Source: Faecalicoccus pleomorphus DSM 20574 (lineage in GTDB: Bacteria; Bacillota_I; Bacilli_A; Erysipelotrichales; Erysipelotrichaceae). From it: a stretch of 64,000 nt of DNA. The stretch is from positions 1-64,000 of the forward strand of contig NZ_ATUT01000001.1 of NCBI RefSeq assembly GCF_000420345.1, written 5' to 3'. A program made the translations under genes and the position numbers. Of this stretch, positions 1-64,000 are shown in pieces. The notes under the pieces are model-generated. The model searched no databases. It had not been told where the DNA came from and saw only the letters and a program-made list of their open reading frames with translations. Numbering within the stretch: position 1 is the stretch's first letter; each line of letters begins with the position of its first letter.

Positions 1-321
1 GAAGAAAAATCTCATAACATACTTGTTGAAGAACTGGGATTAAAAAATGAAGTATATTTATCTAATGAAATAAAACAGCTGAACGATAAAGAGAATCCAT
101 TATATCCAGTCAATCATCTCCATATGTTACTTAAAAAATTTATGAGAGCACATGGAGGTTATGAAAGAGAAAATCTGCAAGACTGGATGAATTTATTTTG
201 GTTTATTATGAATGAGCCTAAAGACCGATATGATAAAGTTCTAAAGTTCATCAAAATGGCGATAATGTCACCAAAAAGGGTGAAATATCGAGATGCTTTA
301 TCAAAAAGACACGATAAATAA
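1..321 (+). CDS. C-terminal fragment of an IS transposase (5' end outside the window)
   Basis: An open frame runs from the first base to a TAA at 319-321, giving 106 residues with no start inside the window. The stretch around HLHMLLKKFMRAHGGY and the following LQDWMNLFWFIMN resembles the C-terminal end of DDE transposases of the IS1595/ISXO2 kind, where a conserved His/Asn-containing segment precedes an aromatic helix. This is my recollection of the family, not a search result. The gene is followed by a short AT-rich stretch with a small inverted repeat (CCTTT/AAAGG near 330-347) that could belong to the element's right end. No second copy of the element is visible in the window. Whether the element is intact cannot be judged from here. 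Confidence 0.5.
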   Translation, partial: EEKSHNILVEELGLKNEVYLSNEIKQLNDKENPLYPVNHLHMLLKKFMRAHGGYERENLQDWMNLFWFIMNEPKDRYDKVLKFIKMAIMSPKRVKYRDALSKRHDK

Positions 322-375
322 AGGATTGTTACCCTTTATGTGCAAAGGATGAGCCTTTATAAAACATAGTCTCAC

Positions 376-698
376 CTATTCTTCACTCGATGCATCTTGT
401 CTAACTCTACGAGATATGAAGAATACCATTATCGCAAAGAAGATAAGAAATAGAAATAACCAAAGCGGTATTTCTTTGAAAGGATTACCAAAATCATAGT
501 AATAAATAAGAATGTCACTACATAAGTAACAGTTAGAATCAAAAGAAAAACAAATATGAATTTGCATGGATTGTAACGAATGATTTTAGCGGCAGAATAG
601 ATCCTAAAAAAGTAAAAAAACAATGGCAGCACGCACAAAAAAAATACCAGACTTGAAACAATAATAAAAAGTTCTTGCATTTCTGTTTGATATTTCAT
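376..698 (-). pseudogene. Frameshifted small membrane protein
   Basis: Two overlapping minus-strand frames, 698-429 and 567-376, each look like half of one protein. The first carries two hydrophobic segments (residues about 10-30 and 47-67). The second begins in frame with another (PLWLFLFLIFFAIMVFFI) and ends in a charged tail. Reading the first frame to about position 525 and then slipping by one base gives a continuous protein of roughly 105 residues with three membrane segments. The loss or gain of one base in the run near 515-530 would explain it. No strong ribosome site precedes the ATG at 698. I do not recognise a family. It could also be a sequencing error in an intact gene. Confidence 0.4.
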
Positions 699-715
699 AT
701 AATATCTAAGCAGCT

Positions 716-789
716 GGTTCCGTAGCCAAGCGGTAAGGCAATAGACTGCAACTCTGTGATCATCGGTTCAAATCCGATCGGAACCTCCA
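716..789 (+). tRNA. tRNA-Cys (anticodon GCA)
   Basis: A complete cloverleaf is visible: the 7-bp acceptor stem GGTTCCG/CGGAACC, an anticodon loop CTGCAAC giving GCA, a T-loop GGTTCAAATCC, the discriminator U expected for tRNA-Cys, and an encoded CCA at 787-789. It is followed 5 bases later by tRNA-Leu, so the two are probably co-transcribed. Confidence 0.96.
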
Positions 790-794
790 AATAT

Positions 795-881
795 GGGGTC
801 GTGGCGGAATAGGCAGACGCAACGGACTTAAAATCCGTTGGGAGTAATCCCGTGTGGGTTCAAGTCCCACCGTCCCCACCA
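795..881 (+). tRNA. tRNA-Leu (anticodon UAA)
   Basis: This is a class II tRNA with a long variable arm. The anticodon loop CTTAAAA lies between ACGGA and TCCGT, giving UAA. The T-arm is GTGGG TTCAAGT CCCAC, and CCA is encoded at 879-881. The acceptor stem is GGGGTCG against CGTCCCC, which leaves a U-U mismatch at the fifth pair; all other positions pair. Confidence 0.95.
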
Positions 882-916
882 TTTTTTAAATAAAGGCTTT
901 AAAAGCCGGATGGCAT

Positions 917-944
917 AAAAGTGGCATAAATTGCCACTTTTTTT
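917..944 (+). terminator. Terminator after the tRNA pair
   Basis: The stem AAAAGTGGCA.../...TGCCACTTTT has a short loop and runs into a T-tract. It lies 35 bases after tRNA-Leu and before priA. A second small inverted repeat, GGCTTT/AAAGCC, lies just upstream at about 895-907. Confidence 0.75.
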
Positions 945-995
945 GTATATAGAAAAGGAATTCTGATGCAATCAAGACGTCTGAAAGATAAGGTG

Positions 996-1004
996 TGTTA
1001 TAAT
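996..1004 (+). promoter_or_regulatory. Extended -10 promoter element for priA
   Basis: TGTTATAAT is the TGn-TATAAT form used in front of many genes here (mraY, spx, ppdK, nfnA, rodZ). The T at 1004 is followed by six bases and then ATG at 1011, so transcription would start at or next to the start codon. No good -35 box is visible. Confidence 0.5.
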
Positions 1005-1010
1005 TATTGC

Positions 1011-3134
1011 ATGTCTTACATTAATGTTTATATCGAACATAACTCTTTGGCATTGAATACAACATTTACTTATGCCTGTGATCAAAAGGTGGAAGTTGGA
1101 TGTCGTGTGCGTGTTCCTTTTGGAGCTCAGGATTTAATCGGCTTTGTGGAAAGTGTAGATGTCTTGCCAAAAGTAAAAAATATAAAATCTGTATTGGAAG
1201 TTCTGGATACGAAACCTTTATTGAATGAAGAATTGATGACTCTGGCGCATACAATTTCTCAGAATTATGTGTGTTCTGTGATTTCTGTTTTAAAAACGAT
1301 GTTGCCGCCTGCTTTACGACCTTCCAGTATAGAGCATAAGATTGTCTACGAGGATTGGGCTGTATTAAATGATGAAACGGTTGCGTTGACACCTAAGCAA
1401 AAAGAAGCTTTTGCATCCATTCGAGATCAGCTTCCTATGAAAGCAAGCATTTTACGAAAAAAGATTTCTTTATCACGTCCATTATTTGAAAAAGGAGTCC
1501 TTTCCTTAGAAAAACGTGTAAAAGAAAGTGTTGTACCGATGGAAGAGATCGAGGATTCTTCGTTTGTGCTCACAGAGGAGCAACAAGCAGCAATCGAAAA
1601 TATTGAAAAAGGAAAGAATACGGTTTATTTACTGCATGGTGTAACGGGATCGGGGAAAACCGAAGTCTTTTTACAATTAGCAAAGAAAGTATTGTCTGAG
1701 GGAAAACAGGTTTTATTTCTGGTTCCGGAGATTGGGCTTACACCCATGATGATTCAACGAGTAAAGGCAAGATTTCAAACAAAGATCGCCATTTATCATT
1801 CTTCTTTAAATGCACAGGAGAAGTATGAACAATATCAGCTTGTCAAAGAGAATAAAGTTTCAATCGTTGTCGGGACAAGAAGCAGTGTCTTTATGCCTTT
1901 TTCGAATCTAGGCTTGATTTTGATGGATGAAGAACACGATTCCTCGTATAAACAAGATTCTATGCCTCGATATCATACCAGGGATATCGTGATGGAACGA
2001 GCTAAATTTCATCACTGCAAAGTTGTGCTTTCCAGTGCTACACCCAGTCTGGATTCGTATGCACGTGCATATAAAGGCGTATATCAGCTGGTTACTTTAA
2101 CGAAACGAATTTCTTTGCAGATGCCAAAGATTCATTTAGTGGATATGAAGACAGAACAAGTTGAAAATGGTTTATCTTTTTCGTTGATCAATGCTATCCA
2201 ACAAGCCTTGGCAAAGCATCAGCAGGTGATCTTGTTATTAAATCGCAGAGGATATCTTCCGGTGGTAAAATGTACTCAATGTGAAGAGACTTTTACTTGT
2301 CCGGATTGCGGGATTGCCCTGACATACCATAAAAAAGAAGATCTTTTAATGTGTCATTGCTGTGGCAGGGTCTTTTACTTTGATCATACTTGTCCAAAGT
2401 GTCATTCTCATTCTTTTTATCGCTTAGGTATGGGAACTGAAAAATTGGAAGAGAATTTACAGAATATGTTTCCTAAAGCATATATCGTTCGTATGGATGC
2501 AGACAGCACTCGTAAAAAGAATGCACATGCCAAATTATTAAAAGAATTTGAAGAAAAAGGCGATATTCTTGTGGGGACGCAAATGGTTGCCAAAGGTTTG
2601 GATTACCAAAGAGTTAGTGTCGTGGGTATCTTACAGGCCGATGCCAGCCTGGCACGTATTGATTATCAAAGTGCGGAAACCGCGTATTCGATGTTGGAAC
2701 AAGCCAGTGGCCGCTGTGGAAGAGGTCAAATAGAAGGGAATGTTTATATTCAGACCTTTGAACCGGATCATTATGTGATGCGAAGTGTGATTCAGCACGA
2801 TTATTTTTCGTTCTTTTCCAAAGAGATGAAATATCGACATTTAGGAATGTATCCACCGTATGTCTATCTTTGTACGGTGATCTATCAGGATAAAAAAGAG
2901 GAAAATGCCCTGCAGACTGCCCAGGAGGCTAAGGCATACTTAAGTGATTTAAAAGTGTTGGGGCCGATTTCGATATCGATGCGTCAACAAAAGGCCAGGG
3001 TTCGTCTGGTCATCAAATCGAAAGATAAAGAACTTTTAACACAACGCGTATGGCAGCTGGTGCATCATCATATGCGTTTAAAAACAACGGTCAAGCAGGA
3101 TATCAACATGTATCCATTTGGGTTGGAGGAGTAA
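1011..3134 (+). CDS. priA: Primosomal replication restart helicase PriA
   Basis: This superfamily 2 DNA helicase of 707 residues reloads the replication machinery at stalled forks. Visible parts are an N-terminal DNA-binding domain, a Walker A site in GVTGSGKTEV, a DEEH box (MDEEHDSSYKQ), and a zinc region with paired cysteines (CTQC, CPDC, CHCC, CPKC) inserted in the helicase core. An upstream in-frame ATG at 966 has a better ribosome site (AAGGAA at 955-960) and would add 15 residues without resemblance to PriA. I chose 1011 because the recognisable PriA start (MSYINVYIEH) begins there and a -10 box lies in between. It heads the housekeeping operon. The def and fmt genes that follow priA in Bacillus subtilis are absent here. 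Confidence 0.95.
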   Translation: MSYINVYIEHNSLALNTTFTYACDQKVEVGCRVRVPFGAQDLIGFVESVDVLPKVKNIKSVLEVLDTKPLLNEELMTLAHTISQNYVCSVISVLKTMLPPALRPSSIEHKIVYEDWAVLNDETVALTPKQKEAFASIRDQLPMKASILRKKISLSRPLFEKGVLSLEKRVKESVVPMEEIEDSSFVLTEEQQAAIENIEKGKNTVYLLHGVTGSGKTEVFLQLAKKVLSEGKQVLFLVPEIGLTPMMIQRVKARFQTKIAIYHSSLNAQEKYEQYQLVKENKVSIVVGTRSSVFMPFSNLGLILMDEEHDSSYKQDSMPRYHTRDIVMERAKFHHCKVVLSSATPSLDSYARAYKGVYQLVTLTKRISLQMPKIHLVDMKTEQVENGLSFSLINAIQQALAKHQQVILLLNRRGYLPVVKCTQCEETFTCPDCGIALTYHKKEDLLMCHCCGRVFYFDHTCPKCHSHSFYRLGMGTEKLEENLQNMFPKAYIVRMDADSTRKKNAHAKLLKEFEEKGDILVGTQMVAKGLDYQRVSVVGILQADASLARIDYQSAETAYSMLEQASGRCGRGQIEGNVYIQTFEPDHYVMRSVIQHDYFSFFSKEMKYRHLGMYPPYVYLCTVIYQDKKEENALQTAQEAKAYLSDLKVLGPISISMRQQKARVRLVIKSKDKELLTQRVWQLVHHHMRLKTTVKQDINMYPFGLEE

Positions 3135-3135
3135 T

Positions 3136-4365
3136 ATGCGATCATGGGTTTTAGAAGCCTTGATAGAAGTCATCTGTCATGGCCAATATTCAAATTTGTA
3201 TTTAAAACATCATTTAAAAGAGTGTCCGTCCAAGGATAGAGCTTTAGCCACACATATTTTTTATGGTACATTACAGAACTATGGTTATTTAAATTATTGT
3301 GTGAATCAATATGTAAAGAAGAAAATTCCCAATCGGGTTCGCATTCTTTTGCTTATGAGTGTTTATCAACTCTTTTTTCTGGATAAGGTTCCAGCATATG
3401 CCATTGTCAATGAAGCTGTTACATTGACAAAAATCAAAAATCCGTCTTTGAGCGGTTTGGTCAACGCGTTTTTACATCGTGTCAAACAAAAAGATATTCT
3501 TTTACCGGATCAGGAAGAAGAAGCACTTTCTATTTTGTACTCTGTACCAAGTTGGCTGGTGTATATGTGGAAAGCACAATATGGTATTCAACAGACCAAG
3601 ACCATGCTTTCCTGGACCCAGCAGATCTTACCAATCTATGTACGAAGAAATGCGTTATGCAGCACGATCGAAGATTTTGAAAACTCGATGTTTACAAGTA
3701 TACAGGATGATTTATATATCTATCATGGAAACGATGTTGCAGCACATCCTTACTATCAACAAGGAAAAATGAGCATACAGGATATAGGAAGCTATGAAAT
3801 TGCCTGCTTTGTCGATGCGAAACCGGGCATGCATGTCTTAGATACCTGCGCGGCTCCGGGCACGAAAACAATGGCTATGGCTGAAAGAATGAAAGATACG
3901 GGCCAGATTGTCAGTGTGGATCTGCATGCGCATCGTGTACAACTGATCGAAAATGATGCCAAACGCCTGCATCTGCAAATTGTAAAAGCCTTATGTAAAG
4001 ATGCGCGTGATTTAGAGAATCTGGGTCTTTTCGATCGTGTGTTATGTGATGTTCCCTGCAGCGGCTATGGTATTCTGGCACGAAAACCGGATATTCGTTT
4101 GCGTATGAAGCCGGAAGATATGGATGCCTTGATTCCATTACAACAGGACATTTTGGAAAGGGGCAGCTTGCATGTCAAAGAAAACGGCATTTTGGTTTAT
4201 TCGACATGTACGATCAATAAAAAAGAAAACGAAAAGCAGATTCAGTCCTTTTTGAAAAAACATACCGACTTTGTTTTGTTGGAAGAAAAGACGATTTTTC
4301 CAAATAAAGGACAAGATGGATTCTATATGGCAAAGCTTGAGAAACAACAAGATTCTCTGTTATAA
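3136..4365 (+). CDS. rsmB: 16S rRNA (cytosine-967 C5)-methyltransferase RsmB
   Basis: A 409-residue S-adenosylmethionine-dependent methyltransferase that modifies a cytosine of 16S rRNA. The N-terminal about 130 residues are a NusB-like RNA-binding domain. The C-terminal part has the SAM site (LDTCAAPGTKTMAMAE), the catalytic motif DVPCSGYG with its cysteine, and a second conserved cysteine in YSTCTINKKENE. The ATG at 3136 is preceded by GGAGGAG and begins two bases after the priA stop, so the two are translationally close. An earlier in-frame start inside priA lacks a ribosome site. Confidence 0.93.
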   Translation: MRSWVLEALIEVICHGQYSNLYLKHHLKECPSKDRALATHIFYGTLQNYGYLNYCVNQYVKKKIPNRVRILLLMSVYQLFFLDKVPAYAIVNEAVTLTKIKNPSLSGLVNAFLHRVKQKDILLPDQEEEALSILYSVPSWLVYMWKAQYGIQQTKTMLSWTQQILPIYVRRNALCSTIEDFENSMFTSIQDDLYIYHGNDVAAHPYYQQGKMSIQDIGSYEIACFVDAKPGMHVLDTCAAPGTKTMAMAERMKDTGQIVSVDLHAHRVQLIENDAKRLHLQIVKALCKDARDLENLGLFDRVLCDVPCSGYGILARKPDIRLRMKPEDMDALIPLQQDILERGSLHVKENGILVYSTCTINKKENEKQIQSFLKKHTDFVLLEEKTIFPNKGQDGFYMAKLEKQQDSLL

Positions 4366-4389
4366 TTTTTAAATGAATTGGGGTGGATT

Positions 4390-5433
4390 ATGCAAAGCCT
4401 TTACGACTTTAATTATGAACAAATACAAGACTTGGCAAAAAGTTATGGATGGAAAGGATTTCGTGGTCATCAGATTTTTCAATGGCTTTATCGAAATCGA
4501 GTGAATTCTATTGATGAAATGAGCAACCTCAGCAAGGAAACCCGAGAGATCCTAAAGCAAGATTTTATTGTGAGTCCGTTACACTTGGTGCGTAAACAGG
4601 TTTCTCATGACGGTACGACCAAATATCTTTTTGCGCTGGAAGATGGTGCCCTTGTGGAAAGTGTAATGATGCTTTTTGATTACGGAAAAAGTATTTGTGT
4701 GACAACTCAGGTTGGATGCAATATGGGATGTGCCTTTTGTGCCAGTGGATTAACAAAGAAAAAAAGAAATCTGACCAGTGGAGAAATGGTTGCTCAGTTT
4801 CTTTATGTGCAAAAAGAATTGGATAAGACGCAGGATCGTTTAAGTCATATCGTGGTAATGGGAACCGGAGAGCCTTTTGATAACTATGAGAATGTCATGA
4901 ATTTTCTTTCCACAGTCAATCATGATCGTGGTTTGGGTATTGGATCACGACATATTACAATTTCTACCTGTGGTATTGTTCCCAGAATCTATGATTTTGC
5001 CAATGAACATACCCAATACAATTTGGCTATCAGTCTTCATGCACCAAACAATGAACTTCGAGATCAATTGATGCCGGTCAATCATGCGTATCCATTAGAA
5101 GAGCTGATGAAGGCTTTGGACTATTATTGTCAGGAAAACAATCGTCGTTTGACATTTGAATATATCTTATTAAAAGGGGTCAATGATTCCACAAACCAGG
5201 CACATCAGCTGGCAAAGCTTTTAAGAGGTTACAATGCCTATGTCAATTTGATTCCCTATAATGCGGTGGATGAAAAAGGTTTTAAAGGTGTTACACATCA
5301 AGAAGCCATGGTCTTCTATGATACATTGATGAAAGATGGCATACGTTGTACAATTCGCAAGGAACATGGAAATGATATCGATGCTGCTTGCGGACAGCTT
5401 CGTATCAAGGAATTGAAAAGAGGTCAAAACTAA
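4390..5433 (+). CDS. rlmN: Dual-specificity 23S rRNA/tRNA adenine C2-methyltransferase RlmN
   Basis: A radical SAM enzyme of 347 residues that methylates adenine C2 in 23S rRNA and in some tRNAs. The CxxxCxxC iron-sulfur motif is plain in GCNMGCAFCASG. The methyl-carrying cysteine near the C-terminus is in DIDAACGQL, and GTGEPFDNY matches the family signature. The ATG at 4390 follows GGGGTGG; a TTG at 4378 in the same frame is less likely. It lies 24 bases after rsmB and abuts prpC, whose ATG directly follows its TAA. Confidence 0.95.
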   Translation: MQSLYDFNYEQIQDLAKSYGWKGFRGHQIFQWLYRNRVNSIDEMSNLSKETREILKQDFIVSPLHLVRKQVSHDGTTKYLFALEDGALVESVMMLFDYGKSICVTTQVGCNMGCAFCASGLTKKKRNLTSGEMVAQFLYVQKELDKTQDRLSHIVVMGTGEPFDNYENVMNFLSTVNHDRGLGIGSRHITISTCGIVPRIYDFANEHTQYNLAISLHAPNNELRDQLMPVNHAYPLEELMKALDYYCQENNRRLTFEYILLKGVNDSTNQAHQLAKLLRGYNAYVNLIPYNAVDEKGFKGVTHQEAMVFYDTLMKDGIRCTIRKEHGNDIDAACGQLRIKELKRGQN

Positions 5434-6171
5434 ATGAAAGTCTATGCGAATACGGATGTAGGATGTACAAGACAACTGAACGAAGATGATTTTTGCGTTC
5501 TCCAAAATCAAAATGATGATTTACTGGCTATCGTCTGTGATGGAATCGGCGGAGCCGCTGCCGGAGAAGTAGCCAGTGCTTTGGCGGTATCTACCTTTCG
5601 AGAAGAATTTTTAAAGGTGGATTCTTTTTATTCCGATGGTGATGTGAATACATGGATTCAAAATACATTGGATCTTGCCAATGAAAGAATCTATCAAAAA
5701 AGCATGTCCAATAAAAAAGAAAGAGGTATGGGGACGACTTGTGTGGGTACATTGATCACCCATGGAAAAACATATATTTTCAATGTCGGAGATTCTCGTA
5801 TCTATGCATATTATGAGGATGGCTTGATTCAGATGAGTGAGGATCACAGTGTGATTGCACAGCTGATGAAGGAAGGAAAGATCACCAGTGAAGAGGCAAA
5901 GACACATGCACAGCGCAATACGTTGACAAATGCTTTAGGCGTATGGCATGTATTTCGTGTTGATACCAATAAGATCGAATCGAACTATAAATCGCTTTTG
6001 ATATGCAGTGATGGCCTGCACGGTTATGTGGATCATGATAAGATTGTTTCTGTTATTCAAAACAAAAAGTTTTCTGTACAAAAGAAAGTGGATGCCTTGA
6101 TTTCCATGGCTATCGATGCCGGTGGATATGATAACTGTACGGTCATTGTGATCGAGAACGAGGAAAATTGA
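5434..6171 (+). CDS. prpC: PP2C-type protein phosphatase, Stp1/PrpC
   Basis: A 245-residue metal-dependent serine/threonine phosphatase. Metal-binding aspartates are visible in DGIGGAAAGEVAS, GDSRIYAY, the region around EDHSV, and the C-terminal GGYDNCTVIV. The ATG immediately follows the rlmN stop, and the partner kinase gene begins two bases downstream. The family is known to reverse the phosphorylation done by PrkC, and the tight pairing supports that here. There is no membrane segment, so it should act in the cytoplasm. Confidence 0.93.
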   Translation: MKVYANTDVGCTRQLNEDDFCVLQNQNDDLLAIVCDGIGGAAAGEVASALAVSTFREEFLKVDSFYSDGDVNTWIQNTLDLANERIYQKSMSNKKERGMGTTCVGTLITHGKTYIFNVGDSRIYAYYEDGLIQMSEDHSVIAQLMKEGKITSEEAKTHAQRNTLTNALGVWHVFRVDTNKIESNYKSLLICSDGLHGYVDHDKIVSVIQNKKFSVQKKVDALISMAIDAGGYDNCTVIVIENEEN

Positions 6172-6172
6172 T

Positions 6173-7837
6173 ATGGCGCAAACGATGATCCAACAGATTG
6201 CCAACCGGTATCAGATCTTATCATTGATCGGACAGGGTGGAATGGCTGATGTGTATCGGGCCAGAGACAAGATCTTAGATCGTATCGTTGCCATCAAAGT
6301 TTTACGCTCCAAGTTGAGTGAAGATCCTATGATTCTGGTTCGGTTTCAAAGAGAAGCCAGTGCAGCCTCCCGTCTTTCGCATCCTAATGTTGTAGATATT
6401 TACGATGTTGGAGAGTTTGAAGGCCTGCATTATATTGTCATGGAATATATTCGAGGACGAACGCTCAAACAGCTGATCCAGCAGCGAGGCGCCCTTCATT
6501 ATAACGAAGCCATCGATATTATGAAACAGCTGACCAGTGCAATCGTGGCAGCCCATCAAAATCATATCATTCATCGTGATATCAAACCGCAAAATGTATT
6601 GATTAAAGATGATGGTACGGTCAAGATCACTGATTTTGGAATCGCAGTGGCCAGTGATTCGGTACAATTGACACTCAACAATGCGGTCATGGGATCGGCT
6701 CATTATCTGGCTCCGGAAACCGCACAGGGAAAAGAGCCTTCGTACCAGGTGGATATTTATTCTCTGGGTATTGTATTTTATGAATTACTCACAGGAAGTG
6801 TGCCTTTTACCGGGCAGACACCTACGGAAATTGCCATTAAGCATTTACGTGTCAAGATTCCATATGTACGAAATTTTAATCCGGGAATTCCGCAGTCGGT
6901 AGAAAATATTGTCTTAAAGGCAACGGCTAAAGATCCCAATCAACGGTATCAATACGCTCAGGAAATGTTGTATGATTTAGAACACTGCCGCGATTTAGAA
7001 TATCGCAATATGCAGCGCATCGAGATTGATGATCAGCCGATCCATCATGTCGAGGTTGATCAAGGTCGCGTTAAGGTTCAATACGAAGAGAACAAACAGG
7101 CACCCCTAAAAAAGAAACGAAAAAAGATAGTGCCGATTTTGCTGGGACTATGTCTGGTGTTGCTTGTGGGTGGTGTTGGTGTTTTCACATTACAGGCCAC
7201 AGGGATCATTTCAATCGGATCGATTTTCGGTCAGGCAACGATGCCAGATGTTGTCAATATGAGTCGGGAAGATGCCTTGCGGGCTTTAGAAGAGGCGGGT
7301 ATCTCTTCATCGCAGATCGAAGTGGAAGAAGAAGCCAATGACGCGGTAGAAAAAGACCATGTCATCGCATCGGATATAGAAGCGGGTGAATCGGTCAGCG
7401 AGCATGACACCGTTACGCTTTCTATCTGTAAAGGACCGACATTTTTGGTGCCGGATTATACCGGACAATACGTTTCGGATGTGGAAGAGCAGTTGAAAGA
7501 AGAAGGTGTAAATATTGAAATAGAGGTGGAAGAAAAGCCGATGGCAGATACCAATCCGGGTTATATTTTAGAACAAAAAGGGTTAACGGTTGGCTCACGT
7601 ATCGATCCGGATGAAGAACAGACGATTACATTTGTCGTGGCCTCCTATCCGCAAGTTACGATTTCTCAGGATTGGATCGGTCAAAGTTATCAAAGTGTTT
7701 ATCGAGAATTGAATGCCATGGGGATTGCGGTCGTACAAAGTGGAAGTGGTTCTACGATCGTCAGCGTTTCACCATCCGTAGGCAGTATTTATACACAGGA
7801 GGGATCAAACAGCTACATCACGCTGTATACAGAATAA
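6173..7837 (+). CDS. prkC: Membrane serine/threonine kinase PrkC with PASTA domains
   Basis: A 554-residue Hanks-type kinase. Residues about 13-275 form the kinase domain: glycine loop GQGGMADVYRA, lysine in VAIKVL, catalytic loop HRDIKPQN, DFG in ITDFGIA, and SAHYLAPE. A basic stretch (KKKRKK) precedes a single membrane helix (about residues 324-343), then the extracellular part holds PASTA repeats. The first two (from MPDVVNMS and VPDYTGQ) are clear; the third, starting near VTISQDWIG, is degenerate. PASTA domains of this family bind muropeptides, so the protein probably senses cell-wall state. The operon partner is prpC. Confidence 0.95.
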   Translation: MAQTMIQQIANRYQILSLIGQGGMADVYRARDKILDRIVAIKVLRSKLSEDPMILVRFQREASAASRLSHPNVVDIYDVGEFEGLHYIVMEYIRGRTLKQLIQQRGALHYNEAIDIMKQLTSAIVAAHQNHIIHRDIKPQNVLIKDDGTVKITDFGIAVASDSVQLTLNNAVMGSAHYLAPETAQGKEPSYQVDIYSLGIVFYELLTGSVPFTGQTPTEIAIKHLRVKIPYVRNFNPGIPQSVENIVLKATAKDPNQRYQYAQEMLYDLEHCRDLEYRNMQRIEIDDQPIHHVEVDQGRVKVQYEENKQAPLKKKRKKIVPILLGLCLVLLVGGVGVFTLQATGIISIGSIFGQATMPDVVNMSREDALRALEEAGISSSQIEVEEEANDAVEKDHVIASDIEAGESVSEHDTVTLSICKGPTFLVPDYTGQYVSDVEEQLKEEGVNIEIEVEEKPMADTNPGYILEQKGLTVGSRIDPDEEQTITFVVASYPQVTISQDWIGQSYQSVYRELNAMGIAVVQSGSGSTIVSVSPSVGSIYTQEGSNSYITLYTE

Positions 7838-8689
7838 ATGGAAAAGGGAAGAATCATAAAAATTATTTCAAATCAATATACAATACAAATGGCTGATCAA
7901 GTGATTGTCGCCAGCCCAAGAGGGAAACTTCGCTTAGATAAAGCACCTGTGGTTGGTGATTTTGTACAAGTTGAAAGTCTGAATGGCACTTATCGCATCC
8001 ATTCGATCGAACCAAGAAAAAATCGTCTTTTGCGCCCGGCGATTGCCAACGTGGATCAAGCCTTGATCGTGACCAGTTTAAAAGATCCGGATTTTTCGGT
8101 ACATCTATTAAATCGTTTGATCTTTTTGGTTTGCCTGGCGCATGTCGAGCCGATCTTGATTATTACAAAACAAGATCTGGTGGAAGACATCCGTGCTTAT
8201 ACATCGCTTTTTTCTCAGTATCAAAAAGCAGGCTATACGCTTCTGATGACGTATCCGGGAAGTGATGACGAGGAATTAAAAGCGATTCTAAAAGATAAAG
8301 TCAGTGTTTTGTGCGGACAAAGCGGTGCCGGAAAAAGTTCGTTATTAAATCGTTTGGAGCCTAGTTTTTCGTTACAGACGCAGGCGATATCCAAAGCTTT
8401 GGGGAGAGGAAAGCATACCACCCGGTTTTGTGAGCTGCATAAAGTTGCCCAAGGCTTGGTGGCAGATACACCCGGCTTTTCCAGTCTGGATTTTTCACGA
8501 ATGGATCTTTCTCACCTGGATGCGTGCATCAAGGATTTTAAACCCTATCTGCATCAATGTCGCTTTAAGGACTGCCGGCACATCCATGAACCTGATTGTG
8601 CCATTCAGAAGGCGGTACAGGAAAATCAAATCAATCCTACGATTTATGAAGATTATGTACAGATCTTAAAGGAGGTCAATCTACGATGA
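7838..8689 (+). CDS. rsgA: Small ribosomal subunit biogenesis GTPase RsgA
   Basis: A 283-residue circularly permuted GTPase that helps mature the 30S subunit. The order of motifs shows the permutation: TKQD (G4) comes first, then the P-loop GQSGAGKSSLLNRL (G1), then DTPGFSS (G3). An N-terminal OB-fold and a C-terminal zinc knuckle (CRFKDCRHIHEPDC) frame the GTPase part. Its ATG directly follows the prkC stop, and its end overlaps rpe by four bases. Confidence 0.95.
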   Translation: MEKGRIIKIISNQYTIQMADQVIVASPRGKLRLDKAPVVGDFVQVESLNGTYRIHSIEPRKNRLLRPAIANVDQALIVTSLKDPDFSVHLLNRLIFLVCLAHVEPILIITKQDLVEDIRAYTSLFSQYQKAGYTLLMTYPGSDDEELKAILKDKVSVLCGQSGAGKSSLLNRLEPSFSLQTQAISKALGRGKHTTRFCELHKVAQGLVADTPGFSSLDFSRMDLSHLDACIKDFKPYLHQCRFKDCRHIHEPDCAIQKAVQENQINPTIYEDYVQILKEVNLR

Positions 8690-9345
8690 ATGAAAGAATC
8701 ATAGCCCCTTCCGTGTTATCTTTGGATTATTCTAAGATGACAGAACAAATTTCCATCTTGAATCAAAGTAAAGCAAAATGGCTGCATTTTGATGTCATGG
8801 ATGGGCATTTTGTACCGAATATTACCTTTGGACCCGATATTTTAAAGGGCTTTAAGAAGAGTGCGCATCAACTTTTGGATGTACATTTGATGGTAACGGA
8901 TCCTGAAAAATATGCGCCAATCTTTATTGAGGCTGGAGCTGGCTGCGTGACTTTTCATACAGAAGCATTCGATAACGATCTGCAACGCATTTCCGCATTA
9001 CTCAAGAAAAATCATGAAATGGGTGTTTTAACGGGTATCGTTGTCAAACCTGATACTCCCATCGAGCTATTTGAATCTCTTTTAGATCAGGTTGATATTG
9101 TATTGATTATGAGTGTAGAACCCGGATTTGGCGGACAGTCGTTTATGGAAAGTGTGTTAAGCAAGGTTGTCTGGCTAAAACAAAAGAAAGAGGAAAAACA
9201 ATACGCTTATCGTATTGAAATCGATGGCGGTATTAATTTAAACACATTTCAAAAAGCGGTAGAAGCCGGCTGTGATACTCTAGTTGCGGGCAGCTTTGTG
9301 TTTAAAGGAGATATCTGTGCAAATATCGAGGAGCTATTGAAGTGA
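8686..9345 (+). CDS. rpe: Ribulose-phosphate 3-epimerase
   Basis: A 219-residue TIM-barrel enzyme that interconverts ribulose 5-phosphate and xylulose 5-phosphate in the pentose phosphate pathway. Metal and catalytic residues are recognisable in the starting APSVLSLDY, HFDVMDGHFVPN, DVHLMV, MSVEPGFGGQ and IDGGIN. The start ATG overlaps the rsgA stop (ATGA), with GGAGG ten bases upstream. It also overlaps thiN at its own stop, so translation of the three genes is probably coupled. Confidence 0.96.
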   Translation: MNERIIAPSVLSLDYSKMTEQISILNQSKAKWLHFDVMDGHFVPNITFGPDILKGFKKSAHQLLDVHLMVTDPEKYAPIFIEAGAGCVTFHTEAFDNDLQRISALLKKNHEMGVLTGIVVKPDTPIELFESLLDQVDIVLIMSVEPGFGGQSFMESVLSKVVWLKQKKEEKQYAYRIEIDGGINLNTFQKAVEAGCDTLVAGSFVFKGDICANIEELLK

Positions 9346-9947
9346 AACCTGCCGTCTTAGTCACCCCTTTGTCACAAGAAATACCCCATGTGGATAATGC
9401 GGATTATATCGGTGTGGATGCCGGCTGTCTGCAGATTCTGGAACAAGGTTTTCCATTAGCCTTTGGCGTGGGTGATTTTGATTCTATGGATCCAAAGATG
9501 TTGGAAAAGCTGAAACAAAGGGCATCGCTTACCATTCATCCAGTTCAAAAGAATGAAACCGATAGTGAATTAGCTTTGCGCCTTTGTCAGGAAAAAGGAT
9601 ATTCACCGCTGATTTTGACAGGCGGTCTTCATGGACGTATCGATCATACCATAGCAAATATTCGTCTTTTGATGTATCGCTATGAGAATTTGATCTTATG
9701 GGAGACTAGTCAGAAGATGTATTGTCTTTGTCAGGGAAAACATACGATTCAAAACCAGTATAAGCATATTTCCTTTTTTGCGATCGAAGATTCGATCATT
9801 ACTTTGGAAGGCTTTTTATATCCACTTCATCAGTATGATCTAAAGCCGGATGATATCCTTACTGTTTCCAATTCGATTCTAAACAAACAAGCGCAAATTA
9901 CGATCGATCGGGGAAAAGTATTATGTATTGAATCCAATGTTCGCTAA
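9342..9947 (+). CDS. thiN: Thiamine pyrophosphokinase
   Basis: A 201-residue enzyme that converts thiamine to thiamine diphosphate. Family features are DADYIGVDAGC-like residues near the N-terminus, GDFDSMD, KNETDSELAL and the TGGLHGRIDHTIANI motif. The start is a GTG at 9342 that overlaps the TGA of rpe, with GAGGAG just upstream. It is the last gene of the operon that begins with priA; the next gene starts 16 bases on with its own ribosome site and could still be co-transcribed. Confidence 0.92.
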   Translation: MKPAVLVTPLSQEIPHVDNADYIGVDAGCLQILEQGFPLAFGVGDFDSMDPKMLEKLKQRASLTIHPVQKNETDSELALRLCQEKGYSPLILTGGLHGRIDHTIANIRLLMYRYENLILWETSQKMYCLCQGKHTIQNQYKHISFFAIEDSIITLEGFLYPLHQYDLKPDDILTVSNSILNKQAQITIDRGKVLCIESNVR

Positions 9948-9963
9948 TTAGAAAAAGGAGATT

Positions 9964-11238
9964 ATGATGCAGGAGATTCTGAGTAATATTCTATTAGGCT
10001 CGTTTGCGGTCCTATTTGGTTTTGTGATGTTTCTGGCACCGGATGGCATCTATTTGATCTTGGTCAATTTGTTGTTGGTTGTCTTGGGATGCAGTGCGCT
10101 GTGGATGATCGTACGCTTTATCAAACGAAGAAACATACTGGATGTTGTTTCTTCTCTTTTTTCGTTTGTATTATTTGTGATCTTATCCAATCATCAAAAT
10201 ATTCCTTTACATGTTTTACAGATCATATTTGGTATCTATTGTCTTTTAAATGGTGCGGCTTTGTTGGTACAAATGGTGATCAATGCATTGAATAACAGTA
10301 AAGGGAAATTTTTTCTTTTTTTGTTTAGTCTTTTTTATTGGATATTAGGAATTTACTTGATTCGTGTGGATGAAGACTTAAAGATATTGATTCGTGCCTT
10401 TGGCTTTTATTTAATGATCTTAGGTGGTCGTTATGTCAGTGATGGTCTGGCCTGCGTCAATCCATTGACAAAATATGAATGGAAACGAAAAGTACGCATC
10501 ACTTTTCCGGCTTTTTTATGTGCTTTCTTTCCGGATTGGGCTTTAAATGCCATCAATCGCTATCTGGAAGCAGAAGAGCCCTATGAATTTGAACAGAAAG
10601 AACGAAATGCGAAACATGATTTAAGTGTATTTGTCCATGTAGGACCTGTGGGTTTTCAAAAAGTCGGGCATATTTGTTTTGCGTATAATGGTATTGCGTA
10701 TAGCTATGGAAACTATGACAGCGATTCCTTTCGTTTGAATCAGACTCTGGGAGATGGTGTTTTCTTTAAAGTGCCGGTCGAATATTATATTCCCAATGCG
10801 ATGGAAGCGGAACAAAATACGATTTTTGAATATGGTATTGCCTTAAACGAAACACAGAGAAGTCTTTTGGAAGCGCAGATTCAGGCATTTGAAAACAATA
10901 GTTATCGCTGGCATTGTAAGATTGAAAGAGAAGATGGATATCATCGGTTTGATGCGTATCAAGAAGACTATCCTTCACGTTTACATTATAAAACCGGTGC
11001 TAAACTTTATAAGTTTAAACAGGGTAAGTTTAAAACGTACTGGGCTTTAGGAGATAACTGTGCTTTATTTACGGATCGTATCTTGGGTTGTCTTGGGGCA
11101 GATATTTTAAGTATTCGAGGTATTATATCACCGGGTACTTATCTGGAGTGGCTGCAGAATGAATACTTAAAGAAGAACAGCCCGATTGTTTCGAGAACTC
11201 TATATACGTTACAGACAAAAAAAGACTTCAATGTATGA
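9964..11238 (+). CDS. Multi-pass membrane protein with a permuted papain-like C-terminal domain
   Basis: A 424-residue protein with two parts. The first about 170 residues hold five or six hydrophobic helices, with an arrangement resembling DUF308/HdeD membrane proteins. From about residue 218 it is soluble. There a histidine in KVGHICFAYNG (residue 236) precedes, by 130 residues, a cysteine in LGDNCALFTDRIL (C366). The order His then Cys, with a small hydrophobic strand around each, matches circularly permuted NlpC/P60-like (papain-fold) domains such as DUF4105. The fold assignment is inference. No substrate can be named; such domains include peptidases, amidases and acyltransferases. AAAAGGAG precedes the ATG. 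Confidence 0.6.
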   Translation: MMQEILSNILLGSFAVLFGFVMFLAPDGIYLILVNLLLVVLGCSALWMIVRFIKRRNILDVVSSLFSFVLFVILSNHQNIPLHVLQIIFGIYCLLNGAALLVQMVINALNNSKGKFFLFLFSLFYWILGIYLIRVDEDLKILIRAFGFYLMILGGRYVSDGLACVNPLTKYEWKRKVRITFPAFLCAFFPDWALNAINRYLEAEEPYEFEQKERNAKHDLSVFVHVGPVGFQKVGHICFAYNGIAYSYGNYDSDSFRLNQTLGDGVFFKVPVEYYIPNAMEAEQNTIFEYGIALNETQRSLLEAQIQAFENNSYRWHCKIEREDGYHRFDAYQEDYPSRLHYKTGAKLYKFKQGKFKTYWALGDNCALFTDRILGCLGADILSIRGIISPGTYLEWLQNEYLKKNSPIVSRTLYTLQTKKDFNV

Positions 11239-11248
11239 AGTCTTTTTT
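11217..11248 (+). terminator. Terminator overlapping the 3' end of the papain-like membrane protein gene
   Basis: AAAAAAGACTTCA and TGAAGTCTTTTTT form a long A/T-flanked stem around a short loop. The last codons of the upstream gene lie within it. The symmetry of the A and T runs allows it to work for rpmB on the other strand as well. Confidence 0.8.
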
Positions 11249-11274
11249 GTGGTACTTTATTTGTCCCTTCGCTA

Positions 11275-11466
11275 TTAGATAGCGCCTTGTTTCTTTAATG
11301 TTCTTAAGGCACGCGCACTCACACGAACTGTCTGAGGTTTCCCGTCTACAACCAATCTAACTTTCTGCAGATTGACATTCCATTTACAACGAGTAGCACG
11401 CATAGAGTGAGAACGCTTATTTCCTGTTAAAGGACCTCTACCAGATACTGCACATACTTTTGACAT
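11275..11466 (-). CDS. rpmB: 50S ribosomal protein L28
   Basis: A 63-residue basic protein with the typical start MSKVCAVSGRGPLTGN and the central motif RATRCKWNVNLQKV. The ribosome site AAAGGAGGACAG precedes the ATG. It is transcribed opposite to its neighbours, as in Bacillus where rpmB also lies beside the thiN end of this cluster. Its own promoter lies between it and mraY. Confidence 0.97.
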   Translation of the reverse strand: MSKVCAVSGRGPLTGNKRSHSMRATRCKWNVNLQKVRLVVDGKPQTVRVSARALRTLKKQGAI

Positions 11467-11511
11467 GTCGCTGTCCTCCTTTTTCCTTTCTGCTTGCGAA
11501 ATTGCTTATTT

Positions 11512-11540
11512 ATGATATCATTTGTAGCTTATCTTTTCAA
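11512..11540 (-). promoter_or_regulatory. Promoter of rpmB
   Basis: On the minus strand TTGAAA (11540-11535) is followed after 17 bases by TATCAT (11517-11512). Transcription would start near 11505, leaving a leader of about 40 bases. Confidence 0.7.
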
Positions 11541-11552
11541 GAGGAAATTTCA

Positions 11553-11582
11553 TTGTTTTTAAATAGAGGCACATGCTATAAT
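11553..11582 (+). promoter_or_regulatory. Promoter of mraY
   Basis: TTGTTT (11553-11558), an 18-base spacer and TATAAT (11577-11582) preceded by TGC, an extended -10. The leader to the mraY start is about 18 bases. It diverges from the rpmB promoter. Confidence 0.8.
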
Positions 11583-11606
11583 GAAGAGCGGAATGGAGAG
11601 ATCAAC

Positions 11607-12578
11607 ATGGACTTACTCTATATGTTTATTGGTTTTATAGCCAGTTTAGTTTGTATGTTTCTTCTTATGCCGCCTTTTATTCGTTATCTGCATAAGATCA
11701 AATTTGGTCAAACGGAAAGAGAAGAAGGTTTGGCCAGCCATAAAGCAAAAAACGGAACCCCGACAATGGGAGGGATTGCTTTTATTCTGGTACCCGTCGT
11801 GTTATGTATTCTATCTTCTTTTTTTACACCGTATAAGATTGACATGAAGCTGTGGATCGTACTCTTGGCTTTTGTCGGCTATGGCTTTATCGGTTTTATT
11901 GATGATTACATTATAGTTGCGAAAAAAGATAATACGGGATTAAAACCCGGTATGAAGTTTTTACTGCAGAGCATTCTGGCTGTGGCCTTTTATATTATGT
12001 ATTCTTCGCACAATCCGACAACGTTATGGATTCCCATCTTCGATATTTCTTTTGATATCGGTTTCCTATATTTTTTCTTGATCTTCTTTATGTTTACAGC
12101 GGAAACCAATGCGGTGAATTTAACGGATGGTTTGGATGGATTGTGTGCCGGACAGATGATTATTGCCCTGATTCCTTTTATCGTATTTGCGTATGTGTCA
12201 AATGCTTTAAATTTGGTTTATTTGTTAGTTTTAGTGGAAGGGGCTCTGCTTGGCTATCTGTATTTTAATAAACATCCGGCTAAAGTCTTTATGGGGGATA
12301 CAGGATCGTTGGCATTAGGAGGCTTATTGGCTGCGGTGGCGATGGTTTTAAAACAGGAAATTTTATTGATTTTAATTGGATTTGTATTTGTTATTGAAGT
12401 TTTAAGTGTGATCATTCAAGTCACTTCTTTTAAAACTACCGGGAAACGTGTCTTTAAGATGGCGCCGCTTCATCATCATTTTGAAAAGAGCGGTTGGAAA
12501 GAAACACAGGTTGTCCATCGTTTTTGGCTGGTAGGTATTGTATTTGCGATTCTTGGACTTTTCATAGGAGTGCGATAA
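11607..12578 (+). CDS. mraY: Phospho-N-acetylmuramoyl-pentapeptide transferase
   Basis: A 323-residue integral membrane enzyme that makes lipid I from UDP-MurNAc-pentapeptide and undecaprenyl phosphate. About ten membrane helices are visible. Family signatures include GTPTMGG, the aspartate pair in GFIDDY, NLTDGLDGLCAG with catalytic aspartate, FMGDTGSLALGG, and the histidine-rich MAPLHHHFEKSGW. A longer frame opens at 11460, but the first 49 residues overlap the rpmB control region; the ATG at 11607 has GGAGAG upstream and the mraY promoter just before it. It forms an operon with murD. Confidence 0.96.
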   Translation: MDLLYMFIGFIASLVCMFLLMPPFIRYLHKIKFGQTEREEGLASHKAKNGTPTMGGIAFILVPVVLCILSSFFTPYKIDMKLWIVLLAFVGYGFIGFIDDYIIVAKKDNTGLKPGMKFLLQSILAVAFYIMYSSHNPTTLWIPIFDISFDIGFLYFFLIFFMFTAETNAVNLTDGLDGLCAGQMIIALIPFIVFAYVSNALNLVYLLVLVEGALLGYLYFNKHPAKVFMGDTGSLALGGLLAAVAMVLKQEILLILIGFVFVIEVLSVIIQVTSFKTTGKRVFKMAPLHHHFEKSGWKETQVVHRFWLVGIVFAILGLFIGVR

Positions 12579-12579
12579 C

Positions 12580-13896
12580 ATGGAAAAAGTTTTAGTGATA
12601 GGAGCCGCACGAAGCGGGATTGCGGTGACTCGTCTATTATGCAAGATGGGATATGAAGTCTATTTGACCGATCAAAAAGAAATTGAGCAAAAAGAACAAT
12701 TAAACGCCTTAGGTGTACATGTATTTGATCAAGGACATCCGGATGCCTTAAAAGCAATTTCTTATGCTTTTGTGGTTAAAAATCCGGGTATCCCTTATCG
12801 AGCAGCCTTTGTCCATTATTTTGTTCAAAAACAAGTTCCTATTTATACGGAGATAGAAATTGCCTACCGGTATGCCAAAAACTTTTCCTATGCGGCCATC
12901 ACCGGTACGGATGGAAAGACAACGGTCACTACGTTACTCTATGAGATGTTAAAAACCGAGAAAAATGCACTGGTGGCTGGTAATATCGGTACACCTTTGA
13001 GTGAACTTGTTTTAGAGCATGATCAAAAAGACTATACCGTTGCCCTAGAGTTGAGTAATTTTCAGCTGTTGGGAATTGAAAGTTTTGCCCCGGATGTTTG
13101 TGTCGTCACCAATTTAGCACCAGATCACTTAGACTATATGGATTCTTTGGAAGATTATTATCGATCTAAAATGAAGATCTATGAAAATTGTAAGTCAGAT
13201 GCATGGTTTATTCGAAATGTAGATGATGAAGAAATAATGAAATATGCCCAAGGCATTCCATGTGAAGTAATTGATTTTTCATTAACACGTCAAGATGTTG
13301 CTCTTTACAGAGATGAAAAATTTGCATATTTAAAGGATAAGGTTCTCTTTAAATTAGAGGATTTGAAAATTGTAGGTGGATTTAATTGTGGAAATGCGAT
13401 GATGGCCGCTTGTATGGCATATCGCATGGGTGTTTCTGTGAATTCGATCCAAAAGGTCATTTCTGAATTTAGAGGTGTTGAGCATCGCATTGAGTATGTG
13501 GATACGCTTAAAGATGTTCGTATTTATAATGACAGTAAGGCAACAAACACGCATGCAGCCTGTGCGGCTTTAAGTGCGTTTGATCACAATGTGATTTTAT
13601 TATGTGGTGGAAAAGATAAGCATATTTCTTTTGAAGATTTGAAACAATATGATCAAAAAATCAAACATTGTTTCTCTTTTGGGCAAACTAAAGATCATTT
13701 TAAAGATATCTTTACACATCAGACTTCCTGTGAAACCATGGAAGAGGCACTTTATCAAGCTTACAATATGGCAAGTGCAGGAGATGTGATCTTATTGTCA
13801 CCGGCATGTTCCAGTTTTGACCAATTTAAAAATTTTGAGGTTCGCGGAGAAATCTTTAAAGAACTGGTAAAACAACTAAAGGAAAAGGAGAGCTAA
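12580..13896 (+). CDS. murD: UDP-N-acetylmuramoylalanine--D-glutamate ligase
   Basis: A 438-residue Mur ligase that adds D-glutamate to UDP-MurNAc-L-alanine in the cytoplasm. The ATP site is in TGTDGKTTVTTLLYEM, substrate contacts are in VVTNLAPDHLDYM, and the C-terminal domain contains NDSKATN and LLCGGKDK. It begins one base after mraY with GGAG upstream, and is followed by uppP after three bases. The dcw neighbours expected in many Firmicutes (murG, ftsW, divIB) are not here, so this is a split part of the cell-wall cluster. Confidence 0.96.
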   Translation: MEKVLVIGAARSGIAVTRLLCKMGYEVYLTDQKEIEQKEQLNALGVHVFDQGHPDALKAISYAFVVKNPGIPYRAAFVHYFVQKQVPIYTEIEIAYRYAKNFSYAAITGTDGKTTVTTLLYEMLKTEKNALVAGNIGTPLSELVLEHDQKDYTVALELSNFQLLGIESFAPDVCVVTNLAPDHLDYMDSLEDYYRSKMKIYENCKSDAWFIRNVDDEEIMKYAQGIPCEVIDFSLTRQDVALYRDEKFAYLKDKVLFKLEDLKIVGGFNCGNAMMAACMAYRMGVSVNSIQKVISEFRGVEHRIEYVDTLKDVRIYNDSKATNTHAACAALSAFDHNVILLCGGKDKHISFEDLKQYDQKIKHCFSFGQTKDHFKDIFTHQTSCETMEEALYQAYNMASAGDVILLSPACSSFDQFKNFEVRGEIFKELVKQLKEKES

Positions 13897-13899
13897 TTT

Positions 13900-14724
13900 A
13901 TGCAGTTTATTCTGGATCTACTTAAATCTATTCTTTTTGGAATCGTACAAGGAATTACAGAATGGCTTCCTATCAGCAGTACCGGTCATTTGATCTTGTT
14001 GGACAGCATTTTACCGTTAGAACCAGCTGATTTTTTTGAGGTTTTTAAAGTGGTCATCCAATTTGGAAGTATTTTAGCCGTCGTTGTGCTTTATTTTCAT
14101 CGTTTGAATCCCTGGAGTAAAAAGAAAAGTCGGGCAAAACAGAAAGAAACCTTTGAATTGTGGAAAAAAGTGATCGTGGGTGCTATACCGGCCGCCATTC
14201 TTGGTTTCTTGTTGGATGATATCATTGAAGGGTATTTAAGTGCCAACTTTATCATTGCGATTACATTGATTGCCTACGGTATCATTTTTATCGTTGTGGA
14301 AAAACATCCCAAAACACCAACCATATATACACTCGATGAACTGGATTATAAGACAAGCTTAAAGATCGGTTGTTTTCAATGCCTGGCGTTGATTCCCGGT
14401 ACTTCCCGATCGGGTTCGACCATTTTAGGTGGTCTTTACAGTGGTTGTACAAGGACGATTGCCAGTGAATTTTCGTTCTTTGTAGCTGTACCGATCATGT
14501 TGGGAGCCAGTGGTTTAAAACTGGTGAAGTATTTTATGGAATCCGGTTTTTTCTCCTTTGGACAGTTGATTGTTCTTCTGTTTGGAACCTTTATCAGCTT
14601 TGTGGTTTCTTTATTTGCGATTCGAGCTTTATTGAGCTATGTACGCAAACATGATTTTACGGCCTTTGGCTGGTATCGCATTGTCTTAGGTATCTTGGTG
14701 ATTTTATTTTTCTATGTTTTATAA
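13900..14724 (+). CDS. uppP: Undecaprenyl-diphosphatase (BacA/UppP family)
   Basis: A 274-residue membrane phosphatase that regenerates undecaprenyl phosphate, the lipid carrier used by MraY. The two family signatures are visible: GITEWLPISSTGHLIL near the N-terminus and the PGTSRSGSTI motif in the middle, with seven or eight membrane helices. It follows murD by three bases with AAGGAGAG upstream, so carrier recycling is co-transcribed with carrier use. Confidence 0.95.
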   Translation: MQFILDLLKSILFGIVQGITEWLPISSTGHLILLDSILPLEPADFFEVFKVVIQFGSILAVVVLYFHRLNPWSKKKSRAKQKETFELWKKVIVGAIPAAILGFLLDDIIEGYLSANFIIAITLIAYGIIFIVVEKHPKTPTIYTLDELDYKTSLKIGCFQCLALIPGTSRSGSTILGGLYSGCTRTIASEFSFFVAVPIMLGASGLKLVKYFMESGFFSFGQLIVLLFGTFISFVVSLFAIRALLSYVRKHDFTAFGWYRIVLGILVILFFYVL

Positions 14725-14742
14725 AAAGGAAATCAAGCTTTG

Positions 14743-14779
14743 AAAGTGTCAACCTTATAAATAGAGAGACACTTTTTTT
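14743..14779 (+). terminator. Terminator after uppP
   Basis: AAAGTGTC and GACACTTT pair across a 17-base loop, followed by TTTTT. The remaining intergenic stretch up to 14937 shows no gene, promoter or repeat that I can support. Confidence 0.75.
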
Positions 14780-14937
14780 GTTTACGCTGCAGGAAAAGTC
14801 TGTCATAGGAAATCTGGTTTTGATCTATAGTACAAAAAAGACAAATAGACGTAATAACGCTGGTTCAATGTCTTTGAATGAAAATACCTGAGATAAAAAT
14901 TTGTATAGGAAGATTCTTACTGTCTAGTGTTTTTCCA

Positions 14938-14966
14938 TAAAAAGAAGACCGAGCCAGCTCGGTCTA
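14938..14966 (-). terminator. Terminator after trpS
   Basis: The inverted repeat AGACCGAG CCAG CTCGGTCT (14946-14965), read on the minus strand, is followed by TCTTTTTAT. It lies about 55 bases after the trpS stop. Confidence 0.75.
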
Positions 14967-15019
14967 TCTATTTAGTTATTTTATAAGAATAGGGAAAATG
15001 GCTTTATGCCTTATTCTTT

Positions 15020-16009
15020 CTATTTTGTAATGATGAAACCGACCTTGCGATATACTTTTTGTATTTTCTTATTCGCAATGCTGCTGGCTTTTTGGGCACC
15101 GTTTTGAAGAACCTGATCCACAATCTTTCGATCTAAAACATCTTTGTATTTTGCCTTAAGATCGCTTAAAAAATCATATACAGTCTGTCCAATTTCCCTT
15201 TTCAGTTCACCATATCCTTTTCCCTGAAAGCGGTTTACAATGCTGTCAATCGGTTCTTGGGAAAGTACAGATTGAATCGTTAAAAGGTTTGCCAGACCCG
15301 GCTGGTGTTCTGGATCATATTGAATGATGCCTAAAGAATCGGTTACAGCTGACATGATTTTCTTGCGGGCAGCCGATGGATCATCCAACAAATCGATCGT
15401 TCCTTTTGGATTGGTTTCGGATTTTGACATTTTTTTGGTTGGATCCTGTAGTGAATAGATTTTTTGACCTACGGTGGTCATTAACGGTTCCGGAATCACA
15501 AAAGTGTCACTATACCGATTATTAAAACGTTCTGCCAGATTTCGTGCCAGTTCCACATGTTGTTTTTGATCGATTCCTACCGGTACATATTTGGCATCAT
15601 ATAATAAGATATCGGCAGCCATTAAGCTGGGATAGGTAAATAAACCGGCCGTGATGCCTCTTTCCCCTTTAGCAGTTTTATCTTTATATTGTGTCATTCG
15701 CTGTAATTCGCCCATATAGCTCATACAAGTCATGACCCATCCCAATTTGGCATGGGCAGATACATCGCTTTGTAGAAAAATTGTTACTTTTTCTGGGTCT
15801 AAACCACTGGCCAGATACAGAGCAACCAAATCTTTTGTATTTTGTCTGAGCTCTTTGGCTTCAATGGGGACCGTGATCGCATGTTGATTCGCAATAAAAA
15901 TATATAATTCATACTCATCCTGATACTTAACAAATTGAGAAATCGCCCCAATATAATTGCCTAAAGTCAATCTTCCTGTCGGTTTGATACCGCTTAACAT
16001 TCGCTCCAT
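15020..16009 (-). CDS. trpS: Tryptophanyl-tRNA synthetase
   Basis: A 329-residue class I synthetase that charges tRNA-Trp. The HIGH-type motif is TLGNYIGA and the KMSKS motif is in KKMSKSETN; both sit at the usual positions. The first in-frame ATG at 16015 touches GGAGGG, whereas the ATG at 16009 has that ribosome site six bases away, so the second is preferred. No T-box is seen in the short leader. Confidence 0.95.
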   Translation of the reverse strand: MERMLSGIKPTGRLTLGNYIGAISQFVKYQDEYELYIFIANQHAITVPIEAKELRQNTKDLVALYLASGLDPEKVTIFLQSDVSAHAKLGWVMTCMSYMGELQRMTQYKDKTAKGERGITAGLFTYPSLMAADILLYDAKYVPVGIDQKQHVELARNLAERFNNRYSDTFVIPEPLMTTVGQKIYSLQDPTKKMSKSETNPKGTIDLLDDPSAARKKIMSAVTDSLGIIQYDPEHQPGLANLLTIQSVLSQEPIDSIVNRFQGKGYGELKREIGQTVYDFLSDLKAKYKDVLDRKIVDQVLQNGAQKASSIANKKIQKVYRKVGFIITK

Positions 16010-16033
16010 CTTCATCCCTCCAATTATTTTCTT

Positions 16034-16062
16034 ATTTTACCTCAATTTGTTGTAAAAACCAA
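16034..16062 (-). promoter_or_regulatory. Promoter of trpS
   Basis: On the minus strand TTGGTT (16062-16057), a 17-base spacer and TAAAAT (16039-16034). The leader is about 18 bases. Confidence 0.55.
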
Positions 16063-16081
16063 TGGTATTTTAATTTCATAG

Positions 16082-16090
16082 TGCTATAAT
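16082..16090 (+). promoter_or_regulatory. Extended -10 promoter element of spx
   Basis: TGCTATAAT, the same extended -10 as in front of mraY and ppdK, about 28 bases before the spx ATG. The -35 side is weak. Confidence 0.6.
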
Positions 16091-16117
16091 AGGATTACGT
16101 GAAAAGGAGGCATATTT

Positions 16118-16567
16118 ATGGTAATTATATATACATCTCCTGGCTGTGCAAGCTGCCGTAAAGCGAAGCAGTGGCTCAAGGACAACCAAATCGAATTCAA
16201 GGAAAAAAATATTTTTACGACACTGCTCGATGAAAATGAAATTAAATACATACTGTCTCGATGTGAAAATGGAACCGAAGATATCATTTCGGTTCGTTCA
16301 AAGGCATTTCAATCTTTGAAAAAAGGAATTGATGATTACTCGATGAAAGAATTAGTTACTTTGATTCAGAAGAATCCATCCATCTTGAAAAGACCGATTA
16401 TGTTATCGAAGAAAAGTTTGGTTGTGGGTTACGATGATGATGAGATTACAACCATGATGCCTGCCGAACTTCGGCCGGTTATTGAAGAATCTTGTAATCC
16501 AAGTTGTCCCAATTATGAAATCTGCGGCGGGGTACGTGCAGAACAGCCAGCACAGGTACAGTTATAA
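16118..16567 (+). CDS. spx: Spx/ArsC-family redox regulator with a cysteine-rich tail
   Basis: A 149-residue thioredoxin-fold protein of the Spx family, which in Firmicutes binds the RNA polymerase alpha subunit and redirects transcription in oxidative stress. The redox switch CxxC is present (GCASCRKA, residues 9-16), as are the family-typical RPIML and VGYDDDEI. It is longer than the usual 130-135 residues: after about residue 125 comes CNPSCPNYEIC, three further cysteines with spacing x3 and x5, which B. subtilis Spx lacks. AAAGGAGG precedes the ATG. A single-gene unit with its own promoter and terminator. Confidence 0.85.
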   Translation: MVIIYTSPGCASCRKAKQWLKDNQIEFKEKNIFTTLLDENEIKYILSRCENGTEDIISVRSKAFQSLKKGIDDYSMKELVTLIQKNPSILKRPIMLSKKSLVVGYDDDEITTMMPAELRPVIEESCNPSCPNYEICGGVRAEQPAQVQL

Positions 16568-16583
16568 AGAATATTATAGACGA

Positions 16584-16608
16584 AAGCGGTTTAACGACCG
16601 CTTTTTTG
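16584..16608 (+). terminator. Terminator after spx
   Basis: AAGCGGT and ACCGCTT pair around a six-base loop, followed by a T-run. Confidence 0.85.
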
Positions 16609-16726
16609 TATGAAAAAAAATAAAAAATGTAGAGTATGAAAACAGGAAATGGATAAAGAAATGTCTTTTTACATACGATGTGAATACAGATATTGTGTAC
16701 ATTTTTCTATGTTTTGAAAGAAACTG

Positions 16727-16735
16727 TGCTATAAT
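16727..16735 (+). promoter_or_regulatory. Extended -10 promoter element of ppdK
   Basis: TGCTATAAT; the predicted transcription start falls at about 16742, next to the cre site. Confidence 0.65.
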
Positions 16736-16742
16736 AGTGACG

Positions 16743-16758
16743 TTGAAAACGTTTACAT
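16743..16758 (+). promoter_or_regulatory. Catabolite-responsive element (cre) in the ppdK promoter
   Basis: TTGAAAACGTTTACAT matches the Firmicutes cre consensus WTGNAARCGNWWNCAW at every position. It starts eight bases after the -10 box, covering the transcription start. A CcpA-type repressor bound here would block transcription initiation, so ppdK is likely repressed when preferred sugars are available. The consensus is established knowledge; binding is inferred. Confidence 0.75.
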
Positions 16759-16784
16759 ATTGACGTAGTTAGGAGGATTAAATA

Positions 16785-19412
16785 ATGACAACAAAGTACG
16801 TGTACCTTTTTCAAGAAGGTGATGCGAATATGCGTGAACTTCTTGGGGGAAAAGGTGCCAATCTTGCGGAGATGAGCAAATTGGGAATGCCTGTCCCGAA
16901 TGGTTTTACCATCACTACAGAAGCTTGTAACAAATATTATGAAGATGGTGAAACGATAAATGAAGAAATCCAGGCACAAATTATGGAGTATCTGGGAAAG
17001 CTGGAAGCAGAAACGGGTAAAAAGTTTGGGGATGCGCAAAATCCTCTATTAGTATCGGTTCGTTCCGGAGCCAGAGCCAGTATGCCTGGTATGATGGATA
17101 CGATCTTGAACCTGGGAATCAATGATGTCGTTGCCAAAACGATTGCGGATAAATCACAAAACCCTCGTTTTGCCTATGATTCTTATCGACGTTTTATTCA
17201 GATGTTTGCCGATGTGGTAAAAGGGTTGAGCAAAAAACGTTTTGAAGAAATCATTGATGAAGTGAAAGTACAAAGAGGAATCAAGGATGATCTGGAACTT
17301 ACGGCAGAAGACATGATGACTTTGGTTGAGCGTTTTAAAGAATTCTATCAGGCTGAATTACATGAAAGTTTCCCAACGGATCCAAAAACACAGATGATGG
17401 AAGCTATTGAGGCGGTATTTAAATCCTGGAATAATGAACGTGCTATTTACTACCGTCGTATGAACGATATCCCTAGCTCCTGGGGAACGGCTGTTAACGT
17501 ACAGATGATGGTTTTCGGTAATATGGGCGAAGACTGTGGAACCGGTGTTGCCTTTACACGCAGTCCGGCTACCGGCGAAAACAAATTGTTTGGTGAATTT
17601 TTGATGAATGCACAGGGAGAAGATGTTGTTGCCGGTGTGCGCACGCCACAATCCATCGATCAATTAAAGGAAGTCAGTCCTACAGCATATGAACAGTTTG
17701 TAGATATTTGTTCAAAACTGGAACATCATTATAAGAATATGCAGGATATGGAATTTACCATTGAAGGCGGTAAATTGTTCATGTTGCAGACGCGTAATGG
17801 TAAACGTACGGCGCAGGCTGCTTTAAAAATAGCCTGTGATATGGTGGATGAAGGCTTGATCAATGAAGAAGAAGCTTTATTGATGGTAGAACCGCAACAA
17901 TTAGATGCTCTGCTGCATCCAATGTTTGATCCGGAAGCTTTAAAAAAGGCTACAGCCATTACCAGTGCTTTGCCGGCTAGTCCAGGAGCTGGTTCCGGAC
18001 AGATTGTCTTTACAGCCGATGAGGCTAAAGAAGAAGCCGATTCTGGAAAGAAAGTGATTTTAGTGCGTTTGGAAACAAGTCCGGAAGATATTGAAGGTAT
18101 GGCTGTTTCCGAAGGTATCCTGACGGTACGTGGTGGTATGACCAGCCATGCAGCCGTTGTGGCCCGTGGTATGGGAGCTTGTTGTGTCAGCGGTGCCGGT
18201 GATATTGAAATGCACGAAGAAGAAGGGTACTTCGTTGTCGGCGGAAAGCGCTATAATCGTGGAGACTGGATTTCAATTGATGGATCTACCGGTAATGTTT
18301 ATGGAGAAAAAATTGAAACGGTACCAGCAGAAATCAGTGGTAACTTTGAGCGTTTTATGAGTTGGGCAGACAAAGCGCGTACATTGAAAATTCGCACGAA
18401 TGCAGATACTCCAAGAGATGCCCGTCAGGCCGTTGAATTTGGCGCTGAAGGTATTGGTTTAGTTCGTACTGAACACATGTTCTTTGAAGGTGATAAAATT
18501 AAAGCAATTCGTGAAATGATCGTTGCCAAGACTGATGAACAGATGCAGGCCGCATTGAATAAACTGGAACCAATGCAACAAAAAGACTTTGAGGGTATTT
18601 ATGAAGCTATGGAAGGAAGACCAGTGACAATTCGTTACTTGGATCCACCTTTGCATGAATTTGTTCCAACCGATCCAGAAGATATCAAAGAGCTTGCCAA
18701 AGAAATGAACATCTCTTACGATGAATTAGCACAGGTAATTTCTGGATTGCATGAAGTAAACCCGATGATGGGACATCGTGGAAGTCGTCTGGACGTTTCC
18801 AATCCAGGTATTGCGCATATGCAGACAGCTGCTGTTATTAAAGCTGCCATCAATGTGAATAAAGCACATCCGGACTGGAACATTGAACCGGAAATCATGC
18901 TTCCGTTAATTGGTGATTTAAAAGAATTACAGTATGTAAAGAAAATGGTAACGGAAACAGCCGATCAGATCATTGCCGAAGCTGGTGTAGAATTGACATA
19001 TCATGTCGGAACGATGATCGAAGTGCCTCGAGCTGCCCTGTTGGCTGATGAATTGGCACAGGAAGCTGAATTCTTCTCCTTTGGTACAAACGACTTAACA
19101 CAGTTGACTTTTGGCTTCTCACGTGATGATGCCGGTAAATTCTTACCTGAATACTATGATGCCAAAATTTATGAAAACGATCCATTTGCTCGTTTAGACC
19201 AGAAAGGTGTCGGAAAATTGATTGAGATGGCTGTGACTTTAGGTCGTCAGACACGTCCGGATATTAAATTAGGTATCTGTGGAGAACATGGTGGAGATCC
19301 ATCCAGTATTGAATTTGCCAATAAATTGGGATTGAGCTATGTATCTTGTTCACCATATCGTGTACCAATTGCTCGTCTGGCAGCCGCTCAGGCAGCGATT
19401 AAGCAGAAATAG
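16785..19412 (+). CDS. ppdK: Pyruvate, phosphate dikinase
   Basis: An 875-residue enzyme that interconverts pyruvate, ATP and phosphate with phosphoenolpyruvate, AMP and pyrophosphate. The nucleotide-binding domain is at the N-terminus (LLGGKGANLAEM), the swivelling phosphohistidine domain has GGMTSHAAVVARGMG, and the C-terminal PEP/pyruvate domain has SFGTNDLTQLTFGFSRDD and GICGEHGGDP. The length is normal for the family. The ATG is preceded by AGGAGG. In anaerobes it can replace or oppose pyruvate kinase; the cre site at its promoter suggests a gluconeogenic or poor-carbon role. Its PEP would also feed PtsI. Confidence 0.97.
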   Translation: MTTKYVYLFQEGDANMRELLGGKGANLAEMSKLGMPVPNGFTITTEACNKYYEDGETINEEIQAQIMEYLGKLEAETGKKFGDAQNPLLVSVRSGARASMPGMMDTILNLGINDVVAKTIADKSQNPRFAYDSYRRFIQMFADVVKGLSKKRFEEIIDEVKVQRGIKDDLELTAEDMMTLVERFKEFYQAELHESFPTDPKTQMMEAIEAVFKSWNNERAIYYRRMNDIPSSWGTAVNVQMMVFGNMGEDCGTGVAFTRSPATGENKLFGEFLMNAQGEDVVAGVRTPQSIDQLKEVSPTAYEQFVDICSKLEHHYKNMQDMEFTIEGGKLFMLQTRNGKRTAQAALKIACDMVDEGLINEEEALLMVEPQQLDALLHPMFDPEALKKATAITSALPASPGAGSGQIVFTADEAKEEADSGKKVILVRLETSPEDIEGMAVSEGILTVRGGMTSHAAVVARGMGACCVSGAGDIEMHEEEGYFVVGGKRYNRGDWISIDGSTGNVYGEKIETVPAEISGNFERFMSWADKARTLKIRTNADTPRDARQAVEFGAEGIGLVRTEHMFFEGDKIKAIREMIVAKTDEQMQAALNKLEPMQQKDFEGIYEAMEGRPVTIRYLDPPLHEFVPTDPEDIKELAKEMNISYDELAQVISGLHEVNPMMGHRGSRLDVSNPGIAHMQTAAVIKAAINVNKAHPDWNIEPEIMLPLIGDLKELQYVKKMVTETADQIIAEAGVELTYHVGTMIEVPRAALLADELAQEAEFFSFGTNDLTQLTFGFSRDDAGKFLPEYYDAKIYENDPFARLDQKGVGKLIEMAVTLGRQTRPDIKLGICGEHGGDPSSIEFANKLGLSYVSCSPYRVPIARLAAAQAAIKQK

Positions 19413-19415
19413 CAC

Positions 19416-19439
19416 AAAGAGGTCTTCTGACCTCTTTTT
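19416..19439 (+). terminator. Terminator after ppdK
   Basis: AAAGAGGTC TTCT GACCTCTTT with a following T-run, four bases after the ppdK stop. Confidence 0.9.
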
Positions 19440-19459
19440 TACTCAAGAAAGGACATTGT

Positions 19460-20062
19460 ATGCAGGAAACAGAAAAGATGAAACAAGGAAAGCTATACAA
19501 TCCATTTCGATTGGAAAAACCGACATGGAGAGAGCTTCGTCCTTACTTGAAAGCATTTAATGACAGTGCTTACTGGGAAGATAGAAAGCCATTGGAAGAA
19601 TTATGTAAGAAGTTTAAAAAATCGTATGATGACATTTCTTTGGTACCGCCATTTTATTGTGATCATGGAATCAATATTTCAATTGGAAAACACTTTCAGG
19701 GAAATACTGGTATCGTGATTTTAGATGAAGCGGAAGTCATCATTGGAGATGATGTGCTGATTGGCCCCAGAGTTTCCATTTATACAGTTTCGCATCCCAT
19801 TGATCCTGCCATTCGAAAAATGGATTTGGAATATGCTTCTAGCGTAGTGATTGAAGATGGCGTATGGATTGCCGGCAATGTAATTATTAATCCAGGCGTC
19901 ACAATTGGGAAAAACAGCATCATTGGCTCTGGCAGTGTTGTCACTAAAGATATACCCAGCCATGTGATTGCGGTTGGAAATCCTTGTCATGTGTTGCGAG
20001 AGATTCATGAAGAAGATCATGAATATTGGATGAAGAAATATAAGGAATATCAAAATGAATAA
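19460..20062 (+). CDS. Sugar O-acetyltransferase, maltose/galactoside type
   Basis: A 200-residue left-handed beta-helix acetyltransferase. Hexapeptide repeats run through the second half (VIIGDDVLIGP, VIEDGVWIAGNVIINPGVTIG), and the catalytic histidine is in YTVSHPID. The N-terminal helical region fits the Maa/LacA subfamily, which uses acetyl-CoA to acetylate small sugars. The physiological acceptor cannot be told. AAGAAAGGA precedes the ATG. The stop overlaps the next gene by eight bases, and three genes from here to 21156 form one unit. Confidence 0.85.
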   Translation: MQETEKMKQGKLYNPFRLEKPTWRELRPYLKAFNDSAYWEDRKPLEELCKKFKKSYDDISLVPPFYCDHGINISIGKHFQGNTGIVILDEAEVIIGDDVLIGPRVSIYTVSHPIDPAIRKMDLEYASSVVIEDGVWIAGNVIINPGVTIGKNSIIGSGSVVTKDIPSHVIAVGNPCHVLREIHEEDHEYWMKKYKEYQNE

Positions 20063-20621
20063 CATTTTATACATCAACAGTACAATTTCAAAGCATTCAA
20101 GAACAGATGCACTTGCTCGACATTTACTGCATCATTTGCAGGGGAATGTGGAAGAAATATATTTACAAGAGGAAACAAATCTTCATCCTTTAAATCAAAA
20201 TGGATTGAAAGAAAGAGAAAATGGAACATATCTTACTCAATATGCCAAACAATTTTCGCAAGCGGATATCATAGTGATCGCAGCTCCGTATTATGATTTA
20301 TCGTTTCCTTCTCTTTTAAAGGTTTATATTGAAATGATATGTTGTCAGGGCGTTACATTTTATTATGACCAGGAAGGGAATTGTCAAAATTGTTGTCGTT
20401 GTAAGAAAGTGTACTATGTGACAACTTCCGGAGGTCGTATTTATAAACCGTTTGGTTTTGAATATATTCAGGGTATTTTTTCCTATTTTTTTAGAACAGA
20501 TGATGTACAACTGATTTGCGCACAGAATTTGGATGTGGCCGAAGATCCCCAACAAATTATTCAAAATACCATAAATGAAATAGATCGGAGATTCACAGAT
20601 GAAAATCTTACTGGTGAGTGA
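20055..20621 (+). CDS. Flavodoxin-fold NAD(P)H oxidoreductase
   Basis: A 188-residue protein of the NQO/azoreductase (flavodoxin-like) fold. The N-terminal INSTISKHSRTDALARHLL is the FMN phosphate loop, and IVIAAPYYDLSFPSLLKVYIE is the family's second signature. The segment CCQGVTFYYDQEGNCQNCCRCKK carries several cysteines, more than usual for the family. It overlaps the acetyltransferase before it and the phosphodiesterase after it. It probably reduces quinones or azo compounds with FMN; the substrate is unknown. Confidence 0.75.
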   Translation: MNNILYINSTISKHSRTDALARHLLHHLQGNVEEIYLQEETNLHPLNQNGLKERENGTYLTQYAKQFSQADIIVIAAPYYDLSFPSLLKVYIEMICCQGVTFYYDQEGNCQNCCRCKKVYYVTTSGGRIYKPFGFEYIQGIFSYFFRTDDVQLICAQNLDVAEDPQQIIQNTINEIDRRFTDENLTGE

Positions 20622-21156
20622 CAGTCATCGTTTTTTGGATCATCTGCCGCGAATCGTTAAAAAATATAAGGGCATGGTAGATTTGATGATTCATTGTGGA
20701 GATTCCGCCTTACCAAAAAATGATAAAGTGATGAAGCAGTTTGACATTGCGGTTCGAGGCAATCATGATGAAGATGCATATCCTCCATACGTGATCTACA
20801 AAAATATGTGTGTGACACATGGACATTTATATCATATCTATGATGGATATGATGAATTGTTAGCTTTATGTAAAGAGCATCACAGTACGCTATGTTTTCA
20901 TGGACATACTCATGTACCGATCATTAAGAAAATAGATGGAATTACCTTTGTGAATCCGGGAAGCTTGATGGTCAACCGTGGTTCATATGCTTATGGTACA
21001 TATGCAATCATCAATCTATTCAATGATATTCAGATTACATTTTATCGTTCCGATAACGATGCGATATGCCAAGATTCCATCTTACAAGAAGGACTGGAAC
21101 AGCTGGAAGAATTTAAGCGTATATTAAAGAAGTATAGAGGAAATTGTAAGGTATGA
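20599..21156 (+). CDS. Metallophosphoesterase, YfcE/MJ0936 family
   Basis: A 185-residue calcineurin-like phosphodiesterase. Metal ligands are visible in order: VSDSHR, HCGDS, RGNHDED, THGH and HGHTHVP, followed by NPGS. The family hydrolyses phosphodiester model substrates, and the natural substrate is usually unknown. The ATG at 20599 lies 23 bases inside the previous gene, with GGAG upstream, suggesting coupled translation. Confidence 0.88.
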   Translation: MKILLVSDSHRFLDHLPRIVKKYKGMVDLMIHCGDSALPKNDKVMKQFDIAVRGNHDEDAYPPYVIYKNMCVTHGHLYHIYDGYDELLALCKEHHSTLCFHGHTHVPIIKKIDGITFVNPGSLMVNRGSYAYGTYAIINLFNDIQITFYRSDNDAICQDSILQEGLEQLEEFKRILKKYRGNCKV

Positions 21157-21187
21157 TAAATATGATGGTTAATATATGATCACAATC

Positions 21188-21222
21188 GAAAAAGGAGTTA
21201 ATTCTTTGAAAATTAACTCCTT
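21188..21222 (-). terminator. Terminator at the end of the GSIII-asnB-gltBD unit
   Basis: AAGGAGTTAATT and AATTAACTCCTT form a 12-bp perfect stem. On the minus strand it is followed by TTTTT. It lies just after the gltD stop, and the phosphodiesterase gene converges on it from the other side. Confidence 0.88.
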
Positions 21223-21226
21223 ATTC

Positions 21227-22681
21227 TTATTCTAAATTAGTATATCCCATTAAATAAGTGTCGATTTCTTTTGCGCATTCTAATCCTTCGTGAATGGCCC
21301 ATACGACTAAGGATTGTCCTCTATGCGCATCACCGGCCGCAAAGATCTTTGTTTCTTTGGTCTGATAAGAATTAGGTTTCGTCACAAAAGTATTTCTTGG
21401 TGACATATCAAGGGCAAACGCTTTTTTTACATCATCTTCTACACCGATAAAACCAGCGGCAATCAACAATAAATCACATGGGATTTTTTGTTCTGATCCT
21501 TTGACAAATTCCATTTTCCCATTGGTGAATTGAACTTTGGTTAAAGTGACAGATTTTATCTTATCGTTTTTCACTTCAATTTCTTTGATCGTTCTTTCAT
21601 AAAGTCTTGGATCTTTTCCAAATACCGCAATGGCCTCTTGTTGTCCATAATCCGTTTTTAAGATTTTAGGCCATTCTGGCCATGGGTTGGAGGCTAGCCG
21701 ATCTTTGGGTGGCTCAGGCATCATTTCAATCTGTGTGACGGATTTACAGCCCTGACGAATGCTGGTTCCCACACAATCGTTTCCAGTATCACCACCACCT
21801 ACAATTACAACGTGTTTTCCTTTGGCACTTTCTGTTTTTGAACCTTTGATAAGATGTTTTGTGACATTGGTTAGATAATCGACCGCAAAGTAAATGCCTT
21901 TAGTATCTCGATTTTCAAAGACAAGATCTCTTGGCTTTTTAGAGCCGATGCACATGGCAATCGCATCGTATTCTTTTGTCAGTTCTTCTTTTGAAATGTC
22001 TATTCCTACATTGACATTACATTGAAACTGAATACCTTCTTCTTCTAAGAGTTGGATTCGTCTTTGAATGATTTCTTTTTCCAATTTCATGTTGGGAATG
22101 CCATACATCAATAATCCTCCGGGGGAATCTTCCTTCTCAAAGACAGTTACTTGATGTCCTCTTTGGTTTAGGGCATACGCAACACTGAGTCCGGCAGGGC
22201 CGGAGCCGATGACGGCGATTTTTTTATTTGTTCTGACTTCTGGTTTCTGTGCTTTCATCCAATGATTTTTAAAGCCTTCTTCAATAGTGAAGTATTCGTT
22301 TTCTTTGATGGTGACAGGATCACTGTCAACACCATTCAAACATGACTTTTCGCAAAGGGCAGGGCAGACACGTCCGGTAAATTCCGGAAAGGGATTTGTT
22401 TTCAACAATCTGGATAGTGCCTGCTGCATATGTCCTTTATAAATTTCATCATTCCATTCCGGAATCAAATTGTGTAACGGACAACCGGTTGTCATACCTT
22501 TTAATTCAATGCTCGACTGACAGAAAGGAACGCCGCAATTCATACAGCGAGCTCCTTGTTTTTGTCTTTCTGCTATATCCATGTCTTCATGGAATTCCAA
22601 AAAGTTTTGAATGCGTTGTAATGCACTAAGTGCAACATTATTTTTACGTTCATATTCTAAGAATCCTGTTGGTTTTCCCAT
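21227..22681 (-). CDS. gltD: Glutamate synthase, small (NADPH) subunit
   Basis: A 484-residue FAD and iron-sulfur subunit that passes electrons from NAD(P)H to the large subunit. The N-terminal cysteine clusters (RCMNCGVPFC, GCPLHNLIPEW, CPALCEKSCL) bind 4Fe-4S centres. The FAD site is IGSGPAGLSVAYAL, the NAD(P) site is VVIVGGGDTGNDC, and the C-terminal IFAAGDAHRGQSLV is the second FAD contact. AGGAGG precedes the ATG, nine bases after gltB. It is the last gene of the unit that starts at the leader near 31030. Confidence 0.97.
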   Translation of the reverse strand: MGKPTGFLEYERKNNVALSALQRIQNFLEFHEDMDIAERQKQGARCMNCGVPFCQSSIELKGMTTGCPLHNLIPEWNDEIYKGHMQQALSRLLKTNPFPEFTGRVCPALCEKSCLNGVDSDPVTIKENEYFTIEEGFKNHWMKAQKPEVRTNKKIAVIGSGPAGLSVAYALNQRGHQVTVFEKEDSPGGLLMYGIPNMKLEKEIIQRRIQLLEEEGIQFQCNVNVGIDISKEELTKEYDAIAMCIGSKKPRDLVFENRDTKGIYFAVDYLTNVTKHLIKGSKTESAKGKHVVIVGGGDTGNDCVGTSIRQGCKSVTQIEMMPEPPKDRLASNPWPEWPKILKTDYGQQEAIAVFGKDPRLYERTIKEIEVKNDKIKSVTLTKVQFTNGKMEFVKGSEQKIPCDLLLIAAGFIGVEDDVKKAFALDMSPRNTFVTKPNSYQTKETKIFAAGDAHRGQSLVVWAIHEGLECAKEIDTYLMGYTNLE

Positions 22682-22690
22682 GTTGACCTC

Positions 22691-25600
22691 CTACTTTTGA
22701 AAAGCCATGGTAAAGGCTTTTAATTCTGCTTCTTCTTGATGATACCCTTTGTCCTGTAAATCTTTGATGGATTTCAACATCTTTTTATAGTCGTTTGGAA
22801 TGATTTTTTTAAAGTGTTGCAGTTCATCATCAAAATGATCCAAAATGTGTCGTGCCACTGCTGAACTTGTTTCTTTATAATGCTCATGCAAGATTTCATA
22901 CAGTTTTTCTTTATCGGATTTACTAATGATTTCTTCAATGGATACAAGTTCTTTATTCACGTTTTTGTATAAAGCATGATCAACATCCAGAACGTAGGCT
23001 ACACCACCAGACATACCGGCGGCAAAGTTTTTTCCGGTCTTTCCTAAAACCACGGCATAACCGCCTGTCATATATTCCAGACCGTGATCGCCACAACCTT
23101 CGACAATTGCAGTCGCGCCTGAATTTCGTACACAGAAGCGTTCACCGGCTTTTCCGCGGATGAAGGCTTTACCACTGGTTGCACCATACAAGGCGACATT
23201 TCCGATAATGACATTTTCTTCGGCTTTAAAAGAGGATGTAGGATCGGGTGCAATCACAAGCTTTCCTCCGGATAATCCTTTACCAAAATAATCGTTGGCA
23301 TCACCGGTAATCTTTAACGTCAATCCTTTTGGAATGAAGGCACCCAGAGATTGACCGGCACCACCTTTTCCATGTACGACAAAGGTATCTTCCGGTAAGG
23401 TATCGCCAAATTGCCTGGTGATCAAAGAACCGAATAAAGTACCGACGCTTCGATCCGTGCTGGATAGATTCACATTAATCGTATGACTGATTTTTGAGTC
23501 CATATACGGTTTAAAACCAGGAATCAGTTGAGTAGAATCCAGCGTTGTTTCCAACTTAAAGTCATAGCCATCCCTTGGATCATAATGCACATTTCGATCT
23601 TTTCCAATCAGAGAATGTAACTCCAACATAGCTTGTCTTGGTTTTAAATCGTTTCGCATTTGCAGACAATCACTGTGACCAACCATTTCGTCGATGCTTC
23701 TAAAGCCTAGGCTTGCCATGATCTCACGTAATTCCTGGGCAATAAACAACATGAAATTCATTACGTATTCTGGTTTTCCTTTAAAGCGTTTACGCAAGGT
23801 ATCGTTTTGTGTCGCAACACCGAAAGGACAGGTATCTTGATTACAAACACGCATCATCATACATCCCATAGTTACTAATGGTGCAGTCGCAAAGCCAAAT
23901 TCCTCGGCTCCTAATAAGCAGGCAATGGCTACATCTCTTCCGGTCATCAGTTTACCATCGGTTTCCAGAATAACACGAGAGCGCAGGTGATTGTCAATCA
24001 GGCTTTGATGGGTTTCGGCCAATCCCAATTCCCAAGGTAATCCTGCATGGTGAATGCTGGATTGGGGAGCTGCTCCGGTACCACCATCATAACCGGAAAT
24101 CAATATAACGGTGGCTCCGGCTTTGGCTACACCGCTGGCAATGGTTCCGACACCGGCTTCACTGACAAGCTTAACGCTGATACGTGCCTCTTTATTGGCA
24201 TTTTTTAAATCATAGATTAACTGTGCAAGATCCTCAATAGAATAAATATCATGATGAGGTGGTGGTGAAATCAAGGTAACACCGGGAGTACTGTAACGCG
24301 TCTTGGCAATCCATGGATAGACTTTCTTACCTGGCAGATGTCCACCTTCGCCGGGCTTTGCACCCTGTGCCATTTTGATTTGTATTTCTTTGGCACTGAC
24401 CAAATAAGCGCTGGTTACGCCAAATCGACCGCTGGCGACCTGCTTGATGGCTGAATTTTTTTCAGTGCCTAAACGTTCCGGCTTTTCACCGCCTTCACCG
24501 GAATTAGATTTTCCGTGCAGTCGATTCATCGCAATGGCCATACAAGTATGTGCTTCTTCAGAAATTGAACCATACGACATTGCTCCGGTCTTAAATCGTT
24601 TTACGATCTCGGATACGGGTTCGACTTCTTCTAACGAAATCGGTTTTCGATTGGATTTGAATTCCAAAGAGGCTCTTAATGTATGAGGATGTTCCTTGTC
24701 ATTTACTCGTTTTGTATATTCTTTAAAAAGTTCGTAATCGTTTTCTCGCGTTGCCCTTTGCAGCGTTACGATGGTTTTCGGATCATAGAGATGATCTTCT
24801 TTACCTTGCCCACTTCTTAACTTATGGAAACCATAGCTGTCTAACTTGGTATCACAAGAAAGACCTAATGGATCAAAACCATGATCGTGATGAACGATAA
24901 GGTCTTCTTCAATTTCTTTTAAGCCGATTCCTCCTACACGCGATACGGTATTGGTGAAGTATTGATCAATCACTTCTTTAGAGATACCGATGGCTTCAAA
25001 AATCTGGGCACTTTGGTACGATTGTAGGGTAGAGATTCCCATCTTTGCGGCAATCTTGACGATACCATGAAGTATTGCTTCGTTATAGTCGCGAATCGCA
25101 ACAGAAGGCTCTTTATCTAAGATGTCTTTTTCAATCATTTCTTCAATGCATTCATGAGCCAGGTAAGGATAAATGGCCGTTGCCCCATAGCCTAATAAAC
25201 AGGCAAACTGATGAACATCTCTTGGCTCGCCACTCTCTAGGATGATGGATACAGCTGTTCTTTTTTTCGTTTGTACCAAATGATGTTCTAAAGCCGATAC
25301 TGCCAGCAGACTGGGGATAGCCATATGGCTTTCATCAACGCCTTTATCACTTAAAATTAAAATGTTGGCACCATCTCTATACAAACGATCACATTCGATA
25401 AACAGATGATGCAAAGCTTCTTGTAAAGGCATTCCGCGGTAGAACAAAAGGGAAATCGTAGCGCTTTGAAAGCCTTCTTTTTGCAAGTTTCGAATCTTAT
25501 CCATATCACGGGCATCCAAGATGGGGTTGTTGACTTCTAAAACTTTACAATTCGTACTTTTTTCCTGTAAGAGATTTCCATCGCTTCCGATATACACGGT

Positions 25601-27172
25601 TGTATCGGTGACAATTTCTTCACGAAGAGAATCAATCGGCGGATTGGTAACCTGAGCAAATAACTGTTTAAAGTAATGGAAGAGTAAAGGATGACGATTA
25701 CTTAAAACGGCTAATGGAATATCGGTACCCATACTGGCAGTAGGCTCATTGGCGTTTTTTGCCATAGGTAAGATTTCATCCTGGATATCTTCATATGTAT
25801 AACCAAAGACCTTGTACAGTCGATTGCGTTCTTCCTGTGTGTGCATTTGTGTTTTTTTATCCGGTGCTTTCAGATCTTTTAAATGCAGAAGATGTAAATC
25901 CAGCCATTCTCCGTATGGATTTGATGTCGCAAAATGATTTTTGATCTCGATATCGCTATACATCTTTTTAGATTTTGTATCGACCAATACCATTTTTCCC
26001 GGTTCCAATCGTGATTTACAGAGGATGTTTTCGGCAGGAATGTCCAATACACCGACTTCACTGGATAAGATCAATAGATTATCTTTGGTGATCATATAAC
26101 GGGCTGGGCGTAAACCGTTACGATCTAATACAGCACCTACCTGATCGCCATCTGAAAAGAGAATGGCAGCCGGACCATCCCATGGTTCCATCATGGTCGC
26201 ATAGTAGTGATAAAAATCTTTTTTATGTTCTTCCATAGGTACGTGTTTCCATGGCTCGGGGATCGTAATCATGACAGCTTTAGCCAAAGGCATACCATTC
26301 ATCATCAAGAATTCCAGCGTATTATCCAACATGGCACTATCGGAGCCTTTGGCATTGATGACTGGCAGGATCTTCTTTAAATTGGCATCCAGAAAGTCAG
26401 AAGACATGCTTTCTTCTCTGGCCAGCATTCGATCGACATTGCCGCGAATCGTATTGATTTCTCCATTGTGCGCGATCAGACGATTGGGATGCGCACGCTG
26501 CCAGGAAGGGGTTGTATTGGTTGAAAATCGAGAATGCACGATCGCAATAGCACTCTGATAATCTGTATCTTGCAGGTCTTCATAAAATTTACGAAGCTGT
26601 CCGACTAAAAACATTCCTTTATAAACAATTGTTCGACTGGAACAGGAGACTACATATGTTTCCGGGCAACTTTTTTCAAATTCACGACGAATCACATATA
26701 AAAGCCGATCAAACGCAAAGCCTTTTTCTATACCTTCCGGTTTTTCGATAAAAGCTTGTTCGATATAAGGCATGCAGTCTTTAGCCGATTGTCCTAAGAT
26801 TTCCGGGTGGCAACAAACGGTACGCCAACCTAATAATCGGGCACCTTCGTTTTTCACAATGGTTTCAAACAGACGTTTGTGTTGATTACGTTTTAATTCC
26901 TGCTGGGGAAAGAAAAACATACCAATGCCATATTCTCTTTCTTTTCCAAGGGAAATATTTTCCTGTTTGGCAATCTTTGAAAAGAATCGATGCGATATCT
27001 GTAAGAGTACACCAACACCATCGCCGACTTTACCACTGGCATCTTTTCCGGCACGGTGTTCCAGCTTTTCAACAATATGCAGCGCTTTATCCACAACATC
27101 ATAGCTTTGTTTTCCATCAATTTGCACCACGGTACCGATACCGCAGGCATCATGTTCAAAATTTGGATTCAT
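22691..27172 (-). CDS. gltB: Glutamate synthase, large subunit
   Basis: A 1493-residue enzyme that forms two glutamates from glutamine and 2-oxoglutarate. The N-terminal glutamine amidotransferase domain starts with a short propeptide, and its nucleophile is the cysteine in HDACGIG (residue 10). The central FMN-binding synthase domain has KPGEGGHLPGKKV, the SPPPHHDIYSIEDL region and the 3Fe-4S cysteines in MRVCNQDTCPFGVATQ. The C-terminal beta-helix has glycine-rich repeats. Full length for the family. Strong ribosome site AAGGAGG. It lies 12 bases after asnB. Confidence 0.98.
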   Translation of the reverse strand: MNPNFEHDACGIGTVVQIDGKQSYDVVDKALHIVEKLEHRAGKDASGKVGDGVGVLLQISHRFFSKIAKQENISLGKEREYGIGMFFFPQQELKRNQHKRLFETIVKNEGARLLGWRTVCCHPEILGQSAKDCMPYIEQAFIEKPEGIEKGFAFDRLLYVIRREFEKSCPETYVVSCSSRTIVYKGMFLVGQLRKFYEDLQDTDYQSAIAIVHSRFSTNTTPSWQRAHPNRLIAHNGEINTIRGNVDRMLAREESMSSDFLDANLKKILPVINAKGSDSAMLDNTLEFLMMNGMPLAKAVMITIPEPWKHVPMEEHKKDFYHYYATMMEPWDGPAAILFSDGDQVGAVLDRNGLRPARYMITKDNLLILSSEVGVLDIPAENILCKSRLEPGKMVLVDTKSKKMYSDIEIKNHFATSNPYGEWLDLHLLHLKDLKAPDKKTQMHTQEERNRLYKVFGYTYEDIQDEILPMAKNANEPTASMGTDIPLAVLSNRHPLLFHYFKQLFAQVTNPPIDSLREEIVTDTTVYIGSDGNLLQEKSTNCKVLEVNNPILDARDMDKIRNLQKEGFQSATISLLFYRGMPLQEALHHLFIECDRLYRDGANILILSDKGVDESHMAIPSLLAVSALEHHLVQTKKRTAVSIILESGEPRDVHQFACLLGYGATAIYPYLAHECIEEMIEKDILDKEPSVAIRDYNEAILHGIVKIAAKMGISTLQSYQSAQIFEAIGISKEVIDQYFTNTVSRVGGIGLKEIEEDLIVHHDHGFDPLGLSCDTKLDSYGFHKLRSGQGKEDHLYDPKTIVTLQRATRENDYELFKEYTKRVNDKEHPHTLRASLEFKSNRKPISLEEVEPVSEIVKRFKTGAMSYGSISEEAHTCMAIAMNRLHGKSNSGEGGEKPERLGTEKNSAIKQVASGRFGVTSAYLVSAKEIQIKMAQGAKPGEGGHLPGKKVYPWIAKTRYSTPGVTLISPPPHHDIYSIEDLAQLIYDLKNANKEARISVKLVSEAGVGTIASGVAKAGATVILISGYDGGTGAAPQSSIHHAGLPWELGLAETHQSLIDNHLRSRVILETDGKLMTGRDVAIACLLGAEEFGFATAPLVTMGCMMMRVCNQDTCPFGVATQNDTLRKRFKGKPEYVMNFMLFIAQELREIMASLGFRSIDEMVGHSDCLQMRNDLKPRQAMLELHSLIGKDRNVHYDPRDGYDFKLETTLDSTQLIPGFKPYMDSKISHTINVNLSSTDRSVGTLFGSLITRQFGDTLPEDTFVVHGKGGAGQSLGAFIPKGLTLKITGDANDYFGKGLSGGKLVIAPDPTSSFKAEENVIIGNVALYGATSGKAFIRGKAGERFCVRNSGATAIVEGCGDHGLEYMTGGYAVVLGKTGKNFAAGMSGGVAYVLDVDHALYKNVNKELVSIEEIISKSDKEKLYEILHEHYKETSSAVARHILDHFDDELQHFKKIIPNDYKKMLKSIKDLQDKGYHQEEAELKAFTMAFQK

Positions 27173-27184
27173 GTCATTTCCTCC

Positions 27185-28768
27185 TTATTTTCCACTATCT
27201 CCATAATTCGAAAGGACACGAGCACTAGGATCGTCTACATCACAGCCTTTCCAGTCTTTATTCGGCATCCAGAATGCTTTGATCATAGATGCCTGGTTTG
27301 GATAGTAGGTTTCAAAAATCTCCCGATACCATAAGGATTCTTTGGTGAAAGGGGGATTGAAAGTATATTGTTTTCGTTTTTCTTCGAATTCCTGATCTGT
27401 GTATTTTTGATTGGCCGCTTCTTGTATCGTATCTCTTAACGAATGACCGACTGCATCGGAAAAAGCAGCTTTTTCACGCATTAAGATTGAGTGTGGAAGA
27501 ATATTATCTTTTTCAAACGCATGGCGTAATAGGTATTTGCCCTTATGATAAGTATTCATTTTTAAAGCCGGGTCGATCTGCATGACATAGCGAACGAATG
27601 CCAGATCGCCAAAGGGAACACGTGCTTCCATTGAGTTAGAGCTGATGCATCGATCGGCGCGTAATACATCGTACATGTGGATCTCTTTGATGCGCTTTTC
27701 ACTTTCTTTTTGAAAGGATGCGGAATCTGGGGCAAAATCTGTATATTTATAACCAAACAGCTCGTCGCTGATCTCTCCGGTCAATAGTACGCGGATGTCT
27801 GTATGTTCATGAATATATTGACAAAGCAGATACATACCGATGCTGGCACGAATGGTTGTGATATCATAAGTGGCCAGATGATAGATGACCGTTTCTAAGG
27901 CGTTGAGTACATCCTCTTGGGTGATGATGACTTCCGTATGGTTGCTGTGGATCACGTCGGCTACTTCTCTGGCATATTTTAAGTCAATGGCATCTTCTTT
28001 CATTCCAATCGCAAATGTCCGAATGGGTTTGGAAAGCAGTTTTTGGCTGATGGCACAGACTAAAGAGGAATCTAAACCACCGCTTAATAAAAATCCAACC
28101 GGTGCATCGGCATCCAATCGCTTTTGTATACCTTGTATCAAAAGATCATGAATGTTTTGACAGATGATTTCCAAATCGTCATGAATGTAGGAATCCACTT
28201 TGGTCATATCGGCATAACAGACAAACTTTCCATCCTCATAATAGTGTCCCGGTGGAAAAGGGATGATGGTTTTCACAATTCCCATCAGGTTTTTAGGCTC
28301 GGAGGCAAATACGATGGCGTTATCTTTGTCATACCCATAATATAAAGGCCGAATACCAATCGGATCACGGGCTGCAATGATACTGTCTCTATTCTCGTCA
28401 TAAAGAATACAGGCAAATTCCGCATCCAGCTTTTCAAAAAGGGAAACGCCATATTCTTCGTAGAGCGGCAACAGAATTTCACAGTCACTTTCACTTTGAA
28501 AGGTATAGCCTTTGTCCTCCAATTCTTTTTTTAGCTTTCGAAAACCATAGATCTCACCATTACATACGATAGCTGAGTTTTTAAAAACAAAAGGCTGCAT
28601 ACCTTCCTGGCTTAATCCCATAATGGCCAATCTTTGAAATCCTAACACACCTTTTTTAAATGGATAGAAACGTGTATCATCGGGTCCACGGGTCTTTGTT
28701 TTTTCAAGGGCTTTTTGAAGTACAGAAGGATCGATACCTTCTTTAAAATATCCCATAATTGTGCACAT
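27185..28768 (-). CDS. asnB: Asparagine synthetase B (glutamine-hydrolysing)
   Basis: A 527-residue enzyme that makes asparagine from aspartate, ATP and glutamine. The N-terminal cysteine nucleophile is Cys2 (MCTIMGYF), and the amidotransferase domain continues with CNGEIYGF. The synthetase domain has the PP-loop FLLSGGLDSSLV and LTGEISDELFGY, and the substrate-binding ARVPFGDL. AAGGAG precedes the ATG. It sits between GSIII and gltB, so glutamine made upstream feeds both neighbours. Confidence 0.95.
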   Translation of the reverse strand: MCTIMGYFKEGIDPSVLQKALEKTKTRGPDDTRFYPFKKGVLGFQRLAIMGLSQEGMQPFVFKNSAIVCNGEIYGFRKLKKELEDKGYTFQSESDCEILLPLYEEYGVSLFEKLDAEFACILYDENRDSIIAARDPIGIRPLYYGYDKDNAIVFASEPKNLMGIVKTIIPFPPGHYYEDGKFVCYADMTKVDSYIHDDLEIICQNIHDLLIQGIQKRLDADAPVGFLLSGGLDSSLVCAISQKLLSKPIRTFAIGMKEDAIDLKYAREVADVIHSNHTEVIITQEDVLNALETVIYHLATYDITTIRASIGMYLLCQYIHEHTDIRVLLTGEISDELFGYKYTDFAPDSASFQKESEKRIKEIHMYDVLRADRCISSNSMEARVPFGDLAFVRYVMQIDPALKMNTYHKGKYLLRHAFEKDNILPHSILMREKAAFSDAVGHSLRDTIQEAANQKYTDQEFEEKRKQYTFNPPFTKESLWYREIFETYYPNQASMIKAFWMPNKDWKGCDVDDPSARVLSNYGDSGK

Positions 28769-28791
28769 AAATTTCTCCTTCTAATAAGACC

Positions 28792-28825
28792 ATCAAAGCC
28801 GGCAGCAGTTGCCGCCGGTTTTGAT
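28792..28825 (-). promoter_or_regulatory. Intercistronic hairpin between GSIII and asnB
   Basis: On the minus strand ATCAAA-A-CCGGC and GCCGG-C-TTTGAT form an 11-bp stem with one symmetrical mismatch around a 10-base loop. No U-run follows, so it is not a standard terminator. It could protect the GSIII message or be a processing point. No promoter is evident after it. Confidence 0.5.
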
Positions 28826-28840
28826 AAATTATCATGTTGG

Positions 28841-30937
28841 TTACAGAATGCCAAATAACAGCTTTCCGTAAGTTGGGAATGGCCATACTTTGTCATCTGT
28901 CATGGTTTCTAAAACATCGCAAGGCTTTCGTAGTGCATCCATGCATGGCAAGATCGTATCGCGTACAAAGAAGGCCGCTTTTTCAAAATCTTGGATGGTA
29001 TGCAGAGCATTTGTTTTTTCTTCCAGTTCAGAACAAGCCTGATAGGCTTCTTTTAATAATGCGTTGATCTGTGTCAACATTTCTTTTTCGTAGGTTACAT
29101 CCATCTGGGCATCCAGCTGACATTTAGATAAGCAGGTATCACTGAGTTCTTTTGAATAGCGAGATACCGCCGGAAGAATTTCTTTTTTTGCCATATTGAT
29201 CATGGTTAAAGCTTCTATGTTGATGACTTTTGTGTATTCTTCCATGGTAATTTCATAACGTGATTCCATCTCTTCACGATCTAATACTTTTTCGGTTTCA
29301 AACAGGCGAATGTTTTCTTCGTGAATGAAATAAGGAAGAGCATCCGGTGTTGTTCGAAGATTCAACAAGCCACGTTTTTTAGCTTTTTCGATCCAGGCAT
29401 CATCATAACCATTGCCGTTGAAGATGATTCGCTGATGATCTTTCAATGTTTGTTTGATCAGGCTGTGAAGGCTACTTTCAAAATCATCCGCTTTTTCCAG
29501 CATATCGGCAAATTCACGCAGGGCATTGGCCACTACAGTATTTAAAACGAAGTTGCAGCCGGAAATAGAAGAACTGGAGCCTGGCATACGGAATTCAAAT
29601 TTATTTCCTGTAAAGGCAAATGGACTGGTTCGGTTTCGATCGGTCGTATCCATTGGCAGCTTAGGTAATACACAAGCGCCGATCTTCATCAATTTATGTT
29701 CTGTGCCATCATAAGGTTTATCATTGATGATAGCTTCTAATACGGCATTTAATTCATCGCCCAGGAAAACAGAAATAATAGCCGGTGGTGCTTCGTTTGC
29801 ACCTAGGCGATGATCGTTTCCGGCACTGGCAACGCTTAATCGAAGCAAATCCTGATGCTCATCCACAGCTTTGATGATAGCTGATAAGAACAATAAGAAC
29901 TGTGCATTTTCATAAGGCGTATCACCAGGTTCTAATAAGTTTTTACCGGTGTTGGTTGAAATCGACCAGTTATTGTGTTTACCGGAACCATTGATGCCCT
30001 CAAATGGTTTTTCATGAAGCAAAGCCACCATTCCATGTTTTTTGGCAATGCGCTGAATCAGTTCCATGGTAAGCTGATTATGATCAGTGGCGATATTTGT
30101 TGTCGAGAAGACCGGAGCCAGCTCATGTTGTGCAGGGGCTACTTCGTTATGTTCTGTCTTTGCCGCAACGCCCAACTTCCAAAGTTCTTCATTTAAGTCA
30201 TTCATGAAAGACTGTACACGCGATTTGATCGTACCAAAATAGTGATCTTCCATTTCCTGTCCTTTTGGACATGGGGCACCAAATAAAGTACGTCCGGTAT
30301 AAATCAAATCCTTACGTGTGGCATAGTAGTCTTTATCAACCAGAAAATATTCCTGTTCCGGACCCACTGTGGTTTTGATCGATGTTACATCGGTATTTCC
30401 AAACAGCTTTAAGATGCGCAAAGCTTGTGTGTTGATAGCTTCCATACTTCTAAGTAAAGGGGTTTTCTTATCCAGTGCGTGGCCGGTATAGGAACAAAAG
30501 GCGGTTGGAATACAAAGTACGTCGTCTTTGATAAAGGCATACGATGTAGGATCCCATGCGGTATAACCACGGGCTTCAAAGGTTGCTCTTAAACCACCGT
30601 TAGGAAAACTGGAAGCGTCCGGTTCTCCTTTGATCAATTCTTTTCCGGAAAAGCTCATAATAACTTTTCCGCCATCTACCGGTTCGATAAAACTGTCGTG
30701 CTTTTCGGCTGTTACACCAGTCATTGGTTGAAACCAGTGTGTATAGTGGGTTGCTCCCTGTGCAATGGCCCATTCTTTCATGGCATGAGCCACCGCATTG
30801 GCAATCTTTGGATTTAACGGTTTTCCTTCCTGAATTGTCTTTTGAAGCTCTTTGTACGTATCGGAAGCTAATCCTTCCTTCATACATTTTTCGTTGAATA
30901 CTTTGGATCCAAACAGATCCGGAATAGATTTTGCCAT
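28841..30937 (-). CDS. glnN: Type III glutamine synthetase (first copy)
   Basis: A 698-residue glutamine synthetase of the long GSIII type, which condenses ammonia with glutamate using ATP. Family features are the N-terminal GATHYTHWFQPMTG, EKHDSF, KGEPDASSFPNGGLRATFEARGYTAWDP, GPEQEYFLVD, HNEVAPAQHELAPVF, the glycine-rich FEGINGSGKHNNWS and DRNRTSPFAFTGNKFE. A longer frame opens at 31015, but the first 26 residues lie inside the leader hairpin. The ATG at 30937 has AAAGGAGG seven bases upstream. It is the first gene of the nitrogen unit and lies directly behind an attenuator-like terminator. Confidence 0.95.
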   Translation of the reverse strand: MAKSIPDLFGSKVFNEKCMKEGLASDTYKELQKTIQEGKPLNPKIANAVAHAMKEWAIAQGATHYTHWFQPMTGVTAEKHDSFIEPVDGGKVIMSFSGKELIKGEPDASSFPNGGLRATFEARGYTAWDPTSYAFIKDDVLCIPTAFCSYTGHALDKKTPLLRSMEAINTQALRILKLFGNTDVTSIKTTVGPEQEYFLVDKDYYATRKDLIYTGRTLFGAPCPKGQEMEDHYFGTIKSRVQSFMNDLNEELWKLGVAAKTEHNEVAPAQHELAPVFSTTNIATDHNQLTMELIQRIAKKHGMVALLHEKPFEGINGSGKHNNWSISTNTGKNLLEPGDTPYENAQFLLFLSAIIKAVDEHQDLLRLSVASAGNDHRLGANEAPPAIISVFLGDELNAVLEAIINDKPYDGTEHKLMKIGACVLPKLPMDTTDRNRTSPFAFTGNKFEFRMPGSSSSISGCNFVLNTVVANALREFADMLEKADDFESSLHSLIKQTLKDHQRIIFNGNGYDDAWIEKAKKRGLLNLRTTPDALPYFIHEENIRLFETEKVLDREEMESRYEITMEEYTKVINIEALTMINMAKKEILPAVSRYSKELSDTCLSKCQLDAQMDVTYEKEMLTQINALLKEAYQACSELEEKTNALHTIQDFEKAAFFVRDTILPCMDALRKPCDVLETMTDDKVWPFPTYGKLLFGIL

Positions 30938-30965
30938 GTCGATTCCTCCTTTAAGGCGATAAAAT

Positions 30966-31031
30966 AAAAAAACGGCAAAGCAAAAAGGGAGGAGAAAACT
31001 CCTGCTTTTTGGCATCCTTGCCGTTTCTATG
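30966..31031 (-). promoter_or_regulatory. Leader attenuator (terminator hairpin) upstream of GSIII
   Basis: Starting about six bases after the predicted transcription start, the minus-strand RNA can fold into one long three-tier hairpin: outer AACGGCAA/TTGCCGTT, middle CAAAAAG/CTTTTTG and inner AGGAG/CTCCT with a tetraloop, followed by seven Us. That is an intrinsic terminator placed before the first gene. The 5' part can instead form GGC-AAGGAT-GCC (31022-31011), a six-base loop with A at position 1 and G at position 4, which would break the outer terminator stem. ANTAR antiterminators are known to recognise such hexaloops, though normally as a pair; I see only one good loop. Confidence 0.65.
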
Positions 31032-31037
31032 TGTATT

Positions 31038-31065
31038 ATTGTAATGCGGGAAATAAAATTGTCAA
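31038..31065 (-). promoter_or_regulatory. Promoter of the GSIII-asnB-gltB-gltD unit
   Basis: On the minus strand TTGACA (31065-31060), a 16-base spacer and TACAAT (31043-31038). The start would be near 31031. It diverges from the glnA promoter. Confidence 0.75.
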
Positions 31066-31101
31066 TATAAAAATGTAAAATTATGAAAAATTCTGAAAAG
31101 T

Positions 31102-31130
31102 TTGAAACAAAAAGTAATATGTTGTATAAA
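31102..31130 (+). promoter_or_regulatory. Promoter of glnA
   Basis: TTGAAA (31102-31107), a 17-base spacer and TATAAA (31125-31130). The leader is only about 20 bases, with no hairpin, unlike the divergent GSIII leader. Confidence 0.7.
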
Positions 31131-31155
31131 TAAATGGAAAACAGGAGGTGACTTC

Positions 31156-32361
31156 ATGTATACAAAAGAAGATGTACTTGCCTATGTAAATGAAGAGAAC
31201 GTAACGTTTATTCGATTGGCATACTTTGATATTTACGGCCATCAAAAAAATATTTCAATCTTACCCGATGAGCTTCCCAGAGCCTTTGCGGAAGGAATCA
31301 GCTTTGATGCCAGTGCGATAGCCGGGTTTGGAACCGATATCAAGAGCGATCTATTTTTGATGCCGGATCCTTCTACGTTATCCATTTTGCCATGGCGATC
31401 CTTGGATGGCTCGGTCATTCGCATGTATTGCGATATACAATATCCGGATGGAACGCCTTTTGAACTGGATACACGCTATTTATTAAAACAGGCAGAACAG
31501 TATGCCAAAGAGCAAAGGATCGAGATTCAGATCGGTACAGAATTCGAGTTCTATTTATTTTTGACAGATGAAAAAGGACAAAACTCTCATATTCCTTTAG
31601 ATACGGCAAGCTATATGGATATCGCTCCGGAGGATCAGGGCGAAGATGTACGAAAGGATATTTGTTTTACGCTGCAGGAAATGGGGTTACATCCGGAAGC
31701 CAGTCATCATGAGGAAGGGCCAGGACAAAACGAGATCGACTTTCGTTACAGTACACCATTGCAGGCAGCGGATGATGCAGCTACCTTTAAATGGGTCGTA
31801 CGAACGGTCGCAAAGGCCAATGGTTTAATTGCCGATTTTGATCCCAAGCCTTTAAAGGAGCATAGTGGAAACGGTATGCATGTCAATGTATCGGTCAATG
31901 ATTCTAGTCATTTGGATCAAACACGAGCCTTTATGGCCGGTATTTTATATCGTTTGCCGGAGATTACTTTATTTTTAAATCCCTGTACGGAAAGCTATCA
32001 ACGATTAGGAGAGCGTAAGGCTCCCAAATTTGTGACATGGTCTTATCAAAACCGATCTCAGGCCATTCGTATTCCGGCCGTACGAAATCAGAAAAAACGA
32101 ATTGAGCTTCGATCACCGGACTGTACCTCTAATCCTTACTTAGTTTATCTCTTGATTATTTATGCAGGCATCGAGGGTATATTGGAACAAAGAGAACCGG
32201 CAGATCCTGTGGATTTAAACTTATATCAGGCATCTACAGAAATAACATCCCATTTAACACCGCTGCCATCCTCACTTGAAGAATCTTCTGCCATCGCAAA
32301 AAACAGTGACTTTATTCAACGTGTGCTGCCAAAGGAAATACTAAAGAATTATTTAAAATAA
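31156..32361 (+). CDS. glnA: Short type I glutamine synthetase
   Basis: A 401-residue GSI-type protein, about 40 residues shorter than usual. Conserved active-site segments are present: GTEFEFYLF, EASHHEEGPGQNEIDF, SGNGMHVNVSV, AIRIPAVRNQKKRIELRSPD. The latch and loop near FGTDIKSDLFLMPDPS deviate slightly from the usual GFQSINESDM form. An upstream in-frame ATG at 31102 falls on the -35 box; the ATG at 31156 has AGGAGGTGA. It is followed 13 bases later by the ANTAR gene. It may be a working synthetase, a sensor for glutamine that talks to the ANTAR protein, or both; the arrangement suggests the latter but does not prove it. Confidence 0.88.
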   Translation: MYTKEDVLAYVNEENVTFIRLAYFDIYGHQKNISILPDELPRAFAEGISFDASAIAGFGTDIKSDLFLMPDPSTLSILPWRSLDGSVIRMYCDIQYPDGTPFELDTRYLLKQAEQYAKEQRIEIQIGTEFEFYLFLTDEKGQNSHIPLDTASYMDIAPEDQGEDVRKDICFTLQEMGLHPEASHHEEGPGQNEIDFRYSTPLQAADDAATFKWVVRTVAKANGLIADFDPKPLKEHSGNGMHVNVSVNDSSHLDQTRAFMAGILYRLPEITLFLNPCTESYQRLGERKAPKFVTWSYQNRSQAIRIPAVRNQKKRIELRSPDCTSNPYLVYLLIIYAGIEGILEQREPADPVDLNLYQASTEITSHLTPLPSSLEESSAIAKNSDFIQRVLPKEILKNYLK

Positions 32362-32374
32362 GCGGTACTTAATT

Positions 32375-32950
32375 ATGTCGAATATTCTTGTGGTTACTTC
32401 TGTAGAAAGCACACGAAAGGTCATTCAGGAAATCCTGCCGCGAACCATCTATCCATGGATTCAATTTGTATCCTCTGCCATGGATGCCAAGAAACAGCTA
32501 CGACAAAGACGATATGATCTTTGTATTCTACAGCCACCTTTAAAAGATGAGTTTGGTGTCCGTACAGCCAGAGAAATTGAAGTCGCGTTTTCCATCGGTG
32601 TTTTACTGTTAGTGAAAAATGATATTTATGATCAAATTTGTTTTCAGGTAAAGGAACAAGGAATTTTTGTGATGGCATTACCGGCCTCCCGGCAAATGTT
32701 ACTACAGACGATTGCAAATGGTATGGCTGCACAAATTAAGATACAAGCTTTGACCAGGCAGCTTCAAAAAGAAAAAAAGCGATTACAGGATGAAAAAATC
32801 ATTTATCGTGCTAAACTGATACTGATCGAAAATTATCACTGGGATGAAAAGAAGACACATTATTACATTGAAAAGCTTGCCATGGATACATCGCAAAAAA
32901 AGGTAGATATTGCTCGATCGATCATTGAAGGAGACTTACGATCATCATGA
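32375..32950 (+). CDS. ANTAR-domain RNA-binding antiterminator with a degenerate receiver
   Basis: A 191-residue protein. Residues 1-120 have a receiver-like pattern, but the phosphorylation residues are missing: the acidic pair after the first strand is VVTSVES, the acceptor aspartate position reads CILQPPLKDE, and the conserved lysine region reads VMALPAS. A coiled-coil follows (about 122-145), then an ANTAR domain (about 143-190) with the typical alanines in YRAKLILIE and EKLAMDTSQKKVDIARSII. ANTAR proteins (AmiR, NasR, EutV, clostridial NitR) prevent termination in leader RNAs. The likely target is the GSIII leader on the other strand. It overlaps ybaK by four bases. Confidence 0.85.
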   Translation: MSNILVVTSVESTRKVIQEILPRTIYPWIQFVSSAMDAKKQLRQRRYDLCILQPPLKDEFGVRTAREIEVAFSIGVLLLVKNDIYDQICFQVKEQGIFVMALPASRQMLLQTIANGMAAQIKIQALTRQLQKEKKRLQDEKIIYRAKLILIENYHWDEKKTHYYIEKLAMDTSQKKVDIARSIIEGDLRSS

Positions 32951-33429
32951 AAAAAATCACAAAGACAAACGCCATGCGTTTATTAGATACAAAGAAGCTG
33001 GACTATCAGGTGCATACGTATGAGCATAACGGTAATGAAGCAGTCGATGGTGTCCATGTAGCCGAAATTTTGGGACAAGATGAAAATTGTGTTTTTAAAA
33101 CGTTGGTGACACAGGCCAATACAAAAGAGTATATTGTATTTATGTTACCGGTTGCCAAGGAACTGGATTTAAAAAAATGTGCAAAAGCCGCCGGTGTAAA
33201 ATCGGTTGATATGATTCATGTAAAGGACTTGTTATCGATTACAGGTTATATTCGTGGGGGATGTTCACCTTTGGGAATGAAAAAAACATATCGTACTTTC
33301 ATCGATGAATCTTGTTTACAACAAGAGCATATCTTTTTTAGCGGAGGCAAGATCGGGCTACAAATTGAGATGAAAACAACTGACTTTTTAAATCATTATC
33401 CTGTAAATCATGCAGAGTTAACAAAATAA
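32947..33429 (+). CDS. ybaK: Cys-tRNA(Pro)/Cys-tRNA(Cys) deacylase, YbaK type
   Basis: A 160-residue YbaK/EbsC-type editing protein that removes cysteine mistakenly attached to tRNA-Pro. Visible are the catalytic lysine region CVFKTLVT, the GYIRGGCSPLGMKK loop typical of the YbaK branch, and FFSGGKIGLQIE near the end. The ATG overlaps the ANTAR gene's stop. There is no evident functional link to nitrogen control beyond co-transcription. Confidence 0.92.
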   Translation: MKKITKTNAMRLLDTKKLDYQVHTYEHNGNEAVDGVHVAEILGQDENCVFKTLVTQANTKEYIVFMLPVAKELDLKKCAKAAGVKSVDMIHVKDLLSITGYIRGGCSPLGMKKTYRTFIDESCLQQEHIFFSGGKIGLQIEMKTTDFLNHYPVNHAELTK

Positions 33430-33435
33430 ATTAGG

Positions 33436-33463
33436 AAAGACGCTACAATTGCAGCGTCTTTTT
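33436..33463 (+). terminator. Terminator after ybaK
   Basis: AAAGACGCT and AGCGTCTTT pair around an eight-base loop and run into T residues. It closes the glnA-ANTAR-ybaK unit. Confidence 0.85.
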
Positions 33464-34291
33464 AATGCTTTGAAAGCTTAAGAACCGTATCAAGGCTAAG
33501 CCCTGTCATATCGGCTATGAAATTGTGCTGGCAACCTTTAGATAACATATTTTGCGCAATTTCATAAGCTTTATTTGTTAAACCTTTTGAATAACCATTT
33601 TCAATACATTCCTGTGCATATTCTTCTAATGCTTTACACATGCTGATAACACTCTCCTTTGTATGATTTTGTATAAACTCTTGATTTAAATTCACAAATA
33701 CATTGGCATGATAGAAGATATCCTCTTCTACGTTCTCCAGTAAGGAATCTGTATATAAATTTTCCCATTTCTTTTGATTTACATATTGTATGATACGAAA
33801 GAACTTCTGTAAATAAAGACACATAAAATCGATAGGATCACTATTGACATCAAACAACTTCATCTCATAATCAAGGTTTCATCTTTGTTCCAGTCGCTTT
33901 TATGTATGCACTCATACAAGGTTTTACGATGTTCCCATTTTGATTCGCCCATGTAAAGAGTCAGGGAATAAACCGGATACAACAAATGCAGTTTGGTATT
34001 GGTCTTGATCTGTTGATGGATACCGGCATACTTGTAGTTCAAGATGCGAACAGGCATATAGGGATCCTTCTTTCTCTGAAATTCAAGATGGAGAAAGAAC
34101 TGGTCATCATAAAACATCAACAAATCATTTTCCTTACGAAATCCTAAATCATGATGTGTTTCCTTGTCATAGAGTGAAAGCTTATCTGGATCCAGAAGTA
34201 ACCTCTTCTTAAAATAGACGGAAGAAAACAGATCGGCAAAATATTGCTTATTGGAAAAGACCTCCTTTAAACAGAGATCATAGGGATTCAT
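33462..34291 (-). pseudogene. Frameshifted Rpn-family PD-(D/E)XK nuclease / putative transposase
   Basis: Two minus-strand frames, 34291-33860 and 33863-33462, together match one Rpn-family protein of about 275 residues. The first holds the nuclease core (LGFRKENDLLMFYDD then HLEFQRK, the D...ExQ pattern of this family). The second continues with the helical C-terminal half and ends in a short helix-turn-helix-like tail. At the junction, shifting frame by one base gives DYEMKLFDVN in continuous reading, so one lost base near 33870 is the likely cause. The overlap ATGA could still allow a coupled second product. The first ATG follows AAAGGAAGGTGA. Confidence 0.7.
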
Positions 34292-34426
34292 TGTCAAAAT
34301 ATCACCTTCCTTTCTTTTTATAAATGAATCCTGAATCAGCACTATTTCTATTCCGGAAAAAATAAGTACTACTATTTAATACGATTAAAAATAAAAAAAC
34401 TATCAAAAAAATTCAATTTTTTTGTA

Positions 34427-34455
34427 TTGCGATTGAATTGGATTCAAGCTATAAT
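34427..34455 (+). promoter_or_regulatory. Promoter and palindromic operator of the TetR gene
   Basis: TTGCGA (34427-34432), a 17-base spacer and TATAAT (34450-34455). The spacer consists almost wholly of the palindrome TTGAAT TGG ATTCAA (34433-34447). An inverted partner ATTCAAT lies at 34411-34417. A repressor bound there would occlude RNA polymerase, so self-repression by the encoded TetR protein is likely. Confidence 0.7.
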
Positions 34456-34504
34456 ATTTCTGTATTTAGACACGTGTAAAAATATATACATAAGGAAAAA
34501 TATT

Positions 34505-35068
34505 ATGCGCTACAATTTAGAAAAAAGAAACCGATTCGCAATGCGTACATTGGATGCTTTTTCAAGTACGATGTTTGATCTATTAGAAACAAAAAGCTTT
34601 GAAACGATTATGGTTTCTGAGCTTTGTTCTTTAAGTAATTATCCTAGAGCTACCTTTTATAATTATTTTGAAGATAAATATGATCTATTGGAGTATTGTT
34701 GGGATATTTTAAAATCAAAGGTTCGTTTGTATGATTTTAAAGATTTGGAAACGGATCATCGAATCTATGAAGTGTTTGGTCGTATTTACGATTTTTTTGA
34801 ACAGCGGCAAGAACGACTGTTTCGCATACTGGTACATAATTCTCTGGAAGGAGAACTTTATACAAGATTTAAACAGTATGTGAAGGTACAGATTTTGGAA
34901 ATTATGGATACGATTGATTTTTCAGATCATAATGGGCTGCCAAATCGATTATGGGCGGAGCATTATTGTAACACGATTCTTTTGGTGTTGGAGCATAGTT
35001 TTTTAAAGGAACAAAGAATTGATAAGGAGACAGCTGTTTCGTATTTAAGAATACTGCTGCAGAAATAG
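34505..35068 (+). CDS. TetR/AcrR-family transcriptional regulator
   Basis: A 187-residue regulator. The N-terminal helix-turn-helix is plain: TLDAFSSTMFDLLETKSFETIMVSEL followed by SNYPRATFYNYFEDKYDLLEY (residues about 10-65). The ligand-binding part is helical and not recognisable. A frame from 34427 would start inside the promoter; the ATG at 34505 has AAGGAAA upstream. It is followed after ten bases by a glycosidase gene, so it may sense a sugar-related or cell-envelope signal, but the ligand is unknown. Confidence 0.85.
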   Translation: MRYNLEKRNRFAMRTLDAFSSTMFDLLETKSFETIMVSELCSLSNYPRATFYNYFEDKYDLLEYCWDILKSKVRLYDFKDLETDHRIYEVFGRIYDFFEQRQERLFRILVHNSLEGELYTRFKQYVKVQILEIMDTIDFSDHNGLPNRLWAEHYCNTILLVLEHSFLKEQRIDKETAVSYLRILLQK

Positions 35069-35078
35069 GAGAGAGAAT

Positions 35079-36380
35079 ATGTGGACTGATAGAAGTGTAT
35101 TTTATCAAATCTATCCGTTAGGAGCTTTTGGCTGTCCTTTTGAAAATGACTTTCAATCAAAAAGCCGAATTTTACGTATGAAAGACTGGATACCGCATTT
35201 AAAGAAGCTGGGTGTAGATTGTATCTTGTTCAATCCTGTGTTTGAAAGTCATACACACGGCTATGATACGATTGATTATAAGAAATTGGATAGTCGATTG
35301 GGAACGAATGAAGATTTCGCATTTGTATGTAAACTATTACATGAGAATGGGATTCGTGTTGTACTGGATGGTGTATTTAATCATGTAGGCAGAGGCTTCT
35401 TTGCGTTTCAGGATGTTTTGATGAATCGTGAAAACTCTTCCTATAAAGATTGGTTTTATATCAATTTCTGGGAGAATAATAATTACGACGATCATTTAAG
35501 CTATCAAAATTGGGAAGGGAATAATAACCTTGTGAAATTGAATCTTCAAAATTATGAAGTTGTGCAATATCTACTGGATGTGATTTTCTTTTGGAAAAAT
35601 GAGTTTCAAATTGATGGTTTACGCTTAGATGTAGCTTATTGTCTGGATCGAGAATTTTTAAAAACATTGCATAGGACTTGTAAGGAAATAGATCCTTCCT
35701 TTTTCTTGTTGGGAGAAACCTTACATGGTGATTACAATCAATGGGTCAATGCGGAAATGTTGGATAGTTGCACTAACTATGAATGTTATAAAGGATTGTA
35801 TTCTAGTTTTAACAGTGCCAACTTATTTGAGATCCTTCATTCACTTCATCGTCAATTTGGTAAAGATAACTGGTGCTTGTATCAAGGTAAGCACTTATTG
35901 AGCTTTGTGGATAATCATGATGTAGAGCGTATCGCATCCCAGCTTGTTCATAAAGAACATCTGTCATTGATCTATACGATGTTATTTACGATGCCGGGCA
36001 TACCGTGTTTATATTACGGAAGTGAATGGGGTATCGAAGGAAAGAAAAATTGGAACGATACCGAATTAAGACCGGAGATTTCACATTTGGAATGGAATAC
36101 ATTAACGGACCATATACAGAAGCTGATTTTGATCAAGCATGAACATGATGCACTTCATCAATGCGATTATCAACAGATTTATCTGACGAATACAGCCTGT
36201 ATTTATCAAATGAAAAGTGAAAAAGAAACACTTTGGATTTGCATCAATATGAATCCGGACAATGTAGAAGTACCAATTGATTATCGGGGGCAGGCGAATA
36301 ATTTGCTTACCCAAAGTCAGGTGGATATAAATGGGGTACTTTACTTAGAACCTAATTCATCGATGATCTTACAAATTTAA
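35079..36380 (+). CDS. GH13 alpha-glucosidase/cyclomaltodextrinase-like enzyme
   Basis: A 433-residue cytoplasmic alpha-amylase family enzyme without signal peptide. The four GH13 regions are visible: DGVFNHVG; GLRLDVAYC with the nucleophile aspartate; LLGETLHG with the acid/base glutamate; and FVDNHDVERI. The length and the start VFYQIYPLGAFG suggest a small maltodextrin or sucrose-type hydrolase of the neopullulanase/cyclomaltodextrinase group. GAGAGA lies upstream of the ATG, ten bases after the TetR gene, so the two share the palindrome-controlled promoter. Confidence 0.88.
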   Translation: MWTDRSVFYQIYPLGAFGCPFENDFQSKSRILRMKDWIPHLKKLGVDCILFNPVFESHTHGYDTIDYKKLDSRLGTNEDFAFVCKLLHENGIRVVLDGVFNHVGRGFFAFQDVLMNRENSSYKDWFYINFWENNNYDDHLSYQNWEGNNNLVKLNLQNYEVVQYLLDVIFFWKNEFQIDGLRLDVAYCLDREFLKTLHRTCKEIDPSFFLLGETLHGDYNQWVNAEMLDSCTNYECYKGLYSSFNSANLFEILHSLHRQFGKDNWCLYQGKHLLSFVDNHDVERIASQLVHKEHLSLIYTMLFTMPGIPCLYYGSEWGIEGKKNWNDTELRPEISHLEWNTLTDHIQKLILIKHEHDALHQCDYQQIYLTNTACIYQMKSEKETLWICINMNPDNVEVPIDYRGQANNLLTQSQVDINGVLYLEPNSSMILQI

Positions 36381-36381
36381 A

Positions 36382-36412
36382 AAAAAGAGGGTTGCCGCTA
36401 TGGCAACCCTTT
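36382..36412 (-). terminator. Terminator after the second GSIII gene
   Basis: AGGGTTGCC and GGCAACCCT pair around a five-base loop. On the minus strand it is followed by TCTTTTTTT. It also sits just after the glycosidase gene, which converges on it. Confidence 0.85.
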
Positions 36413-38498
36413 ACTGTACAGATTTGAAAAGAAGATCATTGTAATCTGGTAATGGCCAGAAATCTTTAGGAATGTTTTGTTCGATGGAATCCGTCAGTGT
36501 TCGTATAGCTTCCATAAGTGGTAACAATTCATCCGCTGCATATTGTGCTTTTTCTTTTTCACTGGCTGGCACTTTATCAATCAAGTTTTCTAAAGTTTCC
36601 AGATGATTGGATACAAATTCCAATGGTTCATTGATGTTGAAAAGAATCTTTTCTTCCAGTGGAGAATTGATACCACTGGCTTTTTTTGTTTGTATGATCG
36701 TTGCCAGCTTTGCTTCGTATTCAAATACAGCCGGTAAGATCTGTTTTCGCAACATATAAGCCATTGTTCTAGCCTCGATCAAAACGACTTGATAGTAATT
36801 TTCCAGGAGAATGTTTTCACGGGCATGGAGTTCATTGGCTGAATATACTTTATGTTTTTCAAACATCGCCAGATTTTTAGGATCCGTATAATGCGGCAGA
36901 GCATCTGCTGTTGTCTTTAATTCCTGCAAGCCTCGTTTTTTGGCTTCCTGACGCCATTCTTCGCTATATCCATTTCCGGAGAAAAGAATTCGTTTATGTT
37001 CTTTGAGCGTTTTTTGAATCATGGAAATCACATGCTCGGTTCTTTGTTCTGGTGCATAGTTTTCCAGTTCATCGGCAAACTGTGTTAATTCTTCGGCTAC
37101 GATCGTATTTAAAATCGTATTGGGACAGGAGATGTTCAAGGATGATCCCAACATACGGAACTCAAATTTGTTTCCGGTAAACGCAAACGGAGAAGTACGG
37201 TTACGGTCGGTGGAATCCTTGGAAATCGGCGGTAAGGCACTAACACCTAACTCCAATTTACGATTGGTATTTTCCACATATTCCTTTCCTTGTTCAATTG
37301 CTTCCAGGATAGCGGTCAATTCATCGCCCAGATAGATGGAGATGATGGCCGGTGGTGCCTCATTGGCTCCCAGTCGATGATCGTTTCCGGCACTGGCAAC
37401 GGAAAGTCTAAGTAAATCCTGGTATTCGTCAACTCCTTTGATGATGGCCGCAAGAATCGTCAAGAAACGAATGTTGTCTTTTGGATCATCACCTGGCTCG
37501 AGGAGATTTTCATGGCTGTCGGTACTAAAGGACCAGTTATTGTGCTTACCGGAACCATTGACACCTTCAAATGGTTTTTCATGAAGCAGACAGACGAATC
37601 CATGATGGCGCGCCACCCGCTTTAAAACATCCATTGTGATTTGGTTTTGATCGTTGGCGCTGTTTACGGAACTGAAAACCGGTGCTAACTCAAACTGGCA
37701 GGGAGCCACCTCTTTATGTTCGGTCTTCGCAAAGACACCCAGCTTCCAAAGCTCCTGATCAACTTCTTCCATATACGCTTTGACTCTTTCGTCAATATTA
37801 CCGAAGTAGTGATCGTCTAATTCTTGTCCCTTGACCGGTGGTGCACCAAATAAAGTACGTCCGGTAACCATCAAATCCAGACGTTGTTTAAAGAGATTTT
37901 CATCGATCAGAAAATATTCTTGTTCCGGCCCAACGGTGATCGTAATCTTTTTGGTATGATAGCCCATCAGATTTAAAAGGCGAACCGCTGCTTTATCTAA
38001 GGCATCAATGCTTCGTAAAAGCGGAGTTTTCTTATCCAGCGAAGAGCCATCATAGCTGCAAAACAAAGTTGGTATATATAAAGTTTTTTCTTTGACAAAG
38101 GCAAAGCTTGTCGGATCCCATGCGGTATAGCCACGTGCTTCAAAGGTGGCGCGCAGTCCACCGCTAGGAAAACTGGAGGCATCCGGCTCTCCTTTGATCA
38201 ATTCTTTTCCGCGAAAATCGCTGATTACAGAATTAGGACCGGTCGGATTGATAAAGGCATCGTGTTTTTCGGCCGTGATGCCGGTCATTGGCTGAAACCA
38301 GTGTGTATAGTGCGTTGCGCCCTTGTCCATGGCCCAGTCTTTCATGGCATTGGCAACGGTATCGGCAATTTCTTTAGGGAGCTCTTTTCCATGCTCCATG
38401 ACATCGATCATCTGTTTATAGATCGCATGTGGTAAATAGCGTTGCATCGCAGCAGGCCCGAATACATCACATCCAAAAAATTCGTCAACAATCTTCAT
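36411..38498 (-). CDS. Type III glutamine synthetase (second copy)
   Basis: A 695-residue GSIII. It shares the signature blocks of the first copy (GATHYTHWFQPMTG, KGEPDASSFPSGGLRATFEARG, GPEQEYFLID, FEGVNGSGKHNNWS, DRNRTSPFAFTGNKFE) but diverges in the N- and C-terminal parts, so it is an old duplication or a separate acquisition, not a recent copy. GGAGGAAC precedes the ATG. It lies 36 bases after pyrG without a promoter or hairpin between, so the two are probably co-transcribed. Confidence 0.95.
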   Translation of the reverse strand: MKIVDEFFGCDVFGPAAMQRYLPHAIYKQMIDVMEHGKELPKEIADTVANAMKDWAMDKGATHYTHWFQPMTGITAEKHDAFINPTGPNSVISDFRGKELIKGEPDASSFPSGGLRATFEARGYTAWDPTSFAFVKEKTLYIPTLFCSYDGSSLDKKTPLLRSIDALDKAAVRLLNLMGYHTKKITITVGPEQEYFLIDENLFKQRLDLMVTGRTLFGAPPVKGQELDDHYFGNIDERVKAYMEEVDQELWKLGVFAKTEHKEVAPCQFELAPVFSSVNSANDQNQITMDVLKRVARHHGFVCLLHEKPFEGVNGSGKHNNWSFSTDSHENLLEPGDDPKDNIRFLTILAAIIKGVDEYQDLLRLSVASAGNDHRLGANEAPPAIISIYLGDELTAILEAIEQGKEYVENTNRKLELGVSALPPISKDSTDRNRTSPFAFTGNKFEFRMLGSSLNISCPNTILNTIVAEELTQFADELENYAPEQRTEHVISMIQKTLKEHKRILFSGNGYSEEWRQEAKKRGLQELKTTADALPHYTDPKNLAMFEKHKVYSANELHARENILLENYYQVVLIEARTMAYMLRKQILPAVFEYEAKLATIIQTKKASGINSPLEEKILFNINEPLEFVSNHLETLENLIDKVPASEKEKAQYAADELLPLMEAIRTLTDSIEQNIPKDFWPLPDYNDLLFKSVQ

Positions 38499-38534
38499 AC
38501 AAGTTCCTCCATTATGTTACTGTTATTTTACCAA

Positions 38535-40166
38535 TTATTTACAATGAATAAAACTCTTTTCATCATTTCGGTTTTTCAGACTGGCTTCGATCAAGCCTAC
38601 AAAGAGCGGATGGGCCCGGTTTGGTCGGGATTTAAATTCCGGATGGAACTGTACACCGATATAAAATGGATGGTTAATAGATTCTATCGCTTCCACAAGC
38701 TGCTTATCCGGGCTGGTACCGGAAATCAACATTCCGTTGTGTTCAAAATCACTGCGATAATAGTTATTGAATTCGAAACGATGGCGATGTCTTTCATCAA
38801 TTATTTCCTGTTTGTACAAGCGGTTTAACAGACTTTCCGGACGAACGGCACAAGGATAGCTTCCCAGGCGCATCGTACCTCCTTTTCGCATTTCACTGTT
38901 CTGGTCTTCCATAAAGTCAATGATCGTATTTTTGCTTAGAGGATCAAACTCATAAGAATTGGCATCGCTCAAACCTAAGACATGACGGGCAAAGGCAATA
39001 GCCATGATCTGCATACCCAGACAAATGCCTAAATATGGAATGTTGTTTTGATAGGCATACCACGCCACATCGATCATTCCTTCTATGCCACGATCCCCAA
39101 AACCACCAGGTAAGATAATGCCATCGATATCCTTAAAGACTTCATCGAGATTTTGTCCTTCAATCTTTTCAGAATCGATCCATTCTATCTTCACGTCGGC
39201 ACCACATTTAAAGCCGGCATGGTATAAAGCTTCGCTGACACTTAAATAAGCATCGTGCAACGCAACATATTTTCCGACAAGAGCAATATGAACCGGTTCT
39301 TTGGCCGCTTTGATCGTCTGTACCATTGCCTTCCAGTCTTCCAGATCTGGTTGACGAACTTCTAAACCGACCTTTTGACAGATGATATCGGCTAAATTCT
39401 GGCCTTCCAACATTAATGGAACTTCATACAAAGAATCTAATGTCGTATTTTCAATGACACATTCTTTAGGGACATTACAGAACAAAGAAATTTTATCCGT
39501 TACGCTTTGCGGAATCTTTTCATCACAACGAGCAATGATAATATCCGGCGTAATTCCATAGGAGCGAAGTTCCTTCACAGAATGTTGTGTCGGTTTGGAT
39601 TTATATTCCTTGCTTCCGGAAATATAGGGAATATATGTCACGTGAATGAAGACGCAGTTTTGTCTTCCGACATCTAAAGCTACCTGTCGAATAGACTCTA
39701 AAAAAGGCTGGCTTTCGATATCACCGGTCGTTCCGCCGATCTCTGTAATCACAAAATCCGCTTTTGCATGTCGTCCGGCCTGAATGATGAAATTCTTGAT
39801 CTCATCGGTAATATGCGGAATCACTTGTACGGTCTGTCCTAAATATTTTCCGTCACGTTCCTTATTTAATACATTCCAATAAACTTTTCCGGTTGTTAGA
39901 TTGGAATAAGAGTGCAGGTTTTCATCAATAAAACGTTCATAGTGGCCTAAGTCCAAATCGGCTTCCAGGCCATCATCGGTCACAAAAACTTCACCGTGCT
40001 GAAAAGGCGACATCGTGCCGGGATCCACATTGATATAAGGATCCAGCTTCTGGCTTGTTACTTTATAGCCGCGCGCTTTTAAAAGTCGTCCTAAGCTGGC
40101 AGCACTGATTCCTTTTCCCAATCCGGAAACAACACCGCCGGTCACAAAAATATACTTTGTATCCAT
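38535..40166 (-). CDS. pyrG: CTP synthase
   Basis: A 543-residue enzyme that aminates UTP to CTP using glutamine. The N-terminal synthase domain has [18 protein letters not shown] and [20 protein letters not shown]. The C-terminal class I amidotransferase has the catalytic cysteine in [10 protein letters not shown] and the HPEF motif in [24 protein letters not shown] precedes the ATG. Co-transcription with a GSIII gene links glutamine supply to CTP production. Confidence 0.97.
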
Positions 40167-40195
40167 GGTCGATCACCTCAATTTCTAATGGAACT

Positions 40196-40224
40196 ATTCT
40201 AGTAGAGAGGATGCTTAATGTAAA
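40196..40224 (-). promoter_or_regulatory. Promoter of pyrG
   Basis: On the minus strand TTTACA (40224-40219), a 17-base spacer and TAGAAT (40201-40196). The leader is short (about 23 bases) and lacks the terminator and G-rich start used for CTP control of pyrG in Bacillus subtilis. Confidence 0.6.
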
Positions 40225-40334
40225 GAGAAAATGTAAAAAATAAAGTTGATTTTCAAGGATATGTAAAAAAATACAATCCAGAATTTATCATTTGAAGGCA
40301 ATGCACATAAAAGTAGTAGAAATTTTTTGATTTC

Positions 40335-40363
40335 TTGAGTTGCGTTTGATTTTGAAGTACAAT
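40335..40363 (+). promoter_or_regulatory. Promoter of the AI-2E family gene
   Basis: TTGAGT (40335-40340), a 17-base spacer and TACAAT (40358-40363). The 130 bases between this and the pyrG promoter show no further structure that I can support. Confidence 0.65.
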
Positions 40364-40384
40364 ACTGCATAGGTGGTGAACCGA

Positions 40385-41551
40385 ATGAAACAAAATGGAA
40401 GAGCCTTAGAATCCATGATCAAGCGACTGATTTTGTTTACAGCTGTTTTGATCTTACTGATATTCAATGCCAGTCTGATTTATGATTTTTTGATGCGGCT
40501 AATTGCGATCTGTTATCCTTTTATTTTTGGGGCAGGTTTAGCTTTTATCTTTAATATCGTCTCAAATGGATTGATGAAATATGCAGGTTTATGGTTCCAT
40601 GTCAAAGATACGACAGGCCCCCGGGCCATTGCCAATATCCTTGCCATTATTTTTGTCTTTTCGATTATATTAGGCTTTGTGTTTTTATTGAGTCCGCAGT
40701 TGTTGGATTCTATTCAAAGCATCGTAGAACAGATGCCAAATGCGTTAAATCATTTTTACGCCTGGCTTTTGAATGTAACCAAACCGCTTGAATCGCTTCA
40801 TGAACCTCTGTTGGATATGCGTTCTTCTTTAAGCGATGTGGATAAGCTGGCGGATATGTTGCCCGGTTTGTTTGGTTGGGTCTTTTCCGGCGGAGCCAAT
40901 GGTATTTTTGATTCGATTTACTCCGCATTGACAACTACGTTTTCCGTTGTGGCCAGTGCCTGTATCGCGATCATGTTTTCCTTTATCTTATTATTCAACA
41001 AGAAAACGTTTGTTCGTGAATTAAAAGCTTTATTAAAGGCTTACATTCCTGATCCCTATTATGATAAGACGATGCACGTATGCTCCATTGTCAAAAAGAC
41101 ATTTACAAGTTATATTGCCGGAACCAGCTGTGAATGCTTGATTTTGGGAACACTGGTTTTTATCGGCTGTACGATCTTTCAGATTCCTTATGCACTGCTT
41201 ACCGGTATCATGGTTGCGATCGGTGCTTATGTTCCTATGTTTGGAGCTTTGATCACTGCCATTTTGGCATCCTTGTTTATTGCGGTTGAAAATCCGATGA
41301 GTGCCATTTACTTTCTGATCTTGTTTATTTGTATTCAACAAGTCGAAGGCAATTTCATCTATCCAAATGTTGTAGGAAGAAGTGTAGGACTTCCGCCGAT
41401 GTATGTGATCGTTGCGGTAACTGTAGGTGGCAGTCTTGCCGGTATTCTGGGAATGATCATCTTTATTCCAATCTGCTCATGCATCTATCAGCTGTTGGGA
41501 GAAGATATTCGAAAGCGGATCAAATACAAAGATCAAATTAAAAACTCTTAG
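40385..41551 (+). CDS. AI-2E family transporter (YdbI/PerM type)
   Basis: A 388-residue membrane protein with about eight helices. The family signature is in the C-terminal half: a conserved IAGTSCECLILGTLVF, then PYALLTGIMVAIGAYVPMFG and QQVEGNFIYPNVVGRSVGLPP. Members include Na+/H+ antiporters and the proposed AI-2 exporter TqsA; a specific substrate cannot be assigned. The ATG at 40385 has AGGTGGTGA upstream. It is a single-gene unit with a terminator overlapping its stop. Confidence 0.85.
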   Translation: MKQNGRALESMIKRLILFTAVLILLIFNASLIYDFLMRLIAICYPFIFGAGLAFIFNIVSNGLMKYAGLWFHVKDTTGPRAIANILAIIFVFSIILGFVFLLSPQLLDSIQSIVEQMPNALNHFYAWLLNVTKPLESLHEPLLDMRSSLSDVDKLADMLPGLFGWVFSGGANGIFDSIYSALTTTFSVVASACIAIMFSFILLFNKKTFVRELKALLKAYIPDPYYDKTMHVCSIVKKTFTSYIAGTSCECLILGTLVFIGCTIFQIPYALLTGIMVAIGAYVPMFGALITAILASLFIAVENPMSAIYFLILFICIQQVEGNFIYPNVVGRSVGLPPMYVIVAVTVGGSLAGILGMIIFIPICSCIYQLLGEDIRKRIKYKDQIKNS

Positions 41552-41564
41552 GAGTTTTTTTTTA
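41541..41564 (+). terminator. Terminator overlapping the stop of the AI-2E family gene
   Basis: AAAAACTC TTAG GAGTTTTT followed by more T residues. The stop codon lies in the loop. Confidence 0.8.
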
Positions 41565-41608
41565 TACAGTGGGCATGGTACAATTGAGACAGTTTGGAAG
41601 TGAGAATT

Positions 41609-42586
41609 ATGAATCGATGTGCATTGACGATTCGCATGTTGATGATATTAAGGGCAAGGGGAACAAAATACCCGGTAAGTACCCGCGTTTTAGCACAGGA
41701 ACTGGAAACAAATCCTCGAAATATCCGTGAATTTAAAAAAGAGCTGGTGACGGCCGGCTTTAATATCATTGAAAAGAAAGGGCCTTATGGCGGTTATATG
41801 TTGGATGAAGAACAGCTTATGCCGGTCACCCGTTTGACAGAAGAAGAAATGGCAGCCTTGGAAGAAGGTATTTCTTTTATGAAAGGACATCCGGAAGTTT
41901 CTTTTTATCCGGCCTATCGCAGTGCAATGGATAAGGTGCTCGATGTCAGTCATCAAAAAGTGCCGGTTTCTATACGCTATTTGGAAAGTCCCGGTGAAAA
42001 GCTATCTGTAAAACTACAAAGAATGTTGGATCTTGTGATGGAAGCGATTCTGCAACATCGAACCTTACAGCTGGAATATCAAGGGACTAAAAATGAGACC
42101 TGTCTGTCTTTTGAACTGGATCCCTATGATGTGATTCATTATCGTAATACGTATTATCTGGTTGGTTTTTCCCATTTACGCAAGGAATATCGTGTCTATC
42201 GCTTCAGTGAAAAGCGCATGCGATCGCTAACAAAGACCAAAGATACATTTCTGTGGGATTCCCAATATCAGCTGATGTCTATCATCAGTCGTTTTGGGAT
42301 CATCAAAAATGATTTTAAGCGTGTGAAAGTGCTGGTCCAAAAAGATCAAGTCGATCGTTTTGAAGAATATAAAGGCTGGGGCGTTGAATTGAAAAAAGAA
42401 GCTGAAACGCCTCGTGGTATTCTCTATAGCTTTAAGAGTCCGGATCGCTATGAGCTCTATCGTCAGATTTTTTCTTTTGATGGCAAAGTAACGCTTGTAG
42501 AACCCGAAAGCTACCGGGAAGAATTCACATCAAAAATTCATGCTTTTTTAGAAACAGGTGAACCTTATGATGATTCATGTCACTGA
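41609..42586 (+). CDS. WYL-domain transcriptional regulator (DeoR/YafY type)
   Basis: A 325-residue regulator. The N-terminal winged helix-turn-helix (about residues 5-65) includes VSTRVLAQELETNPRNIREF and the wing KKGPYGGYML. The middle holds a WYL domain: LQLEYQGTK at its start, then VIHYRNTYYLVGFSHLRKEYRVYRFSEKRM. A WCX-type tail follows. The ATG at 41609 has GGAAGTGAG upstream. It overlaps the next gene by 20 bases. WYL regulators often sit beside DNA-processing or defence genes and respond to nucleic acids or nucleotides; here the neighbour is a nuclease-like protein. Confidence 0.85.
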   Translation: MNRCALTIRMLMILRARGTKYPVSTRVLAQELETNPRNIREFKKELVTAGFNIIEKKGPYGGYMLDEEQLMPVTRLTEEEMAALEEGISFMKGHPEVSFYPAYRSAMDKVLDVSHQKVPVSIRYLESPGEKLSVKLQRMLDLVMEAILQHRTLQLEYQGTKNETCLSFELDPYDVIHYRNTYYLVGFSHLRKEYRVYRFSEKRMRSLTKTKDTFLWDSQYQLMSIISRFGIIKNDFKRVKVLVQKDQVDRFEEYKGWGVELKKEAETPRGILYSFKSPDRYELYRQIFSFDGKVTLVEPESYREEFTSKIHAFLETGEPYDDSCH

Positions 42587-44042
42587 TATCCTGCATACGC
42601 TCCGCTGTGAAAAATATGCCTGGAACATTTATCATAAAATCAGTCTTCCTAAACAATATTTCCATATGATTGAACCATTTTCTTCTTTATGGAAAGCGTA
42701 TTTAGGACTGGAAGATGCCGTATGTGGACAAGTTGGTGATACCAATGAGATGACCATGGCGAAAATGAAAGATACATCCGTGATTCTTTTTGCCCGTTTC
42801 TCTTATGATGAATGTCGAACACAGATTCCTGTATTAATAAAAAGGGAAGAGGGATATCATGCGATCTATCCGTATTTGAGTTGTTATCCCAGGGAAAGTG
42901 AAGCCTTCCGCATGAAATTAAATGATCTGATTGCCCAAAAGGCCGGGATATCGATCGTATCGCATGAAATTATCTACATACAGAAAGATTATGTGCGAAA
43001 GGAAGAACTGGATCTTCATTCTTTGCTGGTGAAAGGGGACTGCTTTTTCAACCGTCGAAATAATCCATCAAAGAATATCGATGCGTGTGTGCAAGCCATC
43101 GATATCGATTTGGATGCCTGCATTGCCAAAACCAGAGAGATCGTAACTCAAAATGAAATCAACATGGAACGAAATAAGAATTGTACGGTCAGAAGACGGT
43201 GCAGTTACTATGCTTCCTGTTTTGATGATTCGGTTTTGCCGGATGACTCCGTTTTGTTTTTGACAACTTCACAAAATAAACTGGAAGCGTATCGGCAGGG
43301 ATTACGTCATATTTCTCAAATGGATATCGATCAGCTGGAAGGTTATCGCCTACAGTATGCACAGTTTATGGCAAGTCGCAATGGCTTTTTTATGGATCGA
43401 CTGGCCTTGTCACAATGGCTGGATAAGGTAAAATATCCGATCAGTTATTTAGATTTTGAGTGGGATACCTTTGGCATACCACCTTATCCGAACATGAAAC
43501 CATTTGATGTACTATGTTTTCAATACAGCCTGCATATTGAAACTCGTAAAAAAGAATTGGAACATCGTGATTTCTTTGGCACCAGTGATTGTCGTAAAGC
43601 ATTTATCGAATCGTTACTTAACGATCTTCCATCCGAAGGTTCGATCCTTGTCTATAATATGGAGGGGGCTGAAAAATTACGACTGATGCAGCTTGCTGAA
43701 CAGTTTCCGGAATATGCCGATCGCCTAAAAGCAGTTTGCGATCGTATGATGGATCTATCCAAACCATTTGAAACCGGAATCTATTATGATAATCGTATGC
43801 GAGGTCATTATTCTTTAAAAAATGTATTGCCTGTTTTTACCGATGAAGTTTCTTATAAACAACTGGCGATCCATGATGGTTTAAATGCAGTGCATGCCTA
43901 TCGTACGATCGAACAGGCCAGTGCGGCGGATCAAAAAAAGATTCGCGAGGATATTCGAAATTATTGTCGAATGGATACTTATGCGGAATATGTGGTGTAT
44001 CATGGATTGATAAATCAGATCAAGGAGGAAGAAAATGCCTAA
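42567..44042 (+). CDS. DUF2779 protein: degenerate RecB-like domain plus exonuclease-like domain
   Basis: A 491-residue two-domain protein. The N-terminal part has the cysteine layout of RecB/Cas4-type iron-sulfur nucleases: one early cysteine (LRCEKYAW, residue 14) and a late C-x5-C-x5-C (CTVRRRCSYYASC). The catalytic D...ExK segment expected between them reads IPVLIKREEGYHAIYPYLSC, without the aspartate or the lysine. The C-terminal DUF2779 part has a DEDD-exonuclease look: YLDFEWDTFG, ILVYNMEGAEK, and a final CRMDTYAEYVVY. AGGTGA lies six bases before the ATG. Its frame overlaps both neighbours, so the three products are likely made together. Function unknown. Confidence 0.75.
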   Translation: MMIHVTDILHTLRCEKYAWNIYHKISLPKQYFHMIEPFSSLWKAYLGLEDAVCGQVGDTNEMTMAKMKDTSVILFARFSYDECRTQIPVLIKREEGYHAIYPYLSCYPRESEAFRMKLNDLIAQKAGISIVSHEIIYIQKDYVRKEELDLHSLLVKGDCFFNRRNNPSKNIDACVQAIDIDLDACIAKTREIVTQNEINMERNKNCTVRRRCSYYASCFDDSVLPDDSVLFLTTSQNKLEAYRQGLRHISQMDIDQLEGYRLQYAQFMASRNGFFMDRLALSQWLDKVKYPISYLDFEWDTFGIPPYPNMKPFDVLCFQYSLHIETRKKELEHRDFFGTSDCRKAFIESLLNDLPSEGSILVYNMEGAEKLRLMQLAEQFPEYADRLKAVCDRMMDLSKPFETGIYYDNRMRGHYSLKNVLPVFTDEVSYKQLAIHDGLNAVHAYRTIEQASAADQKKIREDIRNYCRMDTYAEYVVYHGLINQIKEEENA

Positions 44043-45012
44043 TATCATTACTCATACATTATTTGCTGATGAGTTTTTAGAAGATGCCAGTACCAGTTTA
44101 CAAGAATGGCTGTTACCTAGAAAACAATTGGTGGAAATTGGTGCCAACGGTCCGGATTTTTTGTTTTTTCATGGTTTAAGTCTAACCAGAGCATTTCAAA
44201 AAACATCGTTAAGAAAATTAGGAAGCAAAGTGCATTCGCAACATATACGTGAGTTTTATCAATGTGCGCTTGCCTGTATTCGTAAAGAAAAAGACAAAGA
44301 GATCCAAAAAGATATGACAGCCTATTTGATGGGACACTTGATGCATTGGTCGCTGGATTCAACGGCGCATCCATATGTGTATTATCGAACAGGATGTAAA
44401 AGTGCACAAAGCAGCTGGTGGCACCATCGTTTTGAATCTTTGATCGATGCGATCATGTTGAAGGTCAAAAGAGAACAGACGATTCAGGATTTCAAGGCTT
44501 ATACGATCACAGATGCTTCTTTAGAACAAGTGCGGGCCATTGCACGTATTTATGTGCCGGTGGCAAGACAAATCTATGGTGTAGATGTTAAACCGCATCA
44601 AATTTTAGAAAGCATAGAGGACTGGAATTTTATGCAGAAAGTCTTTTACGATGCCTCAGGTAAAAAATTTCATTTCTTTCACAATATCGAAAAAATGACA
44701 AATACAGAAAGCGCTGTTTCCGGCTTCTTTGTTCCTAATCAACCGGAAGATCCATTTGATACGATCAATCTTTTACATAAAGAATGGGTACATCCTTGCG
44801 ATGATGAAATCAAAAGTACAGAAAGCTTCTTTGATTTGTATGACAGAGCGATGGATAAGGCCTTTAAGGTGAATGCGTTACTTTTGGAGTGTCTGGAGGA
44901 TTCGACCAGAGACGAAGATTTTTTAAGCTTTATCGGACAGAAGGATTACGATACCGGACTGGAAGAAAAGCTTCCAATGGTTCATTTTGATTTGGTCTAT
45001 AATTCTAAATGA
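44035..45012 (+). CDS. Zinc-dependent phospholipase C-like protein
   Basis: A 325-residue protein of the zinc-dependent phospholipase C / S1-P1 nuclease fold. Metal ligands fit in order: NIITHTLFAD at the N-terminus, EIGANGPDFLFF, MGHLMHWSLDSTAHPYV and WWHHRFESLIDA. There is no signal peptide, unlike secreted phospholipases C, so it should act inside the cell. The ATG overlaps the DUF2779 stop by eight bases, with AAGGAGGAAG upstream. Similar proteins are common in anaerobic Firmicutes, usually without a known substrate. Confidence 0.8.
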   Translation: MPNIITHTLFADEFLEDASTSLQEWLLPRKQLVEIGANGPDFLFFHGLSLTRAFQKTSLRKLGSKVHSQHIREFYQCALACIRKEKDKEIQKDMTAYLMGHLMHWSLDSTAHPYVYYRTGCKSAQSSWWHHRFESLIDAIMLKVKREQTIQDFKAYTITDASLEQVRAIARIYVPVARQIYGVDVKPHQILESIEDWNFMQKVFYDASGKKFHFFHNIEKMTNTESAVSGFFVPNQPEDPFDTINLLHKEWVHPCDDEIKSTESFFDLYDRAMDKAFKVNALLLECLEDSTRDEDFLSFIGQKDYDTGLEEKLPMVHFDLVYNSK

Positions 45013-45041
45013 CAAAAATGTAATAAATTTTCAAAGTTTTA

Positions 45042-45050
45042 TGATATAAT
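45042..45050 (+). promoter_or_regulatory. Extended -10 promoter element of nfnAB
   Basis: TGATATAAT, 21 bases before the nfnA ATG. The -35 side is weak. Confidence 0.6.
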
Positions 45051-45071
45051 TTTCAACGGGTGAGGAATGCT

Positions 45072-45914
45072 ATGTATAAAATATTGAAAAAAGAAGCTTT
45101 AAATCCGACTGTAACTCGTATGGTAATCGAAGCGCCTTTTGTAGCCAAACGAGCTAAAGCTGGCCAGTTTATTATTTTACGTGTTCGTGAGCAGGGAGAA
45201 CGTCTTCCTTTGACGATTGCCGACAGCAATCCGGAAAAAGGTACGGTTACGATCATTTTCCAGGTTGTCGGTGAAACAACCATGCTTTTAAACGCACTAA
45301 ATGAAGGAGATTGTTTAAAAGATTTCGCCGGTCCTTTAGGTAAACCAAGTGTGATCGATGGAAATAAGAAGGTTTGTATCATCGGTGGTGGTGTTGGATG
45401 TGCCATCGCTTATCCGACTGCCAAGGCTTTTCATGAAGCGGGTGCTGATGTGACAACGATCGTTGGTTTTCGAAACAAAGATCTTGTAATCCTGGAAGAG
45501 GAATTTAAGAAAGTCAGTGATGCCTATTATCTAATGAGTGATGATGGCTCTGTTGGAGAAAAAGGCTTAGTTACCAATAAGTTGGAAGACTTGATCACAG
45601 GCGGTGAAAAATTTGACGAAGTTGTGGCTATCGGGCCAATCGTTATGATGAAATTTGTCTCTTTGACGACAAAGAAATACAATATTCCAACTACGGTATC
45701 AATGAACCCTGTGATGATTGATGGTACCGGAATGTGTGGTGGTTGTCGTTTGAAAGTTGGAGATGAAATCAAGTTTGCCTGTGTAGATGGACCGGATTTT
45801 GATGGCCATTTAGTTGATTTTGATCAGGCTATGGCTCGAAATACGGCTTATAAAAGCTTTGAGGCACATAAGCGAGATGAAGCTTGTCATCTTCTGAATA
45901 AGGAGGTTGAATAA
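45072..45914 (+). CDS. nfnA: NfnA/SudB: ferredoxin-NADP+ oxidoreductase, small subunit
   Basis: A 280-residue flavoprotein of the dihydroorotate dehydrogenase electron-transfer family. It has an FAD-binding barrel (RLPLTIADSN), an NAD-binding domain (VCIIGGGVGCAIAYP) and, near the C-terminus, 2Fe-2S cysteines in GTGMCGGCRL and FACVDGPDFDGHLVDFD. The latter tail is typical of sulfide dehydrogenase/NfnA subunits. With NfnB it bifurcates electrons between NADPH, NAD+ and ferredoxin in anaerobes. TGAGGAA lies upstream of the ATG; a GTG at 45060 is less likely. nfnB starts two bases after it. Confidence 0.9.
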   Translation: MYKILKKEALNPTVTRMVIEAPFVAKRAKAGQFIILRVREQGERLPLTIADSNPEKGTVTIIFQVVGETTMLLNALNEGDCLKDFAGPLGKPSVIDGNKKVCIIGGGVGCAIAYPTAKAFHEAGADVTTIVGFRNKDLVILEEEFKKVSDAYYLMSDDGSVGEKGLVTNKLEDLITGGEKFDEVVAIGPIVMMKFVSLTTKKYNIPTTVSMNPVMIDGTGMCGGCRLKVGDEIKFACVDGPDFDGHLVDFDQAMARNTAYKSFEAHKRDEACHLLNKEVE

Positions 45915-45915
45915 T

Positions 45916-47298
45916 ATGCCAAATATGCGTCCGGATAAAGTTGCGATGCCAGTTCAGGATCCGGCTGTTCGTATCACAAATTTTGATGAAGTTGCTTTAG
46001 GATATACGCCGGAAATGGCGGTTGAAGAAGCAACTCGCTGCCTGCATTGTAAACATCAGCCCTGTGTAAGTGGTTGTCCGGTGAATATCCATATTCCGGA
46101 TTTTATTGAAAAAGTAGCGCAGGGAGAGTTTGAAGAAGCATATAAGATCATTTCTTTGACCAGCACATTACCGGCCATTTGCGGTCGTGTCTGTCCACAG
46201 GAAAATCAATGTGAAAAAGTTTGCGTTCGCGGTATTAAAAACGAGCCGGTTGCAATCGGTCGTTTGGAACGATTTGTTGCCGATTATCACAGAGAACATA
46301 ATGACACACCTTTTGAAAAACCAAAGTCAAATGGTCATAAGGTGGCCATCGTAGGTGCCGGACCTGCCGGCTTGACCTGTGCCGGAGACCTGGCCAAGCT
46401 GGGATATCAGGTAACGATCTTTGAAGCCCTTCATGTTGCCGGTGGCGTATTGATGTATGGTATTCCGGAGTTTCGTTTACCAAAGGAAATCGTGCAAAAA
46501 GAAATCAGCCACTTAAAAGAATTAGGTGTAGAAATCATCACAAACTTTATTGTGGGGCGTTCTGATTCCATCGATTCTATTATGGAAGAAGGCTATGAGG
46601 CTGTATTTATCGGTTCTGGAGCCGGTCTTCCTAACTTTATGGGATTACAGGGAGAAAACTTGATTGGTGTTTATTCGGCCAATGAATTTTTAACACGTAT
46701 CAATTTGATGAAAGCGTATCAGGAAGACAGCGATACACCGGTACAACATCCTACCAAATGTGTTGTCGTAGGTGGTGGAAACGTTGCCATGGATGCGGCT
46801 CGATGCGCCAGACGTCTAGGCGCTGAGGTGCATATCGTATATCGTCGAAGCATGGAAGAACTACCGGCTCGAAAAGAAGAGGTTGAGCATGCCGAAGAAG
46901 AAGGTATCATCTTTGATCTTTTATGTAATCCGGTTCGTGTCATCGGTGATGATCAAGGTTGGTGCAAGCAAATCGAATGTATTCGTATGGAACTGGGTGA
47001 ACCGGATGAAAGTGGAAGAAGAAGACCGGTGCCGATTGAAGGTTCTAATTTCACTATTGATATCGACTGTATGATCATGGCCATCGGTACAAGCCCGAAT
47101 CCATTGATTCGCCATACGACAAAAGGCTTGGAAGTCAATCGCAAAGGATGTTTCATTTGTGATGAAGATGGTTTAACTTCCCGCGAAAATATTTATGCCG
47201 GAGGCGATGCGGTTTCTGGTGCAGCCACGGTTATCAATGCGATGGGAGCCGGAAAAAGAGCAGCTGCTGCCATTGATAAGAAATTAATGGGTGAATAG
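45916..47298 (+). CDS. nfnB: NfnB: NADPH-dependent subunit (GltA-type homotetrameric family)
   Basis: A 460-residue iron-sulfur flavoprotein related to the small glutamate synthase subunit. Cysteine clusters are in RCLHCKHQPCVSGCPV and CGRVCPQENQCEKVCV, the FAD site is AIVGAGPAGLTCAGDL, the NADP site is CVVVGGGNVAMDAARCARRLG, and IYAGGDAVSGAATVI closes the FAD fold. The neighbour nfnA shows it is the transhydrogenase partner, not a glutamate synthase; the true GltD is at 21-23 kb. AGGAGG precedes the ATG. Confidence 0.9.
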   Translation: MPNMRPDKVAMPVQDPAVRITNFDEVALGYTPEMAVEEATRCLHCKHQPCVSGCPVNIHIPDFIEKVAQGEFEEAYKIISLTSTLPAICGRVCPQENQCEKVCVRGIKNEPVAIGRLERFVADYHREHNDTPFEKPKSNGHKVAIVGAGPAGLTCAGDLAKLGYQVTIFEALHVAGGVLMYGIPEFRLPKEIVQKEISHLKELGVEIITNFIVGRSDSIDSIMEEGYEAVFIGSGAGLPNFMGLQGENLIGVYSANEFLTRINLMKAYQEDSDTPVQHPTKCVVVGGGNVAMDAARCARRLGAEVHIVYRRSMEELPARKEEVEHAEEEGIIFDLLCNPVRVIGDDQGWCKQIECIRMELGEPDESGRRRPVPIEGSNFTIDIDCMIMAIGTSPNPLIRHTTKGLEVNRKGCFICDEDGLTSRENIYAGGDAVSGAATVINAMGAGKRAAAAIDKKLMGE

Positions 47299-47325
47299 GA
47301 ATGTCTGAAAAGGCATTCTTTTTTA
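47299..47325 (+). terminator. Terminator after nfnAB
   Basis: GAATGTC and GGCATTC pair (one G-U) around a six-base loop, followed by TTTTTT, directly after the nfnB stop. Confidence 0.8.
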
Positions 47326-47380
47326 TGGTCAAATGAATAAAAATAATTTGTGCTGCTATGATACATTGATTTCCTTGTAT

Positions 47381-47680
47381 AGGGAGGTAGCAATGAAAAG
47401 TTTCTATACATCTTCTATTAAGAAACTTTGGCGGTTACATCAAAACAAACACAGAGAGTTTTTAAACTGACAGAGCAGGATGTCTATCAAAAAAACGGTG
47501 CAAGTACTTTTTAGAAATCAAGGTATGTATAATAGACTGATTGTGATCTGTTTGCTTTACGCCTGATTTTGGCAGATTCTTTAGCATTTAGTCGATTATT
47601 TTTGATTTATATTATATGTGTGCCTTATTATGGTGGCATTAATAAGTCAAAAATCGATTCTTTTTAAGCGAGTTCTTTAG
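47381..47680 (+). other. Decayed coding remnant with a small ribosome-site-bearing ORF
   Basis: AGGGAGGTAG precedes an ATG at 47393 that opens a 25-codon frame ending at 47470. Beyond it short open stretches continue in other frames, for example 28 residues from 47480 ending after VICLLYA, then a hydrophobic stretch (SRLFLIYIICVPYY) in a third. The pattern is what several small deletions would leave of a membrane protein gene. I cannot name the original gene. The 25-residue peptide could still be translated. Confidence 0.35.
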
Positions 47681-47723
47681 CAATATTGTCATTCATTTTA
47701 TTTAAATTTTACAAATGAAAGGG

Positions 47724-47752
47724 TTTACATTTTATGAAAGCGGGTGTACTAT
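47724..47752 (+). promoter_or_regulatory. Promoter of the candidate small RNA
   Basis: TTTACA (47724-47729), exactly 17 bases and TACTAT (47747-47752). The start would be near 47759. No open frame with a ribosome site follows before the terminator. Confidence 0.65.
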
Positions 47753-47758
47753 AAAGAC

Positions 47759-47892
47759 GGATAAAGTTGAAATAAGGCTCAATTTCAACAACTCACATAC
47801 TTACATCCTTCCTTATTGTGTGTGAGACAATTTATTCATATCGATTCCTTTCGATACTTGATAAAAAGCACTCTAAGAGTGCTTTTTATCTG
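47759..47892 (+). ncRNA. Candidate small regulatory RNA, three hairpins and a terminator
   Basis: Between the promoter at 47724 and a strong terminator lie about 130 bases without coding potential but with a regular fold. Hairpin 1: GTTGAAAT/ATTTCAAC, loop AAGGCTCA (47766-47789). Hairpin 2: CTCACATAC/GTGTGTGAG, nine pairs with one G-U, and a 17-base loop containing TCCTTCCTT (47792-47826). Hairpin 3: TATCGA/TCGATA with loop TTCCTT (47839-47856). The terminator closes it. The loops of hairpins 2 and 3 are complementary to AAGGAA-type Shine-Dalgarno sites, suggesting base pairing with mRNAs. It does not match 6S, tmRNA, SRP or RNase P RNA as I know them. Confidence 0.6.
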
Positions 47893-47895
47893 TTT
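47861..47895 (+). terminator. Terminator of the candidate small RNA
   Basis: ATAAAAAGCACTC TAA GAGTGCTTTTTAT, a perfect 13-bp stem with a three-base loop, followed by CTGTTTT. Confidence 0.9.
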
Positions 47896-47966
47896 TATGC
47901 AAAGAAATATATTTTTTTCATAGTAGGTGTTATACTCCTTTCAAGAATAAAGAAAAGGAAATCCAT

Positions 47967-48554
47967 ATGCGCTTAGAGACTATCATCAAAGAAATTTCTG
48001 AAGATCCAAGAAATGAAGAATTCACGCAAAGAGGTATCTTACCGATTCTGCAGGTGGATCCCCAGGCAAAAATCTGTATAATCGGACAGGCACCGGGAAG
48101 ACAGGTGGAACAAAATGGGATTCCTTTTCATGATAAATCGGGGCAGACTTTAATGGAATGGATGGGAATCTCCGCTTCGATTTTTTACTCTAATCAGATT
48201 GCCATTGTACCTATGGATTTTTATTATCCGGGAAAGGGAAAGACCGGGGATCTTCCACCACGGACCTGGGTTGCCGATACTTATCATAAAAAGCTTTTTG
48301 CTCATATGCCTTCTGTGGAATTGACCATTTTAGTGGGAAAATATGCGATGGCACATTATCTACATCACTCCATGAAGAAAAATTTAACCGAGACCGTACG
48401 CTCTTTTACAGAATATCTACCTTTGTATTTTCCTATCGCACATCCGAGTCCATTGAACTTTCGCTGGCAACAAAAGAATCCATGGTTCAAACAGGATGTA
48501 CTACCGGTATTGGGTACAAAAATCGCTGAAATTTTATCTTTGGATGAAGAATGA
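47967..48554 (+). CDS. Uracil-DNA glycosylase superfamily protein
   Basis: A 195-residue protein of the uracil-DNA glycosylase fold. The first motif is GQAPGRQVEQNGIPFHD and the second is HPSPLNFRW; between them lies the aromatic-rich IAIVPMDFYYPGKGKTGDLPPR. These features fit the YgiT-neighbour/UdgX-like small branch often annotated simply as UDG family, so repair activity is likely but the exact subfamily is open. AAAAGGAAAT precedes the ATG, with an extended -10 (TGTTATACT) about 35 bases upstream. Confidence 0.8.
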   Translation: MRLETIIKEISEDPRNEEFTQRGILPILQVDPQAKICIIGQAPGRQVEQNGIPFHDKSGQTLMEWMGISASIFYSNQIAIVPMDFYYPGKGKTGDLPPRTWVADTYHKKLFAHMPSVELTILVGKYAMAHYLHHSMKKNLTETVRSFTEYLPLYFPIAHPSPLNFRWQQKNPWFKQDVLPVLGTKIAEILSLDEE

Positions 48555-48592
48555 AAAAAAATAGGATTTTCTAAGAAATTTAGGAACCATTT

Positions 48593-48601
48593 TGATATAA
48601 T
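48593..48601 (+). promoter_or_regulatory. Extended -10 promoter element of the rodZ-pgsA-cinA-recA operon
   Basis: TGATATAAT, 25 bases before the rodZ ATG. Confidence 0.6.
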
Positions 48602-48626
48602 GGAATGGCTAAAAGGGGGAGAACAG

Positions 48627-49619
48627 ATGGCCTATTATCATATTCTTAGACAAAGACGAATGGATTTGAATCTCACTATTGAATATGTATCCAGTCAGAC
48701 ACGTCTGGCTCCGCAGTATATTCAGGCCATTGAAGAACATAATCTTGATGTTTTCTCGGATGATTTTTCGTTTGTCCGGTACTTTGTTCATGCGTATTGT
48801 GATGCGATAGGAGTCAACTGGAGCGTGATCAGCCAGGAAGTGGATGCGGATATCAACGACTATGCGCGTAAGCGTTCCATGGCTTTAAGTCAGGCGCAGC
48901 GTAAAATCGTAAAACAGATGCCGAATCGTTCATCGGTTTCAAAACGAAAACATCCGTCACATAGTCGTTTTCAAAAGCGGGTTTCGGCCATATCGCGGAA
49001 TTTACAGTTTCGAAACCGGAAGAATCTTCAGAAACTCCTGCTTGCCGGTGTCGCATTGATTGTTCTGGCGGCCGGCGTCAGTTTTTGGCTGGATGCTCGT
49101 TCTGCCAGTCAGCAGGCGCAGCAGGAAAGCCAGCGTCAGGAAGAACTGCGTCAAAAAGAAGAGGAAACCGATCGTCTTGCCAAACAGCGTCAGCAGGAAA
49201 GAGAAAATCAGTCCTTGAAGTTTAAAATCATGGATGCCTCAACCAACGTGTTCCAGCTTTCCAATGTATTGGAAACGACAAAAAGCTTTACTGTGAAGAT
49301 CGAACTGCCGCAAGAGAGTACGGTAGTGATTTATAAAGATGATGTACCAATGGATGAAGACAATGTGGATACGGTTTATACAGATACCTTTGAACAGGAA
49401 ATTGAAGTAAGTGAAGCTTGTCGCATCAGCATTGAAATCGGAAATTATGTTGCCGAAGGAACGACCATTACGATTGCCGATCAAACGGTGACCTTTGATC
49501 CTACCTATTGGGCACAGGGAATGCCGGCTACACTCTATGTGGATGTAGTAAGTAATGAAACGGCAACCAGTCAGGAAAACCAGAGTACAGAGGAGACAAA
49601 TTATGAACTTACCGAATAA
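48627..49619 (+). CDS. rodZ: RodZ-like cytoskeletal/helix-turn-helix membrane protein
   Basis: A 330-residue protein with an N-terminal Xre-type helix-turn-helix (RQRRMDLNLTIEYVSSQTRL and IQAIEEHNLDVF, about residues 5-75), a basic linker, one membrane helix (LLLAGVALIVLAAGVSFWL, about 140-160), a glutamine/glutamate-rich coiled segment and a C-terminal beta-rich DUF4115-like domain. This is the layout of RodZ (YmfM), which links MreB filaments to the membrane. The ATG at 48627 has GGGGGAGAA upstream. It overlaps pgsA by 17 bases. Confidence 0.85.
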   Translation: MAYYHILRQRRMDLNLTIEYVSSQTRLAPQYIQAIEEHNLDVFSDDFSFVRYFVHAYCDAIGVNWSVISQEVDADINDYARKRSMALSQAQRKIVKQMPNRSSVSKRKHPSHSRFQKRVSAISRNLQFRNRKNLQKLLLAGVALIVLAAGVSFWLDARSASQQAQQESQRQEELRQKEEETDRLAKQRQQERENQSLKFKIMDASTNVFQLSNVLETTKSFTVKIELPQESTVVIYKDDVPMDEDNVDTVYTDTFEQEIEVSEACRISIEIGNYVAEGTTITIADQTVTFDPTYWAQGMPATLYVDVVSNETATSQENQSTEETNYELTE

Positions 49620-50181
49620 ACTGACCATGCTGCGGATCGTGATGGTACCGGTTGTGGTATTGATCTATCTGTTGATACCGCAAGATTTTTGTGTTGTATC
49701 GCAAACCAATGGACTGGCATTGCGGGATATTTTAGCTTTTCTGGTCTTTGCGGCTGCCAGCTTTACAGACATGTTAGATGGACAGATTGCTCGTAAACAG
49801 CATTTGATTACCTCGTTTGGTAAATTTGCTGATCCAATTGCGGATAAGATGCTGGTGAATACATTGTTGATTTTATTGGTTTATACGCATCAGGCCAATG
49901 TTGTGGCAGTATTATTGATGATTGCCCGCGATCTTGTGGTTGATGGCCTTCGTATGCTTGCTTCGCAGCACGGAAAAGTGGTGAGTGCCGGCTTTTTCGG
50001 TAAACTGAAAACGGTATTACAAATGTTTGCGATTGTGTTCTTATTATTAAAAAACTGGCCGTTTGTCTATGTCGGATTACCGGTTGATCAGATTTTGTTA
50101 TGGGGAGCTACCCTCGCAAGCTTGTGGAGCGGTTTTGTCTATTTTGTACAGTTAAAAGATTATGTATTGGAGAGTATGTAA
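49603..50181 (+). CDS. pgsA: CDP-diacylglycerol--glycerol-3-phosphate 3-phosphatidyltransferase
   Basis: A 192-residue membrane enzyme that makes phosphatidylglycerol phosphate. The CDP-alcohol phosphotransferase motif is nearly intact: DMLDGQIARKQHLITSFGKF followed by ADPIADK. The start MNLPNKLTMLRI is typical. The ATG at 49603 lies inside rodZ with GAGGAGAC upstream. It shares a base with the cinA start. Confidence 0.95.
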   Translation: MNLPNKLTMLRIVMVPVVVLIYLLIPQDFCVVSQTNGLALRDILAFLVFAAASFTDMLDGQIARKQHLITSFGKFADPIADKMLVNTLLILLVYTHQANVVAVLLMIARDLVVDGLRMLASQHGKVVSAGFFGKLKTVLQMFAIVFLLLKNWPFVYVGLPVDQILLWGATLASLWSGFVYFVQLKDYVLESM

Positions 50182-50651
50182 TGAGTGCACAAGAGCTTGT
50201 AAAGTTATGCACCAGGAAAAAGCGGACGATCGCATCGTGCGAAAGTTTGACTGCCGGTCTATTCAGTGCTGAAATTGCCTCTGTACCCGGTGCCAGTAAA
50301 GTACTCAAGGGTGGCATTATCACGTATTTTACAGAAATCAAGGAAAAAGTAGTCGGTGTCGAAGCAGAAGTGATTTCAAAATACGGTGTCGTTTCTAAAG
50401 AATGTGCGGATCAAATGGCTCAAAAGACACGGGAATTGCTAGAGAGTGATTACTGCGTTTCCTTTACCGGGAATGCCGGTCCGGATACGATGGAGAAAAA
50501 GCCGGCTGGTTTAGTCTATTGCTCGATCGCATCCAAAAAAGGTGTCAAAAATTTTAAATTATTTCTGGATCACAAAAGTCGTAATGAAGTACGAAAAGAG
50601 GCGGTTGAGATCATGATCCAGAATCTTATACAGGAAATCACAAAGGAGTAA
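50181..50651 (+). CDS. cinA: CinA C-terminal domain protein (NMN amidohydrolase PncC type)
   Basis: A 156-residue protein consisting only of the CinA C-terminal domain; the N-terminal molybdopterin-like domain of full CinA is absent. Signatures are IASCESLTAGLFSAEIASVPGASKV and SFTGNAGPD. This domain deamidates nicotinamide mononucleotide to nicotinate mononucleotide. It starts on the pgsA stop (TAATG) and is followed by recA after three bases, as in Bacillus. It may work with pncA and pncB downstream in NAD salvage. Confidence 0.9.
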   Translation: MSAQELVKLCTRKKRTIASCESLTAGLFSAEIASVPGASKVLKGGIITYFTEIKEKVVGVEAEVISKYGVVSKECADQMAQKTRELLESDYCVSFTGNAGPDTMEKKPAGLVYCSIASKKGVKNFKLFLDHKSRNEVRKEAVEIMIQNLIQEITKE

Positions 50652-50654
50652 AAA

Positions 50655-51656
50655 ATGCCAAAAGAAGAAAATAAAGATAAATTACTGCATGATGTATTGA
50701 ATGAAATTGAAAAGGAATATGGGAAAGGCGCTGTCATGAAACTGGGTGATCGTGCAGCGGTGGATGTAGAACCAATCCCCAGTGGAAGTTTACTGTTAGA
50801 TCAGGCTTTAGGAATCGGCGGTTATCCAAAAGGTCGTATTATTGAAATCTTTGGGCCGGAATCAAGTGGTAAAACGACATTGGCCCTGCATGCGATTGCA
50901 CAAGTGCAGAAAATGGGAGGTCGTGCAGCGTTTATCGATGCCGAAAATGCGATCGATCCTGTTTATGCCCGTAATTTAGGTGTTGATATCGATGAGTTGA
51001 TCCTTTCACAGCCGGATTCCGGTGAACAGGGGTTAAACATCATGTTGATGTTGATCGAAAGTGGTGCTGTTGATCTGGTTGTCGTAGATAGTGTTGCCGC
51101 TTTAGTTCCTCAGGCTGAATTAGATGGGGAAATGGGCGATCTGCAAGTTGGATCTCAGGCACGTATGATGTCTAAGGCCATGCGTAAACTGGCTGGTCTA
51201 ATGAATCATAATGAATGTACGGCGATTTTTATCAACCAACTGCGTGAAAAAGTAGGGGTTGTGTACGGAAATCCAGAAACGACACCGGGAGGACGTGCTT
51301 TAAAATTCTACAGCTCGGTTCGTATTGATATTCGTAAGGCTGATGCGATCAAAAACGGATCGGATATCGTAGGAAATAAGGTACGGATAAAAGTGGTGAA
51401 GAATAAGGTGGCTCCACCATTTAAACAGGCAGTATTAGAAATCATCTATGGTGAAGGCTTGTCTTATATTTCTGAATTATTAGATTTGTGTGTTGATGCC
51501 GATATTGTAAAGAAAAGTGGTGCCTGGTATAGCTTTGAGGGTGAAAAGATCGGACAAGGTAAAGAGGCTGCCAAAGAATACATCAAACAAAATCCGGATT
51601 TTAAAGAGAAGCTGGAAGCCTTATTGAAAGAAAAAAACGAAGAAGTTCAGGAATAG
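50655..51656 (+). CDS. recA: Recombinase RecA
   Basis: A 333-residue recombinase. Walker A is [14 protein letters not shown], Walker B is [13 protein letters not shown], and the L1/L2 DNA-binding loop region includes [20 protein letters not shown]. The usual acidic C-terminal tail is shortened. AAAGGAG precedes the ATG. It ends the rodZ-pgsA-cinA-recA operon with a terminator overlapping the stop. Confidence 0.98.
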
Positions 51657-51669
51657 AACTTCTTTTTTT
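51640..51669 (+). terminator. Terminator at the recA 3' end
   Basis: AAGAAGTTC and GAACTTCTT pair around a seven-base loop that includes the recA stop region, followed by TTTTT. Confidence 0.85.
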
Positions 51670-51704
51670 GTGATATACTTAAAAAAATGAAAAGAGTGAA
51701 AACT

Positions 51705-52313
51705 ATGGCAAAGCTAAATAAAAATGCATTTTCGCCTATTTCTTCCTCGTCAATTCAGAATCCTGTCGTATTCGTTGTCGATATGATCAATGGGTTTATC
51801 GAAGAAGGGGCACTGCATGATGAAAGAATAAGAGGGATCGTACCGGCTATCCAGAAGCTGTTACACACGCTGGATTGTCCATCGATCTTTGTATGTGATC
51901 AACATGATCCGGATGCCAGAGAATTTCAGTCGTATCCATCGCATTGTGTAATCACTACGCAGGAATCGGAAATCATAGATGCGCTTAAACCATATGTCAA
52001 AGAGTGTTTTTTCAAAAACAGTACCAACACTTTCCTGTGTCCTGATTTTCCGTCTTTTTTATCAAAGATCGATCAATACAAGGATATTGTGATCACTGGC
52101 TGTTGTACTGATTTATGCATACTTCAATTCGCATTGAGCTTAAATGCATGGTTAAATGAACACAACAAAAAAGAACATCGTGTACTATTGCCTATCGATT
52201 GTGTGGAAACGTATGATATTCCTTCGGTACATGAAGCGGATTTCTGGAATAAAGTGGCGATTGAAAATATGGCGGCCAACGGCATCGTGTGTGTAAGCCA
52301 GATTATGGAGTAA
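51705..52313 (+). CDS. pncA: Isochorismatase-family hydrolase, probable nicotinamidase
   Basis: A 202-residue cysteine hydrolase. The catalytic triad can be placed: aspartate in VFVVDMINGF, lysine in ECFFKNSTNTF and cysteine in ITGCCTDLCIL. The next gene, four bases on, is nicotinate phosphoribosyltransferase, which supports nicotinamide to nicotinate conversion. An in-frame ATG at 51687 lies seven bases after a -10 box (TATACT) and has no ribosome site. The ATG at 51705 has AAAGAG upstream. Either could be the start. Confidence 0.82.
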   Translation: MAKLNKNAFSPISSSSIQNPVVFVVDMINGFIEEGALHDERIRGIVPAIQKLLHTLDCPSIFVCDQHDPDAREFQSYPSHCVITTQESEIIDALKPYVKECFFKNSTNTFLCPDFPSFLSKIDQYKDIVITGCCTDLCILQFALSLNAWLNEHNKKEHRVLLPIDCVETYDIPSVHEADFWNKVAIENMAANGIVCVSQIME

Positions 52314-52317
52314 GAGT

Positions 52318-53763
52318 ATGAAAGAATTAAGAAATCTAAGTCTTGTGATGGACTTTTATGAACTGACGATGAGTCAGTGTTATTTTAATCAAAATAAAGA
52401 TCAGGAAGTTGTTTTTGATTTGTTTTATCGAAATAATCCCGATAACGGAGGATTGTGCTTGTTCTGTGGATTGGAGCAGGTCATAGAATATGTAAAAAAT
52501 CTGCATTTTGAAAAAGAGGATATCGATTATTTACGATCGCTTCATCAGTTTTCCGAAGAGTTTTTAGACTATCTATCGACGGTACGCTTTACCGGTGATA
52601 TTTATGCGATTCCGGAAGGAACACCGGTTTTTCCACATGAACCATTAGTGCGTGTTAAAGCGCCGATCATTGAAGCGCAGCTGGTAGAGACGGCTTTACT
52701 TTTAGCGCTGAATCATCAAACCTTGATTGCGACCAAGGCAAGACGTATCGTACAAGCCTCTGAAGGTAGAGCTGTCATGGAATTTGGAGCCAGACGTGCT
52801 CATAACTTTGATGCGGCTATCTATGGTGCCCGAGCAGCTTACATTGCCGGTTGTGCCGGCAGTGCCACAACGTATGCCGGAAAGGAATATGGCTTACCGG
52901 TATTAGGAACCATGGCTCATTCTTTTATTCAAAGCTTTGATAGTGAATACGATGCGTTCTTGTTTTATGCCAAGACGTATCCGGACCAGTGTACGCTTTT
53001 GATTGATACATATTCGACGCTAAAGAGTGGAATCAAGAATGCCATTCGTGTTGCCAAAGATTATCTGGAACCAAACGGATATCGATTAAAAGGTGTTCGT
53101 ATCGATTCCGGCGATATGGCGTATTTATCGAAACAAGTGCGTAAAGAACTCGATGCGAACGGCATGCAGGATTGTGGTATTGTCGTAAGTAATTCTTTGG
53201 ATGAGTATGTAATTGAATCTTTGATCCATCAACAAGGCGCCAAGATTGATTCTTTTGGTGTTGGAGAAAATCTGATCTGTTCAAAGAACTCTCCGGTCTT
53301 TGGTGGTGTGTATAAACTGGTTGCCATCGAAAAAGACGGAGAGATGATTCCTAAAATCAAGATCAGCGATAATGTCGAAAAAGTTACCAATCCGGGATTA
53401 AAGAAGGTTTATCGAATCTACGAGAAAGATACCGGTATGGCGCAGGCCGATCTTATGGCTTTAGAACATGAGGTTTTAGATGATCAAAAAGATTTAACGA
53501 TCTATCATCCGATGTCACGTTGGAAATATAAAGTAATCGAAGGTGGCACGTATGAGCTTCGTGAGCTGTTGGTACCGATCTTTTTACGCGGGAAGATCGT
53601 CTATCAGTGTCCAAGCTTAGATGGTATTCGTGAGTATTCAAAAAGAGAGCTGGATACCATTTGGGAAGAAATCAAACGTTTTGCCTACCCACAGGAATAC
53701 TATGTAGATCTGACAAAAGATTTACTGGATCTAAAATTAAAATTATTGAATGATCATAAATAA
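52318..53763 (+). CDS. pncB: Nicotinate phosphoribosyltransferase
   Basis: A 481-residue enzyme that converts nicotinate and PRPP to nicotinate mononucleotide in NAD salvage. Recognisable parts are MDFYELTMSQCYF at the N-terminus, FGARRAHNFDAA, the central HSFIQSFDSEYDAF and the phosphoribosyl-binding VRIDSGDMAYLSKQVR and SNSLDEYVIESL. The start lies four bases after pncA with GGAGTAAGAGT upstream. The gene reads to full family length. Confidence 0.95.
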   Translation: MKELRNLSLVMDFYELTMSQCYFNQNKDQEVVFDLFYRNNPDNGGLCLFCGLEQVIEYVKNLHFEKEDIDYLRSLHQFSEEFLDYLSTVRFTGDIYAIPEGTPVFPHEPLVRVKAPIIEAQLVETALLLALNHQTLIATKARRIVQASEGRAVMEFGARRAHNFDAAIYGARAAYIAGCAGSATTYAGKEYGLPVLGTMAHSFIQSFDSEYDAFLFYAKTYPDQCTLLIDTYSTLKSGIKNAIRVAKDYLEPNGYRLKGVRIDSGDMAYLSKQVRKELDANGMQDCGIVVSNSLDEYVIESLIHQQGAKIDSFGVGENLICSKNSPVFGGVYKLVAIEKDGEMIPKIKISDNVEKVTNPGLKKVYRIYEKDTGMAQADLMALEHEVLDDQKDLTIYHPMSRWKYKVIEGGTYELRELLVPIFLRGKIVYQCPSLDGIREYSKRELDTIWEEIKRFAYPQEYYVDLTKDLLDLKLKLLNDHK

Positions 53764-53784
53764 AGAGAACTGTCGTCAATGATA

Positions 53785-53899
53785 TGATCCCACTAAAGTG
53801 GACACACGAAATAAATAAAACGTGTATCTATGGAGGTGGGATTTTTATATGAGAAGAAAACCAAAATTACCAGCAGAGACAAAGGTATGTTCTTTTTAA
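53785..53899 (+). mobile_element. Left-end remnant of an IS3-type insertion sequence
   Basis: TGATCCCACTAAAGTGGACAC (from 53785) looks like the terminal repeat of IS3-group elements (TG...). It is followed at the proper distance by GGAGGTGGG and an ATG at 53849 opening with MRRKPKLPAETKV, the usual first residues of an IS3 orfA helix-turn-helix protein. The frame stops after 16 codons and the rest of the element is missing. It abuts the broken hydrolase gene. Confidence 0.65.
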
Positions 53900-54565
53900 A
53901 ATAATTCATCTTTGATCATATCGTCAATCAAACGAAAACAAAGTATTTCATACCCTTGATGATCGTAGAGCATTTTATGATAAGCTCCTTCAATCAGTAT
54001 CAATTTACAGGGATTCTTCATTCTTTTATACACGTTTTGCGAGCTTTCATACGGAATGATTTCATCGGATGTTCCATGTAGGATAAGCGTTGGGGCATCT
54101 ACGTGATCAATGGAATCTTTATATTGATCGACGATACGCATAAAGGTACGAGTGGGTAAAGACTCGGTCGATTTTTTCTTGCCTAAGTTTTTTGAGCGTA
54201 GTCAAAGAATGCTGAGCGACTTTTTGAAGATCCAGATATTGAAAAGCCGGGGCTACCAGTATTAATTTTTTGACAGGATAGATTGTAGCCAGATAACTGG
54301 CAATAACACCGCCCATAGAAAAGCCGATCACAATTAGATCTTTATCATGTTCCAGACACTTTTTTACCTGCGTCTCACATCGCTTCATCCATTTCTTTTC
54401 ATCTGTATCCTGTTCGTTTTGAAGATCATAAATGTCAAAAAGATGAACCTGACAAGAACGTTTTTCTAAATATTCTTTCAGTGAGTCGAATTCATGATGT
54501 TGATTTTTACCAAAGCCGTGAATAGCTAAGACTTGTATTTTTTTCTTTTTGCGAAATCTAAACAT
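53896..54565 (-). pseudogene. Frameshifted alpha/beta hydrolase
   Basis: Two minus-strand frames, 54565-54119 and 54141-53896, make one alpha/beta hydrolase of about 220 residues. The first carries VLAIHGFG (oxyanion region) and the nucleophile elbow GFSMGG. The second carries the acid (HGTSDEIIP) and the histidine (GAYHKML). The triad is thus split by one frameshift near 54130-54160, where TRTFMRIVDQY reads on in the second frame. AGAGG precedes the first ATG. With the IS remnant at its 3' end, decay is likely; a sequencing error is the alternative. Confidence 0.75.
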
Positions 54566-54577
54566 ATTTAACCTCTC

Positions 54578-54606
54578 TATACATTTTATACGGAAATCGC
54601 TATAAT
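54578..54606 (+). promoter_or_regulatory. Promoter of the amidohydrolase-like gene
   Basis: TATACA (54578-54583), a 17-base spacer and TATAAT (54601-54606). An ATG follows only four bases after the -10 box. Confidence 0.65.
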
Positions 54607-54610
54607 ATCT

Positions 54611-55351
54611 ATGGAAAATACTACAATGAAAGCAACACTATTGATTAAAAATATTGAAAATTTATATACATGTGATAAAGAATTTCAAATTCTTTCACGT
54701 GCTTATATTGCCATTCATCACGATAAGATCATCGATGTCGGCATCGGTTCGTATAGTCAATGGATAGATAGTGCGACACGGGTGATTGATGCGGTCGGTG
54801 AGATCGTATTGCCGGGCTTTATTGATGCTTCCTTTACCGGTTTTGCCAAGGTGCGTTTAGGTGATCACCTGCGTGAAAACAGTACCGCACTTTTTGCGAT
54901 GCGCCAAAATGGAATCCTGACCTTGCTTACAAAAGATCCTAAGATACAGCGAAAAGAATTAAGTCAGGATGTATTTATACAGAAGAAAGAAGCGCCATAC
55001 CCGATCCTTCAAAGGGAAGCACAATATAAACATAAAAAGCCATCTAAGTTTTTACTATCCTGCGGATTTGGCTTGCCCAACAGTTATGTGTATTCCTTTC
55101 AACCGCTTTGTTACGCATTGTTTAACACACACCATGTAGATAGAAGAACACTTTTAGAATCTATGACTTCTTTGCCGGCTGCTTGTTTTGATCTAAATGA
55201 CAGAGGAAGCATTCAAAAAGGAATGCTGGCAGATCTTTTGATCTTACAGGTACCGACGATCGAACATTATTTTCAAACATTGGGTCGTCCATTGATTCAT
55301 CGCATGATCAAAAACGGAATTCAGTTTTATCCGGAATGGATGGTTTGTTAA
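54611..55351 (+). CDS. Shortened amidohydrolase-like protein (imidazolonepropionase-related)
   Basis: A 246-residue protein with the two ends of an amidohydrolase but not its middle. Residues 5-70 match the N-terminal beta-sandwich and lead to LPGFIDASFTGF, where active members have PGFVD-x-H-x-H; both metal-binding histidines are absent. The C-terminal part (SLPAACFDLNDRGSIQKGMLADLLIL, then IEHYFQTLGRPLIHRMIKNG) matches the closing segment of HutI-type enzymes, which are about 400 residues long. It is probably not an active metal hydrolase. The start could be 54611 (no leader) or 54626, where homology begins. Confidence 0.6.
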   Translation: MENTTMKATLLIKNIENLYTCDKEFQILSRAYIAIHHDKIIDVGIGSYSQWIDSATRVIDAVGEIVLPGFIDASFTGFAKVRLGDHLRENSTALFAMRQNGILTLLTKDPKIQRKELSQDVFIQKKEAPYPILQREAQYKHKKPSKFLLSCGFGLPNSYVYSFQPLCYALFNTHHVDRRTLLESMTSLPAACFDLNDRGSIQKGMLADLLILQVPTIEHYFQTLGRPLIHRMIKNGIQFYPEWMVC

Positions 55352-55379
55352 AAGTTTATGAAAAATTTTCAGAAAATGT

Positions 55380-55408
55380 TTGACATTCTTTCATTGGGTT
55401 GGTATCAT
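55380..55408 (+). promoter_or_regulatory. Promoter of the T-box/metNIQ unit
   Basis: TTGACA (55380-55385), a 17-base spacer and TATCAT (55403-55408). Confidence 0.8.
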
Positions 55409-55414
55409 CTATCC

Positions 55415-55675
55415 ATAAATTGATGTTGAAAAGAAGAGTACTTACAGTATTTCTTTGAGAAGAGAGTCCTTGTATGCTGAAAGAGGATAAAGAAATCTGT
55501 TGGGAACATGGTCTTGGAGTTGCAAAGTCGATATTTAGACTTTGACGGGTTCACCCGTTATCGTGATAGAGTATGATGGTACTTGATGAGGTAAGATGAG
55601 TGATCATTTTACGAAGATAGGTGGTAACACGAAGTTTCAGCTTTCGTCCTATTAGGATGAAAGCTTTTTTTATAG
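55415..55675 (+). promoter_or_regulatory. T-box leader, methionine type
   Basis: The conserved T-box segment AGGTGGTAACACG lies at 55619-55631 and is followed by a terminator stem AGCTTTC.../...GAAAGCT (55639-55665) with a T-run. The bulge TGGT pairs with the ACCA end of a tRNA with discriminator A, as in tRNA-Met. In the stem I region an ATG at 55508-55510 (GGAACATGG) is the best specifier codon. Uncharged tRNA-Met would allow transcription of the methionine importer that follows. The specifier assignment is inferred from context and position. Confidence 0.88.
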
Positions 55676-55692
55676 AAAGAAAGGGTGAAAAA

Positions 55693-56721
55693 ATGATACG
55701 TTTGGAACATGTTACAAAAACCTTTTTGACCAAGAATGGAAATGTTCATGCCGTAAAAGATGTAAGTCTGGAAATACAGGATGGTGAAATCTTTGGAATC
55801 ATCGGATTTTCCGGTGCCGGCAAATCAACACTCGTTCGCTGTATCAATTTATTGGAAAAACCAGAATCGGGAGCGGTCATTTTTGAAGGGAGAGATCTTT
55901 TAAAGCTCAGCGATAAAGAACTACGGGCACAACGCCAACAAATGGGAATGATTTTTCAACACTTTAATTTGATGCGTTCACGAACCATTTATGAAAACAT
56001 TGCCTTTCCTTTGCGTCATATGCGATTAAAAGAAGATGAGATTGAAAAACGTGTTATGTCCTTATTGGAGCTGATTGAGCTGAAGGATCGAAAGGATTCT
56101 TATCCCAGCCAGTTAAGTGGAGGACAAAAACAACGTGTGGCGATTGCCAGAGCTTTGGCCTCCCGCCCTAAAGTTTTGTTGTGTGATGAGGCGACATCGG
56201 CATTAGATCCACATACCACACAACAAATCTTACAGTTGATCAAACGAATCAATAAAGAATTAAATTTGACAGTCATTTTGATTACACATGAAATGGCGGT
56301 CGTTAAGGATATTTGTGATCGTGTTGCGGTTATGGAAAATGGAAAAGTCGTAGAGGAAGGAAACATTGTAGATGTTTTCTCACATCCAAAGATGCCTGTC
56401 ACAAAGAACTTCATCAATACGACAAACAACTTGGGAAAAATACAAGATCTGTTAGACAGCAATCATCCGCTGGTGCAGATTGAGAAAAATCAAAAGTTGG
56501 TGAAATTAAGCTATCAAAGCACAAATACGAAAGAAGCACTGATCTCTACATTATCTAGAGAGTATGATGTCGATTGTTCGATCATCTTCGGAAATGTGGA
56601 AATTGTTCATGAGGTGCCATTAGGCGTCTTAGTTTGTGTCTTAACCGGCAGTGATGAAAATATTGAAAAGGCTCTGGAAATCTGTCGTCAAAATAAAGTA
56701 AGTGTGGAGGTGATAAAGTGA
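55693..56721 (+). CDS. metN: Methionine ABC transporter ATPase MetN
   Basis: A 342-residue ATP-binding subunit. Walker A is GFSGAGKSTLVRC, the signature is QLSGGQKQRVAIARALA, Walker B is VLLCDEATSALDP, and the H-loop is ITHEM. The C-terminal about 80 residues form the NIL domain that binds methionine and shuts the transporter. The ATG at 55693 follows AAAGGGTG; a GTG at 55621 lies inside the T-box. It overlaps metI by one to four bases. Confidence 0.96.
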   Translation: MIRLEHVTKTFLTKNGNVHAVKDVSLEIQDGEIFGIIGFSGAGKSTLVRCINLLEKPESGAVIFEGRDLLKLSDKELRAQRQQMGMIFQHFNLMRSRTIYENIAFPLRHMRLKEDEIEKRVMSLLELIELKDRKDSYPSQLSGGQKQRVAIARALASRPKVLLCDEATSALDPHTTQQILQLIKRINKELNLTVILITHEMAVVKDICDRVAVMENGKVVEEGNIVDVFSHPKMPVTKNFINTTNNLGKIQDLLDSNHPLVQIEKNQKLVKLSYQSTNTKEALISTLSREYDVDCSIIFGNVEIVHEVPLGVLVCVLTGSDENIEKALEICRQNKVSVEVIK

Positions 56722-57401
56722 TGATGAATTTTCTCATCCAGATCATGCCGAATTTGATCGACCGTATCGATGTATTTGGGGATGCAATCATTGAAACCTT
56801 ATTGATGGTATTGATCAGCGGTGCTGTTTCAGCCCTCTTTGGAATCGTATTTGGTGTGATTCTGGTAGTCACAAGACCGGGTGATATCTTAGAAAACCGC
56901 ATTTTGAATACAATTTTAGGACGTATCATCGATTTGTTTCGAGCTGTGCCTTTTATCATTCTGGTCATGGTGTTATCCCCTTTGACTTTATTGATTTCCG
57001 GCGCTTCGATTGGTCTAAAGGCTACATTCTTTCCACTGATCGTTGGAACCGTACCGTTCTTTGCCCGTCAGGTTGAACAGGCTATAGCGGAAACAGATCG
57101 AGGATTGGTGGAAGCCAGTGAATCCATGGGACTTGCTCCTTTGGAAATCATCTTTAAGGTCTATTTACGAGAAAGTGTTCCCAGCATCATTCGTGCTACG
57201 ACGATCACCTTTATTTCCATGATTGGTCTAACGGCCATCGTGGGTGCCATCGGTGGCGGTGGATTGGGTGCTTTCTGTTATAACTACGGATATTCACAAT
57301 CCAACTTTGATATCATGTGGGTCAGCCTTATCGTCATTGTGATCTTGACGATCATCGTACAGCTGATCGGCGATTTGCTTGTAAGAAAAACAACACATTA
57401 G
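56721..57401 (+). CDS. metI: Methionine ABC transporter permease MetI
   Basis: A 226-residue permease with five membrane helices. The coupling loop is EASESMGLAPLEIIFKVYLRESVPSI, and FRAVPFIILVMVLSP is typical. The start ATG shares a base with the metN stop (TGATG), with GGAGGTGA upstream. It is followed by the binding protein gene after 18 bases. Confidence 0.95.
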   Translation: MMNFLIQIMPNLIDRIDVFGDAIIETLLMVLISGAVSALFGIVFGVILVVTRPGDILENRILNTILGRIIDLFRAVPFIILVMVLSPLTLLISGASIGLKATFFPLIVGTVPFFARQVEQAIAETDRGLVEASESMGLAPLEIIFKVYLRESVPSIIRATTITFISMIGLTAIVGAIGGGGLGAFCYNYGYSQSNFDIMWVSLIVIVILTIIVQLIGDLLVRKTTH

Positions 57402-57419
57402 AAAAAGGAGACATTATTT

Positions 57420-58241
57420 ATGAAGAAATTATGGAAATCATTAGCAGCCGTTGCCTTAACGGCAAGCTTGGCAGGATGTGGATCCAGTGGATCCGGTGAT
57501 GATAAAACAATTACGATCGGTGCCAGTGTAACACCACATGCCGAAATTATCGAAAACATTAAACCCGATTTAGAAGAATTAGGATATGAGGTAGAAATCG
57601 TTGAGTTTTCTGATTATGTAAAACCAAATACGGCCTTGCGTGATGGAGAACTTGACTGCAACTACTTCCAACATACGCCTTATCTGGAAGACTGGGTATC
57701 GAAAAACTGTGACAGCGATGATGAACTCGTTGCGGCCGCAAAGATTCATTTTGAACCATTAGGAATATATTCTTCTAAACATACGGATGTCAGTGATGTA
57801 CCGGATGGAGCGCAGATTGCCGTACCAAATGATACGACAAATGAAGCCCGTGCCTTACAGTTGTTGGAAGCACAGGGCATCATTAAACTGGCAGAAGGAA
57901 AAGGGTTGGAAGCTACGAAAGCGGACATCGTTGAAAATCCGCACAATGTGGAAATCGTAGAATTGGCTGCCGAAGTTGTACCGACAAAATTAAATGAAGT
58001 TGATTTTGCGATTGCCAATGGAAACAATGCCTTAAACGCAAAAATCACAGAGAATCTGTTAGTGACAGAATCTACAGACTCAGAAGCAGCGGATACCTAT
58101 GCCAATGTCATTGCGGTTCGTAAGGGAGATGAAGATTCTCAGAAGATCAAAGATTTATTAAAAGTATTGGAAACAGAAAAGACTGCCAAATTCATTGAAG
58201 AAACGTATCAAGGCGTTGTAGTTCCTGTGTTTGAATACTAA
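57420..58241 (+). CDS. metQ: Methionine-binding lipoprotein MetQ
   Basis: A 273-residue substrate-binding protein anchored outside the membrane. The signal peptide MKKLWKSLAAVALTASLAGC ends in the lipobox LAGC with the lipidated cysteine at 20. The mature part is an NlpA-family domain (GASVTPHAEI, YFQHTPYLEDW, IAVPNDTTNEARAL). Together with metN and metI it completes the importer under T-box control. AAAAAGGAGAC precedes the ATG. Confidence 0.95.
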   Translation: MKKLWKSLAAVALTASLAGCGSSGSGDDKTITIGASVTPHAEIIENIKPDLEELGYEVEIVEFSDYVKPNTALRDGELDCNYFQHTPYLEDWVSKNCDSDDELVAAAKIHFEPLGIYSSKHTDVSDVPDGAQIAVPNDTTNEARALQLLEAQGIIKLAEGKGLEATKADIVENPHNVEIVELAAEVVPTKLNEVDFAIANGNNALNAKITENLLVTESTDSEAADTYANVIAVRKGDEDSQKIKDLLKVLETEKTAKFIEETYQGVVVPVFEY

Positions 58242-58243
58242 AG

Positions 58244-58275
58244 AAAATGTCCAGAAGAAATTCTGGCATTTTTTT
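58244..58275 (+). terminator. Terminator after metNIQ
   Basis: AAAATG(T)CCAGAA and TTCTGGCATTTT form a 12-bp stem with one bulged base around GAAA, followed by T residues. The -35 box of the next gene begins within this tail. Confidence 0.8.
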
Positions 58276-58302
58276 GAATTTATGGCTGAAATGCTTTATA
58301 GT
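58274..58302 (+). promoter_or_regulatory. Promoter of the uridine-kinase-like gene
   Basis: TTGAAT (58274-58279), exactly 17 bases and TATAGT (58297-58302). The ATG follows after six bases, so the transcript would begin at the start codon. Confidence 0.65.
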
Positions 58303-58308
58303 TAATCT

Positions 58309-59268
58309 ATGAATTTAGAGGAAGCTATTCAACTAGAAAAACAACTTCATCCTTTCAGTACACGTCAGGATCTTTATAAACTCATCGTACAATCTTGTTT
58401 AGGGAATGGGCATTCCATTACTTCACCGGAAGATTCCTTTCTGGCTTTACAGGAAGAAAAAAGAATCGCAAAAAAAGATTCTTTACAAGAGATTGGCAAT
58501 GGTTTTATCCGTGTTCCTTTATCGTACATGAAAGAAGAGGATCTTCTATTATGGAACGAGTTGTTTATTGAAAGTGCAAAAAAAAGAAGTACCCAAAGAC
58601 TTTTTGATCAGGCCTTGCAAAAGTATGGTTTTGTTGATCAAGGTATTGTCTCTCACAGTCAAGAGTATAAAGAACACTATGATCCACATTATCGTGTCTT
58701 CAGAAAAGAGTATGTTGACTATTTTGAAGTGTTTAAAGTTGCGCTGCATGCTTTACAAGAACATCGTGTGCTATCCATTGATGGACCGTGTGCCTCCGGG
58801 AAGACAACGATCGGAAAGCTTTTATCTTCGTTTTTGGAATGTCCCTGCATTCATATGGATGACTATTTTTTACAGGCGAATCAAAGAACAGCGCAGCGAC
58901 TGGAAGAGCCAGGCGGAAATATCGACTATGAACGGTTTCATCAGGAAATCAATGAAGCCTGGAATCACAAACAACCAATTCATATGCGATCGTATGACTG
59001 TTCGTCACAAAAGCTCAGAAAGGAAGTTATTTTAGAAGAAAGTCCGATATTGATCATAGAAGGAAGTTATGCACATCATCCTTATTTAGATGATATGCAG
59101 GCATTCAAGATCTTTATGGATATCGAGCCATCTATACAAAAAGAAAGACTACAAAAGCGCTCACCAGACAAGTTTCCAGATTTTATTGAAAAATGGATTC
59201 CGATGGAAGAGAAATATTTTCATGCGTTTTCGATCAAAGAAAAAAGCGACTATGTGTTTAGTCGCTAG
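58309..59268 (+). CDS. Uridine-kinase-like P-loop protein with an extra N-terminal domain
   Basis: A 319-residue two-domain protein. Residues 1-150 have no fold that I recognise; they contain NGHSITSPEDSFLALQEE and a helical RVPLSYMKEEDLLLWNELF. Residues 155-319 are a nucleoside/uridine kinase-like domain with P-loop IDGPCASGKTTIG, HMDDYFLQ, GGNIDYERF and IIEGSYAHHP. Such fusions are called uridine kinase in related anaerobes, but the substrate is not established. No ribosome site precedes the ATG. Its 3' end overlaps the convergent methyltransferase gene by 11 bases. Confidence 0.75.
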   Translation: MNLEEAIQLEKQLHPFSTRQDLYKLIVQSCLGNGHSITSPEDSFLALQEEKRIAKKDSLQEIGNGFIRVPLSYMKEEDLLLWNELFIESAKKRSTQRLFDQALQKYGFVDQGIVSHSQEYKEHYDPHYRVFRKEYVDYFEVFKVALHALQEHRVLSIDGPCASGKTTIGKLLSSFLECPCIHMDDYFLQANQRTAQRLEEPGGNIDYERFHQEINEAWNHKQPIHMRSYDCSSQKLRKEVILEESPILIIEGSYAHHPYLDDMQAFKIFMDIEPSIQKERLQKRSPDKFPDFIEKWIPMEEKYFHAFSIKEKSDYVFSR

Positions 59269-60133
59269 TCCATCGTCCAAAAATCCCACAAGGCAGGATA
59301 CCTTGATTGTGACTGACCGGTAACAGGTTTTCACCACATTCAATGTGTCCGCCTTTTTCTGTTTGAATCGTTCGTTTTAAAATTTCCTGTAATGCGGAAA
59401 GTGTAAAGCCGGTTGTATAACAATTTACGATCAAAAAGAATGCTTCTTTGTCCAATAGCTTTTGGCATTCTGCCAACAGATCATAAATTTGATCTTCCAG
59501 TTTCCACAATTCCTGCTTAGGGCCGCGTCCATAACTTGGGGGATCTAAGATAATGCCGTGATACGTTCTGCCGCGCCGTTGTTCCCGTTTTACAAATTTG
59601 ACGACATCATCTACGATAAAACGAATCTTATGATCTTCCAGATGGGAAAGCTGCATGTTTTCTTTAGCCCACTGTACCATGCCTTTGCTGGCATCTACAT
59701 GAACAACTTCATTGGCACCGGCTTTGGCACAAGCCATTGTCGCACCTCCGGTATAAGCAAAAAGGTTTAAGATGCGAAGATCGCTTCGTTTTGATTTTTC
59801 AATGGCATCCATCATAAAATCCCAGTTGGCTGCCTGTTCCGGGAAAAGTCCGGTATGCTTAAAGCCGGTAGGAGAGATTTTAAAGCGTAATCCGCGATAA
59901 CCGATCGTCCAAAATTCTTTGATTTCTTTGATTGTTTCCCAGTGACCGCCTCCGCTTTTAGAGCGATGGTAGATCGCATCCGCTTTGTTCCAATCCGGAT
60001 TCTTAGGATCGATTGGCCATACACAGACCGGATCGGGTCTTCTTAATATAATGGAATTCCAACGTTCCAGTTTTTCTTTGTTTCCTGTATCCAGGACCTC
60101 ATAGTCCTTCCAATTCTTTGCACATTGATTCAT
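59258..60133 (-). CDS. Class I SAM-dependent methyltransferase, RlmI-like
   Basis: A 291-residue methyltransferase related to the catalytic part of the 23S rRNA cytosine methyltransferases RlmI/RlmK, without an N-terminal PUA domain. The SAM site is LNLFAYTGGATMACAKAGA, the acidic strand is VVHVDASKGMV, and the catalytic motif is GIILDPPSYGRG. A longer frame runs from 60343, but its first 70 residues overlap the next gene's control region; the ATG at 60133 begins the recognisable protein. The substrate is probably RNA. Confidence 0.85.
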   Translation of the reverse strand: MNQCAKNWKDYEVLDTGNKEKLERWNSIILRRPDPVCVWPIDPKNPDWNKADAIYHRSKSGGGHWETIKEIKEFWTIGYRGLRFKISPTGFKHTGLFPEQAANWDFMMDAIEKSKRSDLRILNLFAYTGGATMACAKAGANEVVHVDASKGMVQWAKENMQLSHLEDHKIRFIVDDVVKFVKREQRRGRTYHGIILDPPSYGRGPKQELWKLEDQIYDLLAECQKLLDKEAFFLIVNCYTTGFTLSALQEILKRTIQTEKGGHIECGENLLPVSHNQGILPCGIFGRWTSD

Positions 60134-60166
60134 GTTTCTTATTATAACATAGATTCTTGACGGTGT

Positions 60167-60175
60167 TGATATAAT
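60167..60175 (+). promoter_or_regulatory. Extended -10 promoter element of the 60205 gene
   Basis: TGATATAAT, 29 bases before the ATG at 60205. No convincing -35. Confidence 0.55.
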
Positions 60176-60204
60176 TAATAGTGTGAAAAAGGAGTAGATA
60201 CAGA

Positions 60205-61380
60205 ATGTTTGTACAACTGTTTTGTAAGGATAGAAATCAAAAAGAAAAAGATGAATTGTATCGGGTGCTTGGTGCCATTGCTCATCGTGAAAATGTACAG
60301 ATTGAAGAGCGTGGCGATGTTGTTGAAATGGAGGTCTGTCCACAAGGGAAGATCATTGTTCATGAAGAGGACAGAGAGGTTATTTTAAGTGCTAATACAC
60401 GTCATGCCGGTGCGGGTTTTCATGCGTTTTGCGTTGATATCTTTATGGATATTCAACAAGAGTTAACTGGAGAATTTGAACTGGTGGATGATTTGGAATT
60501 TGATCAGGATGGCAATTTTCATCGGCTTCATCACCTCTATGAAGATGAATTGGAGTATTTACGAGGCAATCTTGTAAAGCGAGAACCGGTCTTTTATAAA
60601 AATTATTTATACGATGAAACTTTCTTTTTACCGATGGAAAAAGAAGATGCGATTGCTACACCGATCGGTTATATCGATACCAAAGAGTTTTTACACATGG
60701 ATCCGCATGATTTGATGGATTTATTTTATATCTGGAATGAATGGGATCTGGATGCATCTTACTATAAAAATGCTGCTTTGACGTTATTGGCCAAAGAAGG
60801 CTATGGGCCCTATGCATTGATGAATGATCATACGCATAAAATGGCAAACATGATTTGTGATTATATTGAGCTGGCTTACCAACAAGATTCCTCTATATCG
60901 TTACCTGTTAAGGAATATCGTTTCTATACACAGCTTCTTCAAAGAGAAGATCAATTAAAAGATCCCGTTGTCATGGAACAAGAAGTATACCAGTATCGGT
61001 TGATGGAAGTCTATCATCTGTTTGAAAATGTTAAAGTAGTGGCGCTGGGAGCCTGTGAAAGAAGTTATGATCCGGTGACTCAATCACTTTGTCTGATGTC
61101 ACCGCGAAAAGAAGAGCATGAATGGGATTATCTGCTGCAGGCTTCTAAGCAGCCTTTGATCTGTGTACAAATAGATAAACTGGAAGAAAACAATCCGGTT
61201 TCTTATCGCAACAAGGCAGTCTGGATGCATGCGTATAAAGAGGATGGTATTTATTTTTTAGAGGCAAAGATCGCCTCTATGGAAGAAGAACTTTTCTTTC
61301 ATTGTACAGTGAAAAATGAAAAACACATTCCGTATCTAAAACAGTGCATCAAGGAGAGTGAATTTGCGATTCTCGATTAA
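60205..61380 (+). CDS. Protein of unknown function, 391 residues
   Basis: A full-length, acidic, soluble-looking protein with an AAAAAGGAG ribosome site and its own promoter, so it is a real gene. I do not recognise a family. There is no signal peptide, membrane helix or nucleotide-binding loop. Notable are HAGAGFHAFCVDIF near residue 68, a run of aspartate/glutamate with histidines (DQDGNFHRLHHLYEDELEYL) around residue 100, and MDPHDLMDLFYIWNEWDLDASY around residue 170. The neighbours are an rRNA methyltransferase (divergent) and ptsI, which give no firm clue. Confidence 0.75.
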   Translation: MFVQLFCKDRNQKEKDELYRVLGAIAHRENVQIEERGDVVEMEVCPQGKIIVHEEDREVILSANTRHAGAGFHAFCVDIFMDIQQELTGEFELVDDLEFDQDGNFHRLHHLYEDELEYLRGNLVKREPVFYKNYLYDETFFLPMEKEDAIATPIGYIDTKEFLHMDPHDLMDLFYIWNEWDLDASYYKNAALTLLAKEGYGPYALMNDHTHKMANMICDYIELAYQQDSSISLPVKEYRFYTQLLQREDQLKDPVVMEQEVYQYRLMEVYHLFENVKVVALGACERSYDPVTQSLCLMSPRKEEHEWDYLLQASKQPLICVQIDKLEENNPVSYRNKAVWMHAYKEDGIYFLEAKIASMEEELFFHCTVKNEKHIPYLKQCIKESEFAILD

Positions 61381-61454
61381 AAAATAGAATGATACACAAT
61401 TCAAAAATGATCTTCGTTTTCATTCTAGAAATGAATTGAAACCGCTTTTAAAAA

Positions 61455-61483
61455 TTGTAAAAAGAGATCAAAAGTGATAAAAT
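61455..61483 (+). promoter_or_regulatory. Promoter of ptsI
   Basis: TTGTAA (61455-61460), a 17-base spacer ending in TGA and TAAAAT (61478-61483). The leader is about 40 bases with AGGAGG before the ATG. Confidence 0.65.
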
Positions 61484-61528
61484 TTGTACGAGTATAGAGC
61501 AGAATGCTTACAAATAGGAGGATTTTAC

Positions 61529-63232
61529 ATGTTAAAAGGTATTGCGGCAAGTGCTGGTGTATCCGTAGCGAAAGTCTATAAGTTGGAAACACCAAACGTA
61601 GTGATTGAAAAGAAACAAGGAGATGCTGAAGCGGAAATCAAAAAATTTGATGAAGCTTTGGAAAAAACAAAAAAAGACATTGAAGGTGTCAAAGAAAGAG
61701 CTGCAAAACGCTTAAGTGAAGAAGAACTGGCTGTATTTGATGCACATCTGATGATGGCAGGTGACCCGGAACTGGCTTCTCAGATCAAAAATATGATTCA
61801 GAGTGAATCCGTGAATGCGGAATATGCAACGGATGTTGTAGCTACACAAATGGTAGAAATGTTTGAAAGTATGGATAACGAATATTTCAAGGAAAGGGCT
61901 GCCGATGTTAAAGACGTTACTTTCCGATTGAAATGTAATTTGTTAGGGCTTTTGATTCCAGATCTGACAAGCATTGATGAAGATTCGATCATTGTTGCTC
62001 ATGATTTAACACCAAGTGATACGGCGCAGTTAAATGAATATGTAAAAGGATTTGCCACAGAAATCGGTGGAAAGACTTCTCACTCTGCCATTATGGCAAA
62101 TTCTTTGGAGATTCCGGCTGTTGTAGGATGCCCAGGTGTTATGGATGCCGTTAAGACCGGAGATGTATTGGCGTTGGATGCTTTGGATGGTGTTGTAGAA
62201 GTAAACCCGGATGAAGCTACGATTCAAGCTTATCAAGAAAAAGCAAAAGCCTATGCCAAAGAAAAAGAAGAATTAAAGGTTTTGGTCTCTGAAAAATCTG
62301 TGACAAAAGATGGTCATGAAGTGGAATTAGCTGGAAATATCGGCGGATTTAAAGATGTAGAAGGCGTACTTAAGAACGGCGGAGAAGGTGTAGGTCTATT
62401 CCGTACGGAATTCTTATATATGAATTCTGATCATTTCCCAACAGAAGATGAACAGTTTGAAGCTTATAAACAGGTACTGGAAGGAATGCAGGGAAAACGT
62501 GTTGTCGTTCGTACTTTGGATATCGGTGGTGACAAGCATTTGTCTTACTATGAATTCCCAAATGAAATGAACCCATTCTTAGGTTATCGTGCCATTCGTC
62601 TGTGCTTAAAAGAACAAGATATCTTCCGTACACAGCTTCGTGCATTATGTCGTGCATCCGTTTATGGAAGACTGTGCATCATGTTCCCAATGATCGCAAC
62701 CGTAAAAGAATTCTGTGATGCCAAAGCGATCTTTGAAGATGTGAAAAAAGAATTGATTTCTGAAGGTGTTCAGGTAGCTGATAATATTGAAGTAGGTATG
62801 ATGGTTGAAATTCCTGCTGCTGCCGTATTGGCTGATCAGTTTGCCAAATATGCAGACTTCTTCTCTATTGGTACAAATGATTTGATTCAGTATTCTATGG
62901 CTGCCGATCGTATGTCTGAACATGTATCGTATTTGTATCAGCCATACAACCCGAGTGTACTTCGTCTGATTGCCAACACAATCAAGGGCGCTCATTCACA
63001 AGGTAAATGGGCCGGTATGTGTGGTGCTATGGCCGGTGAACCGAATGCTGTACCGATTCTGTTAGGATTGGGATTGGATGAATTCTCCATGAGTGCTACG
63101 CAGATTCTGAAAGCTCGTAAAGTTGTAAAATCTTTGAGTTATGAAGAGATGAAAGATTTAGCACAGGAATGCTTAAACAAGCAAACGGCAGAAGAAGTCT
63201 TAGAATACGTACAATCAAAAGTAGAACAGTAA
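61529..63232 (+). CDS. ptsI: Phosphoenolpyruvate--protein phosphotransferase (PTS enzyme I)
   Basis: A 567-residue cytoplasmic enzyme that takes phosphate from phosphoenolpyruvate and passes it to HPr. The HPr-binding helical domain is N-terminal, the phosphohistidine lies in GGKTSHSAIMANSLEIP, and the C-terminal PEP domain has GVGLFRTEFLYM, RTLDIGGDK, SIGTNDLIQYSMA and the conserved cysteine in MCGAMAGEP. The start MLKGIAASAG at 61529 follows AGGAGG. ptsH, usually just upstream, is not in this window. It closes with its own terminator. Confidence 0.97.
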   Translation: MLKGIAASAGVSVAKVYKLETPNVVIEKKQGDAEAEIKKFDEALEKTKKDIEGVKERAAKRLSEEELAVFDAHLMMAGDPELASQIKNMIQSESVNAEYATDVVATQMVEMFESMDNEYFKERAADVKDVTFRLKCNLLGLLIPDLTSIDEDSIIVAHDLTPSDTAQLNEYVKGFATEIGGKTSHSAIMANSLEIPAVVGCPGVMDAVKTGDVLALDALDGVVEVNPDEATIQAYQEKAKAYAKEKEELKVLVSEKSVTKDGHEVELAGNIGGFKDVEGVLKNGGEGVGLFRTEFLYMNSDHFPTEDEQFEAYKQVLEGMQGKRVVVRTLDIGGDKHLSYYEFPNEMNPFLGYRAIRLCLKEQDIFRTQLRALCRASVYGRLCIMFPMIATVKEFCDAKAIFEDVKKELISEGVQVADNIEVGMMVEIPAAAVLADQFAKYADFFSIGTNDLIQYSMAADRMSEHVSYLYQPYNPSVLRLIANTIKGAHSQGKWAGMCGAMAGEPNAVPILLGLGLDEFSMSATQILKARKVVKSLSYEEMKDLAQECLNKQTAEEVLEYVQSKVEQ

Positions 63233-63242
63233 AAATCCTTTG

Positions 63243-63273
63243 AGGTATAGAGCTTGGCTCTATACCTTTTTTT
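63243..63273 (+). terminator. Terminator after ptsI
   Basis: AGGTATAGAGC TTG GCTCTATACCT, an 11-bp perfect stem with a three-base loop, followed by TTTTTT. Confidence 0.92.
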
Positions 63274-63414
63274 GTAGTAAAGAGTTGAACGTATAGCTCA
63301 ATATCTAAATGAATCAAAAAAGTAAATCTCTGATCCAGAAAGCAATTTAAAGAAATGGAGATCAAGCATACAATTCCAGTATTTATATAGAGATATTGAA
63401 CTGTAGATAAAAAT

Positions 63415-63456
63415 AAAAGGAGACTGAGCAGATTGTATTCTGTTAATCTCCTTTTT
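63415..63456. terminator. Bidirectional terminator between ptsI and the small minus-strand gene
   Basis: AAAAGGAGA and TCTCCTTTT enclose an inner CAGA/TCTG stem. T-runs follow on both strands. It most likely serves the minus-strand gene that ends at 63478. The 140 bases between this and the ptsI terminator show nothing I can support. Confidence 0.7.
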
Positions 63457-63477
63457 ATGAACATTACTTTCATTCTC

Positions 63478-63801
63478 TTAAGAAATTAATCTTTGAATTT
63501 GTTCAATAAAAGTTCTTGCTTCCTTAATGGCTTTATGGTAATCCAAATTGTTTCGAACAAGGGGTTCTTCATTCCAAGTGAGATCTTTGACAGAATCATC
63601 ATTCCATGTAAAACGTATGATAATTTGAACATGCTCATCATCGTTAGCCATTGAATGACTTAAGGTATTCGCCAGGGAATTAAAAATGGTTTTGGAAACT
63701 TCTTTTTTTACAGGGACGATTTTTAATTCAACTTTTCGAATGGATGAAATATTCAAGGAAAGATTATCAGACTTTATGGTATTGTTTTCTAATGTAATCA
63801 T
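63478..63801 (-). CDS. Small protein of unknown function, 107 residues
   Basis: A short soluble protein with alternating strands in the first half (NNTIKSDNLSLNISSIRKVELKIVPV), a serine-rich middle and a helical end (YHKAIKEARTFIEQIQRLI). The N-terminal pattern could be a small beta-sheet domain of the PH-like kind, but this is a guess. AAAGGCGG lies upstream of the ATG, and a terminator follows the stop, so it is likely a true gene. No relative is recognised. Confidence 0.6.
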   Translation of the reverse strand: MITLENNTIKSDNLSLNISSIRKVELKIVPVKKEVSKTIFNSLANTLSHSMANDDEHVQIIIRFTWNDDSVKDLTWNEEPLVRNNLDYHKAIKEARTFIEQIQRLIS

Positions 63802-63939
63802 AGGAAAGACCGCCTTTCTAATCCCTTTATATCATGCATGTTATAAAAAGTATAGTTAATTTTTACATCCTTTTAACGTAACAGTATCAAAGCTCTAACC
63901 TGCAAGACGTATGATATAACCAAAGTTGAGGTAGGGAAA

Positions 63940-64000
63940 ATGTTGTATGTCATGGGATTCTGTAGTATTTCGCTAAGTGTTTTAAGTTATGTTCGTTCTA
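63940..64000 (+). CDS. Possible start of a gene running out of the window
   Basis: GAGGTAGGGAAA precedes an ATG at 63940 that stays open for 20 codons to the window end, beginning MLYVMGFCSISLSVLSY, hydrophobic enough for a membrane segment or signal peptide. TATGATATAA at 63910-63919 could be the -10 region. The stretch 63802-63909 holds nothing else that I can identify. Confidence 0.35.
   Translation, partial: MLYVMGFCSISLSVLSYVRS

What the first reader, a model, noticed from the sequence alone, without database searches (positions are those of the whole stretch)
47724..47895. Candidate new small RNA with pyrimidine-rich loops complementary to ribosome sites
A promoter with exact 17-base spacing, three successive hairpins (8, 9 and 6 pairs, one G-U wobble in the second) and a perfect 13-bp terminator lie in a stretch without coding potential. 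Two loops expose TCCTTCCTT and TTCCTT, complementary to the AAGGAA-type Shine-Dalgarno sequences in front of many genes here. Firmicutes sRNAs with C/U-rich loops (for example staphylococcal Rsa RNAs) work this way. I cannot match it to a known family.
Basis: partly seen in the sequence, partly recalled or inferred. Interest (0 to 1): 0.72.

Follow-up and report, generated by a model that had tools for sequence, protein, structure and literature searches.

The report
New gut-bacterial small regulatory RNA family
This is the gene for a small regulatory RNA, absent from the RNA family database, that is conserved across about twenty genera of one gut-bacterial family and sits behind a sugar-response switch; it probably shuts down particular messages by pairing with their ribosome start sites, though its targets are not yet known.

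Summary
The finding is real. The + strand of 47724-47890 carries a promoter, three hairpins and an intrinsic terminator (folding z -6.8). Homologues occur in 34 of 316 Erysipelotrichales genomes, all Erysipelotrichaceae, about 20 genera. Hairpins 1, 2 and the terminator covary strongly (201 two-sided changes, 0 of 500 shuffles). Three stretches hardly vary: loop 1 (GGCTC), loop 2 (CATCCTTCCTT) and a 26-nt segment with hairpin 3. There is no Rfam match or conserved reading frame, and orientation to neighbours varies, so it is a free-standing sRNA. The -35 box lies inside a 16-bp element (ATGWAAGGGTTTACAT) kept in 26 of 28 homologues; it fits the CcpA (cre) consensus except at the central C and also precedes malQ. 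The host has HPr kinase and a CcpA-like protein but no detectable Hfq. Best reading: a CcpA-repressed, Hfq-independent sRNA that blocks translation with C/U-rich loops, working like S. aureus RsaI without being a detectable member. No target is established; glutamine synthetase III (glnN) is the best lead, manZ a weaker one. New member of a known kind.

The parts
47715..47730 (+). operator-like 16-bp pseudo-palindrome ATGAAAGGGTTTACAT, cre-like (15 of 16 positions of WTGNNARCGNWWWCAW; central C replaced by G), overlapping the -35 box
   Evidence: 26 of 28 homologues score at least 14 of 16 against the family element
47724..47729 (+). -35 hexamer TTTACA
47747..47752 (+). -10 hexamer TACTAT, 17-nt spacer (17 in 23 of 28 homologues)
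47759..47890 (+). predicted sRNA, about 130 nt; start predicted, not mapped
47766..47789 (+). hairpin 1, 8 pairs, loop AAGGCTCA with conserved GGCTC; stem covaries
47792..47826 (+). hairpin 2, 9 pairs (one G-U), 17-nt loop with conserved CATCCTTCCTT; stem covaries
47831..47856 (+). near-invariant 26-nt segment TTTATTCATATCGATTCCTTTCGATA, single-stranded part plus hairpin 3 (6 pairs, loop TTCCTT)
47860..47890 (+). intrinsic terminator, 14-15 pairs, covaries

Best explanation
A free-standing, trans-acting small RNA of about 130 nt found in the Erysipelotrichaceae. Inferred control: a LacI-family regulator, most likely CcpA with HPr-Ser-P, binds the cre-like element over the -35 box when preferred sugar is plentiful and keeps the gene off; when sugar runs short the RNA is made. 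Inferred action: without Hfq, it presents a GGCUC loop, a CAUCCUUCCUU loop and the segment UUUAUUCAUAUCGAUUCCUUU, which pair with the Shine-Dalgarno and start-codon regions of target mRNAs and block 30S binding. Shown: the conserved structure, covariation, fixed loops, promoter and operator, terminator, and independence from neighbouring genes. Not shown: transcription, CcpA binding, and any target.
For: Found in 34 of 316 Erysipelotrichales genomes, 20 genera. In a 28-sequence alignment 93.3% of cells pair, 28 of 37 pairs show two-sided changes and 201 cells changed on both sides against 55 in shuffles (0 of 500), and sliding the partners destroys it. The plain 17-sequence alignment, not fitted to a model, also beats all 500 shuffles on pairing and two-sided changes. 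Loops and the hairpin 3 segment are fixed while stems change. The operator lies over the -35 box in 26 of 28, with a sigma-A -10 usually 17 nt on. The GG-centred element also precedes malQ in four species; related CG-centred sites precede ppdK, pgm, glgB and glgC in this species or relatives. The genome has a CcpA-like protein (TIGR01481, 242 bits, below the 442 cut-off) and HPr kinase, with no detectable Hfq in 8 of 8 genomes. CcpA sites without the central CG are established in C. difficile (PMC3510511). The RNA is independent of its neighbours: the gltA-like gene lies beside it in 21 of 28 loci, but orientation and downstream gene vary. Start regions bind loop 2 and hairpin 3 better than gene interiors do, and hairpin 3 more than its own shuffles (z -2.4).
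Against: No transcript data. The operator almost never has the central CG of a Bacillus-type cre (1 of 28, and that a weak site), so another LacI-type regulator is possible. Loop 2 does not beat its own shuffles (z -0.9), and its exact complement AAGGAAGGATG occurs nowhere else in this genome. Both arms of hairpin 3 are fixed, which one-sided pairing does not require. No target is conserved across genera with certainty.
Confidence: 0.6

Rival explanations
1. The RNA is a real trans-acting sRNA, but its operator is read by a different LacI-family or other repressor (for example a maltose or glycogen regulator) rather than CcpA.
For: The GG-centred form of the site is the rule here and also precedes malQ in four species and a maltose-6-phosphate-glucosidase-like gene; the CcpA-like protein scores below the family cut-off.
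Against: Related CG-centred sites precede general CcpA-type genes such as ppdK and pgm; CcpA tolerates sites without the central CG in C. difficile; a one-pathway maltose regulator would not explain that spread.
Confidence: 0.22
2. The RNA works by binding a protein or another sRNA (a sponge), with hairpin 3 as a sequence-specific recognition element, and not by pairing with mRNA start sites.
For: Hairpin 3 is fixed on both arms, as expected for a recognition element; RsaI, the closest functional parallel, also binds other sRNAs (PMC9217828).
Against: In L058 the stem of hairpin 3 is broken but ATCGATTTCCTT is kept, which favours sequence over stem; the loops match start regions better than gene interiors.
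Confidence: 0.12
3. The element is a cis-acting leader of the downstream gene (efp or others), not a separate RNA.
For: efp follows on the same strand in many relatives.
Against: A terminator ends the RNA; a TTGACA-type promoter is visible after it in several relatives; the downstream gene here is a uracil-DNA-glycosylase-like gene; in L025 and L029 efp points the other way.
Confidence: 0.03
4. The stretch encodes a small protein on either strand.
For: The minus strand reads AAAGGAATCGATATGAATAAA, a plausible ribosome site and start.
Against: The frame from that start differs in length and sequence between genera and is absent in L051, L053 and L058; pairs covary as RNA.
Confidence: 0.02

Closest known systems
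RsaI of Staphylococcus aureus
   Same: sRNA of similar size (111 nt), repressed by CcpA in glucose, represses translation by pairing with Shine-Dalgarno sites of glcU_2 and fn3K (PMC9266662)
   Different: No Rfam sRNA match; RsaI has two GGGG tracts that bind RsaE (PMC9217828), which this RNA lacks; CcpA control is only predicted here
RsaE / RoxS
   Same: C-rich seed that pairs with Shine-Dalgarno sites; metabolic sRNA of Bacillota
   Different: No duplicated UCCCC seed; Rfam RsaE score 17.5 against a cut-off of 79
csRNAs of streptococci (CiaR-dependent)
   Same: Small Bacillota sRNA with terminator and pyrimidine-rich unpaired stretches (from general knowledge)
   Different: Rfam csRNA score 18.8 against 57; no evidence of CiaR control
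6S RNA of lactic acid bacteria
   Same: cre site at the promoter, under negative CcpA control (PMC8414754)
   Different: No long rod with central bubble; separate short hairpins; no Rfam match

Membership tests
RsaE/RoxS (RF01820) | covariance-model score at or above the gathering score | tested here: not met
   17.5 bits against 79
RsaE/RoxS (RF01820) | duplicated UCCC(C) seed | tested here: not met
   no UCCC in 47759-47890; the repeated motif is UUCCUU
RsaI | match to an Rfam 15 sRNA family at gathering score | tested here: not met
   no sRNA family in the window or 13 homologous loci
RsaI | two GGGG tracts | tested here: not met
   no GGGG in 47759-47890; feature from PMC9217828
RsaI | repression by CcpA | tested here: inconclusive
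   cre-like element over -35 in 26 of 28 homologues, central CG lacking
RsaI | pairing with Shine-Dalgarno sites of sugar-uptake mRNAs | tested here: inconclusive
   manZ 10-bp match in this species, broken in F. acidiformans
csRNA (RF02379) | covariance-model score at or above the gathering score | tested here: not met
   18.8 bits against 57
trans-acting bacterial sRNA (general kind) | own promoter and intrinsic terminator in an intergenic region | tested here: met
trans-acting bacterial sRNA (general kind) | conserved secondary structure with covariation | tested here: met
trans-acting bacterial sRNA (general kind) | discrete transcript in the cell | not testable with these tools
   no RNA-seq available
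trans-acting bacterial sRNA (general kind) | defined mRNA target | tested here: inconclusive
   leads only: glnN, manZ, a DUF3795-like gene
CcpA cre site | WTGNNARCGNWWWCAW consensus | tested here: inconclusive
   15 of 16 here; central C replaced by G; 14-15 of 16 in 26 of 28 homologues

The most novel reading that the evidence does not exclude
The RNA ties carbon supply to nitrogen assimilation: released from CcpA when sugar is short, it pairs through UUUAUUCAUAUCGAUUCCUUU with the ribosome site and start codon of a glutamine synthetase III gene (glnN) and stops ammonium assimilation. In this genome 11 of 12 consecutive positions pair, including CAU with the AUG (-19.5 kcal/mol for the whole duplex, rank 7 of 379 sampled start regions); the orthologue ranks 1 of 18, 2 of 31 and 3 of 36 among sampled start regions in three relatives, two of which belong to one genus.
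Probability: 0.12. Interest if true: 0.7.

Novelty: new member of a known kind. Interest (0 to 1): 0.46.

Why it matters
The Erysipelotrichaceae are common gut bacteria for which the paper searches made here turned up no characterised sRNA. A conserved sRNA gene with a sugar-response operator, in genomes with no detectable Hfq, gives a first handle on post-transcriptional control in this family, and a test of whether CcpA-repressed C/U-loop sRNAs like RsaI arose more than once in Bacillota. The alignment and covariance model would support a new Rfam family.

Tried and rejected
Rfam at gathering score and down to E = 10: nothing convincing; the best was a sub-threshold minus-strand match at E 0.067. 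Leader of efp or part of the gltA transcript: rejected on promoter, terminator and varying orientation. Small ORF on either strand: rejected. Exact loop 2 target AAGGAAGGATG: none elsewhere in this genome. Starts with AAGGAAGG before ATG in four genomes: mixed genes (rpsB, rpsP, valS, thrS, HAD phosphatases and others), none conserved across genera. Starts of the form AAGGA-N-ATGAATAAA in 16 genomes: common, genes not followed up. efp as target: energies ordinary and unsteady. manZ: 10-bp match not kept in F. acidiformans. A stem closing hairpins 1 and 2 (GGATAAA with TTTATTC) is seen in many members but missing in others (L010, L022, L025), so it is not claimed. The supplement of the human-microbiome structured-RNA survey (PMC8040213) could not be read, so this RNA may be among its unnamed candidates.

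Full report
What is there. The promoter match alone is no more than chance gives in this AT-rich sequence. The fold is not: -45.3 kcal/mol against -21.5 +/- 3.5 in shuffles, z -6.8.

Homologues. The DNA has matches in 9 of 59 relatives besides itself and in 15 named contigs, including Faecalicoccus acidiformans, Floccifex porci, Catenisphaera adipataccumulans, Merdibacter massiliensis and Holdemanella and Ileibacterium bins. The window's genus is therefore taken to be Faecalicoccus; the species is an inference. A covariance model from 17 members finds the RNA in 35 of 273 family genomes at E <= 0.01; the weakest of these (L060, L061) do not look genuine. A second model finds 34 of 316 genomes of the order at E <= 0.001, all in the same family, 20 genera; its weakest hits (G029, G245) were not confirmed by eye. 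There is one match per genome.

Structure. In 28 aligned members, 93.3% of cells pair, 28 of 37 pairs have two-sided changes and 201 cells are changed on both sides, against 55 +/- 6 in shuffles. Sliding the partners by 1-3 columns brings cells paired down to 34-53%. That alignment was fitted to the model, but the plain MAFFT alignment of 17 members also beats every shuffle on cells paired and two-sided changes, and RNAalifold finds the same stems. Hairpin 3 never changes on both sides. Its invariance is partly ascertainment for the loci fetched with its own pattern, but it also holds nearly unchanged in members found by the model (L037, L046, L052, L055-L057). In L058 the stem is broken while ATCGATTTCCTT is kept, which argues that the sequence rather than the stem matters. 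A diverged group (L010, L025, L029, L052, L055-L059) has an extra 5' hairpin (such as GAAATAAG ... TTATTTC).

Independence. No conserved reading frame exists on either strand. The gltA-like gene is the neighbour in 21 of 28 loci and efp in 19, but orientation varies (L025, L029, L056), efp is absent here, and a TTGACA-type promoter follows the terminator in several relatives. This is a free-standing gene.

Control. The -35 box lies inside ATGWAAGGGTTTACAT, kept at 14 or more of 16 positions in 26 of 28 homologues; the spacer to the -10 is 17 nt in 23. It fits the Bacillus cre consensus at 14-15 of 16 positions, missing the central C. CcpA of C. difficile binds sites that lack the central CG (PMC3510511). 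The pattern TGWAANBGNTTWCA is found more often than its reversed control in all eight genomes searched, though by one site only in one of them (15 against 14). Its sites precede ppdK (window 16744), pgm, glgB, glgC, malQ (GG-centred, four species), PTS, murQ and glycosidase genes. These gene names rest on reading the sequences, not on a family scan. The genome has a CcpA-like protein (TIGR01481, 242 bits, cut-off 442) and HPr kinase above cut-off in 8 of 8 genomes. Hfq is not detected in 8 of 8; a strongly diverged Hfq is not excluded. CcpA control is therefore likely but inferred. A site over the -35 box suggests repression.

Action. The fixed loops are GGCTC, CATCCTTCCTT and TTTATTCATATCGATTCCTTT. 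Loop 2 and the hairpin 3 segment bind start regions of the 56 window genes better than gene interiors (-7.45 against -5.00, and -9.74 against -6.69 kcal/mol). Against shuffles of themselves the hairpin 3 segment stands out (z -2.4) and loop 2 does not (z -0.9). 'Complementary to many start sites here' is thus weak for loop 2 and moderate for hairpin 3. The segment reads as the complement of a ribosome site plus ATG plus AATAAA.

Target leads. (1) glnN, a glutamine synthetase III gene (window 30937, minus strand): hairpin 3 pairs with GGAATCGACATG, including the start codon, -19.5 kcal/mol, rank 1 of 56 in the window and 7 of 379 in a 23% sample of the genome. The orthologue ranks 1 of 18 (G004), 2 of 31 (G190) and 3 of 36 (G191); G190 and G191 are one genus. 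It was picked as best in the window and then tested, and ranks are within sampled stretches only. (2) manZ of the mannose PTS (contig C1:238766): 10-bp perfect match at the Shine-Dalgarno site, not kept in F. acidiformans. (3) A DUF3795-like gene (C1:284132): 12-bp perfect match to loop 2, not tested elsewhere. None is established.

Comparison. RsaI of S. aureus is CcpA-repressed and blocks the Shine-Dalgarno sites of glcU_2 and fn3K (PMC9266662). This RNA probably works in that way. It is not a detectable member of that or any Rfam family. It may be among unnamed candidates of large structured-RNA surveys (PMC8040213), which could not be checked.

Verdict. The structural and conservation claims are strong, the CcpA link is good, and the base-pairing mechanism is plausible but open until targets are shown.

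Noticed in passing
window 28841-31015 (-) and 36413-38516 (-): Two glutamine synthetase type III genes lie within 10 kb, near a glutamate synthase large-subunit gene (22693-27184 -), its apparent small subunit (21229-22690 -) and a gltA-like pair (45060-47298 +); nitrogen genes surround the sRNA locus.
   Followed up: partly
window 16744-16757: CG-centred cre-like site TGAAAACGTTTACA just after the -10 box of the pyruvate phosphate dikinase gene.
   Followed up: yes
window 47330-47710: The gap between the gltA-like gene and the RNA is about 460 nt here but 47-80 nt in the nearest relatives; it holds no intact ORF over 45 codons and may be a decayed insertion.
   Followed up: no
L010, L025, L029, L052, L055-L059: A diverged clade of the RNA carries an additional 5' hairpin (such as GAAATAAG ... 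TTATTTC) ahead of hairpin 1.
   Followed up: partly
L085, L086, L088, L091: GG-centred cre-like sites sit 16-27 nt before the start codon of malQ in four species; in the two Faecalicoccus genomes the site's GGGG may double as the ribosome site.
   Followed up: partly
window 47856-47951 (-): Sub-threshold Rfam match to STnc130 on the minus strand (27.3 bits against 55), apparently explained by the shared AT-rich terminator.
   Followed up: partly
window 55417-55654: T-box leader (RF00230, 110.5 bits); T-boxes also lie near the RNA in L055-L059.
   Followed up: no
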